From: Halorussus ruber
Lineage (GTDB): Archaea; Halobacteriota; Halobacteria; Halobacteriales; Haladaptataceae
Direction of reading: 5' to 3'
Length of the DNA stretch: 64,000 bases
Assembly: GCF_004765785.1 (NCBI RefSeq)
Contig: NZ_SBIT01000009.1
Coordinates: forward strand, 1 to 64,000
Made by a program: the position numbers and the translations under genes. Positions 1 through 64,000 of this stretch are shown one piece after another. Below the pieces are notes generated by a model. It ran no database searches and was not told the DNA's origin. It saw only the letters and a list, made by a program, of their open reading frames with translations. Within the stretch, counting starts at the first letter, position 1. Each line of letters starts with the position of its first letter.

Positions 1-201
1 GTCCGCTCCCGCTGCCAACATTCAAGAGTCGCGGTGTCTAACGTCCTTTTGAGCAGGTTTGCGGCTTGCATGGACACAACCGCTACAACCTGCTCACTTC
101 TTAAACTGCGCTAACTAGACAGTGCCTTTTAAACAAATTTGTAAATTGCTTTGCGGTGTTTCGACCGAACTCTTGAGGGGCACGAGGTCCAAGGTTCGAC
201 C

Positions 202-501
202 ATGTCCAGCGACGAACTCCAGCCGAACGACCTCGAAGAGGGAACTCGCGTTCGACTCGAATGGTCGCCGCGCGGCGGTCGCGGGGCCGCAAGCGCCGCG
301 GAGGGCGAGGTGACCGGCGTCTGGCGGCCGGACGACGACGTGCAGGAGTTCACCGTCGAACAGGACGACGACGCCATCAACGTCTACACCGACTACCGCA
401 ACCCGGTGGTCGAGCGCGTCGAGGGCGGTCTGGACGGCGAGGAGCCAGACACCCAGACGGTCGGGCGTCTGGACCGGATTGTGGCGTCGGGCGAGACCTG
501 A
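202..501 (+). CDS. Small acidic conserved haloarchaeal protein, function unknown
   Basis: I do not recognise a named family for this 99-residue soluble acidic protein. It has no signal peptide, membrane segment or cysteine motif. The central part alternates hydrophobic and acidic residues (VTGVWRPDDD, then FTVEQDDDAINVYTDY), which would fit a small beta-barrel fold; that is inference. I chose the ATG at 202 because its N-terminus (MSSDELQPND) is typical of haloarchaeal proteins, whereas the in-frame upstream extension is basic and non-haloarchaeal in composition. A TTTTAAA box at 127-133, followed by the palindrome ACAAATTTGT at 133-142, lies upstream, so the message probably has a short leader. 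A T6 tract follows the stop. Confidence 0.75.
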   Translation: MSSDELQPNDLEEGTRVRLEWSPRGGRGAASAAEGEVTGVWRPDDDVQEFTVEQDDDAINVYTDYRNPVVERVEGGLDGEEPDTQTVGRLDRIVASGET

Positions 502-516
502 ATCACGGGCTTCCGG

Positions 517-522
517 TTTTTT
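517..522 (+). terminator. Oligo-T terminator after the first gene
   Basis: A run of six T residues lies 16 nt after the stop codon of the gene ending at 501. Archaeal transcription commonly ends at such T tracts without a required hairpin. It is short, so the assignment is tentative. Confidence 0.4.
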
Positions 523-597
523 GCGTCTATTGTGCGAGTAGTGTTCAGGACCCGCCACTCTCCACGTGCTTCGTTCGGTGGACCAACCGAACCCCTT

Positions 598-725
598 GGC
601 GGACTGAAAGGGCGAGCGCGGTTCGCGTTTACGTGGTCGCCTCAGCGACCCCTATCCGGAGCGAACGAAGTGAGCGGAGGATATGTCGCTGAGAGACCGC
701 GAACCGCGCGAGGGCTTTCGAAACC
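598..725 (+). repeat. Structured repeat family A, copy A1
   Basis: This is one of six copies of a dispersed intergenic element with a conserved fold. Closing helix P1 pairs TGAAAG (605-610) with CTTTCG (715-720). P2 pairs CGCGGTTCGCG (617-627) with CGCGAACCGCG (698-708), 11 bp. The P3 stem of exactly 9 bp pairs CTCAGCGAC (641-649) with GTCGCTGAG (685-693). It is followed by an asymmetric loop CCCT (650-653) opposite AT (683-684), and then ATCC pairs with GGAT. The apical arm is a GC-rich hairpin. The copy lies between two genes on the plus strand. I do not recognise a named family. Confidence 0.85.
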
Positions 726-780
726 ATTGTCGCTGTCGTCACGGAGTATCTGAATACTACTCACAAACTGAAAGCAGAAA

Positions 781-939
781 GAAGCTAGCTTCAGGCTTGA
801 GCATAGCCGTCTACTGCCCAGTACCACAACCGCAGGCCACGTCCTCCCCAACCGATTGCGGTCCTCGGCCACGGGCCTGCGGTCCTCATCCCTCGCGCGG
901 TTCGGCGTGACACGGAGGTCACGCCAGCGCGCGCCGGAC
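781..939 (+). repeat. Structured repeat family B, copy B1
   Basis: This is the first of four copies of a second dispersed element. It begins with the palindrome GAAGCTAGCTTC (781-792) and runs through a conserved core containing GTCCTCCCCAACC (841-853) and CCTCGCGCGG. It ends in a hairpin, GGCGTGAC pairing with GTCACGCC, followed by AGCGCGCGCCGG. The arms of that hairpin change sequence between copies but stay complementary. Together with A1 it fills the 510-base gap before the BolA gene. Confidence 0.75.
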
Positions 940-1011
940 AGGAGAGTCTCAGAGTAGGTCGAAGCAGGGAGTATCCACACGCATTTCACCGCCCGTCTCG
1001 TACCCCGGAAC

Positions 1012-1266
1012 ATGAACGCCGAAGACGTGGAAGCACTCATCGAGGAGAACCTCGAAGACGCCGACGCGACAGTCAGCCACCCCCGCGGCGTGGACGACGA
1101 GGACCACCTCGCGGCCACCGTGGTCTCGCCCGCCTTCGAGGGCGAGTCGCTGGTCGACCAGCACGAGATGGTCTACGACGCCCTCGGCGACCACATGACC
1201 GAGGAGATTCACGCGCTCGAAGTCACCACCTACACGCCCGACGAGTACGCCGAACGCGCCGAGTAG
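1012..1266 (+). CDS. BolA family protein
   Basis: This 84-residue protein matches the BolA/IbaG fold. It has an N-terminal acidic helix (MNAEDVEALIEENL), then the class signature with HL(A)ATVVSPAFEGESLVDQ, where the phenylalanine and the downstream basic/acidic helix LVDQHEMVYDAL correspond to the FxGxxxVxRHRxVxxxL core of BolA. In other organisms BolA proteins pair with monothiol glutaredoxins in iron-sulfur cluster trafficking; a role here is inferred from family only. The usual arginine/histidine pair of the core is replaced by Gln-His, as is common in short archaeal members. Length is normal for the family. It is followed after 29 bases by the next gene on the same strand. Confidence 0.8.
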   Translation: MNAEDVEALIEENLEDADATVSHPRGVDDEDHLAATVVSPAFEGESLVDQHEMVYDALGDHMTEEIHALEVTTYTPDEYAERAE

Positions 1267-1295
1267 ACCGGCGGAACTACGACTACTCACAACTC

Positions 1296-1853
1296 ATGCC
1301 CACTTTCGTTGAGGAAGTCCAACTGATAGCCAGCGACAACGCCGCAGAACTCTCTCGCCGCCTCGGCGACCGAGTCGAGACCCTCGGGGAGGCCCTCTCG
1401 CTCCTCGAAGACTGGACCGAGGAGAGCCGCGAGACCCGGACCGAACTGGCCTCGAAGTACGAGTCGGCCAAGGACCTCGCCCGGGACGAGATTCGGGACC
1501 ACGACGCTCCCGACCCCGAGGACCGAGACCCCGGCGACATCCCGACCGAGGACCTGCTCGACCACCCCGCGGTCAGCGAGCGCACGAAACAGCGACTCGC
1601 CGAGTACAGCACCAAGCTCTACGTCTATCTGGACGAGGAGAGCGCCTACGGCGAGGCCCGCACCGAGTTGGCCCGCGCGCTCGACACCGAACTTGAACTG
1701 TACGGCGACCTCCTGCCCGCGCTCGACCGCGGCGCGGTGTCGGTCCGTGACGCCCAACAGCAGATTGCGCGACTCGCCAGAGAGCAGGACCTCGGCCCGG
1801 CGAACCAGACCGCCGCGGACGTGCTACTGGAATCGGCGGTCGAAGAGGAGTAG
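1296..1853 (+). CDS. Predicted coiled-coil acidic protein, haloarchaeal, function unknown
   Basis: The product is a 185-residue, almost wholly helical acidic protein. Residues 1-60 carry heptad-like patterns (ELSRRLGDRVETLGEALSLL), consistent with a coiled coil. A central Pro/Asp-rich linker around residues 68-90 separates it from a second helical half. There are no cysteines, signal or membrane segment. It is conserved-looking haloarchaeal sequence, but I cannot assign a function. The short spacing after the BolA gene on the same strand suggests cotranscription. The 3' end is 17 bases from the convergent propeller gene. Confidence 0.7.
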   Translation: MPTFVEEVQLIASDNAAELSRRLGDRVETLGEALSLLEDWTEESRETRTELASKYESAKDLARDEIRDHDAPDPEDRDPGDIPTEDLLDHPAVSERTKQRLAEYSTKLYVYLDEESAYGEARTELARALDTELELYGDLLPALDRGAVSVRDAQQQIARLAREQDLGPANQTAADVLLESAVEEE

Positions 1854-1870
1854 CACTCGCCAGCAGTCGG

Positions 1871-2872
1871 TCAGACTTCGAACTGCGCCAGCGGGATGCA
1901 CCGGCCGTGGACGCTCTCGGGGGCGGGGACCGAGCCGGTTGCCCCCCACTCGTCCGCGCCGCGGCGAAGCAGGGTTCCCCGGTGGGTCACTCCAATCGCG
2001 TCGCCGTCGTACTCGCACCACCCGACCGCGACCTCCTCCGGGGTCGGCGACGGGACCGATTCGAGGGCCGACTCCTCGCGGTCGGTCCGGTACTCGAACA
2101 GCGCGTGGTCGCGGTCCTCCTCCCACGACGAGGGCGGCGTCGGCGACCCGCCGACGAAAGTCTCCCCGTCGCGGACCAGCGACTCGCGGAAGTAGCTCTG
2201 GCGATGCTCGTCGTCCAGTCGCGCCCACGACCGGCCGGTGTCGGTCGTCCGGTAGAGGCCGCTCCCGGTCGCCGCGACGATTGTGCCGCCGTCCGCCAGC
2301 GCGAGGTGGTGGATGTCGTCGGTGTGGGGCGCGTCGAAGCCCTCGATTCGCCCGTCTCGCCACGTCTCGCCGCCGTCGTCGCTGGCGTAGACCCCGCCGA
2401 CCTCGACTCCGGCGACGACGCGCTCGGGCGACTCGGGGTGGACGCGCACGTCCCGAACCTGCGCGACGTTCTCGTGGCGGTCGATGCCCCAGTCGTCGCG
2501 CTCGGCGAGTTCTCGGAAGCCGTCGAGGTCGCGCCACGCCACGTTCGAAATCTCGCCCGAACCGTCGATTTCGGCGACGTAGACGTGTGCGGGCCGCGTC
2601 CCGGCGTAGATTCGCCCTTCGCTCGCGCCGACCGCGTAGACTTCTTCCCGCGGCACGTCGAGATTCGTCCACTCCTCGCCGTCGTGAGAGTGATAGAGTC
2701 CGGTCTTCGTGGCCGCGAACGCGCCGGAGACGCCATCGAAGGTCTCGACGCGAAGCACCCGGCCCGACCGGAGGACGCGCTCGGCGTCGGTCTCCTCCGG
2801 CCCCTCGGCCGCGCCGGACCCGACCGGACTCGCCGCGCGATACACGCCGTCGTCGCTACCTACGAGCAACAT
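1871..2872 (-). CDS. BNR/YVTN-type beta-propeller protein
   Basis: This 333-residue protein has recurring Asp-box-like motifs of sialidase/VPS10-type propellers. Examples are TGLYHSHDGEEWTNL near residue 60, GVYASDDGGETWRDG near residue 185 and GLYRTTDTGRSWARL near residue 226. Each has the S/T-x-D-x-G-x-x-W pattern. No signal peptide or membrane anchor is visible, so the protein is probably cytoplasmic or depends on a non-classical route. Such proteins are often annotated as glycosyl hydrolase or photosystem stability-like (Ycf48), but the sequence gives no catalytic residues. I call it a propeller of unknown ligand. It is convergent with the preceding gene. Confidence 0.8.
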   Translation of the reverse strand: MLLVGSDDGVYRAASPVGSGAAEGPEETDAERVLRSGRVLRVETFDGVSGAFAATKTGLYHSHDGEEWTNLDVPREEVYAVGASEGRIYAGTRPAHVYVAEIDGSGEISNVAWRDLDGFRELAERDDWGIDRHENVAQVRDVRVHPESPERVVAGVEVGGVYASDDGGETWRDGRIEGFDAPHTDDIHHLALADGGTIVAATGSGLYRTTDTGRSWARLDDEHRQSYFRESLVRDGETFVGGSPTPPSSWEEDRDHALFEYRTDREESALESVPSPTPEEVAVGWCEYDGDAIGVTHRGTLLRRGADEWGATGSVPAPESVHGRCIPLAQFEV

Positions 2873-2976
2873 ACGTACACTATCCGACAGGATAGACTAA
2901 AGTGTTCGCTGAAACCAGTTTGTGTTGTCTGGTAGATAAGAGAGGAGTCCCGAGAAAGCCGAGTTCCGGGGACGGC

Positions 2977-4140
2977 TCAGATGTTCGGTTGCGGGACTTC
3001 GGTCCGGTCCAGCTTCCGGTTGTGGAGCGCCTCGCCGGTCTCGCGGTCGAAGACGTGAATCGCCTCCTCGGGGATGCGCGCGACGACTTTCTGCCCGCTC
3101 TCGACGCTCCGGAGACCCGAGACGGTGGCGACGAAGGTCTCGGTCTCCTCGTCTGTCGCCACGGCGCGGTCGGCGTCGGCGAACGTCAGGTAGACGTTGT
3201 TCTCGTCGCCCATCGGTTCGACCACGTCCACCGCGGTCCGGAAGTCGTGGCGACCCTCGCCCTCGCCGACCAGTTCGATGTCCTCCGGGCGAATCCCGAG
3301 GACGAGTCGGTCGTGGCCCTCCACGTCGGCCAGCGTCTCGTCGGAGAGGAGGTACTCGAACTCCTCGGCCACGAGGCTCCCGTTGCGGAGGTCCACGTCG
3401 AAGAAGTTCATCGAGGGTTCCCCGATGAACCCCGCGACGAAGACGTTCCGGGGCTCGTGGTAGCACTCCAGCGGCGTGCCGACCTGCTGGAGCTTTCCGT
3501 CGTTCAGGATGGCGATGCGGTCGCCCATCGTCATCGCCTCGGTCTGGTCGTGGGTGACGTAGACCGTGGTGACGCCCAAGTCCTCCTGCAATCGCTGGAG
3601 TTCGGTCCGCATCTGCGAGCGCAGCTTGGCGTCGAGGTTCGACAGCGGTTCGTCCATCAGGAAGACCTCCGGGTCGCGGACGATTGCGCGACCGAGGGCG
3701 ACGCGCTGTTGCTGACCGCCCGAGAGTTCGCCCGGTTTTCGGTCGAGCAGGTCCTCGATGCCCATCATCGCGGCGGTCTCCTCGACCCGCGAGCGAATCT
3801 CGTCGTCGGGCATGTCGGTGGACTCCTCCAGTCCGAAGCTCATGTTCTCCCGCACCGTCATGTGGGGGTAGAGCGCGTAGGACTGGAACACCATGGCGAT
3901 GTCCCGCGTCGTCGGCGGTTCGTCGGTGATGGTGCGACCGCCGAGTCGGATGTCGCCGTCCGAGACGGTTTCGAGGCCCGCAATCATCCGCAGGGTCGTG
4001 GACTTGCCACACCCCGAGGGACCGACCAGCACGAGGAACTCGCCGTCTTCGATTTCGACGCGGGCGTCGTCCACCGCGACGATTCGCCCGCCGTCGTCCT
4101 CGAACCACTTGGTTACCCCGTCGAGGGTCAGTTCGGCCAT
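2977..4140 (-). CDS. Carbohydrate ABC transporter ATP-binding protein (MalK/UgpC type)
   Basis: This is the ATPase of the importer encoded just upstream. The 387-residue product has Walker A GPSGCGKST (40-48), Q-loop Gln86, signature LSGGQQQRVALG (from 139), Walker B VFLMDEP (159-165) and switch His197. These are followed by a C-terminal regulatory OB/TOBE region of about 150 residues, typical of MalK, UgpC and GlcV proteins. I chose the ATG at 4140 (MAELTLDGVTKWF); the longer reading frame adds a non-haloarchaeal, His-rich stretch. It is the last gene of the four-gene cluster binding protein, permease, permease, ATPase. The sugar cannot be read from the sequence. Confidence 0.93.
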   Translation of the reverse strand: MAELTLDGVTKWFEDDGGRIVAVDDARVEIEDGEFLVLVGPSGCGKSTTLRMIAGLETVSDGDIRLGGRTITDEPPTTRDIAMVFQSYALYPHMTVRENMSFGLEESTDMPDDEIRSRVEETAAMMGIEDLLDRKPGELSGGQQQRVALGRAIVRDPEVFLMDEPLSNLDAKLRSQMRTELQRLQEDLGVTTVYVTHDQTEAMTMGDRIAILNDGKLQQVGTPLECYHEPRNVFVAGFIGEPSMNFFDVDLRNGSLVAEEFEYLLSDETLADVEGHDRLVLGIRPEDIELVGEGEGRHDFRTAVDVVEPMGDENNVYLTFADADRAVATDEETETFVATVSGLRSVESGQKVVARIPEEAIHVFDRETGEALHNRKLDRTEVPQPNI

Positions 4141-4186
4141 CGTTCTGTCCTCCGTCGTAGAGTGGTGTAAAGCTTTGTCATGGTCT

Positions 4187-5128
4187 TCAAGTCTCCCCGG
4201 CAACTCCCTTTGCGAACTGTTCGCCGAACAGGACGTACACCAGCAGGGTCGGCAGGGCCGCGACGAACGCGCCCGCCATCTGGGTGTTGAACGATTCCAC
4301 GATACCGCCAGTCAGACTGTTGAGCGCAATCGTGACCGGTGCCGCCGCGCCTCCTCCGGACGGGAGGATGACCAGCGCGAACAGCAGGTCGTTCCAGATT
4401 TGAGTGAACTGATAGATGAGCGTGACCGCGAAAATCGGCCGCGAGAGCGGCAGGACGATGTTGCGGTAGATGCTGAACACGCTCGCACCGTCGAGTCGGG
4501 CGGCCTCTATCATCTCGTCCGAGAGCGTCTGGTAGTACGACCGGAACAGCAGGAAGGTGATGGGAATCCCGTACGCGACGTGAGTCACGATGAGGTTGAT
4601 GATGCTGGCGTAATGCTCGTGCATCATCGGGAGACCCCACAGGAAGCTCAGCAGTTCCTGCGTGTTCACGATGGCGTAGAGCCGCGAGAGGGGCACCAGC
4701 ACCGCCTGATACGGGATGAAGATGCCCGCCACGAACAGCGCGACCAGCGCCGTCTGGTACTTCCAGTCGATGGTCGTCAGCCCGTAGGCCGCGATGGACC
4801 CCAGTCCCGCCGACAGGACGGTCGCCGGAACCGCCAGCAGGAGGCTGTTGACGAGCGCGTTGCTCATCTCGCTGAACGCGATTTCCCACGGTTCGAAGGT
4901 GAATCCGTCTGCAACCGGCGGGAGGAACGGCACGGTCCGGTTGAACGCGTCGGTCGTCTTGAACGCGGTCATCAGCCCCGCTTCCAGCGGCGCGAGGTAG
5001 AAGCCCACCAGACCGAGGAGAATCGCGTAGAGCGCGACCCTCGTTCGGTCGGCGTCTCTAATCGTCTGTTCGATTCGCTCTCGTCTGGTGTGGTCGTCCG
5101 GGTTCGGACTGGCTGGCGGACTGCTCAT
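4187..5128 (-). CDS. Carbohydrate ABC transporter permease (MalG type)
   Basis: This 313-residue inner-membrane permease has six predicted membrane segments. The first is near residues 32-50. The cytoplasmic EAA loop at about residues 208-231 (EAARLDGASVFSIYRNIVLP) docks the ATPase. The long periplasmic-side loop between the first two segments is as in MalG. The start overlaps the stop of the upstream permease as ATGA (5125-5128), so translation of the two subunits is probably coupled and stoichiometric. The 46-base gap to the ATPase keeps it in the same operon. Confidence 0.92.
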   Translation of the reverse strand: MSSPPASPNPDDHTRRERIEQTIRDADRTRVALYAILLGLVGFYLAPLEAGLMTAFKTTDAFNRTVPFLPPVADGFTFEPWEIAFSEMSNALVNSLLLAVPATVLSAGLGSIAAYGLTTIDWKYQTALVALFVAGIFIPYQAVLVPLSRLYAIVNTQELLSFLWGLPMMHEHYASIINLIVTHVAYGIPITFLLFRSYYQTLSDEMIEAARLDGASVFSIYRNIVLPLSRPIFAVTLIYQFTQIWNDLLFALVILPSGGGAAAPVTIALNSLTGGIVESFNTQMAGAFVAALPTLLVYVLFGEQFAKGVAGET

Positions 5129-6195
5129 AGTTCACCTCGTCGGTATTCGCTGTAGAGGTACGGCGCGACCACCGCCAGCGCCATGCCGAATAGCACGATG
5201 GCGATGGCCGACCCGTAGGCCCAGTTGTTCGACCCGAACGCCTCGCGGAACATCATCGTGGCGAGGATGTCGGCGGCCGGGCCGGGGTTGTTGCCGAACA
5301 TCACGTAGAGGAAGTCGAAGGCCTTCAGCGCGAACACCATCAGCACCACCGCGGCGCTCATGGTCGAGGCGCGAAGCTGGGGCAGGATGACCCGCCAGTA
5401 CATCTTCGCGGTACTCGCGCCGTCTACCTTCGCGGCCTCGTAGTGAGCGGTCGGAATCGCTCGAAGCCCCGCGAGGTACACCACCATCGCGTAGCCCGAG
5501 AACTGCCAGATGAGCGCGAAGATGACCGCCGCCAGCTTGGTGTCGGGGTTCGAAATCCACTGCAAGGTCAGGAAGTCGAGTCCCAACTGGCGGAGCGTGA
5601 CGTTTATCATCCCGATTTGGGGGTTGTACATCCACGCCCAGAACTTCGCGGTCACGACGAACGAGAGGCTCATCGGCAGGAGGTAGATAGTTCTGAGGGT
5701 GTTCTCGAACCGAATCTCTTGGTCCACCAGAATGGCCAACAGCAGGCCAAAGAGCAGGCAGACCGCGGTGAACGCCACCAGCAGGACGAGCGTGTTCTGG
5801 GCCGCGGTCCAGAACGACGGGTCCGAGAGCGCCCGGCGGTACATCTCCAGGTCGAACTCCGAAACCGTGTACTCCGGCAGGAGCAGGCCCTCGAAGTCCG
5901 TCAGCGAGATGACGAGGTTCCACCCGATTGCCCCGTAGACGAAAAAGCCCATCAGCAGGAAGGGCGGGAGCCAGAACGGAATCGACTGGACGAAGTCGCT
6001 CGACAGTAGCGACTGCCACCGGCCGGTCTCGGTCGGGGTCTCCTCGGCGGTGGCTACCCCACCGTCAGAGCGAAGCTCTGACGAACCTCGCAGACGGTCG
6101 GTCTGCTCGCTACCATCCGCGCGAAGCTCCCGGTCCCCGCTGTCGGCCCCGCGTCTCGGAGAGAGCCGTCGGAGTACGTCTCTGAGTCGTTGCAT
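5125..6195 (-). CDS. Carbohydrate ABC transporter permease (MalF type)
   Basis: This 356-residue permease has about six membrane segments, the first near residues 70-98, and an EAA loop from about residue 252 (EAAKVDGASTAKMYWRVILP). It pairs with the MalG-type permease. The first 65 residues form an unusual hydrophilic, Arg/Asp/Ser-rich extension. At DNA level this stretch is largely made of short perfect palindromes, including a 25-base hairpin sequence (6063-6087) that also occurs inside repeat B4. The extension is probably disordered and non-essential. It is 26 bases from the binding-protein gene. Confidence 0.9.
   Translation of the reverse strand: MQRLRDVLRRLSPRRGADSGDRELRADGSEQTDRLRGSSELRSDGGVATAEETPTETGRWQSLLSSDFVQSIPFWLPPFLLMGFFVYGAIGWNLVISLTDFEGLLLPEYTVSEFDLEMYRRALSDPSFWTAAQNTLVLLVAFTAVCLLFGLLLAILVDQEIRFENTLRTIYLLPMSLSFVVTAKFWAWMYNPQIGMINVTLRQLGLDFLTLQWISNPDTKLAAVIFALIWQFSGYAMVVYLAGLRAIPTAHYEAAKVDGASTAKMYWRVILPQLRASTMSAAVVLMVFALKAFDFLYVMFGNNPGPAADILATMMFREAFGSNNWAYGSAIAIVLFGMALAVVAPYLYSEYRRGEL
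6063..6087. repeat. 25-base palindromic repeat embedded in the permease gene
   Basis: This 25-base sequence contains a perfect hairpin, GTCAGAG-cgaa(g)-CTCTGAC, and is identical to bases 23328-23352 inside repeat copy B4. Here it is translated in frame as part of the permease N-terminal extension. A second small palindrome (GCAGAC/GTCTGC) follows directly. Confidence 0.7.
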
Positions 6196-6221
6196 GTGAA
6201 AAGGAAACGTGGGAGCTGCCT

Positions 6222-7604
6222 TCAGTTGAACGCCTGTTTCAGCTGCTTGTAGGTCTTATCGACGTTCCAGCCTGAGGTGAACGTCGACATCGCGTCGCCG
6301 AAGTTGCTCTTGGCTCCCGGCGGGATGGCCAGCCCGTGCTGGATGGACTTGACCTGCACGTCGGAGTTGGCGAAGTCGTCCATCTGGCGGCTGAGGAACG
6401 GCCCGAACTTATCCTTGGGCACGTCGGTACGGGGCGGAATCGACCCCTTCTTGGGGTTGAACCGCTCCTGAGCGTCCACGCTCCCGACGTACTGGAGGAA
6501 CTTCTTGGCCGCCTCGGGCGAGGGGTTGTTCTTCGGCATGGGGAACGAGTCCATGTTGAGCGCGTAGACGCCCTGCGTGCCGGGGAACGGCACCTGCCCC
6601 CACTCGGACTCGAACTCGAAGCCGTCCTGTCCGCGGTACATGCCCGCGGCCCAGTCGCCCTGATGGAAGAAGGCGGCCTCGCCGTTGATGACCTTCTTGT
6701 TCGCCTCGGTCCACGAGATGGACCCCGCGTCGTCGTTGAAGTACTCGGTGTACTCCTTGACGATGCTGAGGGAGTTCTTGACGGCCTCCTTGTTGGCCTC
6801 GACTTTGCCCTCGGTGAAGGCGCGGTAGGTCTCCGTGCCGTGTTCGCCGAGGAGGACCTGCGCCCAGAGCTGGGCCGTGGACCACGCGGATTTGGTCTGG
6901 TTGGCCATGCCGACCGCGTCGGTGTTCTCCTCGACTTTCTTCATCGCCGCGGTGAGGTCGCTGGGCTTCTCGATGGACGAGGGGTCCACGCCCGCCTCCT
7001 CGACGACCTTCTTGTTGTAGAAGAGGTTGTTGAGCCGGTGGATGTTGATGGGGACCGTGACGAACTTCCCGTCGGGCTTGGCGGCGTCCTTCGGCCCTTC
7101 GAGGTAGGCGTCCTTCATGCCGTTTTTCGACCAGACCGAATCGCCGATGTCTTTCAGCTTGTCGGCCTCCACGAACGGCTGGAGGTGTGCGCCCGGCCAC
7201 GCCTGCCACGTGCTGGGCGGGTTGTTGTTCAGGACGCGCTTCTTGATGACGGTCTTGAGATTCTGGCCGCCGCCGCCCGCTACGGGGTTCTGGTTGACCT
7301 CGATGTCGGGGTGTGCCTCCTCGAAGCCCGCGAACAGCGCCTCTGCGGCCTTCGCACCGTCGCCGCCGGTCCACCAGTGCTGGACCTCTAGGGTCTCGTA
7401 ATTCGAGTCCTCCTCGGTCGTGCTGTCGCTGTCGCCATCGCTGGACTCGGTGGTCTCGTCCGAACCGGAGTCGGTCGTCGTCCCTTCGGAGTCACCGCCG
7501 CCGCCCATACAACCGGCCAGTCCGGTGACGCCGATAGTACCCGCACCAGCTACTTTGAGATAGTCGCGCCGAGAAACGTCGGAACCTTCGTTGGCATCTG
7601 TCAT
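6222..7604 (-). CDS. Carbohydrate ABC transporter substrate-binding lipoprotein
   Basis: This 460-residue extracytoplasmic solute-binding protein is of family 1. The N-terminus has the Tat signal SRRDYLKVAGAGTIG and a lipobox ending at Cys32 (TGLAGC), followed by a Gly/Ser/Thr/Glu-rich linker to about residue 62. This is the usual haloarchaeal form of a folded, membrane-anchored lipoprotein. The mature part begins with LEVQHWWTGGDGAKAAEAL, characteristic of glucose/mannose-type (GlcS-like) binding proteins. It is the first gene of the importer operon. The palindrome TTAGGCCTAA lies immediately before the start codon and may be an operator. Confidence 0.92.
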   Translation of the reverse strand: MTDANEGSDVSRRDYLKVAGAGTIGVTGLAGCMGGGGDSEGTTTDSGSDETTESSDGDSDSTTEEDSNYETLEVQHWWTGGDGAKAAEALFAGFEEAHPDIEVNQNPVAGGGGQNLKTVIKKRVLNNNPPSTWQAWPGAHLQPFVEADKLKDIGDSVWSKNGMKDAYLEGPKDAAKPDGKFVTVPINIHRLNNLFYNKKVVEEAGVDPSSIEKPSDLTAAMKKVEENTDAVGMANQTKSAWSTAQLWAQVLLGEHGTETYRAFTEGKVEANKEAVKNSLSIVKEYTEYFNDDAGSISWTEANKKVINGEAAFFHQGDWAAGMYRGQDGFEFESEWGQVPFPGTQGVYALNMDSFPMPKNNPSPEAAKKFLQYVGSVDAQERFNPKKGSIPPRTDVPKDKFGPFLSRQMDDFANSDVQVKSIQHGLAIPPGAKSNFGDAMSTFTSGWNVDKTYKQLKQAFN

Positions 7605-7607
7605 ACG

Positions 7608-7617
7608 TTAGGCCTAA
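7608..7617. promoter_or_regulatory. Candidate operator palindrome of the sugar transporter operon
   Basis: TTAGGCCTAA is a perfect 10-base palindrome four bases upstream of the binding-protein start codon. It lies downstream of a minus-strand TATA-like GTTTAAGT near 7640-7650. That position would let a bound repressor block initiation. The regulator is not encoded nearby. The site is short and could be chance. Confidence 0.4.
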
Positions 7618-7914
7618 GCGGGTTCATCACACACCAGCCACTTAAACGTTGTTGAAATTAATGCAAGACCGAGTAAACTGTGAGTCAGTAACACACTAGG
7701 ACGGTCGACCCAGAATCAGACTGCCGTCTCTGGGTTTTTCGAGAGCAGTTAGTCGGACAACATCTATTGCGTTGGGAGTTGTGTCGTTCTACCATCACTA
7801 AATCGGCGGGTTTCTGTTACCCGTGTGACTCGTTTCTCCGCCTGTGTGGTCGGTGACGGTGTGCCGTCAGTCGGGCGCGCGGATATCCGAGTCGACGGCG
7901 CGGGTGGTCGAGGG

Positions 7915-7943
7915 AGAATCGGTTCTGAGGGAGAACCGATTCT
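7915..7943. repeat. Perfect 12-bp hairpin
   Basis: AGAATCGGTTCT (7915-7926) is perfectly complementary to AGAACCGATTCT (7932-7943), with a five-base loop. It lies in the divergent gap between the sugar-importer operon and the fumarase leader, so neither flanking gene terminates here. Confidence 0.7.
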
Positions 7944-7952
7944 AGTCGACTC

Positions 7953-7990
7953 ATGCGGGCGCGAGCGTTGGACTGCGCTCGCGCCCGCAT
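7953..7990. repeat. Perfect 15-bp hairpin
   Basis: ATGCGGGCGCGAGCG (7953-7967) pairs perfectly with CGCTCGCGCCCGCAT (7976-7990) across an eight-base loop, only 9 bases after the 12-bp hairpin. The rest of the gap from 7618 to 8100 contains no ORF I can support and no copy of families A or B. Confidence 0.75.
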
Positions 7991-8100
7991 ACCACCATAA
8001 CTAAATAATGTTTTAAGCAATAATTAGATGTCCGATTCGGGCGGAATCCGTCCCTCTCGGGCGTTCGCCCCAACCGACCGCCGAGACCGAGTGCGCACGA

Positions 8101-8107
8101 TATTTAT
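8101..8107 (+). promoter_or_regulatory. TATA box of the leader ORF-fumarase transcript
   Basis: TATTTAT is centred 29 bases before the ATG of the 29-codon leader ORF at 8133. That spacing is expected when transcription begins at or next to a leaderless start codon in haloarchaea. Confidence 0.6.
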
Positions 8108-8132
8108 CTGCGGGGGATGGACCTTCGAACGT

Positions 8133-8222
8133 ATGACTTCCGGCAATCGCTTCCTCGCTCGCTCCGCTCACGAGACTGCGCTTCCCGACCTCACGCGAAT
8201 CTCCGGAGGTCGATTCGCATGA
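8133..8222 (+). CDS. 29-residue leader peptide coupled to fumarase (candidate)
   Basis: This short ORF starts with an ATG placed about 29 bases after the TATTTAT box, so it would be leaderless. It encodes 29 residues starting MTSGNRFLARS. Its TGA stop overlaps the fumarase start as ATGA. A strong Shine-Dalgarno sequence GGAGGT (8205-8210) lies inside its end, positioned for the fumarase ATG. The arrangement suggests that ribosomes translate the leader first and then re-initiate on fumC. The peptide itself resembles nothing I know. A longer reading frame from 8028 exists, but the promoter would lie inside it. Confidence 0.45.
   Translation: MTSGNRFLARSAHETALPDLTRISGGRFA
8205..8210 (+). promoter_or_regulatory. 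Shine-Dalgarno sequence of fumarase
   Basis: GGAGGT lies eight bases before the ATG at 8219 and fixes that start, against an in-frame extension from 8117 with no ribosome site. A strong SD is unusual here, since most genes of the window look leaderless. Confidence 0.75.
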
Positions 8223-9634
8223 GCGACGACGAGGACTACCGGACAGAGGAGGACAGCCTCGGAGAGATGCAGGTACCGACCGACGCCTACTGGGGCGCAC
8301 AGACCCAGCGCGCACTCGCTAACTTCCCCATCTCGGGCATCACGTTCGGACGGCGGTTCGTCCGCGCGCTCGGCGTCGTCAAGAAGGCCGCCGCGGAGGC
8401 CAACCGGGACCTCGAGATGATTCCCGAGGACAAGGCCGACGCCATCGTGGCGGCCGCAGACGAGGTCATCGAGGGTCGCCACGACGACCAGTTCCCCGTG
8501 GACGTGTTCCAGACCGGGAGCGGGACCTCCTCGAACATGAACGCCAACGAGGTCATCGCCAACCGCGCGACCGAGATTTACGGCGGCGAAATCGGAAGCC
8601 GGGAAATCCATCCCAACGACCACGTCAACTTCGGCCAGTCGAGTAACGACGTGATTCCGACCGCGATGCACGTCGCCAGCCTCGAAGCCGTCGAGAAGGA
8701 CCTCCTGCCCGCCTTGGACCAGCTCCGCGAGGCGCTGGAAGCCAAAGAAGACGAGTTCGACGGCGTCGTCAAGACCGGTCGCACCCACCTGCAGGACGCC
8801 ACGCCGGTCCGCCTCGGACAGGAGTTCGGCGGCTACCGCACGCAGGTCGAGAAGGGCCTCGCGCGCCTCGACCAAGTTCGGGACCACCTCTCGGAGTTGG
8901 CGCTCGGCGGGACCGCAGTCGGAACGGGTCTGAACACCCACCCCGAATTCCCCGAGAAGGCCGCCGAGTACATCTCCGAGGAGACCGGCGTCGAGTTCCG
9001 CGAGGCCGACAACCACTTCGAAGCCCAGGCCGCCCACGACGCGATGTCCGAGGCCCACGGCGCGCTCCGGACCATCGCTGGCTCGCTCAACAAAATCGCC
9101 AACGACCTGCGCCTGCTGGCCTCCGGGCCGCGGAACGGTCTCGGCGAACTCGAACAGCCGGAGAACCAGCCCGGTAGCTCCATCATGCCCGGCAAAATCA
9201 ACCCCGTCGTCGCCGAGGCGGTCAATCAGGTCCACAAGCAGGTCGTGGGCAACGACGCCGCCGTGAGCGCGGGTGCCGCCGAGGGCCAAATCGACCTCAA
9301 CCTCTACAAGCCGGTGCTGGCGCACAACTTCCTCCAGTCCGCCGAGATGCTCGCCAACGCGAGCGAAGTCTTCGGCGAGAAGTTCGTCCGCAAGCTGGAA
9401 GCCAACGAGGAACACTGCGAACAGCAGGTCGAACAGAGCATGGCGCTGGCCACGGCGCTCAACCCCCACATCGGCTACGACAAGGCCAGCGACGCCGCCA
9501 AGACCGCCCTGAAGGAGGGCAAGACTGTGAAAGAGGTCGTCGTGGAGAAGGGCTACCTCAGCGAGGAGGAGGCCGACGAGGTCATCGACCCCGAGAAGAT
9601 GACCCACCGCGGGATTCTGGGTAGCGACGACTAG
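8219..9634 (+). CDS. fumC: Class II fumarate hydratase
   Basis: Fumarase interconverts fumarate and L-malate in the citric acid cycle. The 471-residue product has the length of class II (FumC) enzymes. It has the early motif GTSSNMNANEVIANRA near residue 103, the catalytic TGRTHLQDATP region near residue 185 and the superfamily signature GSSIMPGKINP at residues 319-329. Class II enzymes are homotetramers without an iron-sulfur cluster, which suits an aerobic halophile. The start at 8219 is set by the SD at 8205-8210 and by the ATGA overlap with the preceding leader ORF. A T-rich terminator and repeats A2 and A3 follow. Confidence 0.96.
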   Translation: MSDDEDYRTEEDSLGEMQVPTDAYWGAQTQRALANFPISGITFGRRFVRALGVVKKAAAEANRDLEMIPEDKADAIVAAADEVIEGRHDDQFPVDVFQTGSGTSSNMNANEVIANRATEIYGGEIGSREIHPNDHVNFGQSSNDVIPTAMHVASLEAVEKDLLPALDQLREALEAKEDEFDGVVKTGRTHLQDATPVRLGQEFGGYRTQVEKGLARLDQVRDHLSELALGGTAVGTGLNTHPEFPEKAAEYISEETGVEFREADNHFEAQAAHDAMSEAHGALRTIAGSLNKIANDLRLLASGPRNGLGELEQPENQPGSSIMPGKINPVVAEAVNQVHKQVVGNDAAVSAGAAEGQIDLNLYKPVLAHNFLQSAEMLANASEVFGEKFVRKLEANEEHCEQQVEQSMALATALNPHIGYDKASDAAKTALKEGKTVKEVVVEKGYLSEEEADEVIDPEKMTHRGILGSDD

Positions 9635-9648
9635 GAACGAACGGACCG

Positions 9649-9669
9649 TTTCTTCGTTTTTCTTCTTTT
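9649..9669 (+). terminator. T-rich terminator of fumarase
   Basis: A pyrimidine stretch with several T runs (TTT, TTTTT, TTTT) starts 15 bases after the fumarase stop codon, as is usual for archaeal termination. Confidence 0.55.
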
Positions 9670-9730
9670 GACGAGTGACGCGGTTTCCGCAGAACTGTGG
9701 GAGTTACTACGATACTCGAGAGAACATCTG

Positions 9731-9862
9731 CCTCGAAAGCCCTCGCGCGGCTTGCGGTCGCTCAGCGGGATATTCGGCGCGCGCAGAACTGCGCGCGCCG
9801 AATAGGGCCGCGCTGAGGCGACTAAACTGAACGCAAGCCCCGCTCGCCCTTTCAGTCCGCCA
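9731..9862 (-). repeat. Structured repeat family A, copy A2
   Basis: This minus-strand copy lies downstream of fumC. P1 pairs TGAAAG with CTTTC. P2 pairs GGCTTGCG with CGCAAGCC, so its sequence differs from A1 but pairing is kept. The P3 stem CTCAGCG/CGCTGAG plus GG/CC has one bulged C. The CCCT/AT internal loop is intact, and it is followed by ATTCGGCGCGCGC pairing with its complement. The apical arm is a long perfect hairpin. A2 faces copy A3 in the same 567-base gap. Confidence 0.83.
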
Positions 9863-9946
9863 AGGACAGCAGTTGTCTCACTGAGCGAACGCTCGGTGGT
9901 AGACTCTACAAGCATACGCTTGACCAGTCGAACCACAGTCTGGGTG

Positions 9947-10072
9947 GACTGAAAGGGGCCGGTCGCTCGCGTACAGTTCAGTCGCCTGTGCAGGCCCTAT
10001 TCGCGGCGGGTTGTGCGGAGAGCCGCGAATATCCTGCACAGCGACCGCGAGCGGCCGGGGGCTTTCTAAACC
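9947..10072 (+). repeat. Structured repeat family A, copy A3
   Basis: This is the most divergent copy, which makes it the most informative. P1 is TGAAAG/CTTTC. P2 is CCGGTCGCTCGCG pairing with CGCGAGCGGCCGG, 13 bp with one G-T wobble. P3 is CTGTGCAGG (9986-9994) pairing with CCTGCACAG (10033-10041), again exactly 9 bp. The loop is CCCT (9995-9998) opposite AT (10031-10032), and the next helix is ATTCGCGGC/GCCGCGAAT. Almost every helix base differs from A1, yet all helices survive. Confidence 0.85.
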
Positions 10073-10201
10073 TTCTCCTCGGTACTCTCGGCGTTCGCTT
10101 TCGGCTCAATTTCGTTCACGGCCGCATCGCTACAGATTCAGAAATCCACTTTCCAGAAACGCCCGTCAACCGTTTCAGACAGGCCGTCGTCCTCTAGTTC
10201 C

Positions 10202-10612
10202 ATGTCCGACGACCGACACGGCGACAGCGACACCGCGACCTTCGAGATGACGCGAAACGAGGCCCGGGTCGTCATCGCAGCGCTCTCCGACGAGGAGATG
10301 ACCGCCTCGGACGACCGAGGGATGCGCATCCAGAACATCCAAGACCACCTCTCTGCGGAGTTCGACTTCGACGAGCACCGGGGAGTCGAGAAGGGCGAGA
10401 TGGCGACCGAGGACGACACCGGGTGGCTCGACAACGACTCCATCTTCGGCGGAAACGACCCCGACGACACCGAGACGGTCGAACTCTCCCGGCCGGAAGC
10501 CAACGTCGTGACCGACGCGCTCGCCGACTTCGAGTTGGACGAGGGCCACGAGAACGCCGGGACCGCCGAGAACGTGCGCGAGCGGATTTCGGACGCCTTC
10601 GAGAATCGCTAA
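10202..10612 (+). CDS. Small acidic protein with an internal duplication, function unknown
   Basis: This 136-residue acidic soluble protein has two related halves. One unit begins FEMTRNEARVVIAALSD near residue 14 and the other VELSRPEANVVTDALAD near residue 93. Each is followed by an acidic stretch and a helix ending (IQDHLS; VRERISDAF). The family is haloarchaeal in appearance but I cannot name it. A central Gly/Asp-rich linker joins the repeats. Its stop codon overlaps the stop of the convergent GDT1-type gene by four bases. Repeat A3 lies just upstream. Confidence 0.7.
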   Translation: MSDDRHGDSDTATFEMTRNEARVVIAALSDEEMTASDDRGMRIQNIQDHLSAEFDFDEHRGVEKGEMATEDDTGWLDNDSIFGGNDPDDTETVELSRPEANVVTDALADFELDEGHENAGTAENVRERISDAFENR

Positions 10613-11310
10613 ATCGGAATCGCGGCCGAAATCGCGCCGGACAGCGTCCCGACGATGGCCTCCCACACCGAGAAGCCGGTGAGGATGGCCAGTATCGTGT
10701 CGAGGCCGAAGAACAGGAACAGCGCCGCGCCGGCGAAGTGGGCCTTCCGCACGTCGAACGCGTGGGAGAACTTGTGGAAGAAGAAGGCGTTGGCCATGCT
10801 GACCGGGATGATGGCCAGCATCTCGCCCACCCAGATCGCCGGGGTCGCGCCGTACTGGACCGCCAGCCCGATGGTGACCAGTTGGGTCTTGTCGCCGAAC
10901 TCGCCCGCCGCCATCATGGCGAAGATGGGGAGGAATCCGCCGAAAGCGTCGGGGACTTCTCTGCCGAACACCGTCATGTCGATGTCACCGGGGCTCATCA
11001 CGCCGCCGTCGGTCTCGGCGGGCACCTCGCTCGACTTCGGCGCGGACCGCACGAGCAGGACCGCGAAGGCCAGAAAGAGAACGGCGGTGAAAGCGTCCAG
11101 ATAGACCGCCGGGAGCGCGCCCTTGAGTTGACTGCCGAACCAGATTTCGAGCGCGGTCCACCCGGCGAACGCGCTCCCCGCCGCCGTCACCACGACCCAC
11201 GGGTTGTAGCGCGTCGAGAGTCCGGCGATGATGAACTGGACCTTCTCGCCGGGGAGGACGAGCAGTTGGGCCGTGAAGGCCACAATTACGATTTCGAGAA
11301 ATCCCGCCAT
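10609..11310 (-). CDS. TMEM165/GDT1 family (UPF0016) cation transporter
   Basis: This 233-residue membrane protein has two homologous halves of about three membrane segments each. The second half carries the family motif EFGDKTQ (137-143). In the first half it is degenerate as PGEKVQ (20-25), so one of the two metal-binding E-x-G-D motifs has lost its Asp. Family members move Mn2+ or Ca2+ out of the cytoplasm in exchange for protons; bacterial MneA and yeast Gdt1 are examples. Two palindromes upstream (11373-11386 and 11391-11404) look like operator sites for a metalloregulator, which fits Mn export. Confidence 0.85.
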   Translation of the reverse strand: MAGFLEIVIVAFTAQLLVLPGEKVQFIIAGLSTRYNPWVVVTAAGSAFAGWTALEIWFGSQLKGALPAVYLDAFTAVLFLAFAVLLVRSAPKSSEVPAETDGGVMSPGDIDMTVFGREVPDAFGGFLPIFAMMAAGEFGDKTQLVTIGLAVQYGATPAIWVGEMLAIIPVSMANAFFFHKFSHAFDVRKAHFAGAALFLFFGLDTILAILTGFSVWEAIVGTLSGAISAAIPI

Positions 11311-11372
11311 CAGGACCGCACCTCCGGGGTCGGTAGGTGGAGGCGTGAGAGCGGTGCAACCGTGAACTCGGA

Positions 11373-11386
11373 TAGCATAGTTGCTA
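11373..11386. promoter_or_regulatory. Candidate operator 1 of the GDT1-type transporter
   Basis: TAGCA-TAGT-TGCTA is an inverted repeat of 5+4+5 bases, about 63 bases upstream of the transporter start. It lies four bases from a second palindrome of the same 5+4+5 geometry. Confidence 0.45.
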
Positions 11387-11390
11387 CAAA

Positions 11391-11404
11391 TTAGATGCGT
11401 CTAA
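11391..11404. promoter_or_regulatory. Candidate operator 2 of the GDT1-type transporter
   Basis: TTAGA-TGCG-TCTAA is a perfect 5+4+5 inverted repeat. Its half site resembles the TTAG half sites of DtxR/MntR-type boxes. Regulator identity is inferred only from the transporter's probable Mn substrate. Confidence 0.45.
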
Positions 11405-11487
11405 AGTAAAAGTCCTTTCCTCTCAAAGCAGTCTCGGCCCAGACAGGTGACTACTCGGGTGAGAGTCCGCAGGAGTAAGCCCGGCGA

Positions 11488-12345
11488 CTACTGATTCCGA
11501 CTGCTTTCGAGGTAGAGGTGGCCGAACGCGAGGCCGAACAGGGGGAGCAGGCCCGCGGTCAGTCCGGCGGAGACGAACTCCCCGGCGAGCGAGAGCGGGC
11601 CGAACGCGCTCGCCGCGTAGTTCGACGCCGCCGAGAGCGCGACGTAGCCGAAACTGACGCCGAAGACCTTCGTCACGTTGCCGCGACTGGCCCGCCAGCC
11701 CGCTCTGAGGCTTCCGAGCGGTCCCGTCCCGTCGATGACGCAGGCCGGGTACGCCAGCACGAGTCGGCAGAAGAGGTAGACGCCCGGGAGGACCAGCAGG
11801 AAGAGGCCGACCGCGGTGAGGAGCCACGCGAGCGTCCCCGTGACGACCAGCGACGGGAGGCGGGCCGCGGACTGCTTGAGCCGGTCGGCGAGCGAGGGCG
11901 CGCGCTCCTCGACGGCGGCGTCTGCGGTCGCGTAGACCACGCTCCAAGCCAGCGCAAACCCGACGAAGAGCGCGAGATACACCGGCCACACCCAGTCGGC
12001 GACTCGCGGCGGTTCCGCGGGCGCGGTCGGCGAGACGCCCGCCAGCGCGACGACCGAGAGGAGCGAGACGGCGAACGCGAGGCCGACGAGTTCGAGGCTA
12101 TCGGTCAGGACCTCCTTGGACCACCGGAGAGTATCGACCACGTCGAGTCGCCGGACGTGGACCCGCTCGGTCGGGACTCCTCGGGGCGGCGAGTCGTCGC
12201 CCCTCGCCGAGGCCCGTCGGGCCGCCGACGGGCCTCGGACCGTCGGCGGATTTCGGTCCGTCGGCGGGTTTCGGTCCGTCGGCGCGTCGCGGTCTGCAGG
12301 GGTGTCGCGGTCGGTTTCGGCGCTGTCCTCGCGCTGACTGCCCAT
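11488..12345 (-). CDS. Multi-pass membrane protein, function unknown
   Basis: This 285-residue protein has a hydrophilic N-terminal 90 residues followed by about five or six hydrophobic segments. The N-terminal part contains a degenerate repeat of Thr-Asp-Arg-(Asp/Asn)-(Pro/Ala)-Pro at residues 11-35, encoded by near-tandem DNA. The membrane part includes a WLLTAVGLFLLVLPGVYLFC segment and a conserved-looking DGTGPLGSLRAGWRASRG loop. It is similar in style to haloarchaeal membrane proteins often likened to the membrane domain of glycerophosphodiester phosphodiesterases. I do not assign a function. The start at 12345 is supported by a minus-strand TATA box (12369-12376), giving a leaderless message. 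Confidence 0.7.
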   Translation of the reverse strand: MGSQREDSAETDRDTPADRDAPTDRNPPTDRNPPTVRGPSAARRASARGDDSPPRGVPTERVHVRRLDVVDTLRWSKEVLTDSLELVGLAFAVSLLSVVALAGVSPTAPAEPPRVADWVWPVYLALFVGFALAWSVVYATADAAVEERAPSLADRLKQSAARLPSLVVTGTLAWLLTAVGLFLLVLPGVYLFCRLVLAYPACVIDGTGPLGSLRAGWRASRGNVTKVFGVSFGYVALSAASNYAASAFGPLSLAGEFVSAGLTAGLLPLFGLAFGHLYLESSRNQ

Positions 12346-12368
12346 GCGCTCAGGTTCACAAACCGCTG

Positions 12369-12376
12369 ATATAAAT
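12369..12376 (-). promoter_or_regulatory. TATA box of the membrane protein gene
   Basis: Read on the minus strand this is ATTTATAT, centred about 27 bases before the start codon at 12345. It supports that start and a leaderless transcript. Confidence 0.55.
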
Positions 12377-12458
12377 CTCGGGGAGGCGGTAGCGGGGTTT
12401 CGACAGTCCGACGCTCCGACGACCAATTTCATACGAGAGAGCGTCGTACCGATAGGTC

Positions 12459-13004
12459 ATGTCGCTGGAGAGTTTGCTCGTTCTCCTCGAACTCGTCCTG
12501 GTCTGGCTGGCCGTCGTTGCCATCGTCTTCGGCGTCATCTTCGTCGGCGGCGCGCTCGTCGCGGCCGTCTCGCTTCCCGTCACGCTGGTCCTGCCGACGG
12601 TTCGGTGCCACCTCCTCGCGCTCACCGAGAACGTGACCGGGGTGCGACCCGACTCGCTCACCGACTGGCGCTTCCTCGGGGCCTACTTCGTTTTCGTCTA
12701 CGCCTACGGGCTATCGCTCCTCCTCGGGTCGGCGTGGTTCGCGGAGTCGCTTCCGGCGACGGGACGACTTCTCTCCGCAGGAGGAGTCGGGATGAACTCG
12801 ACGTTTGCCGTCGTCGAACTCGCGGCCGTCGCGCTCGCTGTCGTCGCGGCCCTGCTCGTCGTCCGCCCGGTAGTGGCGAACGTGCGACTCCGGGCCGTCG
12901 GCGAGTGGACGTTATTTCTCGTCCTCGTCGCCGGACTGACCGCCGCGGCCGCGTTCGTCGTGCCGTGGCTCCTCTTGGCCGTTCTCGATGGCCTCGTCTT
13001 GTGA
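12459..13004 (+). CDS. Membrane protein with four to five segments, function unknown
   Basis: This 181-residue protein consists mainly of Leu/Val/Ala-rich membrane segments, at about residues 5-30, 33-47, 71-90, 116-140 and 150-178. The charged connecting loop at residues 50-70 contains CHLLALTENVTGVRPDSLTD. No catalytic or transport motif is visible. It is divergent from the preceding membrane protein gene, with 113 bases between the starts. Identity is unknown. Confidence 0.6.
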   Translation: MSLESLLVLLELVLVWLAVVAIVFGVIFVGGALVAAVSLPVTLVLPTVRCHLLALTENVTGVRPDSLTDWRFLGAYFVFVYAYGLSLLLGSAWFAESLPATGRLLSAGGVGMNSTFAVVELAAVALAVVAALLVVRPVVANVRLRAVGEWTLFLVLVAGLTAAAAFVVPWLLLAVLDGLVL

Positions 13005-13120
13005 GAGACAACTAAACGATTGGCAAAGAGATATATAGAATCTCTAAGTAAAGAATTACATATTCCTCACGTCGAGCAAAGACGGGGAGACTTATCGGAC
13101 GCGAGGTAGTTCATCGACGC

Positions 13121-13585
13121 ATGGAAGTGCTGAATCCGCGCGTCCGCCTCGTCTGGAGCGTCGGCGCGGTCACGACCGCAATCGTGCTGGGCCTCCTCGC
13201 GGCGCTCGTAGATCGGTTCGCGCTCGGCGTGGGACTCTGGGTCGCCCTCGTCGTGGCCGGTCTGGCGCTCGCGCTCGGGGTCGTCTTCGCCCTCCTCCGG
13301 TATCGCATCTGGCGCTTCGAGGTCCGCGACGCCGACCTCTATCTGGAGCGAGGAGTACTGACGCGGGTGAACACGGTGGTCCCGTTCGTCCGCGTCCAGC
13401 ACGTCGATACCCAGCGCGGGCCGGTCGAGCGCGCGCTCGGACTGGCGAGCGTCGTGGTCTACACCGCCGGGTCGCGGGGCGCGGACGTGACGATTCCGGG
13501 TCTGACGCCCGAGCGGGCCGACGACTTGCAGGAACAGCTCCGTCGCCTCGCCATCGAGAGCGAGCGCGAGTCCGACGCCGTATGA
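13121..13585 (+). CDS. Bacterial PH-domain membrane protein (YdbS-like)
   Basis: This 154-residue protein has two membrane segments (about residues 10-27 and 34-58) followed by one bacterial pleckstrin-homology domain of the bPH2/DUF304 type. Recognisable parts are RYRIWRFEVRDADLYLERGV, then the typical VVPFVRVQHVDTQRGPVERA and LGLASVVVYTAG. In Bacillus the similar YdbS/YdbT pair helps resist bacteriocins; no such role is shown here. The stop overlaps the start of the larger partner gene as ATGA (13582-13585), so the two are translated together. Confidence 0.85.
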   Translation: MEVLNPRVRLVWSVGAVTTAIVLGLLAALVDRFALGVGLWVALVVAGLALALGVVFALLRYRIWRFEVRDADLYLERGVLTRVNTVVPFVRVQHVDTQRGPVERALGLASVVVYTAGSRGADVTIPGLTPERADDLQEQLRRLAIESERESDAV

Positions 13586-15063
13586 GACTCCACCCGTTCT
13601 CGGTCCCCTACCGGGCGCTCTCGCGGGGGATGAGCATCGGCCTGATGCTGTTTTTCCTCGGCCAGTCGCTGGTGGGGACCGACGCCCTGCCCGTCCGACT
13701 GACGAGACCCGGCCTGTTCGCGCTCGCGGCAGTCGGCGTCGTGGCGGTCGCGCTCTGGCAGGTCGCCTACTACCGGCGCTTCGAGTACCGACTCACCGAC
13801 GACGGCCTCGAAATCGCGTCGGGTGTCGTCTCCCGGCGCAACCGCGAGATTCCCCTCCGGAGAATCCAGAACGTGGACATCTCGCGCAACCTGATTCAGC
13901 GGGCGCTCGGCATCGCGGTCCTCGACCTCGAAACCGCCGGGGGAGGAGCGACCGAGGCCAGCCTCCGGTTCGTCGGCTACGACGAGGCCAAGCGCCTCCA
14001 GCGGGAAATCCAGCGACTCAAGCGCGGCGCAGAGGAATCGGAGACGGGTGAATCAGCAGACCGCGAGGTGCGCGACGACCGCGAGGAGCTCCTCTTCGAA
14101 CTCGCCACCGCGGAGCTGGCCCTCCTGAGCGCGCTCTCGTTCGACTTCCGGTACCTCTCCCTGCTGGCGTTCGGCCCGGCGGCCTTCCCCTTCGTGCCCG
14201 GTCTCACCGAGGTCGCGTTCGTCGGCGGGGTGGTCCTGGTCGCCTTCCTCGTGGTCGCGCTCTGGGTCATCAGCGCCGCCGTCACCTTCGCGCGCTACTA
14301 CGGCTTCCGCCTCACGCAGGTCGGCGACGAACTCCGGTACGAGCGCGGCCTGCTCCAGCGATACGACGGGTCCATCCCCCTCTCGAAGGTCCAGACGCTC
14401 ACCATGACCGAGAACGTCCTGATGCGGCAGTTCGGCTACGCCACCCTCGCGGTCGAGACCGCTGGCTACGGGCCGGGCCAGACGCCCTCCGGCGGCTCTG
14501 AGGCCGCGATTCCGCTGGCGACCAGCGACCGCGTCGCCCGACTCGCGCAGGACGTGGAACCGTTCGACGTGCCGGAGTTCTCTCGCCCGCCGAAGCGCGC
14601 CCGGACTCGCTACGCCTTCCGGTACGGCCTCGCGCTGGTGGGCCTCGCGGCGGCGCTGGGCGCGCTCGAAGTCGTCGTCGGCCCCTCCTCGCCCCTCCCG
14701 GTTCCGCTCGCGGCGATTCCGCTCGCGTTCGTCCTGTTCGCGCCCGTCGCGGCCCACCTCAAGTGGCGCAACCGGGGCTACGCGGTGGGCCGGAACCACG
14801 CCTTCACCCGGAACGGGTTCTGGGACCGGACGACCAAGGTGGTGCCCTACTACCGCGTCCAGACCGTCATCCAGACGAAGACCATCTTCCAGCGCCGCCG
14901 GAACCTGGCGAGCGTGGTGGTCGATACCGCGAGTTCGGCTGGCGGGGCCGCGGCGGCGGTGGACTTGGACGCGGAGAAGGCGGCTGAGTTTCGGGAGTTA
15001 GTGGGGGAGAAGTTGCAGGAGAGTCTTCGAGAACGACAGAGCGAGGACGCGTCCCCAGACTGA
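13582..15063 (+). CDS. Bacterial PH-domain membrane protein (YdbT-like)
   Basis: This 493-residue partner of the preceding gene contains three bPH2-type units. Each starts with a membrane hairpin and carries the I-P-L/V-x-x-(I/V)-Q motif: REIPLRRIQNVDISRNLIQR near residue 92, GSIPLSKVQTLTMTENVLMR near residue 263 and KVVPYYRVQTVIQTKTIFQR near residue 421. The acidic/polar linker at residues 145-165 is probably cytoplasmic. The triple repeat and the overlap with the small single-domain protein match the YdbS-YdbT pairing of Firmicutes. It is probably an envelope-associated complex; its substrate is unknown. Confidence 0.85.
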   Translation: MRLHPFSVPYRALSRGMSIGLMLFFLGQSLVGTDALPVRLTRPGLFALAAVGVVAVALWQVAYYRRFEYRLTDDGLEIASGVVSRRNREIPLRRIQNVDISRNLIQRALGIAVLDLETAGGGATEASLRFVGYDEAKRLQREIQRLKRGAEESETGESADREVRDDREELLFELATAELALLSALSFDFRYLSLLAFGPAAFPFVPGLTEVAFVGGVVLVAFLVVALWVISAAVTFARYYGFRLTQVGDELRYERGLLQRYDGSIPLSKVQTLTMTENVLMRQFGYATLAVETAGYGPGQTPSGGSEAAIPLATSDRVARLAQDVEPFDVPEFSRPPKRARTRYAFRYGLALVGLAAALGALEVVVGPSSPLPVPLAAIPLAFVLFAPVAAHLKWRNRGYAVGRNHAFTRNGFWDRTTKVVPYYRVQTVIQTKTIFQRRRNLASVVVDTASSAGGAAAAVDLDAEKAAEFRELVGEKLQESLRERQSEDASPD

Positions 15064-15125
15064 CCGTCGAGGGCTATACTCCACCCCTTCCAGACATTAG
15101 AAAAAATAGTATAATCTAGGAAAAA

Positions 15126-15132
15126 TTTATAT
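15126..15132 (+). promoter_or_regulatory. TATA box before the secreted mini-protein
   Basis: TTTATAT is centred 32 bases upstream of the ATG at 15161, which opens an 11-codon ORF, and 64 bases upstream of the secreted protein start. The distance favours transcription beginning at or near 15161. Confidence 0.55.
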
Positions 15133-15160
15133 GGCTTGTTTTGGTATGATAGTACACCCC

Positions 15161-15196
15161 ATGCTCGGCAAGCCGAGCGATGGGACTCCATCATGA
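15161..15196 (+). CDS. 11-residue leaderless upstream ORF (candidate)
   Basis: ATG at 15161 opens an 11-codon ORF (MLGKPSDGTPS). Its TGA overlaps the ATG of the secreted protein as ATGA (15193-15196). Codons 2-6 form a hairpin, GCTCGG-CAAG-CCGAGC (15163-15178). The arrangement repeats that seen before fumarase, although no strong SD precedes the second start here. Confidence 0.35.
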   Translation: MLGKPSDGTPS

Positions 15197-15453
15197 GACG
15201 GACTACGAAACTCCTCGTCACGGTATCGTTCGCGCTACTCGCAGTCGGCTTCGCGGCCAGCGGCGTCACCGCCCAAGAGGTGACTTCCGACATCGGAACC
15301 GCCTGTAGCTGTCTTGACAGCGGCGGCGGCAGCGACGACGGTGGCGGTGGGAACGGTGAACTGAAACGCAGTCTCGACAGCGGATTCGTGCTCAACTTTG
15401 ACGCTGGCGGTGGCGACGATAACGACGACGGCGGTTGCTGTCTGGAGCGGTAG
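15193..15453 (+). CDS. Small secreted Cys/Gly-rich protein
   Basis: This 86-residue product has a classical Sec signal: MRRTTKLLVTVS, a hydrophobic core, then ASGVTAQE with a likely cut after Ala28 or so. The mature part is about 58 residues, rich in Gly and Asp. It has a CSC pair near residue 38 and a terminal CC pair near residue 82, so disulfide bonds or metal binding are possible. I do not recognise the family. I chose the ATG at 15193 because the signal peptide begins there. A bacteriocin-like (halocin) or adhesive role would be speculation. Confidence 0.65.
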   Translation: MRRTTKLLVTVSFALLAVGFAASGVTAQEVTSDIGTACSCLDSGGGSDDGGGGNGELKRSLDSGFVLNFDAGGGDDNDDGGCCLER

Positions 15454-15495
15454 GACGCCGTCCTCCGGACCCGACCAGGAATCGCAACTGGACGG

Positions 15496-15502
15496 TTTTT
15501 TA
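15496..15502 (+). promoter_or_regulatory. TATA-like box of gatE
   Basis: TTTTTTA is centred about 29 bases before the gatE ATG at 15528, supporting that start and a leaderless transcript. Confidence 0.5.
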
Positions 15503-15527
15503 CCCTTCGCCGACTCATTGCCGAGTA

Positions 15528-17396
15528 ATGACTGAACACGACTACGAGGACCTCGGCCTCGTCGCGGGGTTGGAGATTCACCAGCAACTCGACACCGAGT
15601 CGAAACTGTTCTGCGGATGTCCGACCGACCTCCGCGAACCGGAGGAGGCCGAGCGCGAGTTCACGCGCTTCCTGCACCCGACCAAGAGCGAACTGGGCGA
15701 GATCGACGAGGCCGCGCTCGAAGAGAGCCGCGTCGAGCGCGAGTTCGAGTATCTGGCCTACGACACGACGTGTCTGGTCGAGGAGGACGACGAACCGCCC
15801 CACCGCCTCGACGCGGAGGCCCAAGAGGTCGTCCTCGAAATCGCGCAACTGCTCGATATGGACGTAATCGACCAGGCCCACGTCATGCGGAAAATCGTCG
15901 TGGACGGGTCCAACACCTCCGGGTTCCAGCGCTCGACGCTGATGGCGACCGACGGCGAGATTTCGACTTCCGAGGGGTCGGTCGGCATCGAGGACCTGAT
16001 GCTCGAAGAGGAGTCCGCCCAGCGCGTCGAGGAGCGCGAGGACGGCGTCCTCTACAGCCTCGACCGCCTCGGCATTCCGCTGGTGGAAATCGGCACCAAG
16101 CCCGACATTCGCTCGCCGGAGCAGGCCCGCGAGGCCGCCGAGCAGATCGGCATGCTCCTGCGCTCGACGGGGCGGGTCAAGCGCGGACTGGGCACCATCC
16201 GCCAAGACGTGAACATCTCCATCGAGGAGGGCGCGCGCGTCGAGGTCAAGGGCGTCCAGAGTCTGGACGACATCGACGACCTCGTGGCGAACGAGGTCCA
16301 CCGGCAGGTCCGCCTGCTGGAGATTCGGGACGAACTCCGCGAGCGCGACGCCGAAGTGGGCGAGGTCATCGACGTGACCGACACCTTCGCCGACACCGAG
16401 TCGGGCGTCATCAAGTCGGCGCTCGAATCGGGCGGGAAGGTCACGGCGGTCCCCCTCTACGGCTTCGACGGTCTCGTGGGTGCCGAAATCCAGCCCGACC
16501 GCCGCCTCGGGACCGAACTCTCGGACCACGCCAAGCGCCACGGCGCGGGCGGTATCTTCCACACCGACGAACTCCCGGCCTACGGCGTGACCGAGGACGA
16601 GGTGGCGGCGCTCCGCGACGCTGTGGGTGCCGGTGACGAGGACGCGGTCGCCATCGTCGCCGCCGACCCCGAGACGGCGGATTTGGCCATCGAGGCCGCC
16701 GCCGAGCGCGCCGAGACCGCGCTGGAGGGCGTGCCCGAGGAGACCCGCGGCGCGAACGAGGACGGCACGACGCGCTACCTCCGCCCGCTCCCCGGCGCGG
16801 CTCGGATGTACCCCGAGACCGACGTGCCCCCGGTCGAACCCGACCCGAGCGAGGTCGAGACGCCCGAACTCCTCACCGAGAAGGTCGAGCGCTATCAGGA
16901 CGAGTACGACCTCGACGCGGGCCTCGCCGAGCAGGTCGCCTACGGCGAGCGCATGCCGGTCTTCGAACGCGCGGTCGAGTCCGGCGCGGACGCCACCCTC
17001 GCGGCCCAAGCCGTCGAAAGCACGGTCACGGAACTCCGGCGCGACGGCGTGCCGGTCGAGAATCTGGACGACGACCACTTCCTGCAGGTCCTCGACGCGG
17101 TCGCCGACGGCGAGACCGCGAAGGGCAACGTCGGCGAGGTGCTGACCGCGCTCGCGGAGAACCCCGAGTTGACCGCCAGCGAGGCCATCGAGCGGGAGGG
17201 CCTCGGGAGCGCGGGCGAGGACGAGGTCCGCGAGGCCGTGGTCGAAGTCGTGGAGCGCAACGAGGAGCAGGTCGCCGACGAGGGCATGCAGGCGTTCTCG
17301 GGCCTGATGGGCGAAGCGATGGGTGCCTTGGGTGGGAAAGCAGATGGGGACACCGTGAGTCAGTTGCTCCGTGAGGAGATTCAGAAGCGGGCTTAG
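15528..17396 (+). CDS. gatE: Glutamyl-tRNA(Gln) amidotransferase subunit E
   Basis: GatE with GatD forms the archaeal-specific amidotransferase. It converts misacylated Glu-tRNA(Gln) to Gln-tRNA(Gln) using a glutamine or asparagine amide. The 622-residue protein starts with GLVAGLEIHQQLDTESKLFC, the GatB/GatE N-terminal motif with the Cys-rich segment CGCPTDL after it. It contains the family motif RQDVNISIEEGARVEVKGVQ near residue 225 and an AspRS-like insertion domain (about 270-410) that distinguishes GatE from GatB. It ends in a YqeY-type helical tail. gatD is not in the window. Length is typical. Confidence 0.96.
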   Translation: MTEHDYEDLGLVAGLEIHQQLDTESKLFCGCPTDLREPEEAEREFTRFLHPTKSELGEIDEAALEESRVEREFEYLAYDTTCLVEEDDEPPHRLDAEAQEVVLEIAQLLDMDVIDQAHVMRKIVVDGSNTSGFQRSTLMATDGEISTSEGSVGIEDLMLEEESAQRVEEREDGVLYSLDRLGIPLVEIGTKPDIRSPEQAREAAEQIGMLLRSTGRVKRGLGTIRQDVNISIEEGARVEVKGVQSLDDIDDLVANEVHRQVRLLEIRDELRERDAEVGEVIDVTDTFADTESGVIKSALESGGKVTAVPLYGFDGLVGAEIQPDRRLGTELSDHAKRHGAGGIFHTDELPAYGVTEDEVAALRDAVGAGDEDAVAIVAADPETADLAIEAAAERAETALEGVPEETRGANEDGTTRYLRPLPGAARMYPETDVPPVEPDPSEVETPELLTEKVERYQDEYDLDAGLAEQVAYGERMPVFERAVESGADATLAAQAVESTVTELRRDGVPVENLDDDHFLQVLDAVADGETAKGNVGEVLTALAENPELTASEAIEREGLGSAGEDEVREAVVEVVERNEEQVADEGMQAFSGLMGEAMGALGGKADGDTVSQLLREEIQKRA

Positions 17397-17498
17397 AGAA
17401 CGGTAATTGTTTCTTTTACATTCTATTCCCTTTCTTAAGGGATGCTCTAGCTGTCCTTGGTCGTACCGGAACGACTGTAATCGTAGTCGTGAACGTCT

Positions 17499-17632
17499 CT
17501 TGAAGCCCCCGCCCGCTCGCGGTCGCTCCGGCGGATATTCTCAGGCCTCTCAGCACCGCCCGGCCTGAGAATAGAGCCGCCGGAGACGACCACGGGCCGG
17601 AGGCCCGCGACCGGGCGGCCCCTTCATCCCGC
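17499..17632 (-). repeat. Structured repeat family A, copy A4
   Basis: This minus-strand copy lies between the convergent gatE and hemAT genes. Here P1 is TGAAG/CTTCA, a compensating change from TGAAAG/CTTTCA. P2 pairs CGCCCGGTCGCGG with CCGCGAGCGGGCG, with one mismatch. P3 is CTCCGGCGG/CCGCCGGAG, 9 bp. The loop is CTCT/AT, a one-base variant, and the next helix is ATTCTCAGGCC with its complement. Sequence similarity to A6 continues past P1 (CGTGAACGT-TCTTGAAG). Iterated CACCGAGCGC motifs lie at 17698-17745 on the P1 side. Confidence 0.83.
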
Positions 17633-17793
17633 CCTATCGGTTGGTCAGTCGAGCGTTTGCCAGCAGTTGCCGAGTCGAGCGCATTCCGGTGGTTGGTTCA
17701 CCGAGCGCACCCTCGGCGGTTGTCACACCGAGCGCGACCCGCAGACCGCGGCCTGCGGCCCGCGAAATCGGTCAGAAAATCGAATCCGGCGCG

Positions 17794-19290
17794 TCAGGCC
17801 GTCTCGTCGTGCAGTCGCGCGACCGAGTCCTCGATGTTCTCGATGCGCTCGGCTTGCTCCTCGGTGGCCGCCGCGACGTCGGCCACCTCGTCGGCGATGT
17901 CTCCGGCGTGGTGCGAGACCTCATCGACCATCGCCGAGACCTGCTCGGCGGCGACCGCCTGCTCGTCGGTGGCCTCCGCGACCTCGCCGATGCCGTGGAC
18001 GGTCTCCTCGACCGCTTCCACGATGTCCTGCAGGGTCTCCAGCGAGTCCTCGACGTTCTCGACGCCCGACTGGATGCGGCGCTCGGTCCGGTCTAAGCTC
18101 TCGACCGTGTCGTCGGTCTTGGACTGAATCTCGCTGACCATGCCCTCGATTTCGCTGGCCTGCTCCTTGGACTGCTCGGCGAGGCTCTTGACCTCTTCCG
18201 CGACGACCGCGAAGCCGTCTCCCGCCTCGCCCGCGCGGGCCGCCTCGATGGAGGCGTTGAGCGCCAGCAGGTTGGTCTGCTCGGCGATGTCGTCGATGAC
18301 GTCCACCACCTCGTCTATCTCGGCGACGGTCTCCTGCAGGTCGGCCATGTCGCCGGTCACGTCGGCGCGCGCGTCGTCGATGTCCTCCATCGCGGTCATG
18401 GCGTCGCTGGCGGCGGCCTGACCCTCGGTGGCGAGTTTCTTGGCCTCGCGGCTGGTCTGCTCGACCTGCTCCGCGCTGGCCGCGATTTCCTCGACCGTCG
18501 CGCTCATGTTCTCGGTCTCCTCGGCGATGTCGTCCACGTCGCTGGCCTGCTCGCGGATCACGTCGTGAATCTCGTCGGCGCTGTGGGCCACGTCCTCGGC
18601 GGAGTCCGAGAGGTCCACCAGCGAGGCCTCCACGTCCTCCGAGATAGCCTCCTGAAGGTCCTTGAGCTGGTCGTTGGTCTCGCGTATCTGCTCGTTGTAC
18701 GACTGCATGTAGGTGTCACACACCATCTGCATGTCGAGGTTCACGATGCGGAACAGCGAGAGGATGTCCTCGATACCCTCGGTGAACTCCTCGCGGACGA
18801 CCTCCGCGGCCTCGTCGTCCACGCGCTCGGCGGTGCGCTCTACCACCCGGTCGCCGATTTCCGGGACGAGGAAATTGAAGTAGAGGGCGTACGCGCCGAG
18901 GTAGTGCTTCAGCGGCATATCCAGCATATCGTGAATCTTGCCGATACGAGCGCGGTCGGCGAAGTACTCGCGGTCGTACTCGCCGTCGGCCAGCGAGAGG
19001 AGATACTCGGCTTGGGTCTGCTTGAGTTGGTCGATGGTCCGCGTCGAACGGTCGAGGACCTCGGTGGTCTCGTCGTAACTCGTCAGGTGGTCGTAGAACT
19101 GCTCGACCGCGTCGTCGGCCACCGCCTCGAACAGGTCGGACTGCTCGGAGAGTCGCTCGGCGTCGTCGCCGTCGAAACCGGTGAAATCCTTGCGCCAACT
19201 GACTTCCGCGTCGTCGATATCTAAATCTTCGAGTAACGCATCGCCGTCTATCCGCTCTGCTAATCGGCCATCCGGGCCCGCAGTTTCCAT
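17794..19290 (-). CDS. hemAT: Globin-coupled aerotaxis transducer HemAT
   Basis: This 498-residue soluble oxygen sensor has an N-terminal globin-coupled sensor domain (about 30-190), a linker and a methyl-accepting signalling domain. The heme-proximal histidine is most likely His120 in [10 protein letters not shown], followed by PLKHYLGAY as in HemAT of Halobacterium and Bacillus. The signalling tip contains [22 protein letters not shown] and [19 protein letters not shown]. There is no membrane segment, as expected. Family members steer flagellar (archaellum) motility away from or toward oxygen through CheA. No che gene lies in the window. The length is close to the 489 residues of the Halobacterium protein. 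Confidence 0.95.
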
Positions 19291-19433
19291 GTTCCCGTGG
19301 GCGGACTCCCGTTACTTAATGATTCTTAAAATTATCGACTACGAAAACGGAGAAGGAGATATATTTGCCGATATCGTGCCCTGGGACAGCGAAAGCGCAA
19401 GACATAGCCGCGCGAATCGCCTACTCGGACCAG

Positions 19434-19757
19434 ATGTCGTGGTACGTCCTGATACTCGCCGGGTTGTTCGAGGTCGGGTGGGCAATCGGTCTCGAATACT
19501 CCGACGGACTCACGAAACCGATACCCACCGCGGGGACCGTCGTCGCGCTCGTCGTCAGCATGGGCCTGCTGGCCATCGCACTCGAGGACCTGCCGGTCGG
19601 CACGGCCTACGCAGTCTGGACCGGCATCGGCGCGGTCGGCACCGCGACGCTCGGTATCTTTCTCTTCGACGAACCGGCCTCGCTGACCCGCGTCGCCTTC
19701 ATCGGCGTCATCGTCGTGGGTATCGTCGGCCTGCACGTGGCCTCGGGCGGACACTGA
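19434..19757 (+). CDS. sugE: SMR-family exporter, SugE/Gdx (guanidinium) type
   Basis: This 107-residue protein has four membrane segments. It begins MSWYVLILAGLFEVGWAIGL, with the essential Glu13 of small multidrug resistance transporters. The motif LEDLPVGTAYAVWTGIGAVG (from about residue 56) is the SugE/Gdx signature and separates it from EmrE-type drug pumps. Gdx proteins are dual-topology dimers exporting guanidinium in exchange for protons. I chose the ATG at 19434 because the protein's first membrane helix starts there. No guanidine riboswitch is apparent upstream. It stands alone, divergent from hemAT. Confidence 0.9.
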   Translation: MSWYVLILAGLFEVGWAIGLEYSDGLTKPIPTAGTVVALVVSMGLLAIALEDLPVGTAYAVWTGIGAVGTATLGIFLFDEPASLTRVAFIGVIVVGIVGLHVASGGH

Positions 19758-19817
19758 GGCGGAGACGAAGCCAAAGGTGATTTTCTGACGAAGCGTGCGC
19801 TACTTTATTTTCTCTGC

Positions 19818-19966
19818 GTCGGCGCGCGAGCGGGCGCGTAGTTCTGCGCGCCCGCCGCGCGAGGGACGACTGAGCGACTGTAAGGAGCGAGGGAGGAGGT
19901 TGGGGAGGCGTGAGGCCCGCGGTAGCGGTGCGGCAGACTCCTGTGTTCAAGCCTGTAGCTAGCTCT
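19818..19966 (-). repeat. Structured repeat family B, copy B2
   Basis: This minus-strand copy lies between the sugE stop and the convergent PAP2 gene. It includes the TAGCTAGCT start, CAGGCTTGAACACAGGAGTCTGCCGCACCGC-like region, CCTCCCCAACCTCC core and CTCGCGCG box. The terminal hairpin here is GCGGGCGCG/CGCGCCCGC. That differs completely from B1 but is still perfectly paired. It fills most of the 300-base gap. Confidence 0.72.
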
Positions 19967-20057
19967 ACTGAACTCCCCGAGTTTCCGACTCGTCCCGTAA
20001 GTCCCGGCGAACGAGCCACAAAATCTCAGCAAGGAACTGCGAACACCACTCGTCCTC

Positions 20058-20879
20058 TCAGGGCCACGCGTACCGCCGAACGCCCGACAGGAACTCGCGG
20101 GAAATCACCGACCAGCGTGGGTCGCTGACGCGCTGTGAGAGCCGGTAGGCCACGTAGACCAGCAGGATGGCGAACGCGGCGTCGGTCACCCAGTGGACCC
20201 CGAGATAGAGCGTCGAGAAGACGATGGCGACCGCGAGAATTGTCGCGGTGTAGGCGTACCGGGCGTCGGCCTTCTGGGCGTAGAGGGCCGCCAGCACCGA
20301 CAGGCCGGTGTGGAGGCTCGGGAAGGCCTTGACCAGCGTGTCCGTGCTGTAGATGCCGTGCTGGATTGCGGGCGTGAGTTCGTACATCAGGGGCTCGACC
20401 GTCGAGAGGTACAGCGACGACACCTTCACCGGGAACAGGAGGAAAAAGGGCACCGCGCAGACGACGACGATGATGTACGCCAGCGCGTAGCGGTGGGCCT
20501 CCTCCTCGTCGTGGGCCTTCAGCTTGAAATACGTGAACAGCACGACGAACGGGAACCCGACGAGGTAGACGCCGGTCGCCAGCACCGTCAGCGGCGTGAC
20601 TACGAAAGCCTGAAACACCGCGACGGTCGCGCCCTCGACGGCGTAGATGGCGTCGGTGAACGTCCGGGCGACGTGGAAGTTGAGCGCGAGTTTGTTCACG
20701 ATTTCGGTGACGACCCACGCGACGCCGAGGTACTTCCAGTCGGTCCGGAGGAAGTCCGCCAGCAAGGTCCGGAACCGCTGGTCGGGGAGGAAGAGTCGCT
20801 TGCCCACGAGCATGGCCGCGATGCTCGGGACCGCGACGAGGAGGGTGAACTGCGTGCCGAGCGGGAGGGAGGCAAACAT
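20058..20879 (-). CDS. PAP2-superfamily membrane phosphatase
   Basis: This 273-residue protein has six predicted membrane segments. It has two of the three phosphatidic acid phosphatase motifs: AFPSLHTGLS (P-S-x-H, near residue 195) and STLYLGVHWVTDAAF (G-x-H-x-x-x-D, near residue 232), which supply the catalytic histidines. The first motif (K-x6-R-P) is weak; a Lys-rich loop, FKLKAHDEEEAHRY, occupies the region. Members dephosphorylate lipid phosphates or inositolphosphoryl lipids. The long N-terminal membrane region of about 110 residues resembles the AUR1/inositol-type subfamily found in archaea. The substrate is not known. Confidence 0.85.
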   Translation of the reverse strand: MFASLPLGTQFTLLVAVPSIAAMLVGKRLFLPDQRFRTLLADFLRTDWKYLGVAWVVTEIVNKLALNFHVARTFTDAIYAVEGATVAVFQAFVVTPLTVLATGVYLVGFPFVVLFTYFKLKAHDEEEAHRYALAYIIVVVCAVPFFLLFPVKVSSLYLSTVEPLMYELTPAIQHGIYSTDTLVKAFPSLHTGLSVLAALYAQKADARYAYTATILAVAIVFSTLYLGVHWVTDAAFAILLVYVAYRLSQRVSDPRWSVISREFLSGVRRYAWP

Positions 20880-21078
20880 ACTCGTAGGTAGCTACGCGGC
20901 AATTCGATAAAAGATTTGACTATCTGTGCTCGCCCCGCTCGCGCGTCGAACCGACTGGGTCGTAGTCGCCCGTCGAGACGACTGCGTAGTGGTCTCTGGC
21001 ACGGTAGACGCTCCGGTGACGTGTTCTTTAAAACGTATCTCCGGCGACGGGGAAAAGCCGTTCGGGCGAACGTGTCCC

Positions 21079-21801
21079 TCACTCGTCGTCGGCGTGGTAC
21101 ATCGCCCGCCGGAGGACCCCGCGCAGGGTCCGAATCTCCCGACCGGTCGGGTGGGCGCGACCGAGGAGTCGCCGGGCGAGGCGGACGGTCTTGGCGCGCT
21201 TCTCCTCGGGGTGGTCGATGGCGTCGAGAAACCGGCCGAAGTGGTCGTAGAAGCCCTCGATTTCGGCCTCGTCGGCGCGCTCGCGCTCCACGTCGGGGAG
21301 TTGGGTCTCCTCGAGCGTCAACTCTCGGAGTTCGTAGAGCGTGACGGTCGCGGCCTGCCCAAGATTCAGCGACGAGTACTCGGCGCTGGCGGGAATCGAA
21401 CAGACCTCGTCCACGCGGGCCATCTCGTCGTTGGTCAGGCCGTTGTCCTCGCGGCCGAAGACGAGGCAGGTGTCGGCCGCCACGTCGCGGAGGCTGTCGG
21501 CCAACTCGTCCACCGTCTCGAAGGGGAACCGGCGGTGCTTGCGGGCGTCCTCGTTGGTCGTCGCGGTCAGGCCGACGGTGTGGTAGTTCTCCACGAGGTG
21601 GTCGAAGGTGACCTCGTCGTAGTTCGGCAGTACGTCCTCGCGGGCCTGCCCGGCGAAGCCGTAGGCCTCGCTGTCGCGGCCGAACTCAGGCGGATCGACG
21701 AGTTTCAGGTCGTGCATTCCGAAGTTCTTCATCGCTCGCGCGATGGTCCCGATGTTGCCGGGCGTCTTCGGTTCCACGACGGCGACTGCGGGCGGGGTCA
21801 T
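21079..21801 (-). CDS. trmJ: SPOUT-class RNA 2'-O-methyltransferase, TrmJ-like
   Basis: This 240-residue protein is of the TrmH/TrmJ family of knotted methyltransferases. It begins [20 protein letters not shown], the family motif 1 with N and R catalytic residues. It has [19 protein letters not shown] (motif 2) near residue 120 and [16 protein letters not shown] (motif 3) near residue 152, which forms the knot. The C-terminal tail (about 175-240) is of TrmJ type. TrmJ methylates the ribose at position 32 of tRNA anticodon loops. The start overlaps the upstream gene's stop as ATGA (21798-21801). Confidence in the family is high; the exact target is inferred. Confidence 0.88.
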
Positions 21802-22418
21802 GAGGAGGGGTAGTCCTGATCCAAGTCGAGGTCGTCGTCCAACTCCTCGCCGGGTTCGAGGGGTTCGCTGTCGTCTTCTTCGGCGTCCTCGGTGCTTTCG
21901 CCGTCTTCGCCCTCGAAGTCCATGTCGCGGAGGTTGATGCGCTCCTGTTCCTCCTCGGGAATCTCGACGTTCAGCGCCTCTTGGTCCGGCTCCGGCGGCT
22001 CGGGAATGTCGTCGGGGTCGGTCTCGACGTGTTCGATTCCCTCGTAGTGGTCGGGCGCGCGCCCGCCGTCGAGGAACCACTCGTGGAACTCGTCCTGCAA
22101 TCGGTCCTCCCCCTTGAACTGACTGCCCCCGGCCTCGCCGAACCAGTAGAGGAAGTCGTTCTCGTGTTCCCGACAGAGGACGACCTCCGAGAGGGGTTCG
22201 CCGTAGACGACTTCCGCGACGTTGCACTCCGGCAGGTTCTCGTCGCCGTGAATCAGCCAGCAGGCGTCGCAGGGCGACCCGACGAGCGCCTGTAGCCTGA
22301 CCAGTCGCTTGCGGGTGTCGTCCGGCATCTGGTCCACCGGCCGGAAGTTGTCGTCCTCGGTGAAGACCTCGTCCTCGTCGAAGCGCCAGCCGCGTAGCCC
22401 GATGTTCACTTTGCCCAT
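21798..22418 (-). CDS. Conserved acidic protein with Cys/His cluster, coupled to trmJ
   Basis: This 206-residue protein is unknown to me by name. The first 125 residues contain a putative zinc site: CDACW near residue 61, then CNV and CREHE (near residues 75 and 92). The last 60 residues are extremely acidic ([20 protein letters not shown]). I chose the ATG at 22418 ([13 protein letters not shown]). The longer frame runs into repeat B3 and encodes basic residues. Translational overlap with trmJ suggests a shared function, perhaps RNA recognition, but that is inference. Confidence 0.7.
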
Positions 22419-22540
22419 TTGCTCGGAGAGTTGGCACTCGGTGGTGAAAAAGAGCGCGTTCTCCTCGCGTCCGTGATTTTCTGTTCGGGCACGCTGGTTC
22501 GGTTTCTTTGCTCCGGCATGCGCTGATTCGGCTTTTCCAC

Positions 22541-22717
22541 TCCGGCGCGCGCTGGCGTGGCGTCTTGTCGCCACGCCATCGTCGCGCGAGGGACGAGTAG
22601 CGCAGGGAGGAGCGACCGAAGGGAGCGACGACTGAGCAACGCAGGAGGTTGGGGAGGACGAGGTGCGGTTGCGGTGCTGTGCGGTAACTCATAGGAGTCG
22701 GAAGTAGCTAGCTTCTC
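22541..22717 (-). repeat. Structured repeat family B, copy B3
   Basis: On the minus strand this copy starts with GAAGCTAGCTAC (near 22713). It contains ACCGCAACCGCACCTCGTCC, then CTCCCCAACCTCC and CTCGCGCG. It ends in the hairpin TGGCGTGGCG/CGCCACGCCA (10 bp) plus AGCGCGCGCCGG. It points away from B4, and an AT-richer ORF lies between their heads. The remaining bases to 22852 are AT-rich and hold no gene I can support. Confidence 0.75.
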
Positions 22718-22852
22718 CGAACAGAAGTCAAGGACGTGACGACTGCTTTTCTCGGAAACGATAGGAAGGCCGAAGAAGCTCACTCCAGTCTCGCATTTAT
22801 AATATGCATGGGGGTTTTATCGTCTTAGACCACTTCCTATCCGTAATTTACT

Positions 22853-23167
22853 CTATTTGTTCACGACTTCTGAGTCCCCACGGTGAAGTGACTCTACAAT
22901 ATGGATAATGTCCAGTTCTGACTCTGTTGGTTCTTCATTTCCTTTTCTGACTCCTCGGATTGTTACAGAAGCAGGAAGACCTGCGAACGCTTCTGGAAGA
23001 TGAGGATCACCTTTAGGGATTTCAGTCTCACTACTGTCGATTACATTAATAGTTTGAGGGGTCTTATGGACGAAATTCGCAGTAAGTCGGCCACCGTCTT
23101 GAACTTTTATTCCTGTACCACTTGACAGGATTTTCTCCCAGTCGTAGTCTTGATAATTATACTCCAT
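22853..23167 (-). CDS. AT-richer orphan ORF, function unknown
   Basis: This 104-residue protein starts MEYNYQDYDWEKILSSGTGI. Base composition is markedly poorer in GC than neighbouring genes, with many AT-ending codons, which suggests recent acquisition. It has no membrane segment, signal or cysteine. The middle reads FVHKTPQTINVIDSSETEIP, consistent with a small beta-rich fold. It lies between inverted copies B3 and B4 and downstream of the NERD-helicase on the same strand. I see no homologue from memory. It could be a small effector or antitoxin-like partner, but nothing in the sequence demands this. Confidence 0.55.
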   Translation of the reverse strand: MEYNYQDYDWEKILSSGTGIKVQDGGRLTANFVHKTPQTINVIDSSETEIPKGDPHLPEAFAGLPASVTIRGVRKGNEEPTESELDIIHIVESLHRGDSEVVNK

Positions 23168-23271
23168 ATAGAGTCCTTTCGTTGTCTACTTTTATTTCTT
23201 ATCATGTTATTGAGTTATAGTACTCACTCGACTTTTGACCGCCGCAGAGAACAAAAAGACAGGAAAGCCGG

Positions 23272-23481
23272 GGAAGCTAGCTTCAGGCTTGAACACAGGA
23301 GCCTACCGCACCGCGACCGCACAGCGCCGTCAGAGCGAAGCTCTGACGAACCGTGACTCGCTTCGCTCGTCACGACACCGCACCTCGTCCTCCCCAACCT
23401 CCTCGCTCACTCCCTGCGGTCGTTCGCTCGTCCCTCGCGCGACGACGGCGCGAGATGAACTCGCGCCAGCGCGCGCCGAGA
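23272..23481 (+). repeat. Structured repeat family B, copy B4
   Basis: This is the longest copy. It starts GGGAAGCTAGCTTCAGGCTT and carries the core CGTCCTCCCCAACCTCCTCG. Two extra hairpins are inserted in the middle: GTCAGAG/CTCTGAC (23329-23347) and GTGACTCG/CGTCAC-type (about 23353-23374). The terminal hairpin is GGCGCGAG/CTCGCGCC followed by AGCGCGCGCCG. The first inserted hairpin is shared base for base with the permease gene at 6063-6087. Confidence 0.75.
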
Positions 23482-23546
23482 CAAATGTTTGGGAGTCTTT
23501 AGAAAATAGAAACAATTCTTAAACAACGAATAACCTATCTCGAACC

Positions 23547-25694
23547 CTAGTCAGCGAACTGGTCGATGGTCGTCGCGGTCGTGTCGTCCTCCATCTCGCG
23601 TTCGAGGTCGTCGGGGTGGGGCGCGGGGAAGGTCACGACCGGGTCAGGTCCCGACACCTGCTCGCGGAGCGTCTCGATTTCCTCGAAGATGGCCGCGTCT
23701 CGGCCCGTGCCGGTGATGGTACACCACGCCTCGGTTCGGGTGACGCCGACGAACACCTCGTTTCTGCGCTGGATGAGGTCCTGCCGTCGAGCGTCGTCCT
23801 CGACGTGTTCGACGCCGATGACGTAGACCATCGCGGCCTGATTCCCCTTCGCGCGGTTGATTCGGGAGACGGTGACCGAATCCTCCTCGGCGAACACGTC
23901 GCGGTCGCCGTCCCAGACGAGGTTGGCGTCCACGCCGCGGGAGTCGAGTGCCGCGGCGAGATCTTCGCCCGTGCGTCGGGACGCTCTGACTTCGCCGAGC
24001 GTGACGACCAGCACGTCCTCGGGCGCGAGGCCGCCCTCGGACACGTCCTCGGCGATGCGGTCGGCGACGTACTCGACCTCCTCGCGCTTCCGGCCGAACC
24101 GCTGGAAGCGCACGAACGGGCTGGCGTCCGCCTCGTCGTGAAGCGGGTGCGGGGAGTGTTCGGCGGGCCGAGTCAGTTCGATCGGCTCGCCGTGCTTCCG
24201 GAAGTCGCCGCTCAGCACCTCGTAGCCGATGTCCTCCCAGCCCTCTTGGTTGGTTATCGCCTGCACCGCGCCCTCCTCGCGGCGGAGGCCCATCCCGAGG
24301 GTGTGGGCCAGCATCAGCACCGAGCGCGGGGTCCGGTAGGCCTTGCGCATAATCTGGCTCTTCTGGATACCGCCCTCGTAACTCCCGCTCAGGTCCACCA
24401 TCGGGTCGCCCGCCGCGTCGGTGCCGAATATCTCCTCGGCGGTCGGTACCGTGAGCGTCTGGAGGTTTTGGGCCTCGTCGTAGGCCCAGACGAGGCGCTT
24501 CGGTGGCTCGAGCGCCGCGTAGCAGAGCTTGTAGAAGCCGGGATTGAAGTCTTGGGCCTCGTCTATCAGAATCGCGTCGTAGGACTCCTGTATCCGGCCC
24601 TCCTCGAGCGCCTGCTCGCAACAGCGGTCGAACAGGTCGCCGTCCTCGTCGCCGAACTCCCGCTTGGCTTGCCCGTAGCTCAGCGGCCGGACGCCCGACT
24701 CCTTGGCGATTTTGTAGTAGAGACCGTGCTTGGTCCGCCCGCCCCACCCGTGGAGAATCTCCAGTTTGTCCCAGTCGGGTTCGGGGTCGTCGGGCGAGAA
24801 GAACGCGTAGTAGCGCTCGACGTTCTCCGTCACCGTCTCGTAGAGGCTCTGGGTCTGGAAGGTGAGCGCGATTCGCCAGTCGGGGTGCTTGGCGTGCATC
24901 TGGGCGGCCTTTTTCGCCATCAGGAGCGTCTTGCCCGACCCCGCGATGCCCCGGATTCGCTGTGGCCCGTTCGGAATCTGGAGGCCGATCTCCTCCTGCT
25001 TCTCGTCGAGCCTGTTCAGTCCCTTCTCGACCGTCTCGTAGAGGCCGCCCTTGGTCGTCTCGTCCGCGAGTTCCGGCCCTCGGTCGCCGCTTATGGGCTG
25101 GCCGCCGCTGAGGACCGCGCGAGCGGTCTCGTACTCCGAATCCGACAGCGGTTCGGCGTGGGGGAGCGTCTCGATTCGCTCGCGGAGCGCGACCGGCGAG
25201 AGGTCGTCGGCCAGCAGGACCGGCGGCGCGTTCGGCCCCTCGTGGAACCCCCGCGCCTCCCACTCCTCGCGGGTGATGTTGGGCAGCGCGACGAGCGAGT
25301 TCGCGGCGACCACGCAGTTTCGACGCCGGTCGCAGAGGTCCGACTCCTTCATGAAGTGTTGCAGAACGCGAGTGCTGTGGTCGAACGCCTGCGAGTGGGG
25401 CGCGGAACTCGACTGAGAGGTGTTTCGCAGTATCCACTTCTCGCCCTCGATACGCTGGACGTGGTCGATCTGATACCCCTTGCACTCGATAACGACGAGA
25501 CCGACCGATTGCAGAAACAGCAGGAAGTCGGCCTCTCGGTCGAAGTCTCCCGCGGTCCGGTCCACGATAGGATAGCGACGGTAGCCGACCCCGGTGTCCT
25601 CGGGGCCGAACGCGGCCTTGAGACGCTCCCAGACCTCGCGCTCGGCGGCCGCCCCCGAGTGGTTCGAGATCCGCTCGGACGAAATAAATCGCAT
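23547..25694 (-). CDS. NERD-domain nuclease fused to UvrD-like superfamily 1 helicase
   Basis: In this 715-residue protein residues 10-110 form a nuclease-related (NERD) domain with Glu20, Asp56 in READF and the pair Glu70-x-Lys72 (VVIECKGY), the PD-(D/E)xK pattern. The helicase part has Walker A GIAGSGKT (249-256), Walker B ILIDEAQDF (375-383), motif IV with RKAYRTPRS, motif V with AKGNQAAMVYVIG and a final VGVTRTEAW. All catalytic residues look intact. NERD-helicase fusions include proteins with phage-defence activity (Nhi-like). A repair role is the alternative. It is solitary except for the AT-rich ORF downstream. Confidence 0.9.
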   Translation of the reverse strand: MRFISSERISNHSGAAAEREVWERLKAAFGPEDTGVGYRRYPIVDRTAGDFDREADFLLFLQSVGLVVIECKGYQIDHVQRIEGEKWILRNTSQSSSAPHSQAFDHSTRVLQHFMKESDLCDRRRNCVVAANSLVALPNITREEWEARGFHEGPNAPPVLLADDLSPVALRERIETLPHAEPLSDSEYETARAVLSGGQPISGDRGPELADETTKGGLYETVEKGLNRLDEKQEEIGLQIPNGPQRIRGIAGSGKTLLMAKKAAQMHAKHPDWRIALTFQTQSLYETVTENVERYYAFFSPDDPEPDWDKLEILHGWGGRTKHGLYYKIAKESGVRPLSYGQAKREFGDEDGDLFDRCCEQALEEGRIQESYDAILIDEAQDFNPGFYKLCYAALEPPKRLVWAYDEAQNLQTLTVPTAEEIFGTDAAGDPMVDLSGSYEGGIQKSQIMRKAYRTPRSVLMLAHTLGMGLRREEGAVQAITNQEGWEDIGYEVLSGDFRKHGEPIELTRPAEHSPHPLHDEADASPFVRFQRFGRKREEVEYVADRIAEDVSEGGLAPEDVLVVTLGEVRASRRTGEDLAAALDSRGVDANLVWDGDRDVFAEEDSVTVSRINRAKGNQAAMVYVIGVEHVEDDARRQDLIQRRNEVFVGVTRTEAWCTITGTGRDAAIFEEIETLREQVSGPDPVVTFPAPHPDDLEREMEDDTTATTIDQFAD

Positions 25695-25758
25695 ACTGAA
25701 TGAGGGCGGGGAGGATAGTTTAAATATTTATATTTATCGGGCCGTTCGAATAGTCCGC

Positions 25759-25765
25759 TTTTTAA
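25759..25765 (+). promoter_or_regulatory. TATA-like box of the dihydropteroate synthase gene
   Basis: TTTTTAA lies about 27 bases before the ATG at 25789. It supports that start rather than the in-frame extension that overlaps the divergent helicase gene. Confidence 0.5.
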
Positions 25766-25788
25766 CCCTCCCGCGCCGCCTACCCGAT

Positions 25789-26973
25789 ATGCAGAACGTC
25801 ACCGCCGGGGGCTTGGGAATCGGCGACGACTACCCGCCCAGAATCATGGGCGTGCTGAACGTCAGCGAGGAGTCGCCCTACGACCCGAGCGTCTACGACG
25901 ACCCCGGCGAGGCCGCCGAGTACGTCGATTCACAGCTCATCGCCGAGGGCGCGGACATCGTGGACGTGGGGTTGGAATCCGCGAACAAGCGCTTCGAGGT
26001 CCTCTCGGCCGAGGAGGAACTCGACCGCCTCGACACCGCGGTCGAGGCCATCGAGAGCGTCTCCGGCGACGCCGTCTTCTCCATCGAGACCAGATACGCC
26101 GAGGTCGCCGACGAGGCGCTCTCGCGGGGCTTCGACATGGTCAACGACATCTGCGGGTTCGCCGACCCCAGGATGCCCGACGTGTGCCGCGACCACGACG
26201 CCGCCGTGGTCAAGATGGCGAGTCCGCCGGACCTCGAACGCCCCGGCGCAATCGAGAAGCCGGACGACATCTACGACGCGCTCGAACGCGAGGGGCTGAC
26301 CGACAAGACCATCGTGGACCCCGCGTTCGGCGGATGGTCCGAGGCCAAGACCCTCGAAGACGACCGCGAGACCTTCCGACGCCTGCGGGAGTTCCGCGGC
26401 CTCGGATGCCCCATCCTCGTCTCCATCAACCGGAAGAACTTCCTCCGGAAGCTCGCCGACCGAAGCACCGAGGAGGCCCTGCCCGTCTCGCTGGCCGCGA
26501 CCTCGATGGCGGTCGAGCGCGGCGCGCACGTCGTCCGGACTCACGACGTGGCCGAAACCGCCGACGCCGCGAAAATCGGCGCGGCGTTCGCCCGCGACCG
26601 GGTTCGAGCGGAGTTCGGCGGACGCGGTGGCGACGACGGCATCGCGGTCGAGGAGCTAGACGTGACCAACGCCCGCGAGGCGGCCCGGCACCTCGACCGC
26701 CTCGGGGCCGACCCCGAGCGCGCCGACGAGGTCACGACCCGCGTCTTCGAGTTGTCCGGACTCGAAGCGAGCGAGCGCGACCTCCTCGAATCCGCCGCCG
26801 GTTCGACCGGAGCGGTCGTCGCCTCGGGTCCTGCGGGCACTCTCCTCGGCGGGTCGCCCGCCGCGCTGTCCCGCCTGCGCTCCCGCGTCGAAGAGAACCG
26901 CGGCGCAGACAACCACGGGACCGCCGAGCGCCTCGACGCGGCCCTCGATTCGGTCCGCGATACGAACGAGTAA
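25789..26973 (+). CDS. folP: Dihydropteroate synthase-like protein
   Basis: This 394-residue TIM-barrel protein is of the pterin-binding family. It begins with IMGVLNVSEESPYDPSVY, the DHPS signature that holds the pterin and pyrophosphate. Other parts are DIVDVGLESANKR, VNDICGFADPRM and a GCPILVSINRKNFLRKL segment with the conserved Lys. The motif SxKxF near the C-terminal barrel end is present as SINRKNF. About 100 extra residues follow (from about 290), which ordinary DHPS of about 280 residues lacks. The adjacent MptE gene supports a role in folate/pterin synthesis. Some archaeal paralogues act on other pterins, so exact activity is less certain. Confidence 0.86.
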   Translation: MQNVTAGGLGIGDDYPPRIMGVLNVSEESPYDPSVYDDPGEAAEYVDSQLIAEGADIVDVGLESANKRFEVLSAEEELDRLDTAVEAIESVSGDAVFSIETRYAEVADEALSRGFDMVNDICGFADPRMPDVCRDHDAAVVKMASPPDLERPGAIEKPDDIYDALEREGLTDKTIVDPAFGGWSEAKTLEDDRETFRRLREFRGLGCPILVSINRKNFLRKLADRSTEEALPVSLAATSMAVERGAHVVRTHDVAETADAAKIGAAFARDRVRAEFGGRGGDDGIAVEELDVTNAREAARHLDRLGADPERADEVTTRVFELSGLEASERDLLESAAGSTGAVVASGPAGTLLGGSPAALSRLRSRVEENRGADNHGTAERLDAALDSVRDTNE

Positions 26974-27014
26974 GAGAAAACTTATGCCGGGAGAGAAGCA
27001 AATCACGCTTGGGA

Positions 27015-27064
27015 AGCCGGAAGGGCGCTCGCGGGTAGGGGTACTTGCTTGCGCACTTCCGGCT
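27015..27064 (+). promoter_or_regulatory. Long-range stem in the leader of mptE
   Basis: AGCCGGAAG (27015-27023) is the exact complement of CTTCCGGCT (27056-27064). A GCGC-rich inner extension and a 20-odd base loop lie between, ending 14 bases before the mptE ATG. It could act as an intergenic processing or control structure. Confidence 0.4.
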
Positions 27065-27078
27065 CGAACGGTTCTGAC

Positions 27079-27807
27079 ATGAACTACGAAACGTGGAGAC
27101 CCGTCTACGAGCAGATTCTGGCGGACTTCGGCTTCGACCGCGAGAGCGACGAGCGCGCCCGGGACGAGTTGGCCGACCTGACTCGCTGCTCGGGCTCGAC
27201 CGCCGAGTTCGACCTGCGCCGCCTCGACGTGTCCGGCGAGGTCGTCGCCATCGCGGGCGCTGGCCCCTCGCTGACGGACCCCGACCACTCCGAGCGCCCG
27301 GGTCAACTCGACCGAGCGCGCGAGGCCGACGCCGTCTTCGCCGCCTCGACCGCCGCCGACGCGCTCCGGGCCGAGGGCGTCGGCGTCGATTGCATGGTGA
27401 CCGACTTGGACAAGAAACCCGAGACGGCCCGCGAACTCACCGAGGAGGGCACGCCGGTCGCGGCCCACGCGCACGGGGACAATAGTAATATGGTCCGCAA
27501 ATGGATACCGCGCTTCGACGCCGAGAGCGTCCTGCCGACCACGCAGGCCCGGCCGGTCGCCCACGTCCGGAACTTCGGCGGGTTCACCGACGGCGACCGG
27601 GCGGCCTTCCTCGCGGACCACCTCGGCGCGGGGCGACTCGTCTTCGTCGGCTGGGACTTCGAGGACCCCGACGTGGACCCGATGAAGGCCCGGAAGTTGG
27701 CGTGGGCCGAGCGACTCCTCAGGTGGCTGGAAATCCGGCGCGGCGAGGAGTTCGGCGTGCTAGACGGTCGCAGGGACGGACTCGGCGTCGGCGAGTTTCC
27801 GGACTGA
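27079..27807 (+). CDS. mptE: 6-hydroxymethyl-7,8-dihydropterin pyrophosphokinase, MptE-like
   Basis: This 242-residue member of the archaeal DUF115 family includes MptE, the archaeal replacement for bacterial FolK. It phosphorylates 6-hydroxymethyl-dihydropterin to its diphosphate. Visible motifs are VVAIAGAGPSLTDPD (nucleotide-binding start), DAVFAASTAADALRAEGV, CMVTDLDKKPE and GTPVAAHAHGDN, followed by RLVFVGWDFEDPD. I chose the ATG at 27079 (MNYETWRPVYEQIL). It is the second pterin gene after dihydropteroate synthase, so the two consecutive steps are adjacent. The 105-base gap with a long-range stem leaves open whether they share one transcript. Confidence 0.88.
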   Translation: MNYETWRPVYEQILADFGFDRESDERARDELADLTRCSGSTAEFDLRRLDVSGEVVAIAGAGPSLTDPDHSERPGQLDRAREADAVFAASTAADALRAEGVGVDCMVTDLDKKPETARELTEEGTPVAAHAHGDNSNMVRKWIPRFDAESVLPTTQARPVAHVRNFGGFTDGDRAAFLADHLGAGRLVFVGWDFEDPDVDPMKARKLAWAERLLRWLEIRRGEEFGVLDGRRDGLGVGEFPD

Positions 27808-27815
27808 GTGGAGTC

Positions 27816-28787
27816 CTACGGTTCCAGCACGACTTTCCCGGTCGTCTCGCGGTTCTCGATGGCCTCGTGGGCCTCTGCGGCGTCTTCGAGGGGGAAGGTC
27901 TCGCCCACGACGACCTCCAACTCGCCCGCGACCAGCATCTCCTGTAGTTCGGGCACCGACGCGAGGATTCGCTGGGGGTCGCGCTGGAGCGCGTTGCCGA
28001 GGTGGAACCCGATTACCGACTTGTTCTCGAACAGGAGGCGGGTGGTATCGACTTCCCCGGGTTCGCCGCTGGCCGCGCCGTAGGCCACCACGCGCCCGAA
28101 GTGCGAGAGGGCGTCGAGGCTCCGGGCGAACGTCTCGCCGCCCACGCCGTCGAGGACCAAATCGACGCCCTCGCCGCCGGTTTCGTCCGCGATGACTTCG
28201 CGGAAGTCCTCCTGTTCGTAGTTGATGGGGTGGTCACAGCCGAGTCGCTCGGCGAGGGCCAACTTCTCGTCGGTGCTGGCGGTGCCGAAGACCTCGGCGT
28301 CGGCGGCCGCGGCGAGTTGGACCGCCGCGGTGCCGACCCCGCCCGCCGCGGCGTGGACGAGGACGCGCTCGCCCGCTTCCAGTTCGCCCCACTCGTGGAG
28401 GACCGCGTGGGCGGTCAGGAACTGGACCGGGAACCCGGCGGCCTCGGCGAACGACATCGACTCGGGCACCTCGAACAGCGAGTCGGCGTCGGCGACGGCG
28501 TACTCGGCGTAGGCGTTCTGGCCCGTCATGGCGACGACGCGCTGGCCCTCCTCGCGCTCGACGCCCTCGCCCACCGCGTCGATGGTGCCCGCGGCCTCCA
28601 TGCCGGGCACGTAGGCCGGTTCCGGGCCGCCGACGTAGTGGCCCCGGCGTTGCATGATGTCCGCGAAGTTGACGCCCGCGGCCTCGACCTCGATTCGGAC
28701 CTCGCCCGGACCGGGGTCGGGCATCTCGGCGTCCGTGACTTCCAGTACACTGCTGTCGCCGAACTCGGTGGCCTCGACTCTCTGCAT
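27816..28787 (-). CDS. Zinc-independent quinone oxidoreductase (MDR family)
   Basis: This 323-residue medium-chain dehydrogenase/reductase is of the QOR type. It begins MQRVEATEFGDSSVLEVTD, carries the family motif AAGVNFADIMQRRGHY near residue 38 and has the NADPH-binding Rossmann motif AAAGGVGTAAVQLA near residue 145. The structural and catalytic zinc ligands of alcohol dehydrogenases are absent. Such enzymes reduce quinones or enones with NADPH, giving one-electron or two-electron products. It stands alone and is convergent with mptE, with 8 bases between the stops. Confidence 0.88.
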   Translation of the reverse strand: MQRVEATEFGDSSVLEVTDAEMPDPGPGEVRIEVEAAGVNFADIMQRRGHYVGGPEPAYVPGMEAAGTIDAVGEGVEREEGQRVVAMTGQNAYAEYAVADADSLFEVPESMSFAEAAGFPVQFLTAHAVLHEWGELEAGERVLVHAAAGGVGTAAVQLAAAADAEVFGTASTDEKLALAERLGCDHPINYEQEDFREVIADETGGEGVDLVLDGVGGETFARSLDALSHFGRVVAYGAASGEPGEVDTTRLLFENKSVIGFHLGNALQRDPQRILASVPELQEMLVAGELEVVVGETFPLEDAAEAHEAIENRETTGKVVLEP

Positions 28788-28827
28788 GGAGTCGCCTTCG
28801 GGCCGAACGCGGATAAACTCTCACCCC

Positions 28828-28874
28828 GTGGTCAGTTCTTCCGGTTCGGGGCGTGGTCAGTTCTTCCGGTTCGG
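28828..28874. repeat. 25-base tandem duplication at a gene end
   Basis: The 22-base sequence beginning GTGGTCAGTTCTTCCGG occurs at 28828 and again at 28853 with period 25. The second copy contains the stop codon region of the downstream gene. It is a recent slippage-type duplication, neutral for the protein. Confidence 0.6.
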
Positions 28875-29432
28875 CGTCCACGGTTCCGTCAGCTCTGCGG
28901 GCAGGCAGCCGCAGATGCGGAGGAGATGGACGGTGAGACCGACTTGCACCGCGATGCCCGCGCCCAACAGTCCGTAGTTCCACGCCGGGTCGCCGGGGTA
29001 CATCAGCCCGAGCGCGACCGCCCGCTCGGAGACGGGCCAGAACGGTTCGGCGGGGTTGTCCGCGACGGGAATCATCAGCACGTCCGCGAGGAGGTGGCTG
29101 GCGAGTCCGGCGAGCGTCCCACCGGCCCCGAGCGCGAACGCCGAGCGCGGCCGGAAGGCGGGCACGCTGTCGATTCGGCGCGCGAGCCAGCGGACGTTGA
29201 CCGAGACGAACGCGAACGCGAGGCCGACGACGAGCGTCGCCGAGAGCGCGAACAGCACGGTGTGGGGGCCGCCGTGGTGGTGCGAGAAGGGAATCTTGCC
29301 GTCTACGTCCGGCAGGAGCGCGGTGGCGAGCGCCAGCGCCACGACCGGCAGGTATCGGCGCTTCCGGTCGAGCAGGACCGCGGCGGGCGCGACCAACAGC
29401 AGGGCCATGCCGACGTGGCCCAGCGGAAACAT
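28857..29432 (-). CDS. YdjM-type membrane metal-dependent hydrolase
   Basis: This 191-residue inner-membrane protein is of the LexA-regulated YdjM family. It begins MFPLGHVGMALLLVAPAAVL, where the early His is conserved. It has LLPDVDGKIPFSHHHGGPHT near residue 39, a metal-site signature with Asp and clustered His. It also has LASHLLADVLMIPVADNP near residue 110 with a further His and Asp. About five membrane segments are predicted. Family members are predicted hydrolases of unknown substrate. The start at 29432 follows the haloarchaeal norm, while the extension upstream is polar. Confidence 0.82.
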   Translation of the reverse strand: MFPLGHVGMALLLVAPAAVLLDRKRRYLPVVALALATALLPDVDGKIPFSHHHGGPHTVLFALSATLVVGLAFAFVSVNVRWLARRIDSVPAFRPRSAFALGAGGTLAGLASHLLADVLMIPVADNPAEPFWPVSERAVALGLMYPGDPAWNYGLLGAGIAVQVGLTVHLLRICGCLPAELTEPWTPNRKN

Positions 29433-29537
29433 ACGATTGGTACTGCCCAGAGCCAATTAAGCGCGATGGGCAACGTCGAGAATCGGTCGCTCGGTGAACC
29501 AGTCACCGCATCGCTCGGTTCGACAATCCAGGCCCCT

Positions 29538-29780
29538 GGCGGACTGAAAGGGCGAGCGGGGTTCGCGGTTGTCGTGAGCGAAGTGAACGACTGCTCGACG
29601 GACGCGGTTTGTCCGCCGGTGGCCGGAGGCCCGTGGTCGGCTCAGCGACCCCTATCCGAGGCGGGCGGTGTCTCGCTGAACGAAGTGAGGCGAGGCTCGG
29701 AAGACGTGGTTTGTCTTCCGGCGCGGAGAGCCGAGGATATGTCGCTGAGCGACCGCGAACCGCGCGAGGGCTTTCGAGGT
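29538..29780 (+). repeat. Structured repeat family A, copy A5 (long form)
   Basis: This is the longest copy, 243 bases. P1 is TGAAAG (29544-29549) with CTTTCG (29769-29774). P2 is GGTTCGCG/CGCGAACC, P3 CTCAGCGAC/GTCGCTGAG (9 bp), loop CCCT/AT and ATCC/GGAT, as in A1. It differs by extra hairpins in the junction arm (GTCGTGAGCGAAGTGAACGAC and GGACGCGGTTTGTCC) and in the apical arm. Two CGCTCGGTG-type motifs precede it. It lies upstream of the VOC epimerase stop and points toward copy A6 across that gene. Confidence 0.82.
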
Positions 29781-29835
29781 CTCGTCGCTGACTCCGTAGT
29801 TCGTCAGAACAGTACCACGACACCACCGAGCGAAA

Positions 29836-30321
29836 TCACGACTCGGACAGTCGCTTCCCGCCGATGTAGAGGCGCTCGGGGTCGGGTCGCTCGTCGGCGA
29901 ACGACTCGCGGTACTCCATCAGTTGCCAGAGGACGCCGGTCGGGTTGCGCGGCGAGACGAACGCCTCGGACCACTCGTCGTAGTCGGTCCGGTCCACCAC
30001 GCGAATCTCCTCGGCTTCGAGGGTTGCGATGGCGGCGTCCATGTCGGCGACTTCGAGCGTGACGTGGTGCATCCCCGGCCCGTTCTCGGCGAGGAAGTCC
30101 GTCAGGAAGGAGTCTTCGCCCTCGACGGGTTCGATGAGTTCGACGCGGGAGGCGTCCCCGAGGAGGTAGTAGGCCCACCGGAACGCGCCGGTCGGGTCCT
30201 CCTCGTGGACGAGTTTTTCGGCCCCGAGGAGGGTCAGCAGGGGTTCGGCCTCGTCCACGGAGTGGACGGCGACGCCGACGTGGTCCACGCGGATTTCGGG
30301 GGTTTCTGTCGAGTCCGTCAT
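29836..30321 (-). CDS. mce: VOC-family protein, probable methylmalonyl-CoA epimerase
   Basis: This 161-residue protein consists of two beta-alpha-beta-beta-beta units of the glyoxalase/VOC fold. It begins IRVDHVGVAVHSVDEAEPLL with metal ligand His14. The second half starts GPGMHHVTLEVADMDAAIAT with a further His, and the last ligand is the Glu of WQLMEY near residue 138. Spacing and the opening D-H-V/I-G-V/I-A-V match methylmalonyl-CoA epimerases, which link propionyl-CoA breakdown to succinyl-CoA. Related VOC proteins cannot be excluded without alignment. The gene is flanked by inverted repeats A5 and A6. Confidence 0.8.
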   Translation of the reverse strand: MTDSTETPEIRVDHVGVAVHSVDEAEPLLTLLGAEKLVHEEDPTGAFRWAYYLLGDASRVELIEPVEGEDSFLTDFLAENGPGMHHVTLEVADMDAAIATLEAEEIRVVDRTDYDEWSEAFVSPRNPTGVLWQLMEYRESFADERPDPERLYIGGKRLSES

Positions 30322-30496
30322 GAGTTTGCTGTGTGATTTCGGAGTAGATAGGTTTTGGGTGGGTTCTAGGGGTGGTTGGATTTTAGATAACTCTATATTT
30401 TCTTAAGCAATGTAATTATTTTCTAAGAGTGTTTATAGTAGTCTTTTGGGAATTAGGTGACGAGCGCGAACCGCAGAATCGTAGCCGTGAACGTTT

Positions 30497-30625
30497 CTTG
30501 AAGCCCCCGCCCGGTCGCGGTCGCTGGCCGACATATCTGCGCCTTCCCGCACCGCGCGGCCCAGATAGGGGTCGGCCAGACGACCACGGGCCTGACGGCC
30601 CGCGACCGGGCGGCCCCTTCATCCC
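30497..30625 (-). repeat. Structured repeat family A, copy A6
   Basis: This minus-strand copy has a clear three-way junction. P1 is TGAAG/CTTCA. P2 is CCGCCCGGTCGC with GCGACCGGGCGG, 12 bp. A small hairpin GGGCC-gtca-GGCCC follows. P3 starts with GGTCG/CGACC, a one-base bulge, then the 9-bp stem CTGGCCGAC/GTCGGCCAG. The loop is CCCT/AT and the next helix ATCTG/CAGAT. Tandem 27-base units follow on the P1 side. The upstream 30322-30480 stretch is AT-rich and holds no gene I can support. Confidence 0.87.
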
Positions 30626-30720
30626 ACCCTGTCAGTTGATTCGCCGGGCGCTTTCAGTCGGCTGATTCACCGGGCGCGTTCTGTCGGGTGCTTCGCCCAG
30701 CGCGTCCCTGTCGAAAGTCC

Positions 30721-30789
30721 CACCGAGCGCATCCTCGTGGTCAGTCCCACCGAGCGCATCCTCGTGGTCGGTCCCACCGAGCGCACACC
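30721..30789. repeat. 27-base tandem repeat next to A6
   Basis: Two complete copies of a 27-base unit (starting CACCGAGCGCATCCTCGTGG) at 30721-30747 and 30748-30774 differ at one base. A partial third, CACCGAGCGCACACC, follows. Weaker versions extend left to about 30650. The CACCGAGCG motif also flanks the P1 side of A4, and related CGCTCGGTG or TTCGGTGG motifs flank A1, A2 and A5. Confidence 0.7.
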
Positions 30790-30850
30790 GGGCGGCGGCC
30801 CGCGGCCGCCGCCCGGCTGAAACCCCTCGCGGTCGAAACCGCCGGGAAAA

Positions 30851-31873
30851 TTACTGGTCGGGGGCGAGCGCGTCGATGGTCGCCGCCAGTTCGTCCTGCT
30901 GTGCGCCGCGGGGGAACGAAACCGCCACGCGGTCCACGCCGTCGATTTCCTCGAACTTCTGGAGGTCCTCGCGGGCCTCCTCGGGGGTGCCGACCGCGCC
31001 GAGGTCCTTCAGGAGTTCGTCGTCGATGGCCGCGAGCGCGGCGTCTTGGTCGCCGCTTCCCCACGCGGTGGCGACCTCCTCGGCGGTCTCCTCGTAGCCC
31101 TGCCGGGAGAGCGCCTCCCGGTAGAAGGTCCCCATCGCGCCGACGTAGAACGCCAGATGCTGGCGGGCGAGGTCCCGGGCGCGCTCGCCGTCCTCGGAGA
31201 CCGCGCAGGTCAGCGAGAGCGTGACCTGCACGTCGTCGGGATTGCGGTCGCCCAACTCGGCCCCGCGCCGGAGGTCCTCGAGGCGGTCCCGAACCCCGTC
31301 GGGCGTGAGCATCAGGGCGTGCCAGCCGTCGGCGAAGCGCCCGGCCAACTCGACCGACTTCGGTCCCATCCCGGCGGCGTCGATGGGGACGGTCTCCTCG
31401 GGCGGGTCACACCGCAGGCGGAAGCCGCCGACGGTGAAGATGTCGCCCGCGTAATTTACCGTCTCGCCGGACAGCACCTGCCGGACGATTTCGACGTACT
31501 CGCGGGTCCGACGCAGGGGTCGCTCGAAGCTCTGGCCGTGCCAGCCCTCGATGACGGCCGGGCCGGAGGGGCCGAGGCCGAGGCGCATCCGGCCACCTGA
31601 AAGCTCCTGCAGGGTCGCGGCGGTCTGGCCCATCAGCGCGGGAGACCGCGAGTAGACGTTGAGAATCGAGGGACCGATGCCGATTTCGTCGGTGCGCTCG
31701 GCGATGGCCGAGAGGACGGTCGGGGCGTCCCGACCCCACGTCTCGGGGAGCCACGCCCGGCGGTAACCCCGATTTTCTGCCTGCTGTGCGAGCGCGACGA
31801 TGTCCGAGATGCTCGGTCGTGCGGCGACCGGTAGGTGGATGGTTCGGTCGGACTGGATGGTTTGGTCTGTCAT
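30851..31873 (-). CDS. F420-dependent LLM-class oxidoreductase
   Basis: This 340-residue luciferase-like TIM-barrel protein is similar to methylenetetrahydromethanopterin reductase (Mer) and related F420-dependent enzymes. Recognisable parts are IVALAQQAENRGYRRAWLPE near residue 28, EIGIGPSILNVYSRSPALMG near residue 68, SGGRMRLGLGPSGPAVIEGW and PIDAAGMGPKSVELAGRFAD. Coenzyme F420 use is inferred from the family. I chose ATG 31873 (MTDQTIQSDRTIHLPV), since the preceding nine residues contain Cys and look untranslated. The reaction is not known. Confidence 0.84.
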   Translation of the reverse strand: MTDQTIQSDRTIHLPVAARPSISDIVALAQQAENRGYRRAWLPETWGRDAPTVLSAIAERTDEIGIGPSILNVYSRSPALMGQTAATLQELSGGRMRLGLGPSGPAVIEGWHGQSFERPLRRTREYVEIVRQVLSGETVNYAGDIFTVGGFRLRCDPPEETVPIDAAGMGPKSVELAGRFADGWHALMLTPDGVRDRLEDLRRGAELGDRNPDDVQVTLSLTCAVSEDGERARDLARQHLAFYVGAMGTFYREALSRQGYEETAEEVATAWGSGDQDAALAAIDDELLKDLGAVGTPEEAREDLQKFEEIDGVDRVAVSFPRGAQQDELAATIDALAPDQ

Positions 31874-31999
31874 GGCCGAGTTGACGCACGCCCGGACCAT
31901 AGTTCCCTGCCAACTCTCGGGACGGGAAACGCGGTTTATCGAGCGCGGGGTTGGGAAACGACAGAAGATTGATTAGACCTCCGGCGGACCACCGAGTCG

Positions 32000-32635
32000 A
32001 TGAGCGACGACACGTCCCCAGACGGATTGGCCGAGTGGCTGAGGTGGCTCCGGCGCACCGACCACGCGGCCATCGAGTTCCTCCGCGAGACGGCCAGCAC
32101 CGCGCTCGTCGTCGGCCTCGTGGGTCTGGTCCTGTTCGGCGCGAGCGGCGTCTGGCCGCCGATGGTCGCGGTCGAGAGCCCGAGCATGGAACCCCACATG
32201 GAGCGGGGCGACCTCGTGTTCGTGATGGAGGAGCACCGCCTCGCGCCCGAGTTCGCCGCGGATTCGACCGGCATCGTCACCTATCGCATCGGAAAATCCG
32301 AGGGCTTCCGGAAGTCGGGCGGCTACGGCGACGTGATTATCTTCCAGCGAGACGGCAGGAATCGGACGACGCCCATCATCCACCGCGCGCGGTTCTGGGT
32401 CAACGACTCGGAGAACTGGTACGGCAAAGCGAACCCCGACTCCCTCCCCGGCGACAGTTGCGCCGAGATTTCGAATTGCCCGGCACCGAACGCCGGGTTC
32501 GTCACCAAGGGCGACAACAATCGGTACTACGACCAAGTGAACGGAATCAGTCGCCCGGTCCGGCCCTCGTGGATTCGCGGCACCGCCGAGGTAAAAGTTC
32601 CCTTCCTCGGCCACGTCAGACTCGCACTCCAGTAG
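32000..32635 (+). CDS. Signal peptidase I, archaeal Sec11 type
   Basis: This 211-residue membrane protease removes Sec signal peptides at the extracytoplasmic face. It has one N-terminal membrane segment (about 33-52), then the box with the catalytic serine, VESPSMEPHM (Ser62). Archaeal/ER-type enzymes use His in place of the bacterial Lys. Here it is His128 in TPIIHRARFWV. The catalytic or structural Asp lies in FVTKGDNNRYYD (Asp172). Haloarchaea carry several such genes, so this is one paralogue. It stands 126 bases from the divergent LLM gene. Confidence 0.92.
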   Translation: MSDDTSPDGLAEWLRWLRRTDHAAIEFLRETASTALVVGLVGLVLFGASGVWPPMVAVESPSMEPHMERGDLVFVMEEHRLAPEFAADSTGIVTYRIGKSEGFRKSGGYGDVIIFQRDGRNRTTPIIHRARFWVNDSENWYGKANPDSLPGDSCAEISNCPAPNAGFVTKGDNNRYYDQVNGISRPVRPSWIRGTAEVKVPFLGHVRLALQ

Positions 32636-32655
32636 TCTCGAACTCCCAACAGCCT

Positions 32656-33462
32656 CTACACGTCCGGCGACTCGAGCACGTCGGGCACGCCTCCGGCCGT
32701 AATCGTCTCGCCGACGACGAACGAGGAGGCGTCGCTGGCGAGGAATCGGGCCACGTCGGCGATTTCCTCGCTGGTTCCGACCCGGCGCTCGACCGCCTCG
32801 CGGTCCACCTCGTCGGCCGAGATGCCCATCTGGCTGGCGAGGCCCGGCGTGGCGACGAACCCCGGCGCGATGCAGTTGACTCGGACGCCATCCCCCGCCC
32901 ACTCGTAGGCCAGCGACCGCGTCAGATTGACCACCGCGGCCTTGGCCGCGCCGTAGTGGCTCATGTAGGGCGACCCCTGCTGGCCCGCCACGCTGGCGAC
33001 GTTGACGACGGTCCCGCCGCCCGATTTGAGATGCTCCTCGGCGGCCTGCGCGCAGTTGTAGGTGCCCCCGAGGTTGATATCGAGAATCTTCCGCCAGCCG
33101 TTGGGGCTGATGTCCTCGAAGTTGGCCATGAAGCTGGCTCCGGCGTTGTTGACCAGCGCGTCGAGGCCGCCGAACTCGGAGACGGTGGCCTCTACGAGCG
33201 CCTCGACTGCCTCGCGGTCGGTCACGTCGCACTCGACTGCGAGGGCGTCGCCGTCCCCGTCTGCGGTGGCTTCTCGGATGTTCTCGGCCACCGGCTCGAC
33301 GTTTTCCTGCTCGCGCGAGCAGACCACGACGTTCGCGCCGTCCGCGGCGAACTCCTCGGCGATTGCGCGCCCGATGCCGGAACTCGCACCCGTGACGATT
33401 GCGGTCTGGCCCCCGACAGAGAAGCGGTCGATGTGGTCGGCGTGACTGGCGGAGTCGGTCAC
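32656..33462 (-). CDS. Short-chain dehydrogenase/reductase (SDR), FabG-like
   Basis: This 268-residue classical SDR has the cofactor motif TGASSGIGRAIAEEF (from about residue 23), NNAG near residue 108 and the catalytic set Ser/Tyr/Lys in VASVAGQQGSPYMSHYGAAK. APGFVATPGL follows. I chose the GTG at 33462 (reading (V)TDSASHADHIDRF) because the frame upstream encodes atypical residues. An ATG at 33497 begins a related-looking MTDA peptide in another frame, which stops after 12 codons. That could be a small leader or the trace of a frameshift at the 5' end. Substrate is not predictable. Confidence 0.85.
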   Translation of the reverse strand: MTDSASHADHIDRFSVGGQTAIVTGASSGIGRAIAEEFAADGANVVVCSREQENVEPVAENIREATADGDGDALAVECDVTDREAVEALVEATVSEFGGLDALVNNAGASFMANFEDISPNGWRKILDINLGGTYNCAQAAEEHLKSGGGTVVNVASVAGQQGSPYMSHYGAAKAAVVNLTRSLAYEWAGDGVRVNCIAPGFVATPGLASQMGISADEVDREAVERRVGTSEEIADVARFLASDASSFVVGETITAGGVPDVLESPDV

Positions 33463-33676
33463 CGGGACGACCCCCGTCGGGTGGTAGCGTCTGTCATCGT
33501 ACTCCGATACAGGACGATTCCAAATAAGGATGGGCTGAACCGCGGTAACTCCGCGATACCGTTTGGCAAGAATCGGCGAGACGAGTGGGTAACCGATACT
33601 AGTTACAAAACTCGAATATGTGCCCACAACGGGTTTCTCGATAAACTGAAGGCGGTTACACCCCTCGTTTCCGACG

Positions 33677-34783
33677 ATGGAGTTCCCGGCCCGAAGCCTC
33701 TCGGAGCGAGCGCGGGCGCTCTCGACCGGCGACGTGACCGGCGCGGTCGGCGACTCGGTGACGGTCCTGCCGGTCGTGGTCGCGGTGTCGGCGCTGACCG
33801 AACTCCGACTTCCCGTCCTCCTGCTCTGGTTCGGCGCGTTTCAGGTGGTCTGGGGCCTGCGGTACGGCGCGCCGGTCTCGGTCGAGCCGATGAAGGCGCT
33901 CGCGGCGCTGGTCGTCGCGGGGTCGCTCACGGTCGGCGAACTCGCGGCCGCGGGGACGCTCGCGGGCGCAGTTCTGCTCGCGCTCGGTGCCGCGGGCGCG
34001 CTCGGGGCGCTCGCGGCCCGCATCGACGCCGCGGTGATTCGAGGAGTCCAGCTAGCGGTCGCGCTACTCCTCGGCAAAACGGGCCTCGAACTCGGTGCGG
34101 GCGCGCCGAAGGCGGCGCTCGCGGCCGCGGCGGTCGGCGGTGCGGTGGTCGCGCTGGGGTACCGCCGGGCGAGCGCGCTGGTCGTGCTGGCGTTCGGTAC
34201 CGCGCTCGCGGTCGGCGAGACCGGTGCGCCGGGCGTGGCGGTCCCGGCGCTCCCGGCGTTCGGCGGGATTCGGAGCGCGTCGGCCTTCGCGCCGACCGCG
34301 GACGCGCTCTCGGCGACCGGGGCGCAGTTGGCGATGACGGTGGGCAACGCCGCGGTGGCGACCTCGCTGTTGCTCGGGGACCTGTTCGACGCCGAGGTCT
34401 CGCCCGACGAGTTGGCGACCAGCATGGGCGCGATGAACCTGCTGGCGGTGCCGCTCGGCGCGTTTCCGATGTGCCACGGGAGCGGCGGCGTCGCGGGCAA
34501 GCACGCCTTCGGCGCGGAGACCGCGGGCGCGAATCTGATTTTGGGCGGTCTCTACGCGGCCGCGGCGCTCGCCGCGGCCGAAGTCGTCGCGGCCTTCCCG
34601 ATGGCGGTCCTCGGGGTGATTCTGGCGCTGGTCGCGGTCGAGTTGGGCCGGGCGAGCCTCGACACGGACGCGCTCGGCCTGACGGTTGGCGTGGGAGTGC
34701 TCGGCGTGGCGACCAACGTCGGCGTCGCGTTCGCGGTCGGTATCGCGGCCTCGGTGGCGATGGAGTGGGTCCGGAAAAGATGA
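33677..34783 (+). CDS. MOT1-like molybdate/sulfate transporter
   Basis: This 368-residue membrane protein has about ten segments, extremely rich in Ala, Leu, Gly and Val. It carries the conserved motifs of the MOT1 family (SulP-related, without STAS domain). These are GDVTGAVGDSVTVLPVVVAV at the N-terminus and the second-repeat motif PLGAFPMCHGSGGVAGKHAF (near residue 258), which in plants and algae line the oxyanion site. Members import molybdate, some sulfate. No mod or moa gene is adjacent. The reading frame is exceptionally GC-rich but codon periodicity is normal. Confidence 0.84.
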   Translation: MEFPARSLSERARALSTGDVTGAVGDSVTVLPVVVAVSALTELRLPVLLLWFGAFQVVWGLRYGAPVSVEPMKALAALVVAGSLTVGELAAAGTLAGAVLLALGAAGALGALAARIDAAVIRGVQLAVALLLGKTGLELGAGAPKAALAAAAVGGAVVALGYRRASALVVLAFGTALAVGETGAPGVAVPALPAFGGIRSASAFAPTADALSATGAQLAMTVGNAAVATSLLLGDLFDAEVSPDELATSMGAMNLLAVPLGAFPMCHGSGGVAGKHAFGAETAGANLILGGLYAAAALAAAEVVAAFPMAVLGVILALVAVELGRASLDTDALGLTVGVGVLGVATNVGVAFAVGIAASVAMEWVRKR

Positions 34784-34844
34784 GAGATACGACCACAAGA
34801 ATACGTATCTAAGTATTAGAAAGACGCGCTAAAGACGACAGAAG

Positions 34845-35831
34845 TTAGTCGTCGGCGGGTCCGGCCGACCCCGACCACGCAGACTCCTCGGTCTCGGATT
34901 CGACCGACGACCGCACCGAGTCCGCGAATCCGCGAACCTGCCGCCAGTTCAGCACCGCGAACCCGGCGAAGATAGCGCCGAAGCCGACCAGCGTCGAGGA
35001 GGACACCAACTCGCCCAGCACGACCCAACTGGCGAGGGTCGCCACGACCGGTTCGAGGTAGCCCACCAGATTCAGGCGCGTCGGGCCGATGTCGTCGAGC
35101 AGGTAGAAGTACAGCAGGAAGGCCACCACGCCCGAGAGCAGGGTCAGGTACGCGAACGACGCCAGCGCAGTCGGGGTCAGCCGAATCGCCGAGAGCGACT
35201 CGCCCCGGGCCGCGCCCGCGACGAACAGCAGGGCCGACCCGCCGACCATCGCCCACCCCTCCAGCGCCGCGATGGGGAGTTCGGTCCGGAGCGGTCGAGT
35301 CAGGACCGCGCCGAGCGCGAAGCACCCCGCGCCGAGGAGGGCCAGACCGACGCCGAGGACGTTCGCCGAGAGCGCGTTCGCGGGGGTCAGGCCCGCCACG
35401 ACGGCCACGCCAGCGACGCCGAAGGTGAAGCCGACGGCCTTCGCCAGCGTGAGGCGCTCGTCCAGCACGACCGCGGCGAACCCGGCGGTCAGGACCGGCG
35501 AGAGGCTGACCACGACCGCCGCAATCGCGCCCGAGACGTGCTGTTCGCCGAGATAGAGCAGGCCGTGGTAGCCCGCGATGACGAACGCGCCGACCATGGC
35601 CACAGAGAGGTACTCCTCGCGGGCGCGAGGTCGCCAGCGGTCGGCCGTCACCACGGCGTAGCCCAGAATGACCGCACCTGCGGTGGCGTACCGGACCCCC
35701 GCGAACACCAGCGGCGGGAAGTAGTGGAGACCGATTTCGATGGCGACGAACGACCCGCCCCAGAGCGTTGCAAGCAGTACGAACAATATGCCTGAGATTG
35801 GAATCTGATTTTGAATATCGCGCGAAAGCAT
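34845..35831 (-). CDS. EamA/DMT-family exporter
   Basis: This 328-residue protein has ten membrane segments in two EamA repeats. The first repeat starts ISGILFVLLATLWGGSFVAI and the second around residue 160 after VALGLTPANALS-type sequence. The C-terminal 40 residues are hydrophilic and acidic. Drug/metabolite transporters of this group export amino acids or other small metabolites. The divergent Lrp-type regulator 228 bases away supports an amino-acid link. A minus-strand TATA box GATTTAAG (35862-35870) lies about 35 bases upstream. Confidence 0.86.
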   Translation of the reverse strand: MLSRDIQNQIPISGILFVLLATLWGGSFVAIEIGLHYFPPLVFAGVRYATAGAVILGYAVVTADRWRPRAREEYLSVAMVGAFVIAGYHGLLYLGEQHVSGAIAAVVVSLSPVLTAGFAAVVLDERLTLAKAVGFTFGVAGVAVVAGLTPANALSANVLGVGLALLGAGCFALGAVLTRPLRTELPIAALEGWAMVGGSALLFVAGAARGESLSAIRLTPTALASFAYLTLLSGVVAFLLYFYLLDDIGPTRLNLVGYLEPVVATLASWVVLGELVSSSTLVGFGAIFAGFAVLNWRQVRGFADSVRSSVESETEESAWSGSAGPADD

Positions 35832-36058
35832 GATTCTGTTACAACCATCGGATACTCGGCTACTTAAATCCTGCTACAAGGTATTGCAACGAGTTCGAAA
35901 CAAAGTCGAATATCTGACTGAGAATCGAGATATACCATCGTAATCTTTTCAGAGTTCGTTTCGTAGTGGCAGAAAATTGAGTCCTCGACCGGGTTCCCGC
36001 GAGGCCGTGGCACCGAGGGACGCGACCTTAAGTAGCCGGGGGCGCAACGTGGAGGAAA

Positions 36059-36544
36059 ATGGACGAGCGCGACGTGACCATCCTGAAGGCCATCGCGGAC
36101 CTCGGGACCGGAAGCCCCGAGAAACTGAGCGAGGAGACCGACATCCCGGTCTCGACCATCCACTACCGACTCAACAACCTCCGCGAGGAGGGCGTCATCG
36201 AGAACGACCTCTACGACATCGACTTGGAGAAGGCGGGCCTCGGCGTGACCGTCCTCGTGGAGGTGCTGGCCGACTACAGCGACTCCTACGAGGAGTTCGG
36301 CGAGAAACTACTCGAAGTCGAGGGCGTCACGCAGGCGTACTTCGCCATGGGCGAGACCGACTTCATCGTGGTCGCCCGACTCCCCGACAGCGACGCGGTC
36401 GAGCGCCTCATCAGCGACTTCGAGACCATCGACGGCGTCGAGCGCACGAACTCGACGTTCGTCATCTCGACGCTCCGCGACACCGATAATCCGCTGGAGA
36501 GCTACAGTCTGGAGACGTTGGTCGAAGAACTGGCTGACGAGTAG
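36059..36544 (+). CDS. Lrp/AsnC-family transcription regulator
   Basis: This 161-residue regulator has an N-terminal winged-helix domain (1-55: MDERDVTILKAIADLGTGSP, recognition helix VSTIHYRLNNLREEG). The C-terminal RAM effector domain (about 65-145) has GVTQAYFAMGETDFIVVARL, where the G-x-x-D/E motif binds amino acids. Family members form octamers and sense amino acids. A TTAAG element at 36028-36032 sits about 29 bases before the ATG, so the message is probably leaderless. It is divergent from the EamA exporter and is the likely regulator of it. Confidence 0.9.
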   Translation: MDERDVTILKAIADLGTGSPEKLSEETDIPVSTIHYRLNNLREEGVIENDLYDIDLEKAGLGVTVLVEVLADYSDSYEEFGEKLLEVEGVTQAYFAMGETDFIVVARLPDSDAVERLISDFETIDGVERTNSTFVISTLRDTDNPLESYSLETLVEELADE

Positions 36545-36559
36545 GAGTGCGTTCGAAAG

Positions 36560-37303
36560 TTAGGGCGCGAGTCGGTTCTTCCGGTTCTTCATGTTCTCCT
36601 CGTAGTACTCGAAGGTGATGGGACACCACTCCTCCGCCAAATCCAACACTTGTTCAGTCATTTCTCGTATTTCCCACTGCGCGTCCGCCGCAGCACGCAT
36701 ATCTGCAACATGCATCAACATTCTCGGGTTCATCGACATGACCATGTTGACTTTCGTTCCGATGGGGAGAACGAACCGGGCGTCTTCCGGCGGAACACCG
36801 AGGTCGAGAAGTTCCTGATACGCTTCGACTGATTCGGTAATCGAGGACTCGAATACCTCTTTCCGCTTTTCGACGGTCTCTTCGTCAACTGACCCGCCCT
36901 TCTGGTTCCGTCCGATCCAGTCTGGGTCGTCAATCGACGGTGGCATCACTATCATTTCGCCGTCACCGACCTCCTCGGGGTCAATGTCGTCGAACGAGAC
37001 GTAACGCATCGACTGAACGTCGAAACTGACATGTCTATGACGTGTTATCTGGGCCATGCACGACCGACTGATTCCCTTCACTGCGAAGACTGCTTGCGGG
37101 TGTTCGAAGGGACCGAAGTGGCCGTGACTGAGAAGATGGCCGATGAGTGTCTGCTGTTTTGTTTCGAGGTCGTCACCTTCGATTGACTCCATGATTTCTT
37201 CGAAGGTCTTCTCACCGACCCACTCGTTCATGTAGTCGTTGCGCGCCGCGGTGCAGATGGCCTCTTCCGGGTCCTCCGTCGCTTTGAGTAGTTTGATTTC
37301 CAT
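36560..37303 (-). CDS. thyX: Flavin-dependent thymidylate synthase ThyX
   Basis: ThyX makes dTMP from dUMP with methylenetetrahydrofolate, FAD and NADPH. The 247-residue product has the ThyX motif RHRHVSFDVQSMRY (88-101). It differs from the usual RHR-x2-S-x-N-x2-S-x-R-Y by Asp95 in place of Asn. The flanking dUMP-binding residues (AQITRHR; GTKVNMVMSMNPRMLMH) are in place. I chose ATG 37303 (MEIKLLKATED). Codon use is less GC-rich than in neighbours, with many A/T third positions, which suggests acquisition by transfer. It is convergent with the Lrp gene. Confidence 0.94.
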   Translation of the reverse strand: MEIKLLKATEDPEEAICTAARNDYMNEWVGEKTFEEIMESIEGDDLETKQQTLIGHLLSHGHFGPFEHPQAVFAVKGISRSCMAQITRHRHVSFDVQSMRYVSFDDIDPEEVGDGEMIVMPPSIDDPDWIGRNQKGGSVDEETVEKRKEVFESSITESVEAYQELLDLGVPPEDARFVLPIGTKVNMVMSMNPRMLMHVADMRAAADAQWEIREMTEQVLDLAEEWCPITFEYYEENMKNRKNRLAP

Positions 37304-37441
37304 GGTAGACTCTCGGTTATCGGCATATCCCACACGACTACCTTCGGTGTTTCGCCTTTTTTCTTTCCCGTAACTGTGTACTGATATCCCCGTCTGGCCG
37401 ACAACGACACCCACAAACCCCTACCACTCCTATCCTCGCGC

Positions 37442-38020
37442 ATGATTACCAACGTCGCCCGAGGAGTACAGGCCTTCACCAGCAACGCCTTCCTCGTGGA
37501 GGGCGAGCGAACCGTCCTCGTAGATACCGGGTCGAACTTCGACGCGGTCGAACGCATCCGCGACCGAGGAGCGGACCTCGACGCGGTCGTCCTCACCCAC
37601 ACCCACCCGGACCACGTCGGCAACCTCCAGTCGGTCAAGGAGGCCTTCGGCGTCGAGGCGTGGGGCTTCGACACCGACCAGCCGGGCGTGGATCACGCCA
37701 TCGAGGACGGCGAGACGGTCCAACTCGGCGACGACTCGTACGTCGCGCTCCACACGCCGGGGCACAAGAACGACCACCTCTGCTTCTACTCGTCGGGCGC
37801 GAACGTCCTCTTCGCGGGCGACTTAATCTTCCAGAACGGGAGCTTCGGCCGGACCGACTTGGAGGAGGGCGACCGCGACCGACTCATCGAGAGCATCGAC
37901 CGCGTGAAGGAGCGGACGGACGACCACCTCGCGGAGATGTACGTCGGCCACGGCCCGAGCGTCACGACGAACCCGTATCAGGACGTCGAACTGGCGGGGC
38001 GCGCGGCCCGGATGCGGTGA
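37442..38020 (+). CDS. MBL-fold metallohydrolase
   Basis: This 192-residue, compact metallo-beta-lactamase-fold protein has the metal motif THTHPDHVGN (His53, His55, Asp57, His58). The other ligands are His in LHTPGHKNDH near residue 106, Asp in FAGDLIF near residue 126 and His in YVGHGPSV near residue 167. The minimal length suggests a glyoxalase II-like or general thioesterase without extra domains. Substrate is unknown. The start at 37442 is the first in-frame ATG of the protein (MITNVARGVQAF). It precedes the Rieske gene by 42 bases. Confidence 0.86.
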   Translation: MITNVARGVQAFTSNAFLVEGERTVLVDTGSNFDAVERIRDRGADLDAVVLTHTHPDHVGNLQSVKEAFGVEAWGFDTDQPGVDHAIEDGETVQLGDDSYVALHTPGHKNDHLCFYSSGANVLFAGDLIFQNGSFGRTDLEEGDRDRLIESIDRVKERTDDHLAEMYVGHGPSVTTNPYQDVELAGRAARMR

Positions 38021-38032
38021 CAGTCAGCTAAC

Positions 38033-38040
38033 TTTATTTT
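38033..38040 (+). promoter_or_regulatory. TATA-like box of the Rieske gene
   Basis: TTTATTTT is centred 26-27 bases upstream of the GTG at 38063, which supports this GTG as a leaderless start. Confidence 0.5.
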
Positions 38041-38062
38041 CGCCGAGTTCGCAGGTGACGCC

Positions 38063-38622
<560 letters not shown>

Positions 38623-38626
<4 letters not shown>

Positions 38627-39438
38627 CGTTCGGCGACAGCGACCAACTCGTCGTAAGCGTCGGCGTACTCCCGAGCGACTGCCGCGGGATTCTTGCGGTC
38701 GGCGTCGGGGAGCGCAGACAGCGGGGCAGTCGTTTTCGGGTCCGCGAGTTCCGTCACGTCGGGGGTGTGGACCTCCAGTTCGCCCTCGCGGGCGCTCCCT
38801 CCCGCCACTTCGCAGGCCTTGAGGAACCGGTCGCCGTCGTAGACTCGCGTGCGGCCGGGTTCGACCACGGCCACCGCGTCGAAGGCGACGCCGCGAATCG
38901 GGACTGCCACGTCGCCGTAGGACTCCACGACCACGGTCCCGGCCTCCTCCTCGGTCGCGCGGATTCTGTCGGCGAACCCCTCGAACATCGGGAGGTGGAG
39001 CTTCTGGGTGACCTCGTTGAGTTGCCCGACGGTCGAGACGGTCGGGGCGTCCGAGAGCGGGAGGTTCTCGCGTGCTTCTTCGGGCACGTCGGCGTGGGCG
39101 TTCACGACGAACGACTCGCCGACCCTGTCGAGGACGAACTCCCGGTGGGACTGGCCGACGAGGCCGGTGTCGGGGCCGGGCGAGGGCCGCCAGAGTCGGT
39201 GGACCGGGTTCAGGTCCTCGGGAGCGAACTCGCCCGCGCTCGCCTCGGCGAGTCGCTTGGCGTCCTTCCCGTAGAGGCGGCCCTCCTCGACCGCCCGCAG
39301 GTAGTCGTCGTGGTCGAACCAGTAGTCGTTGCCCGCGCGAGGCTTGAACCCGACCGCGTCGAGGCGGTCGAGGAGGCCGGTGGTGAACGTGGTCTTTCCG
39401 GCGTCCACCCGGTCGCCGCCCGCGACGAGGAGCCTCAT
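38623..39438 (-). CDS. P-loop ATPase-like protein, haloarchaeal
   Basis: This 271-residue protein begins MRLLVAGGDRVDAGKTTFTT, a Walker A-like loop (residues 7-18) of the type found in dethiobiotin synthetase and cobyrinate synthase relatives (G-x-x-x-x-x-G-K-T-T). Further conserved-looking parts are FKPRAGNDYWFDHDDY, FVVNAHADVPEE and GTVVVESYGDVAVPIRG, the last a likely Walker B with Glu. I do not know its substrate. Its start overlaps the stop of the small upstream gene as ATGA (39435-39438), so they form an operon. Confidence 0.72.
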
Positions 39439-39710
39439 TGCTCGTCGGTCTTCAGCCCGTAGTAGCCCGGTTCGTCGTCGGCCTCGGGTTCGGCGATGAC
39501 GAGGTCCGCGGCGTTGTTCATGACCCACGGGATTGCCCAGTCGAGCAGGATGTCCTCGGTCTCGGCCTCCAGTTCGGCGTCGGGGTCCAACCCTTGCAGG
39601 AGGCGGGCGATTTCGTAGACGGTGTACATCTGGTCGGCTTCGAGCAACTCCTCGGCGGTGTAGAAGTCGCAGGGGTGCAACTGGTCGAAATCCGATTTGG
39701 GTCGGGGCAT
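39435..39710 (-). CDS. Small conserved haloarchaeal protein, function unknown
   Basis: This 91-residue acidic protein begins MPRPKSDFDQLHPCDFYTAE and contains VYEIARLLQGLDPDAELEAE and ILLDWAIPWVMNNAADLVIA. It is fully soluble and mainly helical. Its stop overlaps the start of the P-loop ATPase gene, which points to a joint function. I cannot name it further. The gap upstream (39711-39995) holds a 34-base perfect palindrome. Confidence 0.72.
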   Translation of the reverse strand: MPRPKSDFDQLHPCDFYTAEELLEADQMYTVYEIARLLQGLDPDAELEAETEDILLDWAIPWVMNNAADLVIAEPEADDEPGYYGLKTDEQ

Positions 39711-39869
39711 GGACGAGTGTACGACCGAACGCGGGGTAAATCGTTCGTCTCGGCTCCGAGACAGGTGTTGTTGTCTCTACTAAATATATCCATTTCTTAA
39801 ACAAATAATACCGTATTTCAGAGGTAACTATCGTGATTTGGAACAGAGGGCTTCACCGGACATCACTCT

Positions 39870-39903
39870 GCGCCGACGGCGACCGCGCGGTCGCCGTCGG
39901 CGC
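39870..39903. repeat. 34-base perfect palindrome
   Basis: The sequence GCGCCGACGGCGACCGC is followed directly by its exact reverse complement (centre between 39886 and 39887). It lies about 125 bases upstream of the next gene and is followed by two near-identical CGAATCGACTG-TTCG direct repeats. Confidence 0.75.
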
Positions 39904-39961
39904 GAATCGACTGCTTCGTCGTCGGCCCGAATCGACTGTTTCGCGCCTGAAACGGTCCTAA

Positions 39962-39970
39962 TTTTTATAT
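39962..39970 (+). promoter_or_regulatory. TATA box of the gene at 39996
   Basis: TTTTTATAT lies 26-34 bases before the ATG at 39996 and decides that start over an in-frame extension at 39978. Confidence 0.6.
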
Positions 39971-39995
39971 CGTCAGCGTGCGGACGTTTTTCTCC

Positions 39996-40427
39996 ATGGG
40001 AGACCACGACAGGGAACGCCGAGGAGGCGGCAAAGAGGCACTAGTCGAGGCGTTTTCCGCGTTCGGGAGCGACGCCCTCCGCGACGTGTGGCTGTTCGAC
40101 CAGCGCGACCACGAGGAACTCTACCTCCGGGACGACGTGGCCCGGAAGATAGCCGACATCGACGTGCCCCGGTTCGTGGACAACGAACGCTACGGCTACG
40201 TCACCCGCGACACGTACAGCGACCTCTACTACGCCGACTACGAGTACACCGTCCGCGGATTCGACGGCTTCGAGCAGTTCCGGACGTTTCTGGCCGACGG
40301 CGAGGAGAAGGTCGGCGTGTTCGCCAGTTTCGACTGTCGAGACGGTGGCTACGACTTCGGCGCGCTCGACGCGACCGTCTCGGAGGTCGTCGCCGACTAC
40401 CCCATCGAGGCCTTCGAGCCGGGGTAA
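39996..40427 (+). CDS. Conserved haloarchaeal protein, function unknown
   Basis: This 143-residue soluble protein starts MGDHDRERRGGGKEALVEAF. Aromatic-rich middle sequence (RYGYVTRDTYSDLYYADYEY) and a C-terminal GVFASFDCRDGGYDFGALDA are its notable features. It resembles haloarchaeal proteins that carry a DNA- or light-signalling output, but no family name can be given with confidence. There is no membrane segment. It is expressed from its own leaderless promoter. The IS605-type remnant begins just downstream. Confidence 0.65.
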   Translation: MGDHDRERRGGGKEALVEAFSAFGSDALRDVWLFDQRDHEELYLRDDVARKIADIDVPRFVDNERYGYVTRDTYSDLYYADYEYTVRGFDGFEQFRTFLADGEEKVGVFASFDCRDGGYDFGALDATVSEVVADYPIEAFEPG

Positions 40428-40447
40428 ACGGAGCGCTCATATTGCTG

Positions 40448-40812
40448 TAAGCAGGAAACCCCGCCGTTCACGGCGGGGAGGAATGCGCTCGACAATCTGT
40501 GCTATCGTCTGAGTCGGTATCTTGAAGTCCATTGGTGACGATTTGGAAGTTGGCACGGTTGTACCGTGTCGCGCGACACGGACCAGCTTCGTCCAGTTCC
40601 TCGCTGGATGACTTCGGCGGTGAGAGTTCCACCGAGAAACCGTGGGCCGATGACATGGCCGAAGATGGGTGCCCACGTGACAGGGCCGTGGAACGCCTCG
40701 GATTCGAGGGTGAGAACCACCCGCTTGAGAACCGAGACGTGTGGTTCCGAAACCTCTGCGATAGGGCATTCCTGCTGTGCAGGAAGCCCCGTCCTTTAGG
40801 GCGGGCGAGGAT
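40448..40812 (+). mobile_element. Degenerate IS605/IS1341-type (TnpB) remnant with two right-end hairpins
   Basis: Two direct copies of an insertion-element end are visible. One is at about 40450-40485 (AAGCAGGAAACCCCGCCGTT, then CGGCGGGGAGGAATG). The other is at about 40780-40815 (GTGCAGGAAGCCCCGTCCTT, then AGGGCGGGCGAGGATG). Each has the CCCCGCC/GGCGGGG hairpin and GAGGATG end that, in haloarchaea, closes TnpB genes and their overlapping guide RNA. Between them only stop-riddled coding traces remain; no transposase is intact. The element is therefore a relic and lies directly upstream of the DUF167 gene. Confidence 0.5.
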
Positions 40813-40842
40813 GTCACTCCGACCGAACTCCTATCGCCCGGC

Positions 40843-41157
40843 ATGGCTACCGGTGACCCCGAGGACGCGCTCTCCGAGTCGGGCGACGAGACGCTGGTCG
40901 CGTTCGACGTGACCCCCGGCGCGACGGACCGGCAGGTCCCGAGCGCGTTCAACGAGTGGCGGAATCGCTTCGAGGCGCGACTGTCCGAACCCGCCAGCGA
41001 CGGCCGGGCGAACGCCGAACTCACCGAGGCCGTCTCGGACCTCGTCGGCGCTCCAGCGCGACTCACGCAGGGCGGGTCCTCCTCGAAGAAGACGATTGCA
41101 GTACAGGCCGCTTCCGAGCGAGTTCTCGACGCGCTGACGAGCGCGCTCGACGAGTGA
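40843..41157 (+). CDS. DUF167 (YggU) family protein
   Basis: This 104-residue protein is of the YggU/DUF167 family. Recognisable parts are LVAFDVTPGATDRQVPSAFN near residue 18, ANAELTEAVSDLVGAPARLT and the terminal KTIAVQAASERVLDALTSAL. The family's usual opening IxIxVxPxAxKxxI and the conserved Gly-Lys/Ser loop (TQGGSSSKKT) are present. The role is unknown in all organisms. I chose ATG 40843, since the upstream extension reads into the insertion-element end. That end sits 30 bases away, so the native promoter may have been displaced. Confidence 0.82.
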   Translation: MATGDPEDALSESGDETLVAFDVTPGATDRQVPSAFNEWRNRFEARLSEPASDGRANAELTEAVSDLVGAPARLTQGGSSSKKTIAVQAASERVLDALTSALDE

Positions 41158-41226
41158 AAAACCGCCGCGAAAAGCCGCCAGCGAAAGAGGCGTCAGACGA
41201 CAGGTGCCACGGCGCAACCGAGCCGA

Positions 41227-42339
41227 TTAGTTCTCGGGCTCGGGGAGCTTGCTCATCTGGTTCTTCTGGCGCTCGTCGGTGAGCGTCGCGTAGCCCTGGG
41301 TCTCCACGAAGTTCTCCTGCCCGAAGTCGCTCATTATCATCCGGAGGTACGCGGCCTCCTTCTTCGAGGTGCCCTCGTAGGTGTAGCAGTGGAGGTCGCG
41401 CGAGAGGGGGTAGTTCTCGTCGGCGAGATTCTCGCCGGGTTCGTAGGTCGTGCCGTCGAACTCCAGCGAGATGGCGGGCACGTCACCCGAGACGAACGCC
41501 AGCGCCATGTACGCGATGGCGTTGTTGGACTTGCTGACCAGCGTCTTGACCTGCTGGTTCTGGCCCTTGCGGACGTCCACACCGGGCATCTTCGCGTCGG
41601 GACCGCCGAGCATGTTCATGCGGAAGGCGGTGTCGGTACCCGAACCCTCCGAGCGGCCGACGGCCTGAATCTCTTTCTCCTCACCGCTGTAGGCGTCGAT
41701 TTCCGACCAGTTCGTAATCTCGCCCGTGTAGATTTTCCGGACCTGTTCGGCGGTCAGCTTATCGACGCCCGCCTCCTTGATCGCCTTGCTGACGACGATG
41801 GGTTGGGCGTCCACGCCGACGACGTGGTCCTTGAACTTGTTCAGTTCCTCCTCGCTGGCGTCGGGGAACTCGGCCGAGGCGGACGCGCTGGCGTCGGCGA
41901 TGTCCACGAGGCCGTTCTTGGCCTTTTCGAGGCCGGTGCCGGAGTGGCTCAGACCGACCGACACGTCGAACGGCGGCGAGGCGCTCCCGGTCGACTCGAA
42001 GCCGTACAGGCCCGCCCAGTAGTCGGCCAGTCGCTTGTCGGTGTCGATGTCGTACTGGCCCGGACCCCAGTACTCCTTGTCGTCGGCGGGCGGGTTCGAC
42101 GACCAGACCGAACCGGCCGTACTCGTAATCGGGTAGACGGTCGAGGAGCCGCCCGCCTTCAGTTTCGACGGCGACGACGAGGACTGTCCGTCGTCCTTCG
42201 ACTCCGTGTCGGAGCCGTCCTGCTCACCGCTCTTCTCGGTTTCGTTGCCACCAGTGCCGCCCATACAACCAGCGAGTGCGAGGGTGCCGCTTGCCCCTGC
42301 AGCGGTCAAGAACTTCCGACGAGTCGATTTGTCTGCCAT
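41227..42339 (-). CDS. pstS: Phosphate ABC transporter substrate-binding protein PstS
   Basis: This 370-residue phosphate-binding lipoprotein has a Tat signal (STRRKFLTAAGASGTLALAG) with lipobox Cys25 or so and a long Ser/Asp-rich linker. The mature part starts LKAGGSSTVYPITSTAGSVW, the phosphate-loop motif. GRSEGSGTDTAFR (near residue 231) is the second phosphate site of PstS/SphX proteins. It is normally followed by pstC, pstA and pstB, but the next gene downstream is on the other strand, so this copy is solitary. The AT-rich upstream region (42370-42420) has a TTATCTATATATTG box, probably the core promoter with a Pho-type site. Confidence 0.9.
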   Translation of the reverse strand: MADKSTRRKFLTAAGASGTLALAGCMGGTGGNETEKSGEQDGSDTESKDDGQSSSSPSKLKAGGSSTVYPITSTAGSVWSSNPPADDKEYWGPGQYDIDTDKRLADYWAGLYGFESTGSASPPFDVSVGLSHSGTGLEKAKNGLVDIADASASASAEFPDASEEELNKFKDHVVGVDAQPIVVSKAIKEAGVDKLTAEQVRKIYTGEITNWSEIDAYSGEEKEIQAVGRSEGSGTDTAFRMNMLGGPDAKMPGVDVRKGQNQQVKTLVSKSNNAIAYMALAFVSGDVPAISLEFDGTTYEPGENLADENYPLSRDLHCYTYEGTSKKEAAYLRMIMSDFGQENFVETQGYATLTDERQKNQMSKLPEPEN

Positions 42340-42578
42340 CACGTAGTCGAAGCCGCGACTGGGAAATAAATCTACCGAAGATAATATATATTTTCTCGTT
42401 ATCTATATATTGATTTCTATTGAGGGTGTTTCTCAGGGGTAACGGGGCGTTTGCGAACTATTCACGCCCACAGCTAACCGAAAAAGTACCTGTTGGCGAG
42501 CAGTCAAGTACAGCAACTACAGCCGAACCCGCGGCTACTCGGGTGAATCGGCGCGAAGAAAAATCGGCAGTTCGGCGC

Positions 42579-43190
42579 TTACTCGTGGTTGCCGACGGTC
42601 TTCTCGTACTGCTCGGCGACGTTGTCCCAGTCGACGACCTCGAAGAAGGCGTCTACGAAGCTGCCGCGGTCCGGACCGTAGTCGTAGTAGTAGGAGTGCT
42701 CCCAGACGTCGAGAGCCATGATGGGGTGAGCGCCCCAGAGCGCACCCTGGTCGTGCTTGTCCACGGCGAGGTTGCGCAGTTGCTTGGCGACCGGGTCGTA
42801 GACCAGCAGCGCCCAGCCACCGGCGGCGCTCGCTGCGGCCTCGAACTCGCCCTTCCAGCCCTCGTAGGAGCCGAAGTCCTCCTCGATGCGGTCGCGGAGG
42901 TCGCCCTCGGGCTCGCCGCCGCCGTTGGGGTCCATGTTCTCCCAGAAGAGCGTGTGCAGGTAGTGACCCGAGCCGTTGTGGGTCACGTCGCCGAGCGCGC
43001 CCGCGGTGCCGCCGAAGTCGCCGCTCTCGCGGTTCTCCGCCAGCGTCTCCTCGGCGCTGTCGAGTCCGTTCACGTAGCCCTGATGGTGGGTGTCGTGATG
43101 CCACGTCAGCACCTGTTCGCTGATGTGGGGTTCGAGCGCGTCGTAGTCGTACGGAAGCGGTGGCAGTTCGGGATTGGATCGCTCAGACAT
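42579..43190 (-). CDS. sod: Mn/Fe superoxide dismutase, haloarchaeal main type
   Basis: This 203-residue enzyme converts superoxide to oxygen and hydrogen peroxide. Metal ligands are His in TWHHDTHHQGYVNG (N-terminal), His in GHYLHTLFWENMDP, and Asp and His in MALDVWEHSYYYDY. The sequence is of the Mn-preferring haloarchaeal type (Tyr gateway residues kept). It ends close to the classical form. A second, more distant dismutase gene lies just upstream (43365-43997), giving a tandem pair with 174 bases between them. The start at 43190 (MSERSNPELPPLPYD) is typical. Confidence 0.95.
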   Translation of the reverse strand: MSERSNPELPPLPYDYDALEPHISEQVLTWHHDTHHQGYVNGLDSAEETLAENRESGDFGGTAGALGDVTHNGSGHYLHTLFWENMDPNGGGEPEGDLRDRIEEDFGSYEGWKGEFEAAASAAGGWALLVYDPVAKQLRNLAVDKHDQGALWGAHPIMALDVWEHSYYYDYGPDRGSFVDAFFEVVDWDNVAEQYEKTVGNHE

Positions 43191-43364
43191 AATTGAACCT
43201 CGCTCCTAAATAGTCGCTTTTCACTCTTAAACTTTGAGTAGTCGTTTGGTAACACGCCACTCGGATTGAGCAAATAAAGCATCTGAAGCCCTCAATCCCG
43301 GATTCTTCGCCCGGACCCTGAAACCGATTAAAGTAAGAAGAGTTATGTTTCCGGCGGGTGGCGC

Positions 43365-43997
43365 TCAGTGCGACCCGGTGTGTTTCGGAATCGTGTCGGC
43401 CTGCTTGGCCTGCTGGAAGCGTGCTTCCACGTCGTCCCAGTTCACCACGTCCCAGAAGTTGTCCACGTACTCCCCGCGATTGTTCTCGTACTGGAGATAG
43501 TAGGCGTGTTCCCACACGTCACAGACCAGCAGGGGCGTCGCGCCCTGCGGGTGCTGATTCTGGTGGTTCTCGGCCGCCGCGACGATCGGCTTGTCGGCGA
43601 TGTGGTCGTAGACCAGCATGCCCCACCCCGAGCCTTCGACGCCCTTCGCGGCCTGCGAGAAGTCCTGCTTGAACTGGTCGTAGCCGCCGAAGTGTTCGTC
43701 GAGGGCGTCGGAGAGTTCGCCGCCGGGTTCGCCGCCGCCGTCCGGGTGCATGTTCTGCCAGAAGACGGTGTGGTTGACGTGGCCCGAGAGGTTGAACGCG
43801 AGACTGCGTTTGACCGAGCGCACGTCGCCCCAGTCGCCCGACCCCCGCATCTCCTCCAACTTGTCGAGGGCGGCGTTCGCACCGTCTACGTATCCCTGAT
43901 GGTGCTTGTCGTGGTGCAGTTCCATGATGCGCTGGTCGATCGCCGGTTCGAGCGCGTCGTAGTCGTACGGTAGCTCCGGTAGTTCGTAAGTAGCCAT
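43365..43997 (-). CDS. Second Mn/Fe superoxide dismutase
   Basis: This 210-residue dismutase is divergent from its neighbour. It begins MATYELPELPYDYDALEPAI and has the same four ligands: His in LHHDKHHQGYVDGA, His in GHVNHTVFWQNMHP, and Asp and His in LLVCDVWEHAYYLQYENN. It resembles bacterial Mn/Fe dismutases more (GMLVYDHIADKPIVAAAENH, EYVDNFWDVVNWDDVEARF). The C-terminus is extended (TIPKHTGSH). It probably entered by transfer or is an ancient duplicate. The two genes may respond to different metals or stress. Confidence 0.94.
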   Translation of the reverse strand: MATYELPELPYDYDALEPAIDQRIMELHHDKHHQGYVDGANAALDKLEEMRGSGDWGDVRSVKRSLAFNLSGHVNHTVFWQNMHPDGGGEPGGELSDALDEHFGGYDQFKQDFSQAAKGVEGSGWGMLVYDHIADKPIVAAAENHQNQHPQGATPLLVCDVWEHAYYLQYENNRGEYVDNFWDVVNWDDVEARFQQAKQADTIPKHTGSH

Positions 43998-44095
43998 TGT
44001 TCTCCCCCGTCACTCGGCGCAACGGCCACGGGGTTAAGCTTTAAGCGAGTGGTCGAATCGGCGATATGCGGGTTCGCGGACACGCAGAGCGCAAC

Positions 44096-44626
44096 TCACA
44101 GTGCGCACTCTCTGGGGTCGCCCGAGCGCGCGAGGAACCCTAGTAAGAGCGCGATGCCGCCGATCCGCAGCAAGTTGCCGTGGAAGGGTAAGGCCGCCAT
44201 CGCCCCGGCGAATCCGAGGAAGCCGAGGAGTCCCGCGCCGCAACTCGCGCACCCCGAGGCCACCAACCCCGGAAGCACGCCCACCAAGTCCGAGGCGCTG
44301 GAGACACCCATCGTCCGGACCTGTCCGGCGGTGTTGACGATTGCGATGCCGGTGAGACCGGCGTAGACGACTATCATCCCGAGGCCGGTCGCGCCGTTGG
44401 TCGCGTAGGTGTTCTGGGTCAGCAAAATCAGGGTCTCGTCGAACCAGTGGAGGCCCGCGCCGAGCATCTGCATCGACATCTGCGGGAAGGTCGAGAAGAT
44501 GAGCAGGACGTAGGTCACGACGCCGATTGCGCCGACAGCGAGCGCCCGCCGCCCCGACTCGAAGGGGTAGGCCAGCGCGCCCTGGAGTTGCCCGCCGAAT
44601 CGCTCGGCCGAGTCGGTCACTGTCAT
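44096..44626 (-). CDS. Membrane protein with CxxC motif, partner of the DsbA-like lipoprotein
   Basis: This 176-residue protein has four or five membrane segments. The sequence VASGCASCGAGLLGFLGFAG (near residue 126) carries a Cys-Ala-Ser-Cys pair at the membrane face. That is suggestive of a thiol-relay role like DsbB, VKOR or CcdA, though overall sequence does not match these families to my eye. It is encoded 19 bases after the DsbA-like lipoprotein gene, in the same direction. Together they may form an oxidising or reducing pair at the cell surface. Function is inferred from context. Confidence 0.65.
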   Translation of the reverse strand: MTVTDSAERFGGQLQGALAYPFESGRRALAVGAIGVVTYVLLIFSTFPQMSMQMLGAGLHWFDETLILLTQNTYATNGATGLGMIVVYAGLTGIAIVNTAGQVRTMGVSSASDLVGVLPGLVASGCASCGAGLLGFLGFAGAMAALPFHGNLLRIGGIALLLGFLARSGDPRECAL

Positions 44627-44645
44627 GCGTTCTCACTCTCCCCAG

Positions 44646-45404
44646 TCATGCGTTTTTGACCTTCTCGATGGCGCTCTCGAACCGGTCGTAGGGCTGTGCG
44701 CCGACGATTTTGCCCGCCTTGTCGGACTCGGGGTTGTAGAGGACGAACGCGGGCGTGGCCCTGATGCCGCTCTGCTGGGCCGCCTTCACGTCGTCATCGA
44801 CGGCGGACTGCGCCCACGAGCGGTTGGATTGCAGGCAGGACTGGACCGCGTCGGCGTCGACACCGCCGACGTTCTTCGTGATGTCGAGGAGGTTGCCCTG
44901 CTTCGCCCATCCCGAGTTGGGTTTCGCTTGGGCGTCGAAGACCGACGAGTGCCAGTCGAGGTACGCGCCGGGGTTGCTCTCGCGGACCTGCCGCCAGACG
45001 CACTTGCCCATTCGAGCGGCGGGCCGCGAGGCCTCGCCGATGTTGGGCATTTCGAGGAAGGCGAACCGGATTTTCCCCTCAGTAACGTGGTTCTCGATGA
45101 GTTTCGGGAGGGTGTTCTGCTCGAATCGCTTGCAGAACGGACACTGGAAGTCGGTCCAGTAGTAGACGTCCACGGGGGCGTCGTTCGGTCCCATCACGGG
45201 GTTTCCGCTCAGGTCGATGCCGAACCCGGTCTCGCCGCTGGCGGCGTGCATCGGGGAGTCGCTAATCGCCGACTCCGACTCGGTGGTCGTCGCGTTCGAG
45301 TCGGATTGGGACCCCAGACCCGAGATGCTCGAACAGCCAGCGAGTCCGGTGAGGGCGGCGGTCGTTCCAGCCAGGAGGGCACGTCGAGTCGTCTGCTTCG
45401 TCAT
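44646..45404 (-). CDS. DsbA-like thioredoxin-fold lipoprotein
   Basis: This 252-residue extracytoplasmic thiol-disulfide protein has a Tat signal (TRRALLAGTTAALTGLAG) and lipobox Cys24, then a Ser/Thr/Glu linker. The thioredoxin-like domain begins PVDVYYWTDFQCPFCKRFEQ with redox pair Cys88-Cys91. The helical insertion and the cis-Pro loop (GIRATPAFVLYN) follow, as in DsbA, DsbG and BdbD. Two further cysteines (GKCVWRQV and VQSCLQSN) are present. It probably forms or repairs disulfides in secreted proteins. It is the first gene of the two-gene operon with the membrane CxxC protein. Confidence 0.9.
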   Translation of the reverse strand: MTKQTTRRALLAGTTAALTGLAGCSSISGLGSQSDSNATTTESESAISDSPMHAASGETGFGIDLSGNPVMGPNDAPVDVYYWTDFQCPFCKRFEQNTLPKLIENHVTEGKIRFAFLEMPNIGEASRPAARMGKCVWRQVRESNPGAYLDWHSSVFDAQAKPNSGWAKQGNLLDITKNVGGVDADAVQSCLQSNRSWAQSAVDDDVKAAQQSGIRATPAFVLYNPESDKAGKIVGAQPYDRFESAIEKVKNA

Positions 45405-45613
45405 CGATACCCTTGTATGGTATTGGAAGACCTAAACCTTATTCGGTAGCGGGGATGTCGCGTTCGGTCAGCGTTCGAGATTCGACAAGAAAATATTTAG
45501 TTGTCTTTTAGAAATATAAATAAGTGGGAAGAAGATAGTTAGTTGTCGCTAATCTCGACTACACCCGTCACCGATGCGAGTGGCTTTTCCCGCCGTCGGA
45601 CCCTACTGGACGT

Positions 45614-46201
45614 ATGGAGGACGCCCGGAGCTATCGCGTACTCGCCGCCCCGGAGGCCGGACGGCTTCGCTTGCTCGACCGCGAGACCTACGACGCCGTC
45701 GTCACCGCCAGCGAGGGCCACGACGTGAGCGTCGAGGAGGTCCGCCCCGGCTACCTCGCGGACGCCGAACTGGACTGGTCCACCTCGGAACCGACGATTC
45801 GCTCGCTGTCGGTGCGTAGGCCGACGCTTTACGCCTTCGCCGACGACATCGAACCGGTCTTCGACGTGGCCCAAGACGCGTGGTCCGAGGCCCGCCTCGC
45901 GGGCGACTCGATGAACAGTCGCGTGACCCGCAACACCGACAACGAGGTCAACGGCGTCCTCTACGTCTTCGCCGAGGACGGGACCACGTTCGAGTCCTTC
46001 CGCGACGGCGAGCGCCCGCTCGAACCGCTGGTGGACAGGGTCAACGAGCAGGAGGGCGAGGCTCCTCGGGAGGTGTTCGTCCTCAGACCCGCGAGTCGGG
46101 AGTTCGTCATCGTGACGATTGCGCTCCGGAAGGGCGGGCAGTTCGCCGACACGCTCCGGGAGACCTACGATAGGCCTCGACCCCCGGAATCGGTCGAGTG
46201 A
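45614..46201 (+). CDS. Conserved haloarchaeal protein, function unknown
   Basis: This 195-residue protein begins MEDARSYRVLAAPEAGRLRL. It is acidic and soluble, with a beta-rich pattern; GVLYVFAEDGTTFESFRDGE in the middle and EFVIVTIALRKGGQFADTL at the end are its most ordered parts. It is a family I know only as haloarchaeal hypothetical proteins. The start at 45614 is the first good ATG of the protein. The 209-base gap before it is AT-rich near 45490-45530 (AAATATAAATAAG), a possible core promoter. It is convergent with the photolyase gene. Confidence 0.68.
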   Translation: MEDARSYRVLAAPEAGRLRLLDRETYDAVVTASEGHDVSVEEVRPGYLADAELDWSTSEPTIRSLSVRRPTLYAFADDIEPVFDVAQDAWSEARLAGDSMNSRVTRNTDNEVNGVLYVFAEDGTTFESFRDGERPLEPLVDRVNEQEGEAPREVFVLRPASREFVIVTIALRKGGQFADTLRETYDRPRPPESVE

Positions 46202-46284
46202 ATTGGGGGTAGAATCCCGGTGTGGGTTTTCTGGGTCCTGCGACGGTCCACGAAGACCCCGTATCGAGGCCAATCGGAACGCCC

Positions 46285-47727
46285 TCACTCGCCTCGGGCT
46301 CGCTCGAACATCGCAATCGCCTCCTCGCGGCGCTCGCTGTGGTCCACGATTGGCGCGGGGTAGTCCGGCGCGATTTCCTCGCGCTCGTCGGGAGCGAGTT
46401 CGTGCCAGCCGTGAACCTCCTTCGGGGCGGCGTCTCGGAGTTCCGGCACGTACTCGCGGATGAACTCGGCGTCGGGGTCGTAGCGTTCGCCCTGCGTCAT
46501 GGGGTTGAAGATGCGGAAGTACGGTTGGGCGTCGGTGCCGGTCGAGGCCGCCCACTGCCAGCCCCCGGTGTCGTTGGCGGTGTCGTGGTCCACCAGTTTC
46601 TCGCGGAACCAGTCGTAGCCCTCGCGCCAGTCCAGCAGGAGGTCCTTCGTCAGAAAGGAGGCGACGACCATCCGGAGGCGGTTGTGCATGTACGCCTCCC
46701 GGCGGAGTTGGCGCATCGCCGCGTCCACGATGGGGTAGCCGGTCCGGCCGTCCTTCCACGCTTGCAGGGCCTCGGCGTCCTCGCGCCAGCCGATGTCGTT
46801 CTCGTAGGACTTGTAGTTGCGACTCACCACGTCGGGCCGGGCCGAGAGGACGTGGGCGTAGAACTCCCGCCACGCGAGTTGGCTCTGGTACGCTCGGACC
46901 GACGCGGCCTCGGTTCCCTCCTCGGGTTCGGGATCGTCGTCCGTCCCTCCTCGGTTCGGGTGCCCCTCGGCGCGCTCCATCGCCTCCTCGGTCGCCTGCC
47001 AGACCGCTCGAATCCCGATGGTCCCGTACTTGAGGTGGGGCGAGAGCCGGGAGGTCCCCTCTCTGGCGGGATAGTCTCGGTCCTCGGCGTACCGGAAGAT
47101 GGCGTCCTCGCAGAATTTCTGAAGACGATTCCGGGCCGCCTCGGTCCCCGCCGGAGGAGTCTCGGCCTCGGGGTCGTCGAAGCCGAGGGCCGCCAGCGTC
47201 GGCAGCGAACTCGTCTCGGGACTCACGACTTCCCCCGCCTCGGGCGCGTCGAAGGGGTCGTCCTTCTCGCGGTCGCGCCACTTCTTCCAGAAGTAGGTGA
47301 ACACCGAGTAGTGTTCGCCCTTGTTGGTCCGAATCGACCCCGGTTCGTGGCAGAGCGCGTCGTGGTAGGCCGCCCGCGAAACTCCTGCGTCGTCCAGCGC
47401 GAGGCGGACCTCGCTGTCGCGCTCGGCCGCCAGCCCCGAGTAGTCGCGGTTCCAGTAGATTGCGTCGGCCCCGCGCTCGTCGGCGATTCGGGGCAACTCC
47501 TCGCGGGGGTCTCCTCGGACGACCAGCAGGTCCCCGCCCAACTCGCGGTAGTCCGCCCGGAGCGATTCGAGCGCGCCGAGGAGGAAGGCCACCCGGGGCG
47601 GCCCGGCGTGAGCCAGCACGTCGGGGTCGAGGACGAACACGGGCAGGACCTCGCCGTCCGCGGCGGCCTCGGCAAGCGCCCGGTTGTCCGCGACCCGGAG
47701 GTCCCGGCGGTGCCAATGGACGTTCAT
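46285..47727 (-). CDS. phr: Deoxyribodipyrimidine photolyase
   Basis: This 480-residue light-dependent DNA-repair enzyme splits cyclobutane pyrimidine dimers. The N-terminal antenna domain starts MNVHWHRRDLRVADNRAL. The FAD domain carries LSPHLKYGTIGIRAVW, LAWREFYAHVL, the binding motif GRTGYPIVDAAMRQL and LLDWREGYDWFREKLVDHD. The conserved end GGWQWAASTGTDAQPYFRIF is the class I signature. The start at 47727 gives the usual short N-terminus; the ten residues before it are polar and poorly conserved. It is essential to light-exposed halophiles. Upstream is the divergent Mrr-type gene. Confidence 0.95.
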   Translation of the reverse strand: MNVHWHRRDLRVADNRALAEAAADGEVLPVFVLDPDVLAHAGPPRVAFLLGALESLRADYRELGGDLLVVRGDPREELPRIADERGADAIYWNRDYSGLAAERDSEVRLALDDAGVSRAAYHDALCHEPGSIRTNKGEHYSVFTYFWKKWRDREKDDPFDAPEAGEVVSPETSSLPTLAALGFDDPEAETPPAGTEAARNRLQKFCEDAIFRYAEDRDYPAREGTSRLSPHLKYGTIGIRAVWQATEEAMERAEGHPNRGGTDDDPEPEEGTEAASVRAYQSQLAWREFYAHVLSARPDVVSRNYKSYENDIGWREDAEALQAWKDGRTGYPIVDAAMRQLRREAYMHNRLRMVVASFLTKDLLLDWREGYDWFREKLVDHDTANDTGGWQWAASTGTDAQPYFRIFNPMTQGERYDPDAEFIREYVPELRDAAPKEVHGWHELAPDEREEIAPDYPAPIVDHSERREEAIAMFERARGE

Positions 47728-47813
47728 GCCGGGAGCTTCGGACTGGTAGACCGTCAAACGAGGGGTCTGCGGACTCGAATCTTTCCCTCAACAGACCATA
47801 ATTACTACCAGAG

Positions 47814-47820
47814 GATATAT
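47814..47820 (+). promoter_or_regulatory. TATA box of the Mrr-type gene
   Basis: GATATAT is centred 29 bases before the GTG at 47846, supporting a leaderless GTG start. Confidence 0.5.
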
Positions 47821-47845
47821 TCGGTATTGGACACATGTTTATACC

Positions 47846-49189
47846 GTGCCAATACTTGACGAACTATCCGGTCACGAGTTCGAGGACGTAATGGAGGACG
47901 TGTTTCGAAACCTCGGCTACCAAAATGTGAGACAGTCGAAGAAAACGGGCGACGAGGGACGGGATATTCTGATGGAGGAGTTCATCGACGGGCGAAAACG
48001 CGGTGTCGTCGTCGAGTGCAAACACCAACAAAAAATCGGTCGCCCAGTCGTGCAGAAACTCCACTCTGCCGTCGCCACCTACGACTACGACGGTCCGAAA
48101 CGCGGAATTATCGTGACGACGGGGCGGTTCACCGACCAGGCAATCGAGTACGCCGACAAACTCCGGCGGAACGGGAACGAACACACCGTCGAACTCATGG
48201 ACGGGACTGACCTCCGAGAGATAGCGGACGAGGTGGGTCTCGACCTCTACAACGGCCGCATCGAGATTCTCTGCGAGCGAACACTTCGTCCCATCGACCC
48301 GTCGAGTAGCCTCGACGCTCCCGTGGAAGAAGCGTTCCAGTCGATTCAGAACTTCGATACCCGAAATCTCCCCGAGTTGGACTCGTCGGTCACTTTCAAA
48401 CCGGTCGTCTCGATTCAGGCGAGCGTAAACGCTGTTTTCGAGACGACGGTCGGCGTTATCAATCGGGTACACGAAAACGACCACTTCGTAGTTCGCGCCG
48501 AGCGCGGTCGGTCGTCGTTGTTGGATTCGTCGATAGCGAACCTCATCTCGAACGGACAACGACACACGGTCAAAATCGAGAACCCCCGGATTCAGCAGTC
48601 GTTCGACGACGTATCCGTCGAGCGGTTCGGGAAAACCGAGACTGAGTACAAAGACTGGGCAGTTCGCCGCCTCCAATCGAGGTACACCGAGACTGTAGAG
48701 TATACTGGTGATAACAACGTCACGTACACGAAAGAGTGTGAACCGAATCTGTCCGACATATCTGTCGAGTCGATTTCACCGGTCTATCTCCCTCGTATCG
48801 AATCAGAAGTGACGTTACAGAATTACTCCTATTCGCTTGAGTACTACGCCGCTGGACCATCTCGTGAAACTATCGAGAACGATATCAACGAGTGTGTCCA
48901 TTGCGGACGAAATTCGTGGACCGAGCATACCTACTGCGACAACTGCGGCAGTATCAACTGCCGACGACACGTCAAAACCGAGCGAGTAGAAGGGGAACCA
49001 GTCTGTACGGGATGCGCGATAACGGAGCGGTTCGCGTTCCGGAAAAAGTACTTCTACGACGAGGAGAATCTGGAGGAGTTCAGCGCAGAGTACGACGAGA
49101 TGGGACTGCACCAGAAAGCACTCGAAAACAAGCCGTTACTGGCGACTGCAATCCTCCTCGTCGTCGTGGGAGCATTCCTTCTCATCTGA
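47846..49189 (+). CDS. Mrr-type restriction endonuclease with zinc ribbon and membrane anchor
   Basis: This 447-residue protein has an unusual order of parts. Residues 1-115 are an Mrr/PD-(D/E)xK nuclease domain: FEDVMEDVFRNLGY, catalytic Asp40 in GDEGRD, Glu57-x-Lys59 in VVVECKHQQ, then a conserved Gln/Val helix. The middle (about 160-345) is beta-rich and unrecognised. Residues 348-395 hold a cluster of at least nine Cys/His in CxxC pairs (CVHCGRN, CDNCGS, CRRH, CTGC), a zinc ribbon or RING-like module. The end has one membrane segment (428-447). Base composition is more AT-rich than neighbours. It is a likely DNA-defence enzyme acting at the membrane. Confidence 0.85.
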   Translation: MPILDELSGHEFEDVMEDVFRNLGYQNVRQSKKTGDEGRDILMEEFIDGRKRGVVVECKHQQKIGRPVVQKLHSAVATYDYDGPKRGIIVTTGRFTDQAIEYADKLRRNGNEHTVELMDGTDLREIADEVGLDLYNGRIEILCERTLRPIDPSSSLDAPVEEAFQSIQNFDTRNLPELDSSVTFKPVVSIQASVNAVFETTVGVINRVHENDHFVVRAERGRSSLLDSSIANLISNGQRHTVKIENPRIQQSFDDVSVERFGKTETEYKDWAVRRLQSRYTETVEYTGDNNVTYTKECEPNLSDISVESISPVYLPRIESEVTLQNYSYSLEYYAAGPSRETIENDINECVHCGRNSWTEHTYCDNCGSINCRRHVKTERVEGEPVCTGCAITERFAFRKKYFYDEENLEEFSAEYDEMGLHQKALENKPLLATAILLVVVGAFLLI

Positions 49190-49209
49190 TTACGCTCCCC
49201 AAATACGAC

Positions 49210-50418
49210 TTATTGTTTCTCCTGTAGCACCGACCGGTCCAACCCCTCCACAGAGTCCTGCCCGGCCAGCGCCAGCGTCAGGTCCAAGTCCGCGAGGAAG
49301 TTCCGGACCACGTCCCGAACTCCGTCCTCGCCGTCGATTGCGAGGCCGTAGACGTAGGGTCGCCCGAGGAGGACCGCGTCGGCCCCCAGCGCCAAGGCCT
49401 TGATGGCGTCTGCCCCGCGGCGAATCCCGCTGTCGAACAGGAGCGCGAAGTCGTCGTCCTCGTCCTCCATCGCGCGCTCGTCTTCGACCGCTTCCACGAT
49501 TTCGGGGAGCGCCTCGATGGCCGAAATCGCGCCGTCTACCTGCCGACCGCCGTGGTTCGAGACGACGATGCCGTCCGCGCCCCGGCGGACCGCCTCGCGG
49601 GCGTCCTCGGGGTGGAGGAGGCCCTTCAAAATCAGGGGCAGGTCGGTCTGCTCTCGGACGAACTCGACCGTCTCCCAGTCCATCGAGAGGTCGCCGAACT
49701 GCTCGATAAACTCCCAGAGGGCGGTCGATTCGTCCTCCTCGGGCGGCGCGGAAAGCGTTTCGCGGAAGGCCGGGTCCGAGAGGTAGTTCGCCACCCCCTC
49801 GCCGTCGAGGAAGGGCAGGTAGGCGTTCTCCACGTCGCGCTCGCGCCACCCCATCGTCGGCGTGTCGAGGGTCATCACGACCGCCTCGTAGCCCGCTTGC
49901 TGGGCGCGTTCGAGGAAACTCGCGGTCACGTCCGGGTCCTTGCTCGGGTAGAGTTGGAACCACCCCGTGCCGTCGCCCAACTCGTCGGCCACGTCCTCCA
50001 TCGTGGCCGAGGCCGCGGAACTGGAGACGAAGGGGACCCCGACGTCGCTGGCGGCCCGGGCGCTGGCGAACTCTCCCGTCTCGTGGATGATTGACTGGAC
50101 GCCGATGGGCGCGAGGAGGACCGGCACGGGAATCTCCTCGCCGAGTACTTCGACCGAGAGGTCGCGCTCGGCGGTGTCCTGCAGCATCCGCGGGACGATG
50201 CGCCACCGCCGGAAGGCCTCGCGGTTCCGGTCGGCGGTGTCCTCGCCGCCCGCGCTCCCCGCGACGTAGGCGTAGGCCTCCTCGGAGAGGGCTTCGAGGG
50301 CCTCCTCGCGGAGTTCGTCGGGCGAAATCGGCATCTCGGGGCGCTGGTCGGCGAGCATCCCGCCAGCGTAAATTTCGCGCTGGCGATTCGGCCCGAAGGG
50401 TTCGGAGGAGTCGTCCAT
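49210..50418 (-). CDS. FMN-dependent alpha-hydroxy-acid oxidase/dehydrogenase
   Basis: This 402-residue TIM-barrel flavoenzyme is of the lactate oxidase, lactate monooxygenase and glycolate oxidase family. The active-site signature SNHGGRQVDG (near residue 283) contains the catalytic His. Other landmarks are PVPVLLAPIGVQSIIH, GTGWFQLYPSKDPDV, LILKGLLHPEDAREA (flavin Lys) and DSGIRRGADAIKALALGADA. The sequence is closest in style to lactate 2-monooxygenase (long insertion around residues 205-250). It is divergent from the D-lactate-type dehydrogenase gene, so the two probably handle the two stereoisomers. Confidence 0.88.
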   Translation of the reverse strand: MDDSSEPFGPNRQREIYAGGMLADQRPEMPISPDELREEALEALSEEAYAYVAGSAGGEDTADRNREAFRRWRIVPRMLQDTAERDLSVEVLGEEIPVPVLLAPIGVQSIIHETGEFASARAASDVGVPFVSSSAASATMEDVADELGDGTGWFQLYPSKDPDVTASFLERAQQAGYEAVVMTLDTPTMGWRERDVENAYLPFLDGEGVANYLSDPAFRETLSAPPEEDESTALWEFIEQFGDLSMDWETVEFVREQTDLPLILKGLLHPEDAREAVRRGADGIVVSNHGGRQVDGAISAIEALPEIVEAVEDERAMEDEDDDFALLFDSGIRRGADAIKALALGADAVLLGRPYVYGLAIDGEDGVRDVVRNFLADLDLTLALAGQDSVEGLDRSVLQEKQ

Positions 50419-50543
50419 ACGGGGTCGGTGGTCGTGCGGAGTGTTATAACTTGTCTAGGATGGAGAAGTTCGGTGTCGAGCGGCGGCGCGAAGAGGTTCC
50501 CCGAACGCACCACTTTTCGGCCTACCGTCCGTACCCCCGCGGT

Positions 50544-53500
50544 ATGGCTACGCACGACGCGGGAGACCCGGCCAGCGACCCGCAGGCGGAGTACGACTAC
50601 CGCTCGGAGGAGGTCGCGCGCTCGGGACTCGTCTCGGACCTCGGCGACCTCGTTGACGGCGACGTGCGGTTCGACAGCTACTCTCGACAGCTCTATGCGA
50701 CCGACGCCAGCGCCTACGAGGTGACGCCCATCGGGGTCGTCTTCCCGGAATCGACCGACGACGTGGCGGCGGTGATGGAGTACTGCGCCGACCGCGAGAT
50801 TCCGGTCCTGCCTCGCGGCGGGGGCACCAGCCTCGCCGGGCAGTCGGTCAACGAGGCCGTGATTCTGGACTTCACGCGGTACATGGATTCGGTCCTCGCA
50901 GTCGAACCCGAAGGCGAGAATCCCACCGCTCGCGCCCAACCCGGCGCGATTCTCGGCGAGTTGAATCAGGAACTCGCGCCCCACGGCCTGAAGTTCGCGC
51001 CGGACCCCGCGTGGGGCGACAAGTCGGCCTTGGGCGGGGCTATCGGCAACAACTCGACCGGGAGCCACTCGCTGAAGTACGGCAAGACCGACGCCTACGT
51101 CGAGGAGTGCGAGGTCGTCCTCGCCGACGGGACCGTGACGACCTTCGGCGAGATGGACCTCGCCGAACTCCGCGAGGAGGGCGACCCCGAGGGCGATTTA
51201 GAGTCCCGCATCTACGCCGAAGTCGCCCGCATCGTGGACGACGAGGCCGAGAAAATCGACGAGGTCTACCCGCAACTCAAGCGCAACGTCTCGGGGTACA
51301 ATCTAGACAGATTGGTCGATGAAGCAGAGCAGGGGACGGTCAACCTCGCCAGACTCCTCGCCGGGAGCGAGGGAACCCTCGCCATCGTCACCGAGGCGGA
51401 AGTCGGCCTCGAACCGGTCCCCGAGACCAAGTCGATGGCGCTGTTCGCCTACGAGGACCTGCTCGACGCGATGGAGGACGTCGCGCCCATTCTGGAACAC
51501 GACCCCTCCGCGGTCGAGGTGCTGGACGACGTTCTCATCGACCTCGCGCGTGACACCGAGGAGTTCGCCGACGTGGTCGAGATGCTCCCCGAGGGGACCG
51601 ACTCGGTCCTCCTCGTGGAGTTCTACGCCGAGAGCGACGAGGCGGGCAAGGAGAAAGTCCAGGCCCTCCGGGCGGACCGCGAGGGCGACCTCGCCTTCGC
51701 CGGGATGGAGGCCCACGACGACGCCGAGCGCGCCCGGTTCTGGAAGCTCCGGAAGTCCGGCCTCCCGATTCTGCTGTCTCGAACCTCGGACGCCAAGCAC
51801 ATCTCGTTCATCGAGGACGCCGCGGTCCCGCCCGAGAACCTGCCGGAGTACGTCGCCGACTTCCAGCAGGTCTTGGAGGACAACGACACCTTCGCCAGTT
51901 TCTACGCTCACGCCGGACCGGGGTGTCTCCACATCCGGCCCCTCGTGAACACCAAGTCCCCCGCGGGCGTCAACCAGATGGAGGCGATTGCCGACCAAGC
52001 CACCGACCTCGTGGTCGAGTACGGCGGGTCGGTCTCGGGCGAACACGGCGACGGTCGCGCCCGAACCCAGTGGAACCGCAAGCTCTACGGCGAGGAGGTC
52101 TGGGGAGTCTTCCGCGACCTCAAAACCGCCTTCGACCCCGACTGGCTCCTGAACCCGGGCAACGTCTGCGGCGACCACGACATGACCGAGAACCTCCGGT
52201 TCGACCCGGACTACGAGTTCTCGGCCGGGTTCGCCCCCGAGTTGAACTGGGAGAACGAGAACGGATTCGAAGGCATGGTCGAACTCTGCCACGGCTGCGG
52301 CGGCTGTCGCGGCGGTCAGGAGACCACCGGGGGCGTGATGTGCCCGACTTACCGCGCGGCCGACGAGGAGGTGACCTCGACCAGAGGCCGGGCGAACATG
52401 CTCCGGCAGGCGATGAGCGGCGACCTGCCGAAAAACGAGCAGTTCGACGTGGAGTTCATGAGCGAGGTCATGGACCTCTGCATCGGCTGCAAGGGATGCG
52501 CCCGCGACTGCCCCTCGGAGGTGGACATGGCGAAGCTCAAGGCCGAAATCGAACACGAGTACCACCAGCGCCACGGCGCGGGCCTCCGCGAGAGACTCTT
52601 CGCCAACGTCGGTACGCTCTCGAAGGTCGGGAGCGCGCTCGCGCCCCTCTCGAACTGGGCGAGCGAGGTTCCCGGCGCTCGGGACCTGATGGAGCGCACT
52701 CTCGGCATCGCCAGCGAGCGAAGCCTGCCGACCTTCCACCGCGAGACCCTGACCGACTGGTTCGAGGCGCGGGGCGGACCTCAGGTTTCGGCGGCCGAAG
52801 CCACCCGGAAAGTCGCGCTCTTCCCCGACACCTACACCGACTACAACCACCCCGAGGCGGGCAAGGCCGCGGTCCGCGTCCTCGAAGCCGCCGGGATTCA
52901 CGTCCGCATCCCGGCCGACGTGACCGACAGCGGGCGGCCCGCCCACTCGAAGGGTTTTCTAGACGAGTCGCGCGAGTGCGCGAGGACCAACGTCTCGGCG
53001 CTCGCGCCGAAGGTCCGAGACGGCTGGGACGTGGTGGTGGTCGAACCCTCCGACGCCGTAATGGTCCAGTCGGACTACCTCGACCTCCTCGGGGCGGAGG
53101 GGCCGGAGGCCAGTCGCTCGGGCGAGCAGTACACCGAACCCCGGACCGCCGACCCGGAAGCGGGGTTGGAAAACAGCGACTCCGATTCAGACCTCACCAC
53201 CGCCGCCGAGCGCGTCGCCGCCAACACCTACGGCGTCTGCGAGTACCTGAACACCTTCGAGTTCGACCTGCCGCTCTCCGCGCCCGACGAGACGCTGACC
53301 TACCACGGCCACTGCCACCAGAAGGCGACCAAGAAGGACACCCACGCCGCCAGCGTCCTCCGCGAGGCTGGATACGAGGTGGACGCCCTCGATTCGGGCT
53401 GTTGCGGCATGGCCGGGAGCTTCGGCTACGAGGCCGAACACTACTCGATGAGCCGGTCGATTGCGGAGATTCTGTTCGGCCAAATCGAGGAGAGCGACGG

Positions 53501-53621
53501 CGAGACGGTGGTCGCGCCGGGGGCTTCGTGCCGAGCGCAACTCGGCGACTGGGAGAAGCTTCGGGGCGAGCCTCCTCATCCCATCGAGAAGGTGGCCGAG
53601 GCGCTCGACCGGCGTCAGTAG
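50544..53621 (+). CDS. FAD/Fe-S D-lactate-type dehydrogenase (GlcD-GlpC fusion)
   Basis: This 1025-residue fusion has a vanillyl-alcohol-oxidase-type FAD domain (about 25-480: VTPIGVVFPESTDDVAAVME, PVLPRGGGTSLAGQS, GGAIGNNSTGSHSLKYGK). The C-terminal FAD-linked oxidase part ends around GGSVSGEHGDGRARTQW. Two ferredoxin-like clusters follow (CHGCGGCRG near residue 582 and CIGCKGCARDCP near residue 646). The Cys-Cys-Gly (CCG) part contains YHGHCHQKATKK and DSGCCGMAGSFGYE. Such enzymes oxidise D-lactate or glycolate and pass electrons to quinone at the membrane. I chose the ATG at 50544 (MATHDAGDPASDPQ). Confidence 0.9.
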   Translation: MATHDAGDPASDPQAEYDYRSEEVARSGLVSDLGDLVDGDVRFDSYSRQLYATDASAYEVTPIGVVFPESTDDVAAVMEYCADREIPVLPRGGGTSLAGQSVNEAVILDFTRYMDSVLAVEPEGENPTARAQPGAILGELNQELAPHGLKFAPDPAWGDKSALGGAIGNNSTGSHSLKYGKTDAYVEECEVVLADGTVTTFGEMDLAELREEGDPEGDLESRIYAEVARIVDDEAEKIDEVYPQLKRNVSGYNLDRLVDEAEQGTVNLARLLAGSEGTLAIVTEAEVGLEPVPETKSMALFAYEDLLDAMEDVAPILEHDPSAVEVLDDVLIDLARDTEEFADVVEMLPEGTDSVLLVEFYAESDEAGKEKVQALRADREGDLAFAGMEAHDDAERARFWKLRKSGLPILLSRTSDAKHISFIEDAAVPPENLPEYVADFQQVLEDNDTFASFYAHAGPGCLHIRPLVNTKSPAGVNQMEAIADQATDLVVEYGGSVSGEHGDGRARTQWNRKLYGEEVWGVFRDLKTAFDPDWLLNPGNVCGDHDMTENLRFDPDYEFSAGFAPELNWENENGFEGMVELCHGCGGCRGGQETTGGVMCPTYRAADEEVTSTRGRANMLRQAMSGDLPKNEQFDVEFMSEVMDLCIGCKGCARDCPSEVDMAKLKAEIEHEYHQRHGAGLRERLFANVGTLSKVGSALAPLSNWASEVPGARDLMERTLGIASERSLPTFHRETLTDWFEARGGPQVSAAEATRKVALFPDTYTDYNHPEAGKAAVRVLEAAGIHVRIPADVTDSGRPAHSKGFLDESRECARTNVSALAPKVRDGWDVVVVEPSDAVMVQSDYLDLLGAEGPEASRSGEQYTEPRTADPEAGLENSDSDSDLTTAAERVAANTYGVCEYLNTFEFDLPLSAPDETLTYHGHCHQKATKKDTHAASVLREAGYEVDALDSGCCGMAGSFGYEAEHYSMSRSIAEILFGQIEESDGETVVAPGASCRAQLGDWEKLRGEPPHPIEKVAEALDRRQ

Positions 53622-54889
53622 CCGAACGCGAGCAGCGACATTCCGCTCTGGAGGCCGCGCGTGACGTAGAGCGAACCGCCAGCCGCGACCGGCGGTTCGG
53701 CCGCGTAGTGGCGTAGCCGGTACTTCCAGTACGGCTCACCGCTCCCGGGGTTGACCGAGAGGAGCGCGGCGTGGAAGTCCTCGGCGACGTGCCGGTTTCG
53801 CTCGCCCGAGACGCAGACGTAGAGGGCGTCGCTCGTTCGAGTCGCCCGGTAGCAGACGTCCCTCGTGTCCAGCGTCCACTCCCGCTCGCCGTCGGCTCTG
53901 GAGAGGGCGGTGAGTCCGCTGCTGTCGTCCGGATTCTCGGACACGAAGACGCGTTCCGGGCCGACGCAGAGGTCCGTCCCCAGCAAGTAGTCGGGGGGCG
54001 AAATCGGCGTCCGCCACCGCCGCGCACCGGTCGCCGCGTCGAGGGCGTAGACGTACTTCTCGTTGGCGAGATACGCCGTGTCGCCCGCGACGACCGGCCC
54101 GCCGAAGGAGACGGCGTCGGTCTCCATCGACCAAACCGCCTCGCCGGTCTCCGCTTCGACGGCCCGAACTGTCGCCGACTGCGGCGGTTCCGTGGTGTCT
54201 CCGTCGTTTACGACGTAGACGACCCGACCGTCGGCAATCGCTGGCGAGTCGAGGACGGCCCGGCGGGGCGGAATCGGATTGCGCCAGCGCCGGTCGCCCG
54301 TCTCGGCGTCGAAACAGCACACGCCGTCGTAACAGCCGAGGACGACCAGTCCGTCCGCCGCGGCGGGCCTGGCGGTCGTCGAGACGCCGTCTCGACGCCA
54401 CGCCTCCCTGCCGGTCCGGGCGTCGAGCGCGAACAGCGACCCGTAGTCGGCGAGGTAGAACCGGCCCCGGTGGAACGAGAAGTCGTCGGTTCCCCACCCG
54501 TCGAGGCGGTCTTCCGTGGCCGCCACTCGCCTCGCGGTGCCGTCGGCCGGGTCGATTCTGAAGAGGACGACCTTCGTGTCCGACTTCCGGTGGCCGAACA
54601 GGCCGCGCTCCGGGACCTCCGCGACGACGTACGCCGACTCCCCGACGACGACGGGCCGGGAGACGTGTTCGTGAGGGCCGAACTCCCAGCGAACTTCTGA
54701 CGGAGCGCCCTCGGCGGACGGAACGTAGGCGGCGTGACCAGCGTCGCGTCCCGCCTGAACCCAGTCCGTCTCCGGGTCGGCGGCGACCGGCGGCGGTTGA
54801 CTGGCGAACGACGGGATTCCCGAGCAGCCGGCCGTGGCGGCCGCGCCGACGAGGCTCAGAAACGCCCTGCGAGTCCGGACCTCGGCCAT
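53615..54889 (-). CDS. PQQ/BamB-type beta-propeller lipoprotein
   Basis: This 424-residue protein has a Tat signal (VRTRRAFLSLVGAAATAG) and lipobox Cys22, and is anchored outside the membrane. The rest is a seven- or eight-bladed propeller of PQQ-like repeats with the motif A-x-D-x-x-T-G-x-x-x-W. Examples are LFALDARTGREAWRRDG, VCCFDAETGDRRWRNP, VRAVEAETGEAVWSMET and VYALDAATGARRWRTP. It lacks the PQQ-binding Trp/Glu of true dehydrogenases as far as I can see, so a scaffold role (BamB-like) is more probable. Its stop overlaps the end of the lactate dehydrogenase gene by 7 bases. Confidence 0.86.
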   Translation of the reverse strand: MAEVRTRRAFLSLVGAAATAGCSGIPSFASQPPPVAADPETDWVQAGRDAGHAAYVPSAEGAPSEVRWEFGPHEHVSRPVVVGESAYVVAEVPERGLFGHRKSDTKVVLFRIDPADGTARRVAATEDRLDGWGTDDFSFHRGRFYLADYGSLFALDARTGREAWRRDGVSTTARPAAADGLVVLGCYDGVCCFDAETGDRRWRNPIPPRRAVLDSPAIADGRVVYVVNDGDTTEPPQSATVRAVEAETGEAVWSMETDAVSFGGPVVAGDTAYLANEKYVYALDAATGARRWRTPISPPDYLLGTDLCVGPERVFVSENPDDSSGLTALSRADGEREWTLDTRDVCYRATRTSDALYVCVSGERNRHVAEDFHAALLSVNPGSGEPYWKYRLRHYAAEPPVAAGGSLYVTRGLQSGMSLLAFGY

Positions 54890-54941
54890 GGACGCACCAC
54901 GAGCGTCGGAACCAAAACGTTACTGTTCCGACGTGTCGCCT

Positions 54942-55682
54942 TCAGAACCCTGAGAACTTGTCCCGTCGGTAGATGTCCAACTCGCTCACGGTCGAGCCCT
55001 CCTGCTTCGCGGCGAACGCGATGGCCTCGGCGACCTCCTCGGGTTCGGTCACCTCGCCCTCCTCGAAGCGGTCGGCGAACGTCTCGCCGTAGGCCCCGCC
55101 GAACTCGGTCCGGACCTCGGAGGGGTTGACCACCGTGACCGCCACGCCGTCAGCGCCGACGTTGCCCTCGATGCTGTGGGCGAACCCCCGGACCCACCAC
55201 TTGCTCGCGGCGTAGATGGGATTGAACGGCCGGGGGTACTGCCCGGCGAAACTCCCGACGAAAATCAGGTTGCCCTCGCTCTCCGTGAGGTGGGGCACCG
55301 CGGCGCGGGTCGCGTAGAACACCCCGTCCACGTTGGTCTCCATCATGCGGTCGTAGTCGGCGGTCGTCATGCTCTCGACCGACTCCCCGCAGGCCATCCC
55401 GGCGTTGTTGACCAGCACGTCGAGGCCCCCGAACTCCGAGACGGTCTCGTCGACCATCTCCTCGACCGAGTCCTCGTTGCGGACGTTGGTCTGGACGGTG
55501 AGCGTCTCGGCGTCCCACTCGTTCTCGATTGTCTCGGCCGCGTCGGCCAGCGCCTTCTCGCGCCGCGCCGCCAGCGCGACCCGAGCGCCGTCGCGGGCCA
55601 GCGCGTGGGCCGTCGCCTCGCCGATGCCGGAACTCGCGCCCGTGACCAGTGCCGCCTTGCCGTCGAGTGGGTCGGTATCCAT
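54942..55682 (-). CDS. Short-chain dehydrogenase/reductase (SDR)
   Basis: This 246-residue classical SDR has the cofactor motif VTGASSGIGEATAHALARDG from about residue 13, an acidic/basic position favouring NADP (AARREKALAD), NNAGMACGESVESM and the catalytic Ser-Tyr-Lys in VGSFAGQYPRPFNPIYAASK. NPSEVRTEFGG at the end takes the place of the usual PGxxxT. I chose the ATG at 55682, because the upstream frame reads Thr/Arg-rich sequence. Reaction unknown; YdfG-like 3-hydroxy-acid dehydrogenase is a reasonable guess. Confidence 0.86.
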   Translation of the reverse strand: MDTDPLDGKAALVTGASSGIGEATAHALARDGARVALAARREKALADAAETIENEWDAETLTVQTNVRNEDSVEEMVDETVSEFGGLDVLVNNAGMACGESVESMTTADYDRMMETNVDGVFYATRAAVPHLTESEGNLIFVGSFAGQYPRPFNPIYAASKWWVRGFAHSIEGNVGADGVAVTVVNPSEVRTEFGGAYGETFADRFEEGEVTEPEEVAEAIAFAAKQEGSTVSELDIYRRDKFSGF

Positions 55683-55851
55683 ACCCGGACCTGCGACGGC
55701 TAGGGGGTTGGCTCTTTCGCCGGTCCCGGTGCGCGCCGGGCCGGAGGAGGAACGAGAATTACATACAATCGTTTTAGAAATACTTTGTTTGCCTAAAGAA
55801 TTGTATAGGTTTCTTAGCCCCGTTCGGACGGTCGCGCCGGTCACGCCGCGC

Positions 55852-56346
55852 TCAGGCCGACTCGCCGACGAGGAACGACCGGAGTTCGTCGGCGTATCGG
55901 TCGGGGCGGTCCTGTAGCACCCAGTGGTTGGCGTCGTCGATGCCGACGACCTCCGAGGAGTCGATGTCCTCGTCCAGTCGGTGCGCGGAGTCGATGGGTT
56001 GGAACTCGTCGTCCGCACCCCACAGCAGGAGGGCGTCGGCCGTCACCTCGCTCGGGTCGAGTTCGGTCGTGTGGTTGGTGTTGGTCGCGGCCGCGTCCCG
56101 GACGAGCGAGACCAGTCCCTCCTCGGAGTCCCACGGGGACTTCGTCCCCTCGACGAACTCCTCGCTCGGGTCGTCGGCCAGCGCGTCGGCGACGTCCCGC
56201 CAGAGGTACGACCACGTCGGGATGCCGTGGAGCAGAACCACCGGGTCGCCCTCCCCCTCGTCGTAGTAGGTCATTTCGAGGTCGTGGCCGTCGACCGTGA
56301 CTTCCTGACTCTCCTGTGCGTTCGTCCAGTCGTCGTGTCTCGTCAT
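55852..56346 (-). pseudogene. Alpha/beta hydrolase with the nucleophile region deleted
   Basis: The 164-residue frame starts like an alpha/beta hydrolase (VTVDGHDLEMTYYDEGEGDP, then PVVLLHGIPTWSYLWRDV with the oxyanion HG) and ends like one (LLLWGADDEFQPIDSAHRL with the acid, and DDANHWVLQDRPDRYA with the catalytic His). Family members have about 280-300 residues. Here the reading passes directly from WRDVADALADD to PSEEFVEGT, so about 120 residues with the G-x-S-x-G nucleophile elbow are missing in frame. The enzyme cannot work by the usual triad. I call it a pseudogene; a short non-enzymatic protein is the alternative. Confidence 0.65.
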
Positions 56347-56550
56347 CTCGAAGAGCAGGTTCCGTACGTCAATAGGCTCTGTTGCCCACCGTCGGAAGCG
56401 CGGGCGATTCGATGCGTCCCGTTACCGTCGGCTTTCCGGCTGGTGGTCGGTTAGACGCTCGCTGATGGGGGATACGTCGGGCGTCTGAGTATCTCACTCA
56501 CAGTTCGCCGCGACCCCGAGATTTAGGGGGCAGCGGTCGAACGAACAGAC

Positions 56551-57708
56551 ATGTTCGTACTGCGAGGCGGAACCGTCGTGGACGCCGACGGGGCGCGCGA
56601 GGCCGACGTGGCGGTCGAGGAGGGCGAAATCGTGGGCGTCGGAGATGTGCCCGACGACCCGGACGAGGAGATAGACGCGAGCGGACAGTTCGTCGCGCCG
56701 GGGCTAATCGACGCCCACGTCCACGTCATGATGGACGGGCGGGCCGACCCCAGCGAGGTCCACGACGACAGCGAGGCGACGCTGGCCTACCGAGCGACCG
56801 CGAATCTTCGGGACGCGCTCGACGCTGGCGTCACCACCGTCAGGGACCTCGGGTCGCCCGGGTCGCTCGCGCTCGACGCCCGCGAGGCGGTCGAGGCGGG
56901 CGTCTTGGAAGGACCCCGCATCGTCGCCGCTGGCGAGGCGATTACGATGACCGGCGGGCACGGCTACTGGTTCGGCCGCGAGGCCGACGGCGTGGCCGAG
57001 GCCAAGCGGGCCGCCCGCGAGCAGCTCAAGCGCGGCGCCGACGTGGTCAAGTGCATGGCGACCGGCGGCGTCCTCACCGAGGGCGCGCTGACGGGTGCGC
57101 CAGAATTGGACGAGGAGGAACTCGAGGCCCTCGTGAGCGCCGCCAACGCCAAGCGCGTGCCGACCGCGGCCCACGCCCACGGCACCGCGGGGATGAAGAA
57201 CGCGGTCCGGGCCGGGATTTCGAGCATCGAACACGGCACGTTCATGGACCGCGAGGCCGCGGAACTGATGGCCGACCGGGGCACCTACTGGGTGCCGACC
57301 GCGAAGGCGCTCTACGGCATCGTGGACGCCGGGACCGATGAGGGGATTCCCGAGTTCGCCGTCGAGAAAGCCGAGGAGGCCAAGGAAGCGTGGGCCGACG
57401 CCTTCGAGTACGCCCTCGACGCCGGAGTGCCGATTGCGATGGGCACCGACGCCGGGACGCCGTTCAACCACCACGGCGACATCCCCGAGGAACTGGCGCT
57501 GATGGTCGAGCACGGCCTTTCAGAGGAAGAAGCCCTCGAAGCCGCGACGGTCAACGCCGCCGATTTGCTCGGTCTCGACGGCGAAGTCGGACTGGTCGAG
57601 GAGGGCTATCGGGCAGACCTCGTGGTGCTGGATTCGGACCCGCGCTCGGACGTGACGGCGTGGGAAACGCCAGCACGTGTCGTGTCGGGTGGAACCGTGG
57701 TCCGGTGA
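56551..57708 (+). CDS. Amidohydrolase-family protein (prolidase/imidazolonepropionase-like)
   Basis: This 385-residue metal-dependent hydrolase of the amidohydrolase superfamily has GLIDAHVHVMMDGRADPSEV (metal His56 and His58), the probable carboxylated-lysine region GADVVKCMATGGVLTEG, further ligand His in PTAAHAHGTAGMK and SIEHGTFMD, and the catalytic Asp in IAMGTDAGTPFNHHGDIPEE. The end (ADLVVLDSDPRSDVTAWETP) is the family's composite beta domain. The nearest group is Xaa-Pro dipeptidase-like (Sgx9260) amidohydrolases. Substrate is unknown. It has its own promoter and precedes the membrane wHTH protein by 51 bases. Confidence 0.88.
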   Translation: MFVLRGGTVVDADGAREADVAVEEGEIVGVGDVPDDPDEEIDASGQFVAPGLIDAHVHVMMDGRADPSEVHDDSEATLAYRATANLRDALDAGVTTVRDLGSPGSLALDAREAVEAGVLEGPRIVAAGEAITMTGGHGYWFGREADGVAEAKRAAREQLKRGADVVKCMATGGVLTEGALTGAPELDEEELEALVSAANAKRVPTAAHAHGTAGMKNAVRAGISSIEHGTFMDREAAELMADRGTYWVPTAKALYGIVDAGTDEGIPEFAVEKAEEAKEAWADAFEYALDAGVPIAMGTDAGTPFNHHGDIPEELALMVEHGLSEEEALEAATVNAADLLGLDGEVGLVEEGYRADLVVLDSDPRSDVTAWETPARVVSGGTVVR

Positions 57709-57728
57709 CAGGCCTACGTCAAAAGGTC

Positions 57729-57735
57729 TTTTATA
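57729..57735 (+). promoter_or_regulatory. TATA box of the membrane winged-helix gene
   Basis: TTTTATA is centred 28 bases before the ATG at 57760; GGAGG (57745-57749) lies between. The start is therefore well supported. Confidence 0.55.
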
Positions 57736-57759
57736 CCGGGCAATGGAGGATTAAGGTAC

Positions 57760-59049
57760 ATGAGACGGCTGCTGGCTGTCGGCCTCGTAGTCGTGCTACT
57801 CGTCGGGACGGTCCCCGTAGCGCCGGTACTCGGCCTGCGCCCCGCACACGAGGCGACCGCCTCGCCCCAGATGTCCGCTTCGTCGCCCCACGCGGTCGGC
57901 GACGACGCGTCCCCGAACGTTGTCAACGGTAACCCGCAGACGCTCGGCGTCGCGGAGAACTTCGACAGCGTCGAGTTCCACATCACCGTCTACGAGAACG
58001 GTACCGCCGAGTGGACGTTCACCTACCAGCGCACGCTCAACAACGAGACCGAGCGCCAGCAGTTCCAGCGATTCGCCGACGAGTTCAACAACAACTCGAC
58101 CGCGATGTGGTCGGAGTTCAAGGGACAGGCCCGGCGACTCGCCAGCGCCGGTCAGAACACCACCGGTCGAACGATGAAGGCCCAGAACTTCAAGAAGCGG
58201 GCCTACGTCGGCGGTCTGGTCAACGACAACCGAGGCATCGTCAAGATGTCCTTCCAGTGGACTGGGTTCACCTACTCGCAGGACGAGACCATCATCATCG
58301 GCGACGTGTTCGAGGGCGGCCTCTACGTCGGGCCGAACCAGTCGCTGGTCGTCCACTCCGGTCCCGGCCTCCAGTTCAAGTCGGCCGACCCGATGGAACC
58401 TGCCAAGGCCTCGGGCGACTCCCTTGCGGCCAGCGAGTCGCTGACGTGGCAGGGCGAACACGACTTCATCGACCAGCGCCCGCGGGTGAAGTTCGACCCG
58501 GTACCGGGCACGACGACCACGACCACGACAACCACGACGAACGAGTCGGGTTCCGGCGAGAACGGCAACCAGACCGAGACCCCGAAGGGCGCGACCGGTC
58601 CCTCGTCGGGTGACGGCTGGTCGCCGCTGATGATGTTCATCGGCGCGGTCGTCGTCCTGCTGGGCCTCGCCGCCGCGTTCGCGTGGCGGCAGGGCGACTT
58701 CGGGTCGTTCGCCAACGAGGGCGACAACCCCGGCGGCGACGACGGCGCGGGCGGCGGTGGGGCCGCGGCGACGAGCAACGACGGCGCGACCAAAAACGAA
58801 CCCTCGGTCAGCGACGAGGAGCTACTCACCGACGAGGCCCGTGTGAAGAAGCTCTTGGACGAGAACGGCGGCCGGATGAAGCAGGTCAACATCGTCGAGG
58901 AGACCGGCTGGTCGAAGTCGAAGGTCAGCATGCTCCTCTCGGAGATGGAAGAGGACGGCGACATCAGCAAGCTCCGCGTCGGCCGCGAGAACATCATCAG
59001 CCTCGAAGGCCACGAACCCGACGCCGCCGGGTCGCCGCTCGAGGAGTAA
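57760..59049 (+). CDS. Membrane-anchored winged-helix sensor-regulator
   Basis: This 429-residue protein begins with a Sec signal (residues 1-25, MRRLLAVGLVVVLLVG). An extracellular region of about 250 residues has several Asn-x-Ser/Thr glycosylation sites (ENGTAEW, NNETER, NNSTAMW, GQNTTGR) and a Thr-rich stalk of ten Thr. One membrane segment follows (about 287-308), then a cytoplasmic Gly-rich linker. The last 70 residues form a winged helix: LLDENGGRMKQVNIVEETGW, then SKSKVSMLLSEMEEDGDISK. Haloarchaea have families of such one-component, membrane-bound regulators. The signal and targets are unknown. Confidence 0.88.
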   Translation: MRRLLAVGLVVVLLVGTVPVAPVLGLRPAHEATASPQMSASSPHAVGDDASPNVVNGNPQTLGVAENFDSVEFHITVYENGTAEWTFTYQRTLNNETERQQFQRFADEFNNNSTAMWSEFKGQARRLASAGQNTTGRTMKAQNFKKRAYVGGLVNDNRGIVKMSFQWTGFTYSQDETIIIGDVFEGGLYVGPNQSLVVHSGPGLQFKSADPMEPAKASGDSLAASESLTWQGEHDFIDQRPRVKFDPVPGTTTTTTTTTTNESGSGENGNQTETPKGATGPSSGDGWSPLMMFIGAVVVLLGLAAAFAWRQGDFGSFANEGDNPGGDDGAGGGGAAATSNDGATKNEPSVSDEELLTDEARVKKLLDENGGRMKQVNIVEETGWSKSKVSMLLSEMEEDGDISKLRVGRENIISLEGHEPDAAGSPLEE

Positions 59050-59244
59050 TCGTTCACCTTCGTTCATTCTGACGGGTAACTGGCAATGTCGGCAGTTGGA
59101 CGGCTGTAAACCCGGGATTTCGTTCTTGTGAACTGTTTACGAGTCTCGAAACCGTGCGGAACCGGGGCACAGCGTCGAGAAAACGCAACTGTTAAACAGT
59201 CCGTGCCACTACGATTGAGTGCAGACGAGAAGTGCAGGACGGAC

Positions 59245-59319
59245 GCTCCGTTGGTGTAGTCCGGCCAATCATCTTGCCCTCTCACGGCAAGGACCAGGGT
59301 TCAAATCCCTGACGGAGCA
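59245..59319 (+). tRNA. tRNA-Glu (anticodon CTC)
   Basis: A complete 75-base cloverleaf can be drawn. The acceptor stem is GCTCCGT/ACGGAGC and the anticodon stem TTGCC/GGCAA with loop CTCTCAC, giving anticodon CTC. The T-arm is CAGGG-TTCAAAT-CCCTG, and A is the discriminator base. CCA is not encoded, as usual in archaea. No intron is visible. It lies 120 bases upstream of a large DNA methyltransferase gene; tRNA genes are frequent integration points for islands. Confidence 0.95.
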
Positions 59320-59439
59320 CTTCTTTCCGCTCGTTTCTCACGACTGTCACTTCTCGGTGAGTCACGACGACGTACTGCTCAGGCTCACTTGACAAAACCT
59401 AATGCCCTCCTGCTGAATCGCACACAGCATACGGAACTC

Positions 59440-62400
59440 ATGGCAGGCGAGTCTCTCTCCCGGCAGAGGGCACAACTGGACACGGCCGAGCGCGAACACC
59501 TCGAAGGCGTGGTCGCCGAGATGCGCGAGCGCGTCGAGGAGAACGTCGAGTTTCGGCTCTCGCAGATGGGCCTCGACGCCGAACCCGGCGACAGCGCCGC
59601 GCTGGACGACGAGGAGCGCCAACTCGTGGAGGCCATCGAACTGGAAGCCGAGGACGACCAGAGATGGGACGCTGCGCGCGCAGAGTACATCACGGGCGTC
59701 GGCTACACCGTGGTCAATCGCCTCGCGGCGCTCCGGTGCATGGAGGTCCGGGGGTTCCTCGACGAGGAGGTCACCGTCTTCAAAGACGACGGCCTGACCC
59801 CCGCGGCCGAGACGCTGGTCTACGAGGAGTTCCTGCTCGAAGACGAGGCCATCCTGACCGCGTACCGGGACGTCTGCGACGAGTTGGCCGAGGAAATCGA
59901 AATCCTGTTCGACCGCGACACCCCCTACAGTCAGGTGGACCCCGACGCCGACACCTTCGAGGACCTCTGCGGACTGTTGGACGAGGTCCCAGACGAGGTC
60001 TGGCGGGCAGACGACGTGCTGGGGTGGGTCTACGAGTACTACAACGCCAGCCAGTTGTCGGCGGTGCGAGAGCGCATGCGGACCGGTCGGTTCGACGCCG
60101 ACGACGTCGCGGTCGCCAACCAGTTCTACACGCCGCACTGGGTCGCGCGGATGCTCACCGACAACGCGGTCGGCAAGCCCCACCTGCTGGCGAGCGGCGA
60201 GCGAGACGCCTGCGTCGAGGCGCAGCGCGACCTCGCGCCGGAGGAGCGAATCGAGCGCGACCCGCGATACGACGCCTCGCCGGAGATTTCTGACCTCTGT
60301 ACCTACCTCGTGCCCTCCGAATCCGCCGACGCCGCGCCGGACCGCCACCCGTCCGAGATTCGAGTACTCGACCCCGCGATGGGGAGCGGCCACTTCCTGC
60401 TGTACGCCTTCGACGTGCTGGAGCGCATCTGGCGCGACGCGACCGACGCGGCCCCGGCAGAGATTCCGGGCAAGATTCTGGAACACAACCTCTACGGAAT
60501 CGACATCGACATGCGGGCCTGCCAGCTCGCGGCGTTCAACCTCTATCTGAAGGCCCGCGGACGCGCCGAGGACGAGGGCGACGACGACTTCGAGCTGCCG
60601 ACGCTCGGCGTCGTCTGCGCGGACAACCAGATTTCGGACACCACGAGAGCGCGCGAGATAATCGAGACGCTGGCCGAGACCAGCGACGACTTCGCCGAGG
60701 CGCTTTCGGGCGCCCTCGAAGACTTCCGGGAGACGCAGGGCCTCGGGAGTCTCCTCGACGTGAAGGGGACACTAGAGAGAAGCGCCTCCTCGGTCGGAGG
60801 CGAGGAGTCCCGACTCTCGGAGTGGATAGACCGACTCCACGAGGAAGTCGAGCGCGAGTCGGGCGACCGATTCCGCTACCAGAACCTCCGGAGTCTCCTC
60901 CGAGTCGTGCGTCTGCTGACCGAGGAGTACGACGCCGTGCTGATGAACCCGCCCTACGGGGGCCACCGCCGGATGCCCAAGCAGGTCAAAGAGTACGTGC
61001 AGGACCACTACGAGTTCAAGCCCGAGTACTACGCCAACTTCCTGGAGCAGTCCGGGCGACTCCTCAAGCCCCGCGGTCGAATCGGGATGCTGGTTCCGCG
61101 GTCGTTCATGTACAAGGAGTCGTTCGAGGACGTGCGCCGGGAACTGGTCGAACCCGACGGCGAGTTCGACTTCGACTTCCTCGTCGAGTTCGGCGAGGGC
61201 ATCCTCGACAACGCGACGGTCCGGACCGTCGGGACGGTCCTGACGAAGGGCGAGAGCGAAAATTCCCAAGAGGTCGGCGAGTTCGTCCAGTTGTCGGACG
61301 TGAGCGCCGACCGAAAAGAGGAGACCTTCGCCCGCGTCCTCGGGGACGACCCCGACGCGACGTGGCGACACCACTCTGTCGGGACCGACGAGTTCCGGAC
61401 CGTCCCCGGCGGGATGCTGACGTACTGGACGCCCTCGGGCCTTCGTGAACTCTACGCCAGCGACACCGTCTTCGACGCCGAGCAGGCGGACCTCGACCGA
61501 GCGGGAATCGGGTCGGCCAAGAAGGGCATCGACACGGGCGACAACGCCCGGTTCGTGCGCTACTCGTGGGAGTGCGGAGCAGAAGAGGACGACGAGAACG
61601 CCGCGAAGGCGCGCTGGCGACCCTACGCCAAGGGCGGCGAGCGCAGTTGGTTCCACTACCCCGACGACCTCCGGGTGCTGTGGGGCGAGGAAGGAACCGA
61701 AATTTCGAGGTGCGACAGTTCGACCATCCGGAACCGGGACTTTCAGGGCAGAGAGGGCGTCACGTGGCCGCTCATCAAGGACTCGGGCCACCGGTTCGCA
61801 CAGTTCGGACCCGGCGGCGTCTCGGACAACGGCGGGCCGTGCTTCTACCCCGAGGAGGAATCGACCGCGTACCTGACTGCCCTGCTCAATAGTACGATTT
61901 ACGCTGGTTTAATGTTGGCACAGACGCCCGAGAGACAGTGGAATCTGTCCGACATCGCCATCCTGCCGTACTTCGACGCTTCCGAGGAGGCCAGAGCGCG
62001 CCTGACCGAGGCCGCAGACGAGTTGACTGCCCTCGTCAACGAGTTCGAGTCCTTCCGACTCCGGTCGGGGCGCTACGGCGAGACCCTGAGCGAGTACGAG
62101 ACTCTGGCCGAGTTCGTCGCCGAACGCGCCGACGCCGTCGAGGAGTTGGTCGGCGAGATGCGCGAGCGAAAGGACGAAATCGACGCCGTGGTGGCCCGAG
62201 AGTTGGGCATCGGCGACGGCGTGCTGGCCGAAATCGAGCGCGAGGCCGACCTGCGATACGACGGCTTCGAGAAGGTTCCCTACGCGAGTTCGGACGTGCC
62301 GACCGACGAGGAGTCGGTCTGTCGGCGACTCCTCTCGCACCTCGTGCTGAAGGCGGTTCGGGGGAGCGACGACGGAATCGTGGACGTGAGCGCCAGATTC

Positions 62401-63558
62401 CAGCGCGGCGAGGAGCTTCACGACGCGATTGCGGACGAGATAGACGACCTGTTCGAGTCTCCTCCGGCGGACGTCCTCGCGGAAATCGACCGGACGCTGG
62501 GCTCTCGGTCGGCCGAGTCGTCGCCGTACCCCAACGTCGAGTGGTGGGTCCGCGAGGAATTCTTCGACGCGCACCTCTCGCAGTTCGAGAACGCGCCGGT
62601 CGTCTGGCGGCTGACGACGGCGCGGTTGGTCTCGGACCCCGCGGGCGAGGGCTTGGGCTGTCTGGTCGATTACGGGGCCGTCGACGCCTCGCTGTTCGAC
62701 CGACTCCAGACCCGGTACCTCGAACCCCGGAAGGCGGACCTGCGCGAGCGCCGCGCCGCCGCCGAGCGCCGCCGGGGAGACGACTCGCTGTCGGCGTCCG
62801 AGCAGGCCGCGGCCGCCGAGGAGTGCGAGCGGTGCGTCAGCGGACTGGAGCAAATCGAGGCCTTCGAGGCGAGGGTGCAGGCGCTGTTGGACGACTCGCC
62901 CCGCGACTGGGGGCCGGACGAGCGCGAGCGAGCAGAGCGATTGGGGGGCAAGGTGGCGACTTTCCGCGAGCAGACCGCGGAGAAGTTGGCCAAGTTGGAC
63001 CGACTCGCGGAGCGACACGACCGCGAGTGGTTCGCGGACACGTTCAGCCCGACTTTCTTCGAAACGGTCGAGGAGAATCGGGAAGAGTGGACGAGCGCGC
63101 TGGACGACCTGCAAGCGGCGTGCGAGGCCTACGCTCGTCCCGCCGACGAACCGGTCGCGGCCCGCCACTACGACCTGCTCTCGTACTTCCCCGATTTGGC
63201 CGGGTCGGACCACTATTCGAGCAACGGCGTCCTGTTCACGGCCTACTACTTCGAGCGCGAGGGGAGTCCGTACCTGACCGACGACGGGGAACCGAAGGAG
63301 ACCCTCCCCGACGAGACGGCCGAGATTCTGGCGGACCTCGCGGCGGGCGTGGACGAGTTCGAGTCGCTCGCCGACGAGATAGAATCGGAGTGCAACGCCC
63401 TGAGAAAGTCACTCGACGCCGACTGGAGGAGCCGCGCGCTCGCCGAAATCACGACGGCGGGGTACAGCCCCGAGCGGAAACACGGCGTGGCGGTCAACCT
63501 CGAACCGCTCGCCGAGGCGAAAATCGTGCCCGAGAGCGTCGAGGAGCGAGTGCTGTGA
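59440..63558 (+). CDS. pglX: PglX/Eco57I-like adenine-specific DNA methyltransferase
   Basis: This 1372-residue protein has the N6-adenine methyltransferase motifs: SAM-binding DPAMGSGHF (311-319) and catalytic NPPYGG (from 503). The conserved FYTPHWVARML segment near residue 228 precedes them, as in PglX, the BREX methyltransferase. The C-terminal 600 residues hold target-recognition and helical regions (LNSTIYAGLMLAQTPERQWN near residue 816). No nuclease motif is seen. ATG 59440 (MAGESLSRQRAQLD) is preferred to a TTG at 59389. No other BREX gene is next to it in this window, so it may be a solitary methyltransferase or the first gene of a system extending beyond 64000. Confidence 0.88.
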   Translation: MAGESLSRQRAQLDTAEREHLEGVVAEMRERVEENVEFRLSQMGLDAEPGDSAALDDEERQLVEAIELEAEDDQRWDAARAEYITGVGYTVVNRLAALRCMEVRGFLDEEVTVFKDDGLTPAAETLVYEEFLLEDEAILTAYRDVCDELAEEIEILFDRDTPYSQVDPDADTFEDLCGLLDEVPDEVWRADDVLGWVYEYYNASQLSAVRERMRTGRFDADDVAVANQFYTPHWVARMLTDNAVGKPHLLASGERDACVEAQRDLAPEERIERDPRYDASPEISDLCTYLVPSESADAAPDRHPSEIRVLDPAMGSGHFLLYAFDVLERIWRDATDAAPAEIPGKILEHNLYGIDIDMRACQLAAFNLYLKARGRAEDEGDDDFELPTLGVVCADNQISDTTRAREIIETLAETSDDFAEALSGALEDFRETQGLGSLLDVKGTLERSASSVGGEESRLSEWIDRLHEEVERESGDRFRYQNLRSLLRVVRLLTEEYDAVLMNPPYGGHRRMPKQVKEYVQDHYEFKPEYYANFLEQSGRLLKPRGRIGMLVPRSFMYKESFEDVRRELVEPDGEFDFDFLVEFGEGILDNATVRTVGTVLTKGESENSQEVGEFVQLSDVSADRKEETFARVLGDDPDATWRHHSVGTDEFRTVPGGMLTYWTPSGLRELYASDTVFDAEQADLDRAGIGSAKKGIDTGDNARFVRYSWECGAEEDDENAAKARWRPYAKGGERSWFHYPDDLRVLWGEEGTEISRCDSSTIRNRDFQGREGVTWPLIKDSGHRFAQFGPGGVSDNGGPCFYPEEESTAYLTALLNSTIYAGLMLAQTPERQWNLSDIAILPYFDASEEARARLTEAADELTALVNEFESFRLRSGRYGETLSEYETLAEFVAERADAVEELVGEMRERKDEIDAVVARELGIGDGVLAEIEREADLRYDGFEKVPYASSDVPTDEESVCRRLLSHLVLKAVRGSDDGIVDVSARFQRGEELHDAIADEIDDLFESPPADVLAEIDRTLGSRSAESSPYPNVEWWVREEFFDAHLSQFENAPVVWRLTTARLVSDPAGEGLGCLVDYGAVDASLFDRLQTRYLEPRKADLRERRAAAERRRGDDSLSASEQAAAAEECERCVSGLEQIEAFEARVQALLDDSPRDWGPDERERAERLGGKVATFREQTAEKLAKLDRLAERHDREWFADTFSPTFFETVEENREEWTSALDDLQAACEAYARPADEPVAARHYDLLSYFPDLAGSDHYSSNGVLFTAYYFEREGSPYLTDDGEPKETLPDETAEILADLAAGVDEFESLADEIESECNALRKSLDADWRSRALAEITTAGYSPERKHGVAVNLEPLAEAKIVPESVEERVL

Positions 63559-63652
63559 AGCGAGTGCCGTGAAACGAGTGCCGTGAGTCTCGCCGGGCGA
63601 AAACGCGATTTCAGCAGAAGACTGTTGTCCCGTCGCGTCGTGGATAGGCCCG

Positions 63653-64000
63653 ATGGGTCTCCGCGCCGTCTCCTCGCGTCGAATCGCGCTCTCGGTCGTC
63701 GTACTGGTCCTGCTGTCGGGATTCGCCGGATGCTTGGGCGGCGACCCCGGCGGTTCGGTCGAATCTGCGACCTCGACGGACCCCGGAGAGAGTTCGGCCG
63801 CCCCACTCGACGCTGACGGGGACGCTGGCAACCTCTCGATCCACTTCATCCACGTCGGGCAGGGAGCCAGCGTCCTCGTGGTCGGGCCCTCCGGCGAGAC
63901 GCTGCTCTACGACACGGGCAACTGGAACGACGACGGGAAGCACGTGCTGGAGTACCTCCGGTCGCAGAACATCACGCGCATCGACTACCTCGTGACCTCG
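63653..64000 (+). CDS. ComEC/Rec2-like MBL-fold lipoprotein, start only
   Basis: The first 116 residues of a gene that runs off the window. It begins MGLRAVSSRRIALSVVVLVL with a Sec-type lipobox LSGFAGC (Cys27), then a Ser/Thr/Gly/Asp linker. The first beta strands of a metallo-beta-lactamase fold follow: LSIHFIHVGQGASVLVVGPS (residues 61-80), ETLLYDTGNWNDDGKHVLEY and ITRIDYLVTS. The F-I/D-V-G-Q-G motif is typical of the C-terminal domain of ComEC and its stand-alone haloarchaeal relatives, which are secreted hydrolases. The active-site THxHxDH should follow just beyond the window. Confidence 0.82.
   Translation, partial: MGLRAVSSRRIALSVVVLVLLSGFAGCLGGDPGGSVESATSTDPGESSAAPLDADGDAGNLSIHFIHVGQGASVLVVGPSGETLLYDTGNWNDDGKHVLEYLRSQNITRIDYLVTS

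Follow-up and report, generated by a model that had tools for sequence, protein, structure and literature searches.

Coding palindromic repeats are best known from Rickettsia, an obligate intracellular bacterium in which they are hard to test. The Rickettsia palindromic elements (RPE) measure ~105-150 bp and form long stem-loops with terminal inverted repeats, according to the excerpted descriptions in PMC2229807 and PMC10969869. Coding palindromic repeats of Wolbachia, and those of the archaeon M. jannaschii (Suyama 2005), are cited in the excerpts of PMC2229807. REP elements of the GTAG- and CGTC-tagged types carry unpaired tetranucleotide tags and are high-copy hairpins that lie for the most part downstream of genes, often two together and sometimes intragenic (PMC3733652, in the extracts available). 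In Haloquadratum, PATE palindromes resemble IS605 ends, and SMR-A (~110 bp, with terminal inverted repeats) lies within PATEs (PMC3119063, likewise in extract).

The element described here, designated H, was found in the window (the whole 64-kb stretch of Halorussus DNA that was analysed) and in related genomes. Like RPE, it occurs both in intergenic DNA and, in frame, within conserved protein genes that have orthologs without it; unlike RPE, it measures 45-57 bp in genes, has two hairpins, occurs in Halobacteria and is used in one frame and one orientation. H works like RPE, yet it is a different family, set apart by the RPE descriptions. With the Wolbachia repeats, as far as their citation describes them, H shares the occurrence of short palindromes both in intergenic stretches and, in frame, within protein genes; with the M. 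jannaschii repeats, as cited, it shares archaeal palindromes fused into protein genes, a likeness by description and not by sequence. We estimate at roughly 0.8 the probability that a segment of a sugar permease gene in the window derives from H, a haloarchaeal non-coding dual-hairpin repeat that stands chiefly 3' of genes and has at times entered reading frames. With a family that spans a class of free-living archaea, some of them genetically tractable, movement, strand and frame choice, and peptide function become testable.

The host gene (5125..6195, minus strand) encodes an ABC sugar-type permease (BPD_transp_1) of 356 amino acids. A first-pass annotation of the window had reported that 25 bases of this gene (6063-6087) recur at 23328-23352, in frame in the permease and with the hairpin GTCAGAG/CTCTGAC. 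The identity was reproduced and reaches one base further leftwards, giving 26 bases (6062-6087 and 23327-23352); the frame was correct, and each copy folds into a 9-bp stem without mismatch, closed by a GAA loop (hairpin 1 of the permease unit: 6063..6083, plus strand, equal to 23328-23348). In 30 first-order Markov versions of the window no 25-mer repeat arose (longest repeat: 21). The other exact repeats of 25-29 bp in the window are located at 695/29751, 17602/30597, 43129/43945 and 30716/30743 and in tandem at 38189; those at 695/29751 and 17602/30597 are dispersed and measure 27 and 29 bp. The genome search that the annotation had proposed returned 12 occurrences of GTCAGAG-N5-CTCTGAC in the own genome (that of the window) and 0 for the reversed control; together with the Markov versions, these occurrences rule out a lone chance repeat. 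The same pattern was present in 34 of 59 genomes searched (own genome included), with 0 for the reversed control in every one. In copies with up to 3 mismatches, both arms were altered jointly (e.g. GGCAGAG/CTCTGCC, GTCGGAG/CTCCGAC).

The 25-mer had been taken for a small palindromic element: an element it is, with a unit that is a dual hairpin of ~51 bp and not the 25-mer. The architecture of H, shared by the majority of copies, is ACC-hairpin1-GAGCC-hairpin2-GAC, with hairpin 2 centred on TCGCTTCGCTC and a linker between the hairpins of the form GA(G/A)CC. For the covariation analysis, 11 of 51 loci were removed before modelling (8 non-canonical, the permease copy and 2 with altered hairpin 2), as was 1 exact duplicate; 27 of 39 distinct copies were used, the other 12 being dropped with hairpin 2 out of register; hairpin 2 played no part in finding copies, though it served in dropping those 12. 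Across the 27 copies, 98.6% of stem cells were paired and 54 changes were two-sided vs 3 one-sided (shuffled mean for two-sided changes: 14.2). In hairpin 2, all five pairs varied two-sidedly and 96.3% of cells were paired. G-U cells were nearly absent from the stems, which suggests selection or copying at the level of DNA. The leading CGnC is paired inside hairpin 1 (columns 3-6 with 20-23, 27/27 copies); unlike in REP elements, CGTC lies within the stem and H has no unpaired terminal CGTC or GTAG tag. The ends ACC and GAC form no inverted repeat. As an observation apart from canonical H, three genomes (L021, L023, L030) have GTCAGAG/CTCTGAC arms flanked by two near-identical stretches that resemble gene ends.

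Copies were then scored with a covariance model of H (R1, the E-values of which are rough). The canonical copy in the window is intergenic (23326..23376, plus strand, 51 bp, both hairpins; 69.2 bits, genome E 1.0e-12), and two 53-bp variants stand as a tandem pair on the minus strand: 29568..29620 (44.5 bits, intergenic, between the called genes 28857-29432 and 29836-30321) and 29670..29722 (40.7 bits, also intergenic). The canonical copy is enclosed in a composite intergenic repeat of ~200 bp, B (GAAGCTAGCTTCAGGCTTGA ... AGCGCGCGCCGG), at 23273..23479 on the plus strand (the B4 of the annotation). The further B copies in the window lie at 781-935 (plus), 19800-19985 (minus) and 22535-22745 (minus), the ends of all four being approximate, and many more are present in the genome. 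Within B, H is found at either of two sites, and some B copies are without it. Like the PATE and SMR repeats, as excerpted, H is a transposase-free haloarchaeal repeat, and it sits inside B as SMR-A sits inside PATEs.

On one reading, H would be a remnant of the PATE kind, moved by the IS200/IS605 (HUH) transposases of its own genome: the genome holds seven Y1_Tnp and 23 TnpB-type matches, and H, like PATEs in the extracts of PMC3119063, has hairpins without evident terminal inverted repeats. At 27 own-genome Y1_Tnp/TnpB loci, however, R1 gave nothing at E<0.2, and we regard such a remnant as unlikely. In the same comparison H differs from REP/RAYT systems, since no Y1 transposase gene was flanked by it at those loci; from PATEs, in matching none of the IS605-type elements of the own genome; and from MITEs, in having no transposon-related terminal inverted repeats, as judged against the 27 loci. 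Variants with a GGCAAG loop had resembled one IS and were considered as IS-end copies; their flanks differ and the TnpA/TnpB loci are without H, and the candidate was rejected.

R1 matched the own genome at least 132 times at E<=1 and at least 115 times at E<=0.01, these being lower bounds because 150 of 5762 candidates were scored; in other genomes 150 or 30 candidates were scored per genome, with the same consequence for the counts. Among the relatives, at least 25 of 28 genomes matched at E<=0.001, with from at least 15 to at least 124 copies across 17 Halorussus genomes. Class-wide, at least 149 of 194 genomes and at least 56 of 65 genera matched at E<=1e-4. In a control of 100 kb from two GC-rich bacterial plasmids (Ruegeria and Cupriavidus), the best score was 10 bits. 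A search of annotated plasmids matched 3 records, 2 of them haloarchaeal, with no listed gene beneath a match. Literature searches of open-licence papers turned up no account of H in haloarchaea.

The position of H relative to genes was recorded over 917,706 own-genome bases (with overlaps, and partly chosen around matches), with gene calls from our own codon-score gene caller. The 125 R1 rows at E<=0.01 were collapsed by hand to 113 copies: 101 intergenic, 5 within or in contact with coding cores, and 7, the permease among them, in upstream ORF extensions. The other six extensions had been candidates for coding copies; those of their peptides that were examined are basic and unlikely, and these six matches were therefore treated as intergenic. 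A DnaK-like match (L076) was rejected as an in-gene copy, as it touches the 3' end of the gene only. Intergenic copies lay in convergent gaps 33 times vs 12 times in divergent gaps, against a background of 16.3 kb vs 29.6 kb (p 3e-7). The nearest gene end was a 3' end for 68 of 98 intergenic copies, and those 68 were antisense to the gene in 51 cases vs 17 (p 4e-5). H thereby resembles REP elements: high-copy, mostly extragenic (101/113) and 3' of genes (68/98). In another haloarchaeal family, one copy directly adjoins the 3' end of a tRNA-Asp gene (L038:1498-1548).

Such a distribution would suit a functional RNA or transcript-end element, with the intragenic matches fortuitous or secondary, and both the preference for convergent gaps and the antisense position at gene 3' ends speak for it. 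Stems almost free of G-U pairs, the fact that some orthologous genes have the whole unit and others do not, and in-gene scores of up to 57 bits stand against it, and as an account of the family it is improbable; a role at transcript ends would in any case be compatible with mobility, the two not being exclusive. A known RNA family was ruled out by an Rfam search of window positions 1-25000 (E<=1), which returned nothing relevant and a single unrelated sub-threshold match.

We return to the reading of the permease segment as an inserted H copy. The unit spans 51 nt (6061..6111, plus strand, antisense to the permease; bounds from ortholog comparison), comprises 17 codons and encodes SEQTDRLRGSSELRSDG. 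It scores 38.1 bits with R1 (genome-wide E 2.2e-5). Hairpin 1 (8 of 8 pairs) and the linker are present, and the second half is shortened and non-canonical: a second small hairpin, GCAGAC/GTCTGC (6090..6106, plus strand), is not the canonical hairpin 2 and is missing the loop TCGCTTCGCTC. The annotation had placed the repeat in a 65-residue N-terminal extension with further small palindromes; that extension as a whole does not stem from the element. The tail ahead of the first membrane helix has ~70 residues; orthologs across the class also have a tail, and this ancestral tail, with its conserved residues, probably received a unit of 17 residues. Named orthologs of the permease are headed by Halorussus aquaticus, H. 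salinisoli and H. marinus. Of the two findings that the annotation had said would together refute its idea, one was obtained, an extension with conserved residues in orthologs, and the other was not, as the genome-wide repeat exists. Among 17 aligned proteins, the tail motif [VL]R[AST]DGG has an invariant last Gly, and its Asp and first Gly exceed 90%; the motif corresponds to residues 41-46 of P0001 and is conserved across permease tails of Halobacteria. The added residues, ~17 and mostly hydrophilic, are probably floppy, and the annotation's expectation of disorder was weakly supported: mean AlphaFold pLDDT was 32-41 for residues 11-70 in a model that is poor as a whole (58.5).

Extra 17-codon units between [VL]R[AST]DGG and its downstream neighbours were counted in the permease orthologs as follows: one in G000, G004, G014 and G013, two in G010, G016 and G015, and none in G002, G007, G008 and G017, nor in the outgroups G018, G020 and G022 (G009 was ambiguous). 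In H coordinates, the last unit retained 8/8 hairpin 1 pairs in G000 and G010, 7/8 in G016 and G015, 6/8 in G004, 5/8 in G014 and 2/8 in G013, and the unfilled alleles had 2/8 (G002) or 3/8 (G007, G008, G017). The GA(A/G)CC linker was retained in G000, G004, G015 and G010. The unfilled G007 allele already holds the 11-mer GAGCTTCGCTC. Because the permease tree has no resolution inside Halorussus, some species may have lost the unit, and a gain is argued by outgroups only (G017, G018, G020, G022). In G021, presumably a Haladaptatus, a full 57-nt H lies in frame in the N-terminal tail of the permease (42 bits).

The units might alternatively be ordinary in-frame tandem duplications of the LRxDGG stretch, with SExxSD codons that are inherently near-palindromic. 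Every unit has 17 codons and several are tandem; [VL]R[AST]DGG is old and conserved, and the G013 unit is not H-like, pairing at only 2/8 positions, so that simple tandem duplication also seems, from these sequences, to occur in the tail. As the origin of the permease unit we nevertheless hold duplication to be quite unlikely: the rare codons of the unit, TCA (1.4%), TCT (3.2%) and CTT (3.9%), match the repeat exactly, and when the peptide was fixed and codons were drawn by usage, 26 of 27 positions agreed with one or other of 61 repeat ends in 5 of 200,000 draws (p ~2.5e-5). In addition, 6 of 7 filled alleles keep 5-8 of 8 pairs, four have the linker, and full H copies are present in other genes.

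Besides the permease, three coding copies were found in the own genome, in genes with orthologs that are without H: an FAD-binding oxidoreductase (48 nt), a cysteine synthase (48 nt) and a biotin protein ligase (57 nt). A fourth, 45 nt long and in frame in Pus10 (27.6 bits), is a weaker candidate. The cysteine synthase site was read at 19 of 25 loci: 5 were filled (G000, G014, G010, G015 and G012, the last twice), 2 intermediate and 12 empty. For the oxidoreductase (18 of 26 loci read), 1 was filled (G000), 16 were short and 1 was intermediate (G009); for the biotin ligase (23 of 26), 5 had H at >=31 bits (G000, G016, G013, G011, G014), 12 were short and 6 intermediate. R1 scoring covered 22 of 80 ortholog loci. 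All 12 full-length in-gene copies at >=31 bits, which are not all independent, have lengths divisible by 3 (48, 51 or 57 nt); for the G000 and G010 permease units the R1 alignment is local only, and the 51-nt length comes from ortholog comparison. The idea that a palindromic element can enter reading frames was thus borne out, by a covarying genome-wide family, by these three further genes and by the complete H in a permease from a further genus.

In all in-gene copies examined, H runs antisense to the gene, and all translated copies share one frame, rcH-0, with the peptide V..SEA..GSS(D/E)..SDG. Averaged over 98 intergenic copies, this frame comes to +0.62 net acidic residues, the other five frames being net basic (-0.87 to -4.12). 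Protein-level convergence, in which selection for acidic Ser/Asp/Glu peptides in halophile loops would yield the DNA palindrome as a side effect, would account for the use of the sole net acidic frame, and permease tails do differ widely in sequence; the retention of hairpin 2 and the linker in the DNA of the G013 and G016 biotin ligases (56.7 and 57.2 bits), and rare permease codons that match the repeat, make it highly improbable.

In genes, H was seen only at lengths divisible by 3, antisense and in the net-acidic frame, at sites that resemble permissive loops or tails; under the reading of H as a repeat inserted into genes, the direction of change would be the gain of an H unit. H may pass by way of single-stranded or cruciform DNA on which an enzyme acts. 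Stems with hardly any G-U pairs, the strand bias and the hairpins that have decayed in several coding copies fit a process at the DNA level that would be followed by neutral erosion of coding hairpins. Because of this decay, the copies in genes are most probably passengers that their hosts tolerate. More tentatively, H may be an ancient class-wide repeat that is still spreading and enters DNA with a strand bias, its one acidic and flexible frame making it a recurrent DNA-level source of acidic linkers and tails; we find this possible, though doubtful. Some variable acidic loops of halophiles may be inserted repeat DNA and not adaptations, and gene starts and alignments near H units can mislead.

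Flanking sequences that might mark a target-site duplication differ between the genes with in-gene copies: GTCCTC on both sides in the cysteine synthase, VLV codons in the G013 biotin ligase and GGT only in the oxidoreductase. In the biotin ligase loop after WPNDVLV, H copies of differing sequence occur in several Halorussus species (L316, L318, L324, L330, L335), as if the loop were a recurrent insertion site.

What the first reader, a model, noticed from the sequence alone, without database searches (positions are those of the whole stretch)
59245..63558. PglX-like methyltransferase without visible BREX partners, directly after tRNA-Glu
A 1372-residue methyltransferase with intact DPAMGSGHF and NPPYGG lies 120 bases after a tRNA gene, with no brxA/B/C, pglZ or brxL to its left, and a ComEC-like lipoprotein to its right. 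Family knowledge: PglX normally works inside BREX. A solitary copy may be an epigenetic regulator, an anti-restriction gene or the edge of a new defence island inserted at the tRNA.
Basis: partly seen in the sequence, partly recalled or inferred. Interest (0 to 1): 0.6.

Follow-up and report, generated by a model that had tools for sequence, protein, structure and literature searches.

The report
Detached BREX-5 methyltransferase of dismantled system
A salt-loving archaeon keeps an intact-looking gene for the DNA-marking enzyme of a virus-defence system (BREX type 5) beside a tRNA gene, while only part of the rest of that system survives elsewhere in the genome, so this is probably a leftover of a system being taken apart rather than a new defence island.

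Summary
In detail: a 1372-residue PglX (59440-63558) starts 119 bases after tRNA-Glu(CTC), catalytic motifs intact, no BREX gene nearby. It is a BREX-5 PglX (NF033454, 1684 bits, cut-off 900). It is not alone in the genome: contig C9 carries brxC1-brxB-brxC2, preceded by brxA with an in-frame internal deletion. pglZ and brxHII were not found anywhere. The tRNA-Glu site is a variable hotspot in the genus. In the same-genus H. salinisoli, pglX-pglZ-brxHII occupy this very site. No att repeat flanks this copy. Stand-alone PglX recurs polyphyletically in haloarchaea (10 copies, 9 genomes), sometimes with operons whose pglX and brxHII are deleted, sometimes beside tRNAs. Type I PglX needs BrxB, BrxC and PglZ to methylate, and all four surviving proteins here break more (one: second most) near-invariant positions than their relatives. 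Most likely this is a detached PglX of a BREX-5 being dismantled. A reduced, PglZ-free methylation module is the rival worth testing.

The parts
59245..59320 (+). tRNA-Glu (CTC), left border of a variable insertion hotspot
   Evidence: ARAGORN; orthologous tRNA with different downstream contents in G407, G399, G162, G398
59440..63558 (+). pglX, BREX-5 type adenine-specific DNA methyltransferase, 1372 aa, intact
   Evidence: NF033454 1684 bits; PADLOC PDLC02518 1606 bits; only copy in the genome
59440..60039 (+). N-terminal helical region (residues 1-200), conserved at the level normal for the family
   Evidence: sliding identity 0.60/0.75, against 0.63/0.73 between other pairs
60121..60135 (+). 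QFYTP motif at the start of the methyltransferase domain (residues 228-232)
   Evidence: invariant in alignment A1; aligned with solved BrxX/PglX chains
60370..60396 (+). motif I (SAM binding) DPAMGSGHF
   Evidence: C314M departs from a near-invariant column
60946..60963 (+). motif IV (catalytic) NPPYGG
61240..62079 (+). target-recognition region (residues about 601-880), the most variable part
   Evidence: identity 0.25-0.37 to relatives; ends within the stretch aligned to solved PglX structures
63653..64000 (+). start of metallo-beta-lactamase/lamin-tail lipoprotein gene (continues to C7:65179), right border of the hotspot
   Evidence: Pfam PF00753, PF00932; orthologues in the genus

Best explanation
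The gene is the PglX methyltransferase/specificity subunit of a BREX-5 defence system, detached from its operon at a tRNA-Glu(CTC) hotspot. Shown: the genome keeps brxC1-brxB-brxC2 on another contig, with brxA cut down by an in-frame internal deletion; pglZ and brxHII were not found. Inferred: the system lost its restriction side (BrxHII, PglZ) and its operon fell apart. PglX may still bind SAM and its site, but, by analogy with type I BREX, it should not methylate without PglZ. It is thus most likely a slowly drifting leftover, at most conditionally active with BrxB/BrxC, and not a working solitary defence gene.
For: Family. Single copy. BrxC/BrxB on C9. brxA reduced to about 123 aa (residues 1-105 joined to about 268-279). 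PglZ absent with two models, the BREX-5-specific one finding PglZ in 60 of 63 pglX-bearing genomes. BrxHII absent: best 97 bits, against 1600-2000 for true copies. The same-genus relative H. salinisoli has pglX-pglZ-brxHII at this very site. Near-invariant columns broken: PglX 28/250 (rank 1), BrxC1 31/369 (rank 1), BrxB 6/47 (rank 1), BrxC2 14/315 (rank 2), against 4, 0 and 2 in H. salinisoli BrxC1, BrxB and BrxC2. PglX end branch 1.19, median 0.25. Comparable reductions (pglX and brxHII deleted, remote pglX kept) in G397, G108, G240, G335. PglX alone does not methylate in type I BREX: PMC11842806, PMC9122589, PMC11341690.
Against: Four long reading frames (1372, 1304, 221, 1264 codons) are uninterrupted, Walker A of BrxC1 and the PglX motifs are intact, and third-position differences still exceed first/second ones, so constraint is not gone. 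Several deletions keep the reading frame, which simple decay need not do. Whether BREX-5 PglX obeys type I rules has not been tested. The genome is a 31-contig draft; pglZ-brxHII could lie in a gap.
Confidence: 0.6

Rival explanations
1. Reduced, split BREX-5 that still works as a methylation or sensing module: the tRNA-Glu-borne PglX acts in trans with BrxC1-BrxB-BrxC2 from contig C9, without PglZ and BrxHII.
For: All four proteins keep full-length frames and key motifs. The N-terminal 200 residues, the presumed partner interface, are conserved normally while the rest drifts. Remote full-length PglX plus an operon lacking its own PglX recurs in G397, G108, G240, G335. Deletions are often in frame.
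Against: PglZ is required for methylation in type I BREX (PMC11842806, PMC9122589). The other reduced operons keep pglZ. BrxC1, BrxB and BrxC2 here also show excess changes at conserved positions.
Confidence: 0.22
2. Orphan methyltransferase cargo of a tRNA-integrating element: PglX was carried in alone and methylates by itself, as an epigenetic mark or to protect the element from other BREX-5 hosts.
For: The site is a hotspot with tRNA-end repeats in G407 and G162. Three of ten stand-alone copies lie within 200 bp of a tRNA, P about 5e-5 under assumed tRNA numbers, weaker if the window is left out. G240's copy lies near integrase genes. A PglX-like group is reported as persistent in Haloterrigena (PMC10609329).
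Against: No att repeat and no integrase beside this copy. Operon remnants in the same genome make detachment simpler than lone import. PglX alone does not methylate in type I systems.
Confidence: 0.13
3. Assembly or annotation artefact: the operon is complete but mis-assembled, with pglX joined to the wrong contig.
For: The genome is a draft. In H. salinisoli duplicated pglX breaks the assembly at exactly this kind of gene.
Against: Only one pglX copy exists here, so no repeat should confuse assembly. Both loci lie far inside contigs of 326 and 248 kb. The tRNA and MBL borders match the genus. brxA is truncated within the contig.
Confidence: 0.05

Closest known systems
BREX-5 PglX (NF033454), e.g. 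in Haloarcula pellucida L041 and Halorussus salinisoli
   Same: Whole-length homology, same motifs and same domain order
   Different: Not in an operon; divergent core after residue 200 (about half identical to its nearest relatives); genome lacks pglZ and brxHII
Type I BREX PglX/BrxX (PDB 8c45, 9ewz, 8zek)
   Same: Residues 87-859 align, including the methyltransferase and target-recognition parts
   Different: About a quarter identical; the type I proteins work in a BrxBCXZ complex, part of which is missing here
PglX-like persistent orphan methyltransferase HG5 of Haloterrigena (PMC10609329)
   Same: PglX-like enzyme reported as sporadic elsewhere in Halobacteria
   Different: That one is conserved in a genus; this one is absent from the sampled genus mates except H. 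salinisoli, whose copies are different
Reduced BREX-5 operons with remote PglX (G397, G108, G240, G335)
   Same: Operon without full pglX and without full brxHII, with an intact pglX elsewhere
   Different: They keep pglZ next to brxC2; the window genome has lost it

Membership tests
BREX-5 PglX (NF033454) | Score above the curated cut-off over the full length | tested here: met
   1684 bits against 900; model 2-869/1404 in the best of two stretches
BREX-5 PglX (NF033454) | Methyltransferase motifs I and IV | tested here: met
   DPAMGSGHF and NPPYGG
BREX-5 PglX (NF033454) | Site-specific N6-adenine methylation | not testable with these tools
   needs a methylome or an enzyme assay
BREX-5 system | pglZ | tested here: not met
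   no match with PF08665 or PDLC02562, which finds it in 60 of 63 pglX genomes
BREX-5 system | brxC1, brxB, brxC2 | tested here: met
   contig C9:202199-210566, PADLOC 1743, 244 and 1777 bits
BREX-5 system | brxHII helicase | tested here: not met
   best 97 bits, a general helicase level
BREX-5 system | brxA | tested here: not met
   only an internally deleted remnant of about 123 aa next to brxC1; the rest of the genome was not searched for brxA
BREX-5 system | genes in one operon | tested here: not met
   pglX on C7, the others on C9
tRNA-integrated mobile element | second copy of the tRNA 3' end as attachment site | tested here: not met
   no repeat of 12 bases or more of the tRNA itself within C7:40-139 kb
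tRNA-integrated mobile element | variable contents at the same site in relatives | tested here: met
   contents differ from genome to genome in the genus
persistent orphan methyltransferase | conserved in the genus without partners | tested here: not met
   full PglX in no other genus member except H. salinisoli, which has the operon

The most novel reading that the evidence does not exclude
BREX-5 in haloarchaea uses a dispersed, exchangeable PglX repertoire: stand-alone pglX genes, partly parked at tRNA genes, swap segments with operon copies by gene conversion and act in trans on operons that have lost their own pglX and even PglZ or BrxHII, as methylation-only or specificity-switching derivatives. 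The window would be an extreme case.
Probability: 0.2. Interest if true: 0.65.

Novelty: new variant of a known kind. Interest (0 to 1): 0.42.

Why it matters
It turns an apparent orphan into a traceable stage in how a multi-gene defence system comes apart: which parts go first (BrxHII, PglZ, BrxA) and which stay (PglX, BrxB, BrxC). Because PglX cannot methylate without PglZ in the type I systems studied, this genome is a natural test of whether that rule holds for type 5. The wider pattern, stand-alone PglX with sequence exchange between copies, would bear on how BREX changes its target sequence.

Tried and rejected
Att repeats of the tRNA around pglX: none. A second pglX or fragments in the genome: none. 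pglX, pglZ or brxHII remnants downstream of brxC2 on C9: none significant. Relatives in viral contigs: none; phage records hold only distant partial matches; plasmids carry BREX-5 PglX of other haloarchaea. Repeats bounding the C9 operon: only low-identity coding repeats. A single origin of stand-alone PglX: rejected, at least 6 changes on the tree, although the label is only slightly more clustered than chance. AlphaFold2 of residues 1-900: mean pLDDT 60, too poor to use, so no fold search was made. Codon-position test: shows overall constraint but cannot isolate the window lineage.

Full report
WHAT IS THERE. tRNA-Glu(CTC) lies at 59245-59320. The ORF that follows opens at ATG 59440 and ends at 63558, 1372 aa. 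It matches NCBIfam's BREX-5 PglX with 1684 bits (cut-off 900; BREX-1 model 491, just under its cut-off of 500) and PADLOC PglX with 1606 bits. It aligns over residues 87-859 with the solved type I PglX/BrxX chains. Motif I (DPAMGSGHF) and motif IV (NPPYGG) are present. To the left are a DUF7345/DUF7343 protein and other chromosomal genes. To the right, beyond the window, come a metallo-beta-lactamase/lamin-tail lipoprotein and genes that I recognise by sequence as queD- and queC-like. I saw no BREX gene among the ORFs to the right that I read.

THE REST OF THE GENOME. The window is G000:C7:1-64000 of a 4.32-Mb draft in 31 contigs, 99.97% complete. pglX occurs once. PglZ was not found with PF08665 or with the BREX-5-type model PDLC02562, which finds PglZ in 60 of 63 genomes that hold this pglX family. 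BrxHII was not found: best 97 bits, against 1600-2000 for true copies. But contig C9:202199-210566 (minus strand) holds brxC1 (1304 aa), brxB (221 aa) and brxC2 (1264 aa), with PADLOC scores of 1743, 244 and 1777 bits. Just upstream is a brxA remnant of about 123 aa, residues 1 to about 105 joined in frame to the last dozen residues of the 279-aa H. salinisoli BrxA. Downstream of brxC2 no remnant of pglX, pglZ or brxHII was found.

THE SITE. The interval between tRNA-Glu(CTC) and the lipoprotein gene differs in every genus member examined where both borders are seen: 1.1 kb in G162 with a 23-base tRNA-end repeat; about 8 kb in G407 with a 46-base imperfect tRNA-end repeat; other genes in G399. 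It is a hotspot. brxC1-brxB-brxC2 and the 5' part of a pglX end at another contig edge. The window's genus is thus probably Halorussus (inference). Around the window's pglX itself no tRNA repeat and no integrase was seen.

THE WIDER PATTERN. In 391 genomes of the class, pglX of this family is widespread, about 50-55% identical, and usually in a brxC-brxB-brxC-pglX-pglZ-brxHII operon, often with two pglX. Ten stand-alone copies in nine genomes were seen: the window, H. salinisoli (second copy), Haladaptatus DYF46, strain XH8 (two), Halorubrum 48-1-W, G335, G240, G173 and G200. In four of these genomes the operon has lost its own pglX (in-frame mini-ORFs of 135 and 120 aa in G397 and G108; a C-terminal stub in G240; a winged-helix ORF in its place in G335) and most or all of brxHII. 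Three of the ten stand-alone copies lie within 200 bp of a tRNA, two of them tRNA-Glu(CTC). The chance is about 5e-5 under an assumed 45-60 tRNAs per genome, weaker when the window, chosen for that feature, is left out. On the tree stand-alone copies are polyphyletic, at least 6 changes. Copies within a genome exchange segments. In H. salinisoli the operon and stand-alone copies share a collapsed core bounded by exact 127-base overlaps, with only 83-84% DNA identity over the flanking gene parts. In the complete genome of XH8 two distant stand-alone copies share 420 identical bases in the N-terminal part while the region just after it is 55% identical at protein level.

IS IT STILL WORKING? Residues 1-200 of the window's PglX are as conserved as in any relative; from residue 201 on it is the most divergent haloarchaeal copy, equally far from both core classes of the family. 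It breaks 28 of 250 near-invariant columns, the most of all 46 compared. BrxC1 (31/369) and BrxB (6/47) are also first, and BrxC2 (14/315) second, whereas H. salinisoli breaks 4, 0 and 2. G108, another reduced system, is second, third and first for BrxC1, BrxB and BrxC2. That is what relaxed constraint after loss of partners would look like, though adaptive change cannot be excluded. The frames are nevertheless open, and third codon positions still differ most, so decay is recent or partial. Published work on type I BREX shows that PglX/BrxX alone does not methylate and needs BrxB, BrxC and PglZ (PMC11842806), or those plus BrxA (PMC9122589); PMC11341690 also reports no methylation by PglX alone. 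This genome lacks PglZ, as far as the draft shows.

CONCLUSION. Shown: identity as BREX-5 PglX, detached position, hotspot, incomplete BREX-5 elsewhere. Inferred: origin by dismantling of an operon, and present inactivity. The main rival is a reduced trans-acting module. I found no paper in the held library that describes dispersed BREX-5 PglX or these reduced operons; the nearest is the PglX-like persistent methyltransferase of Haloterrigena (PMC10609329). The 2026 BREX survey (PMC12839542) groups type 5 with type 1; the passages read do not mention it.

Noticed in passing
L154:14464-14871 and L161:12368-12730: In-frame mini-PglX ORFs (135 and 120 aa: about the first 45 and last 75-100 residues) between brxC2 and pglZ, while a full pglX lies elsewhere in the genome.
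   Followed up: partly
L161:14884-15160: brxHII reduced in frame to residues 2-48 plus 931-967 behind pglZ in the same operon.
   Followed up: partly
L158:8611-9480: A 289-aa winged-helix regulator (HVO_2833_C, MarR/TrmB-like) occupies the pglX slot of a BREX-5 operon.
   Followed up: no
L046 and L069 (strain XH8, complete genome): Two distant stand-alone pglX share 420 identical bases in the N-terminal part but differ strongly right after it: gene conversion between dispersed copies.
   Followed up: partly
L151, L152, L112, L153 (H. salinisoli contig edges): Operon and stand-alone pglX share an identical core that breaks the assembly with 127-base overlaps.
   Followed up: yes
L159:9200-9500 and L163:14100-14303: tRNA-Arg(CCG) followed by partial repeats of its own 3' end (35 and 54 bases), near stand-alone pglX; L163 also has two integrase genes.
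   Followed up: partly
L041:7907-9857: 470-aa and 183-aa ORFs inside a BREX-5 operon with no PADLOC match; the 470-aa one recurs in Halorubrum saccharovorum (L040), the 183-aa one in H-GB1-1 (L035).
   Followed up: no
L055 (contig binned as Candidatus Nealsonbacteria): A haloarchaeal-type BREX-5 pglX-brxHII pair in a contig labelled as a bacterial MAG; probably a binning error.
   Followed up: no
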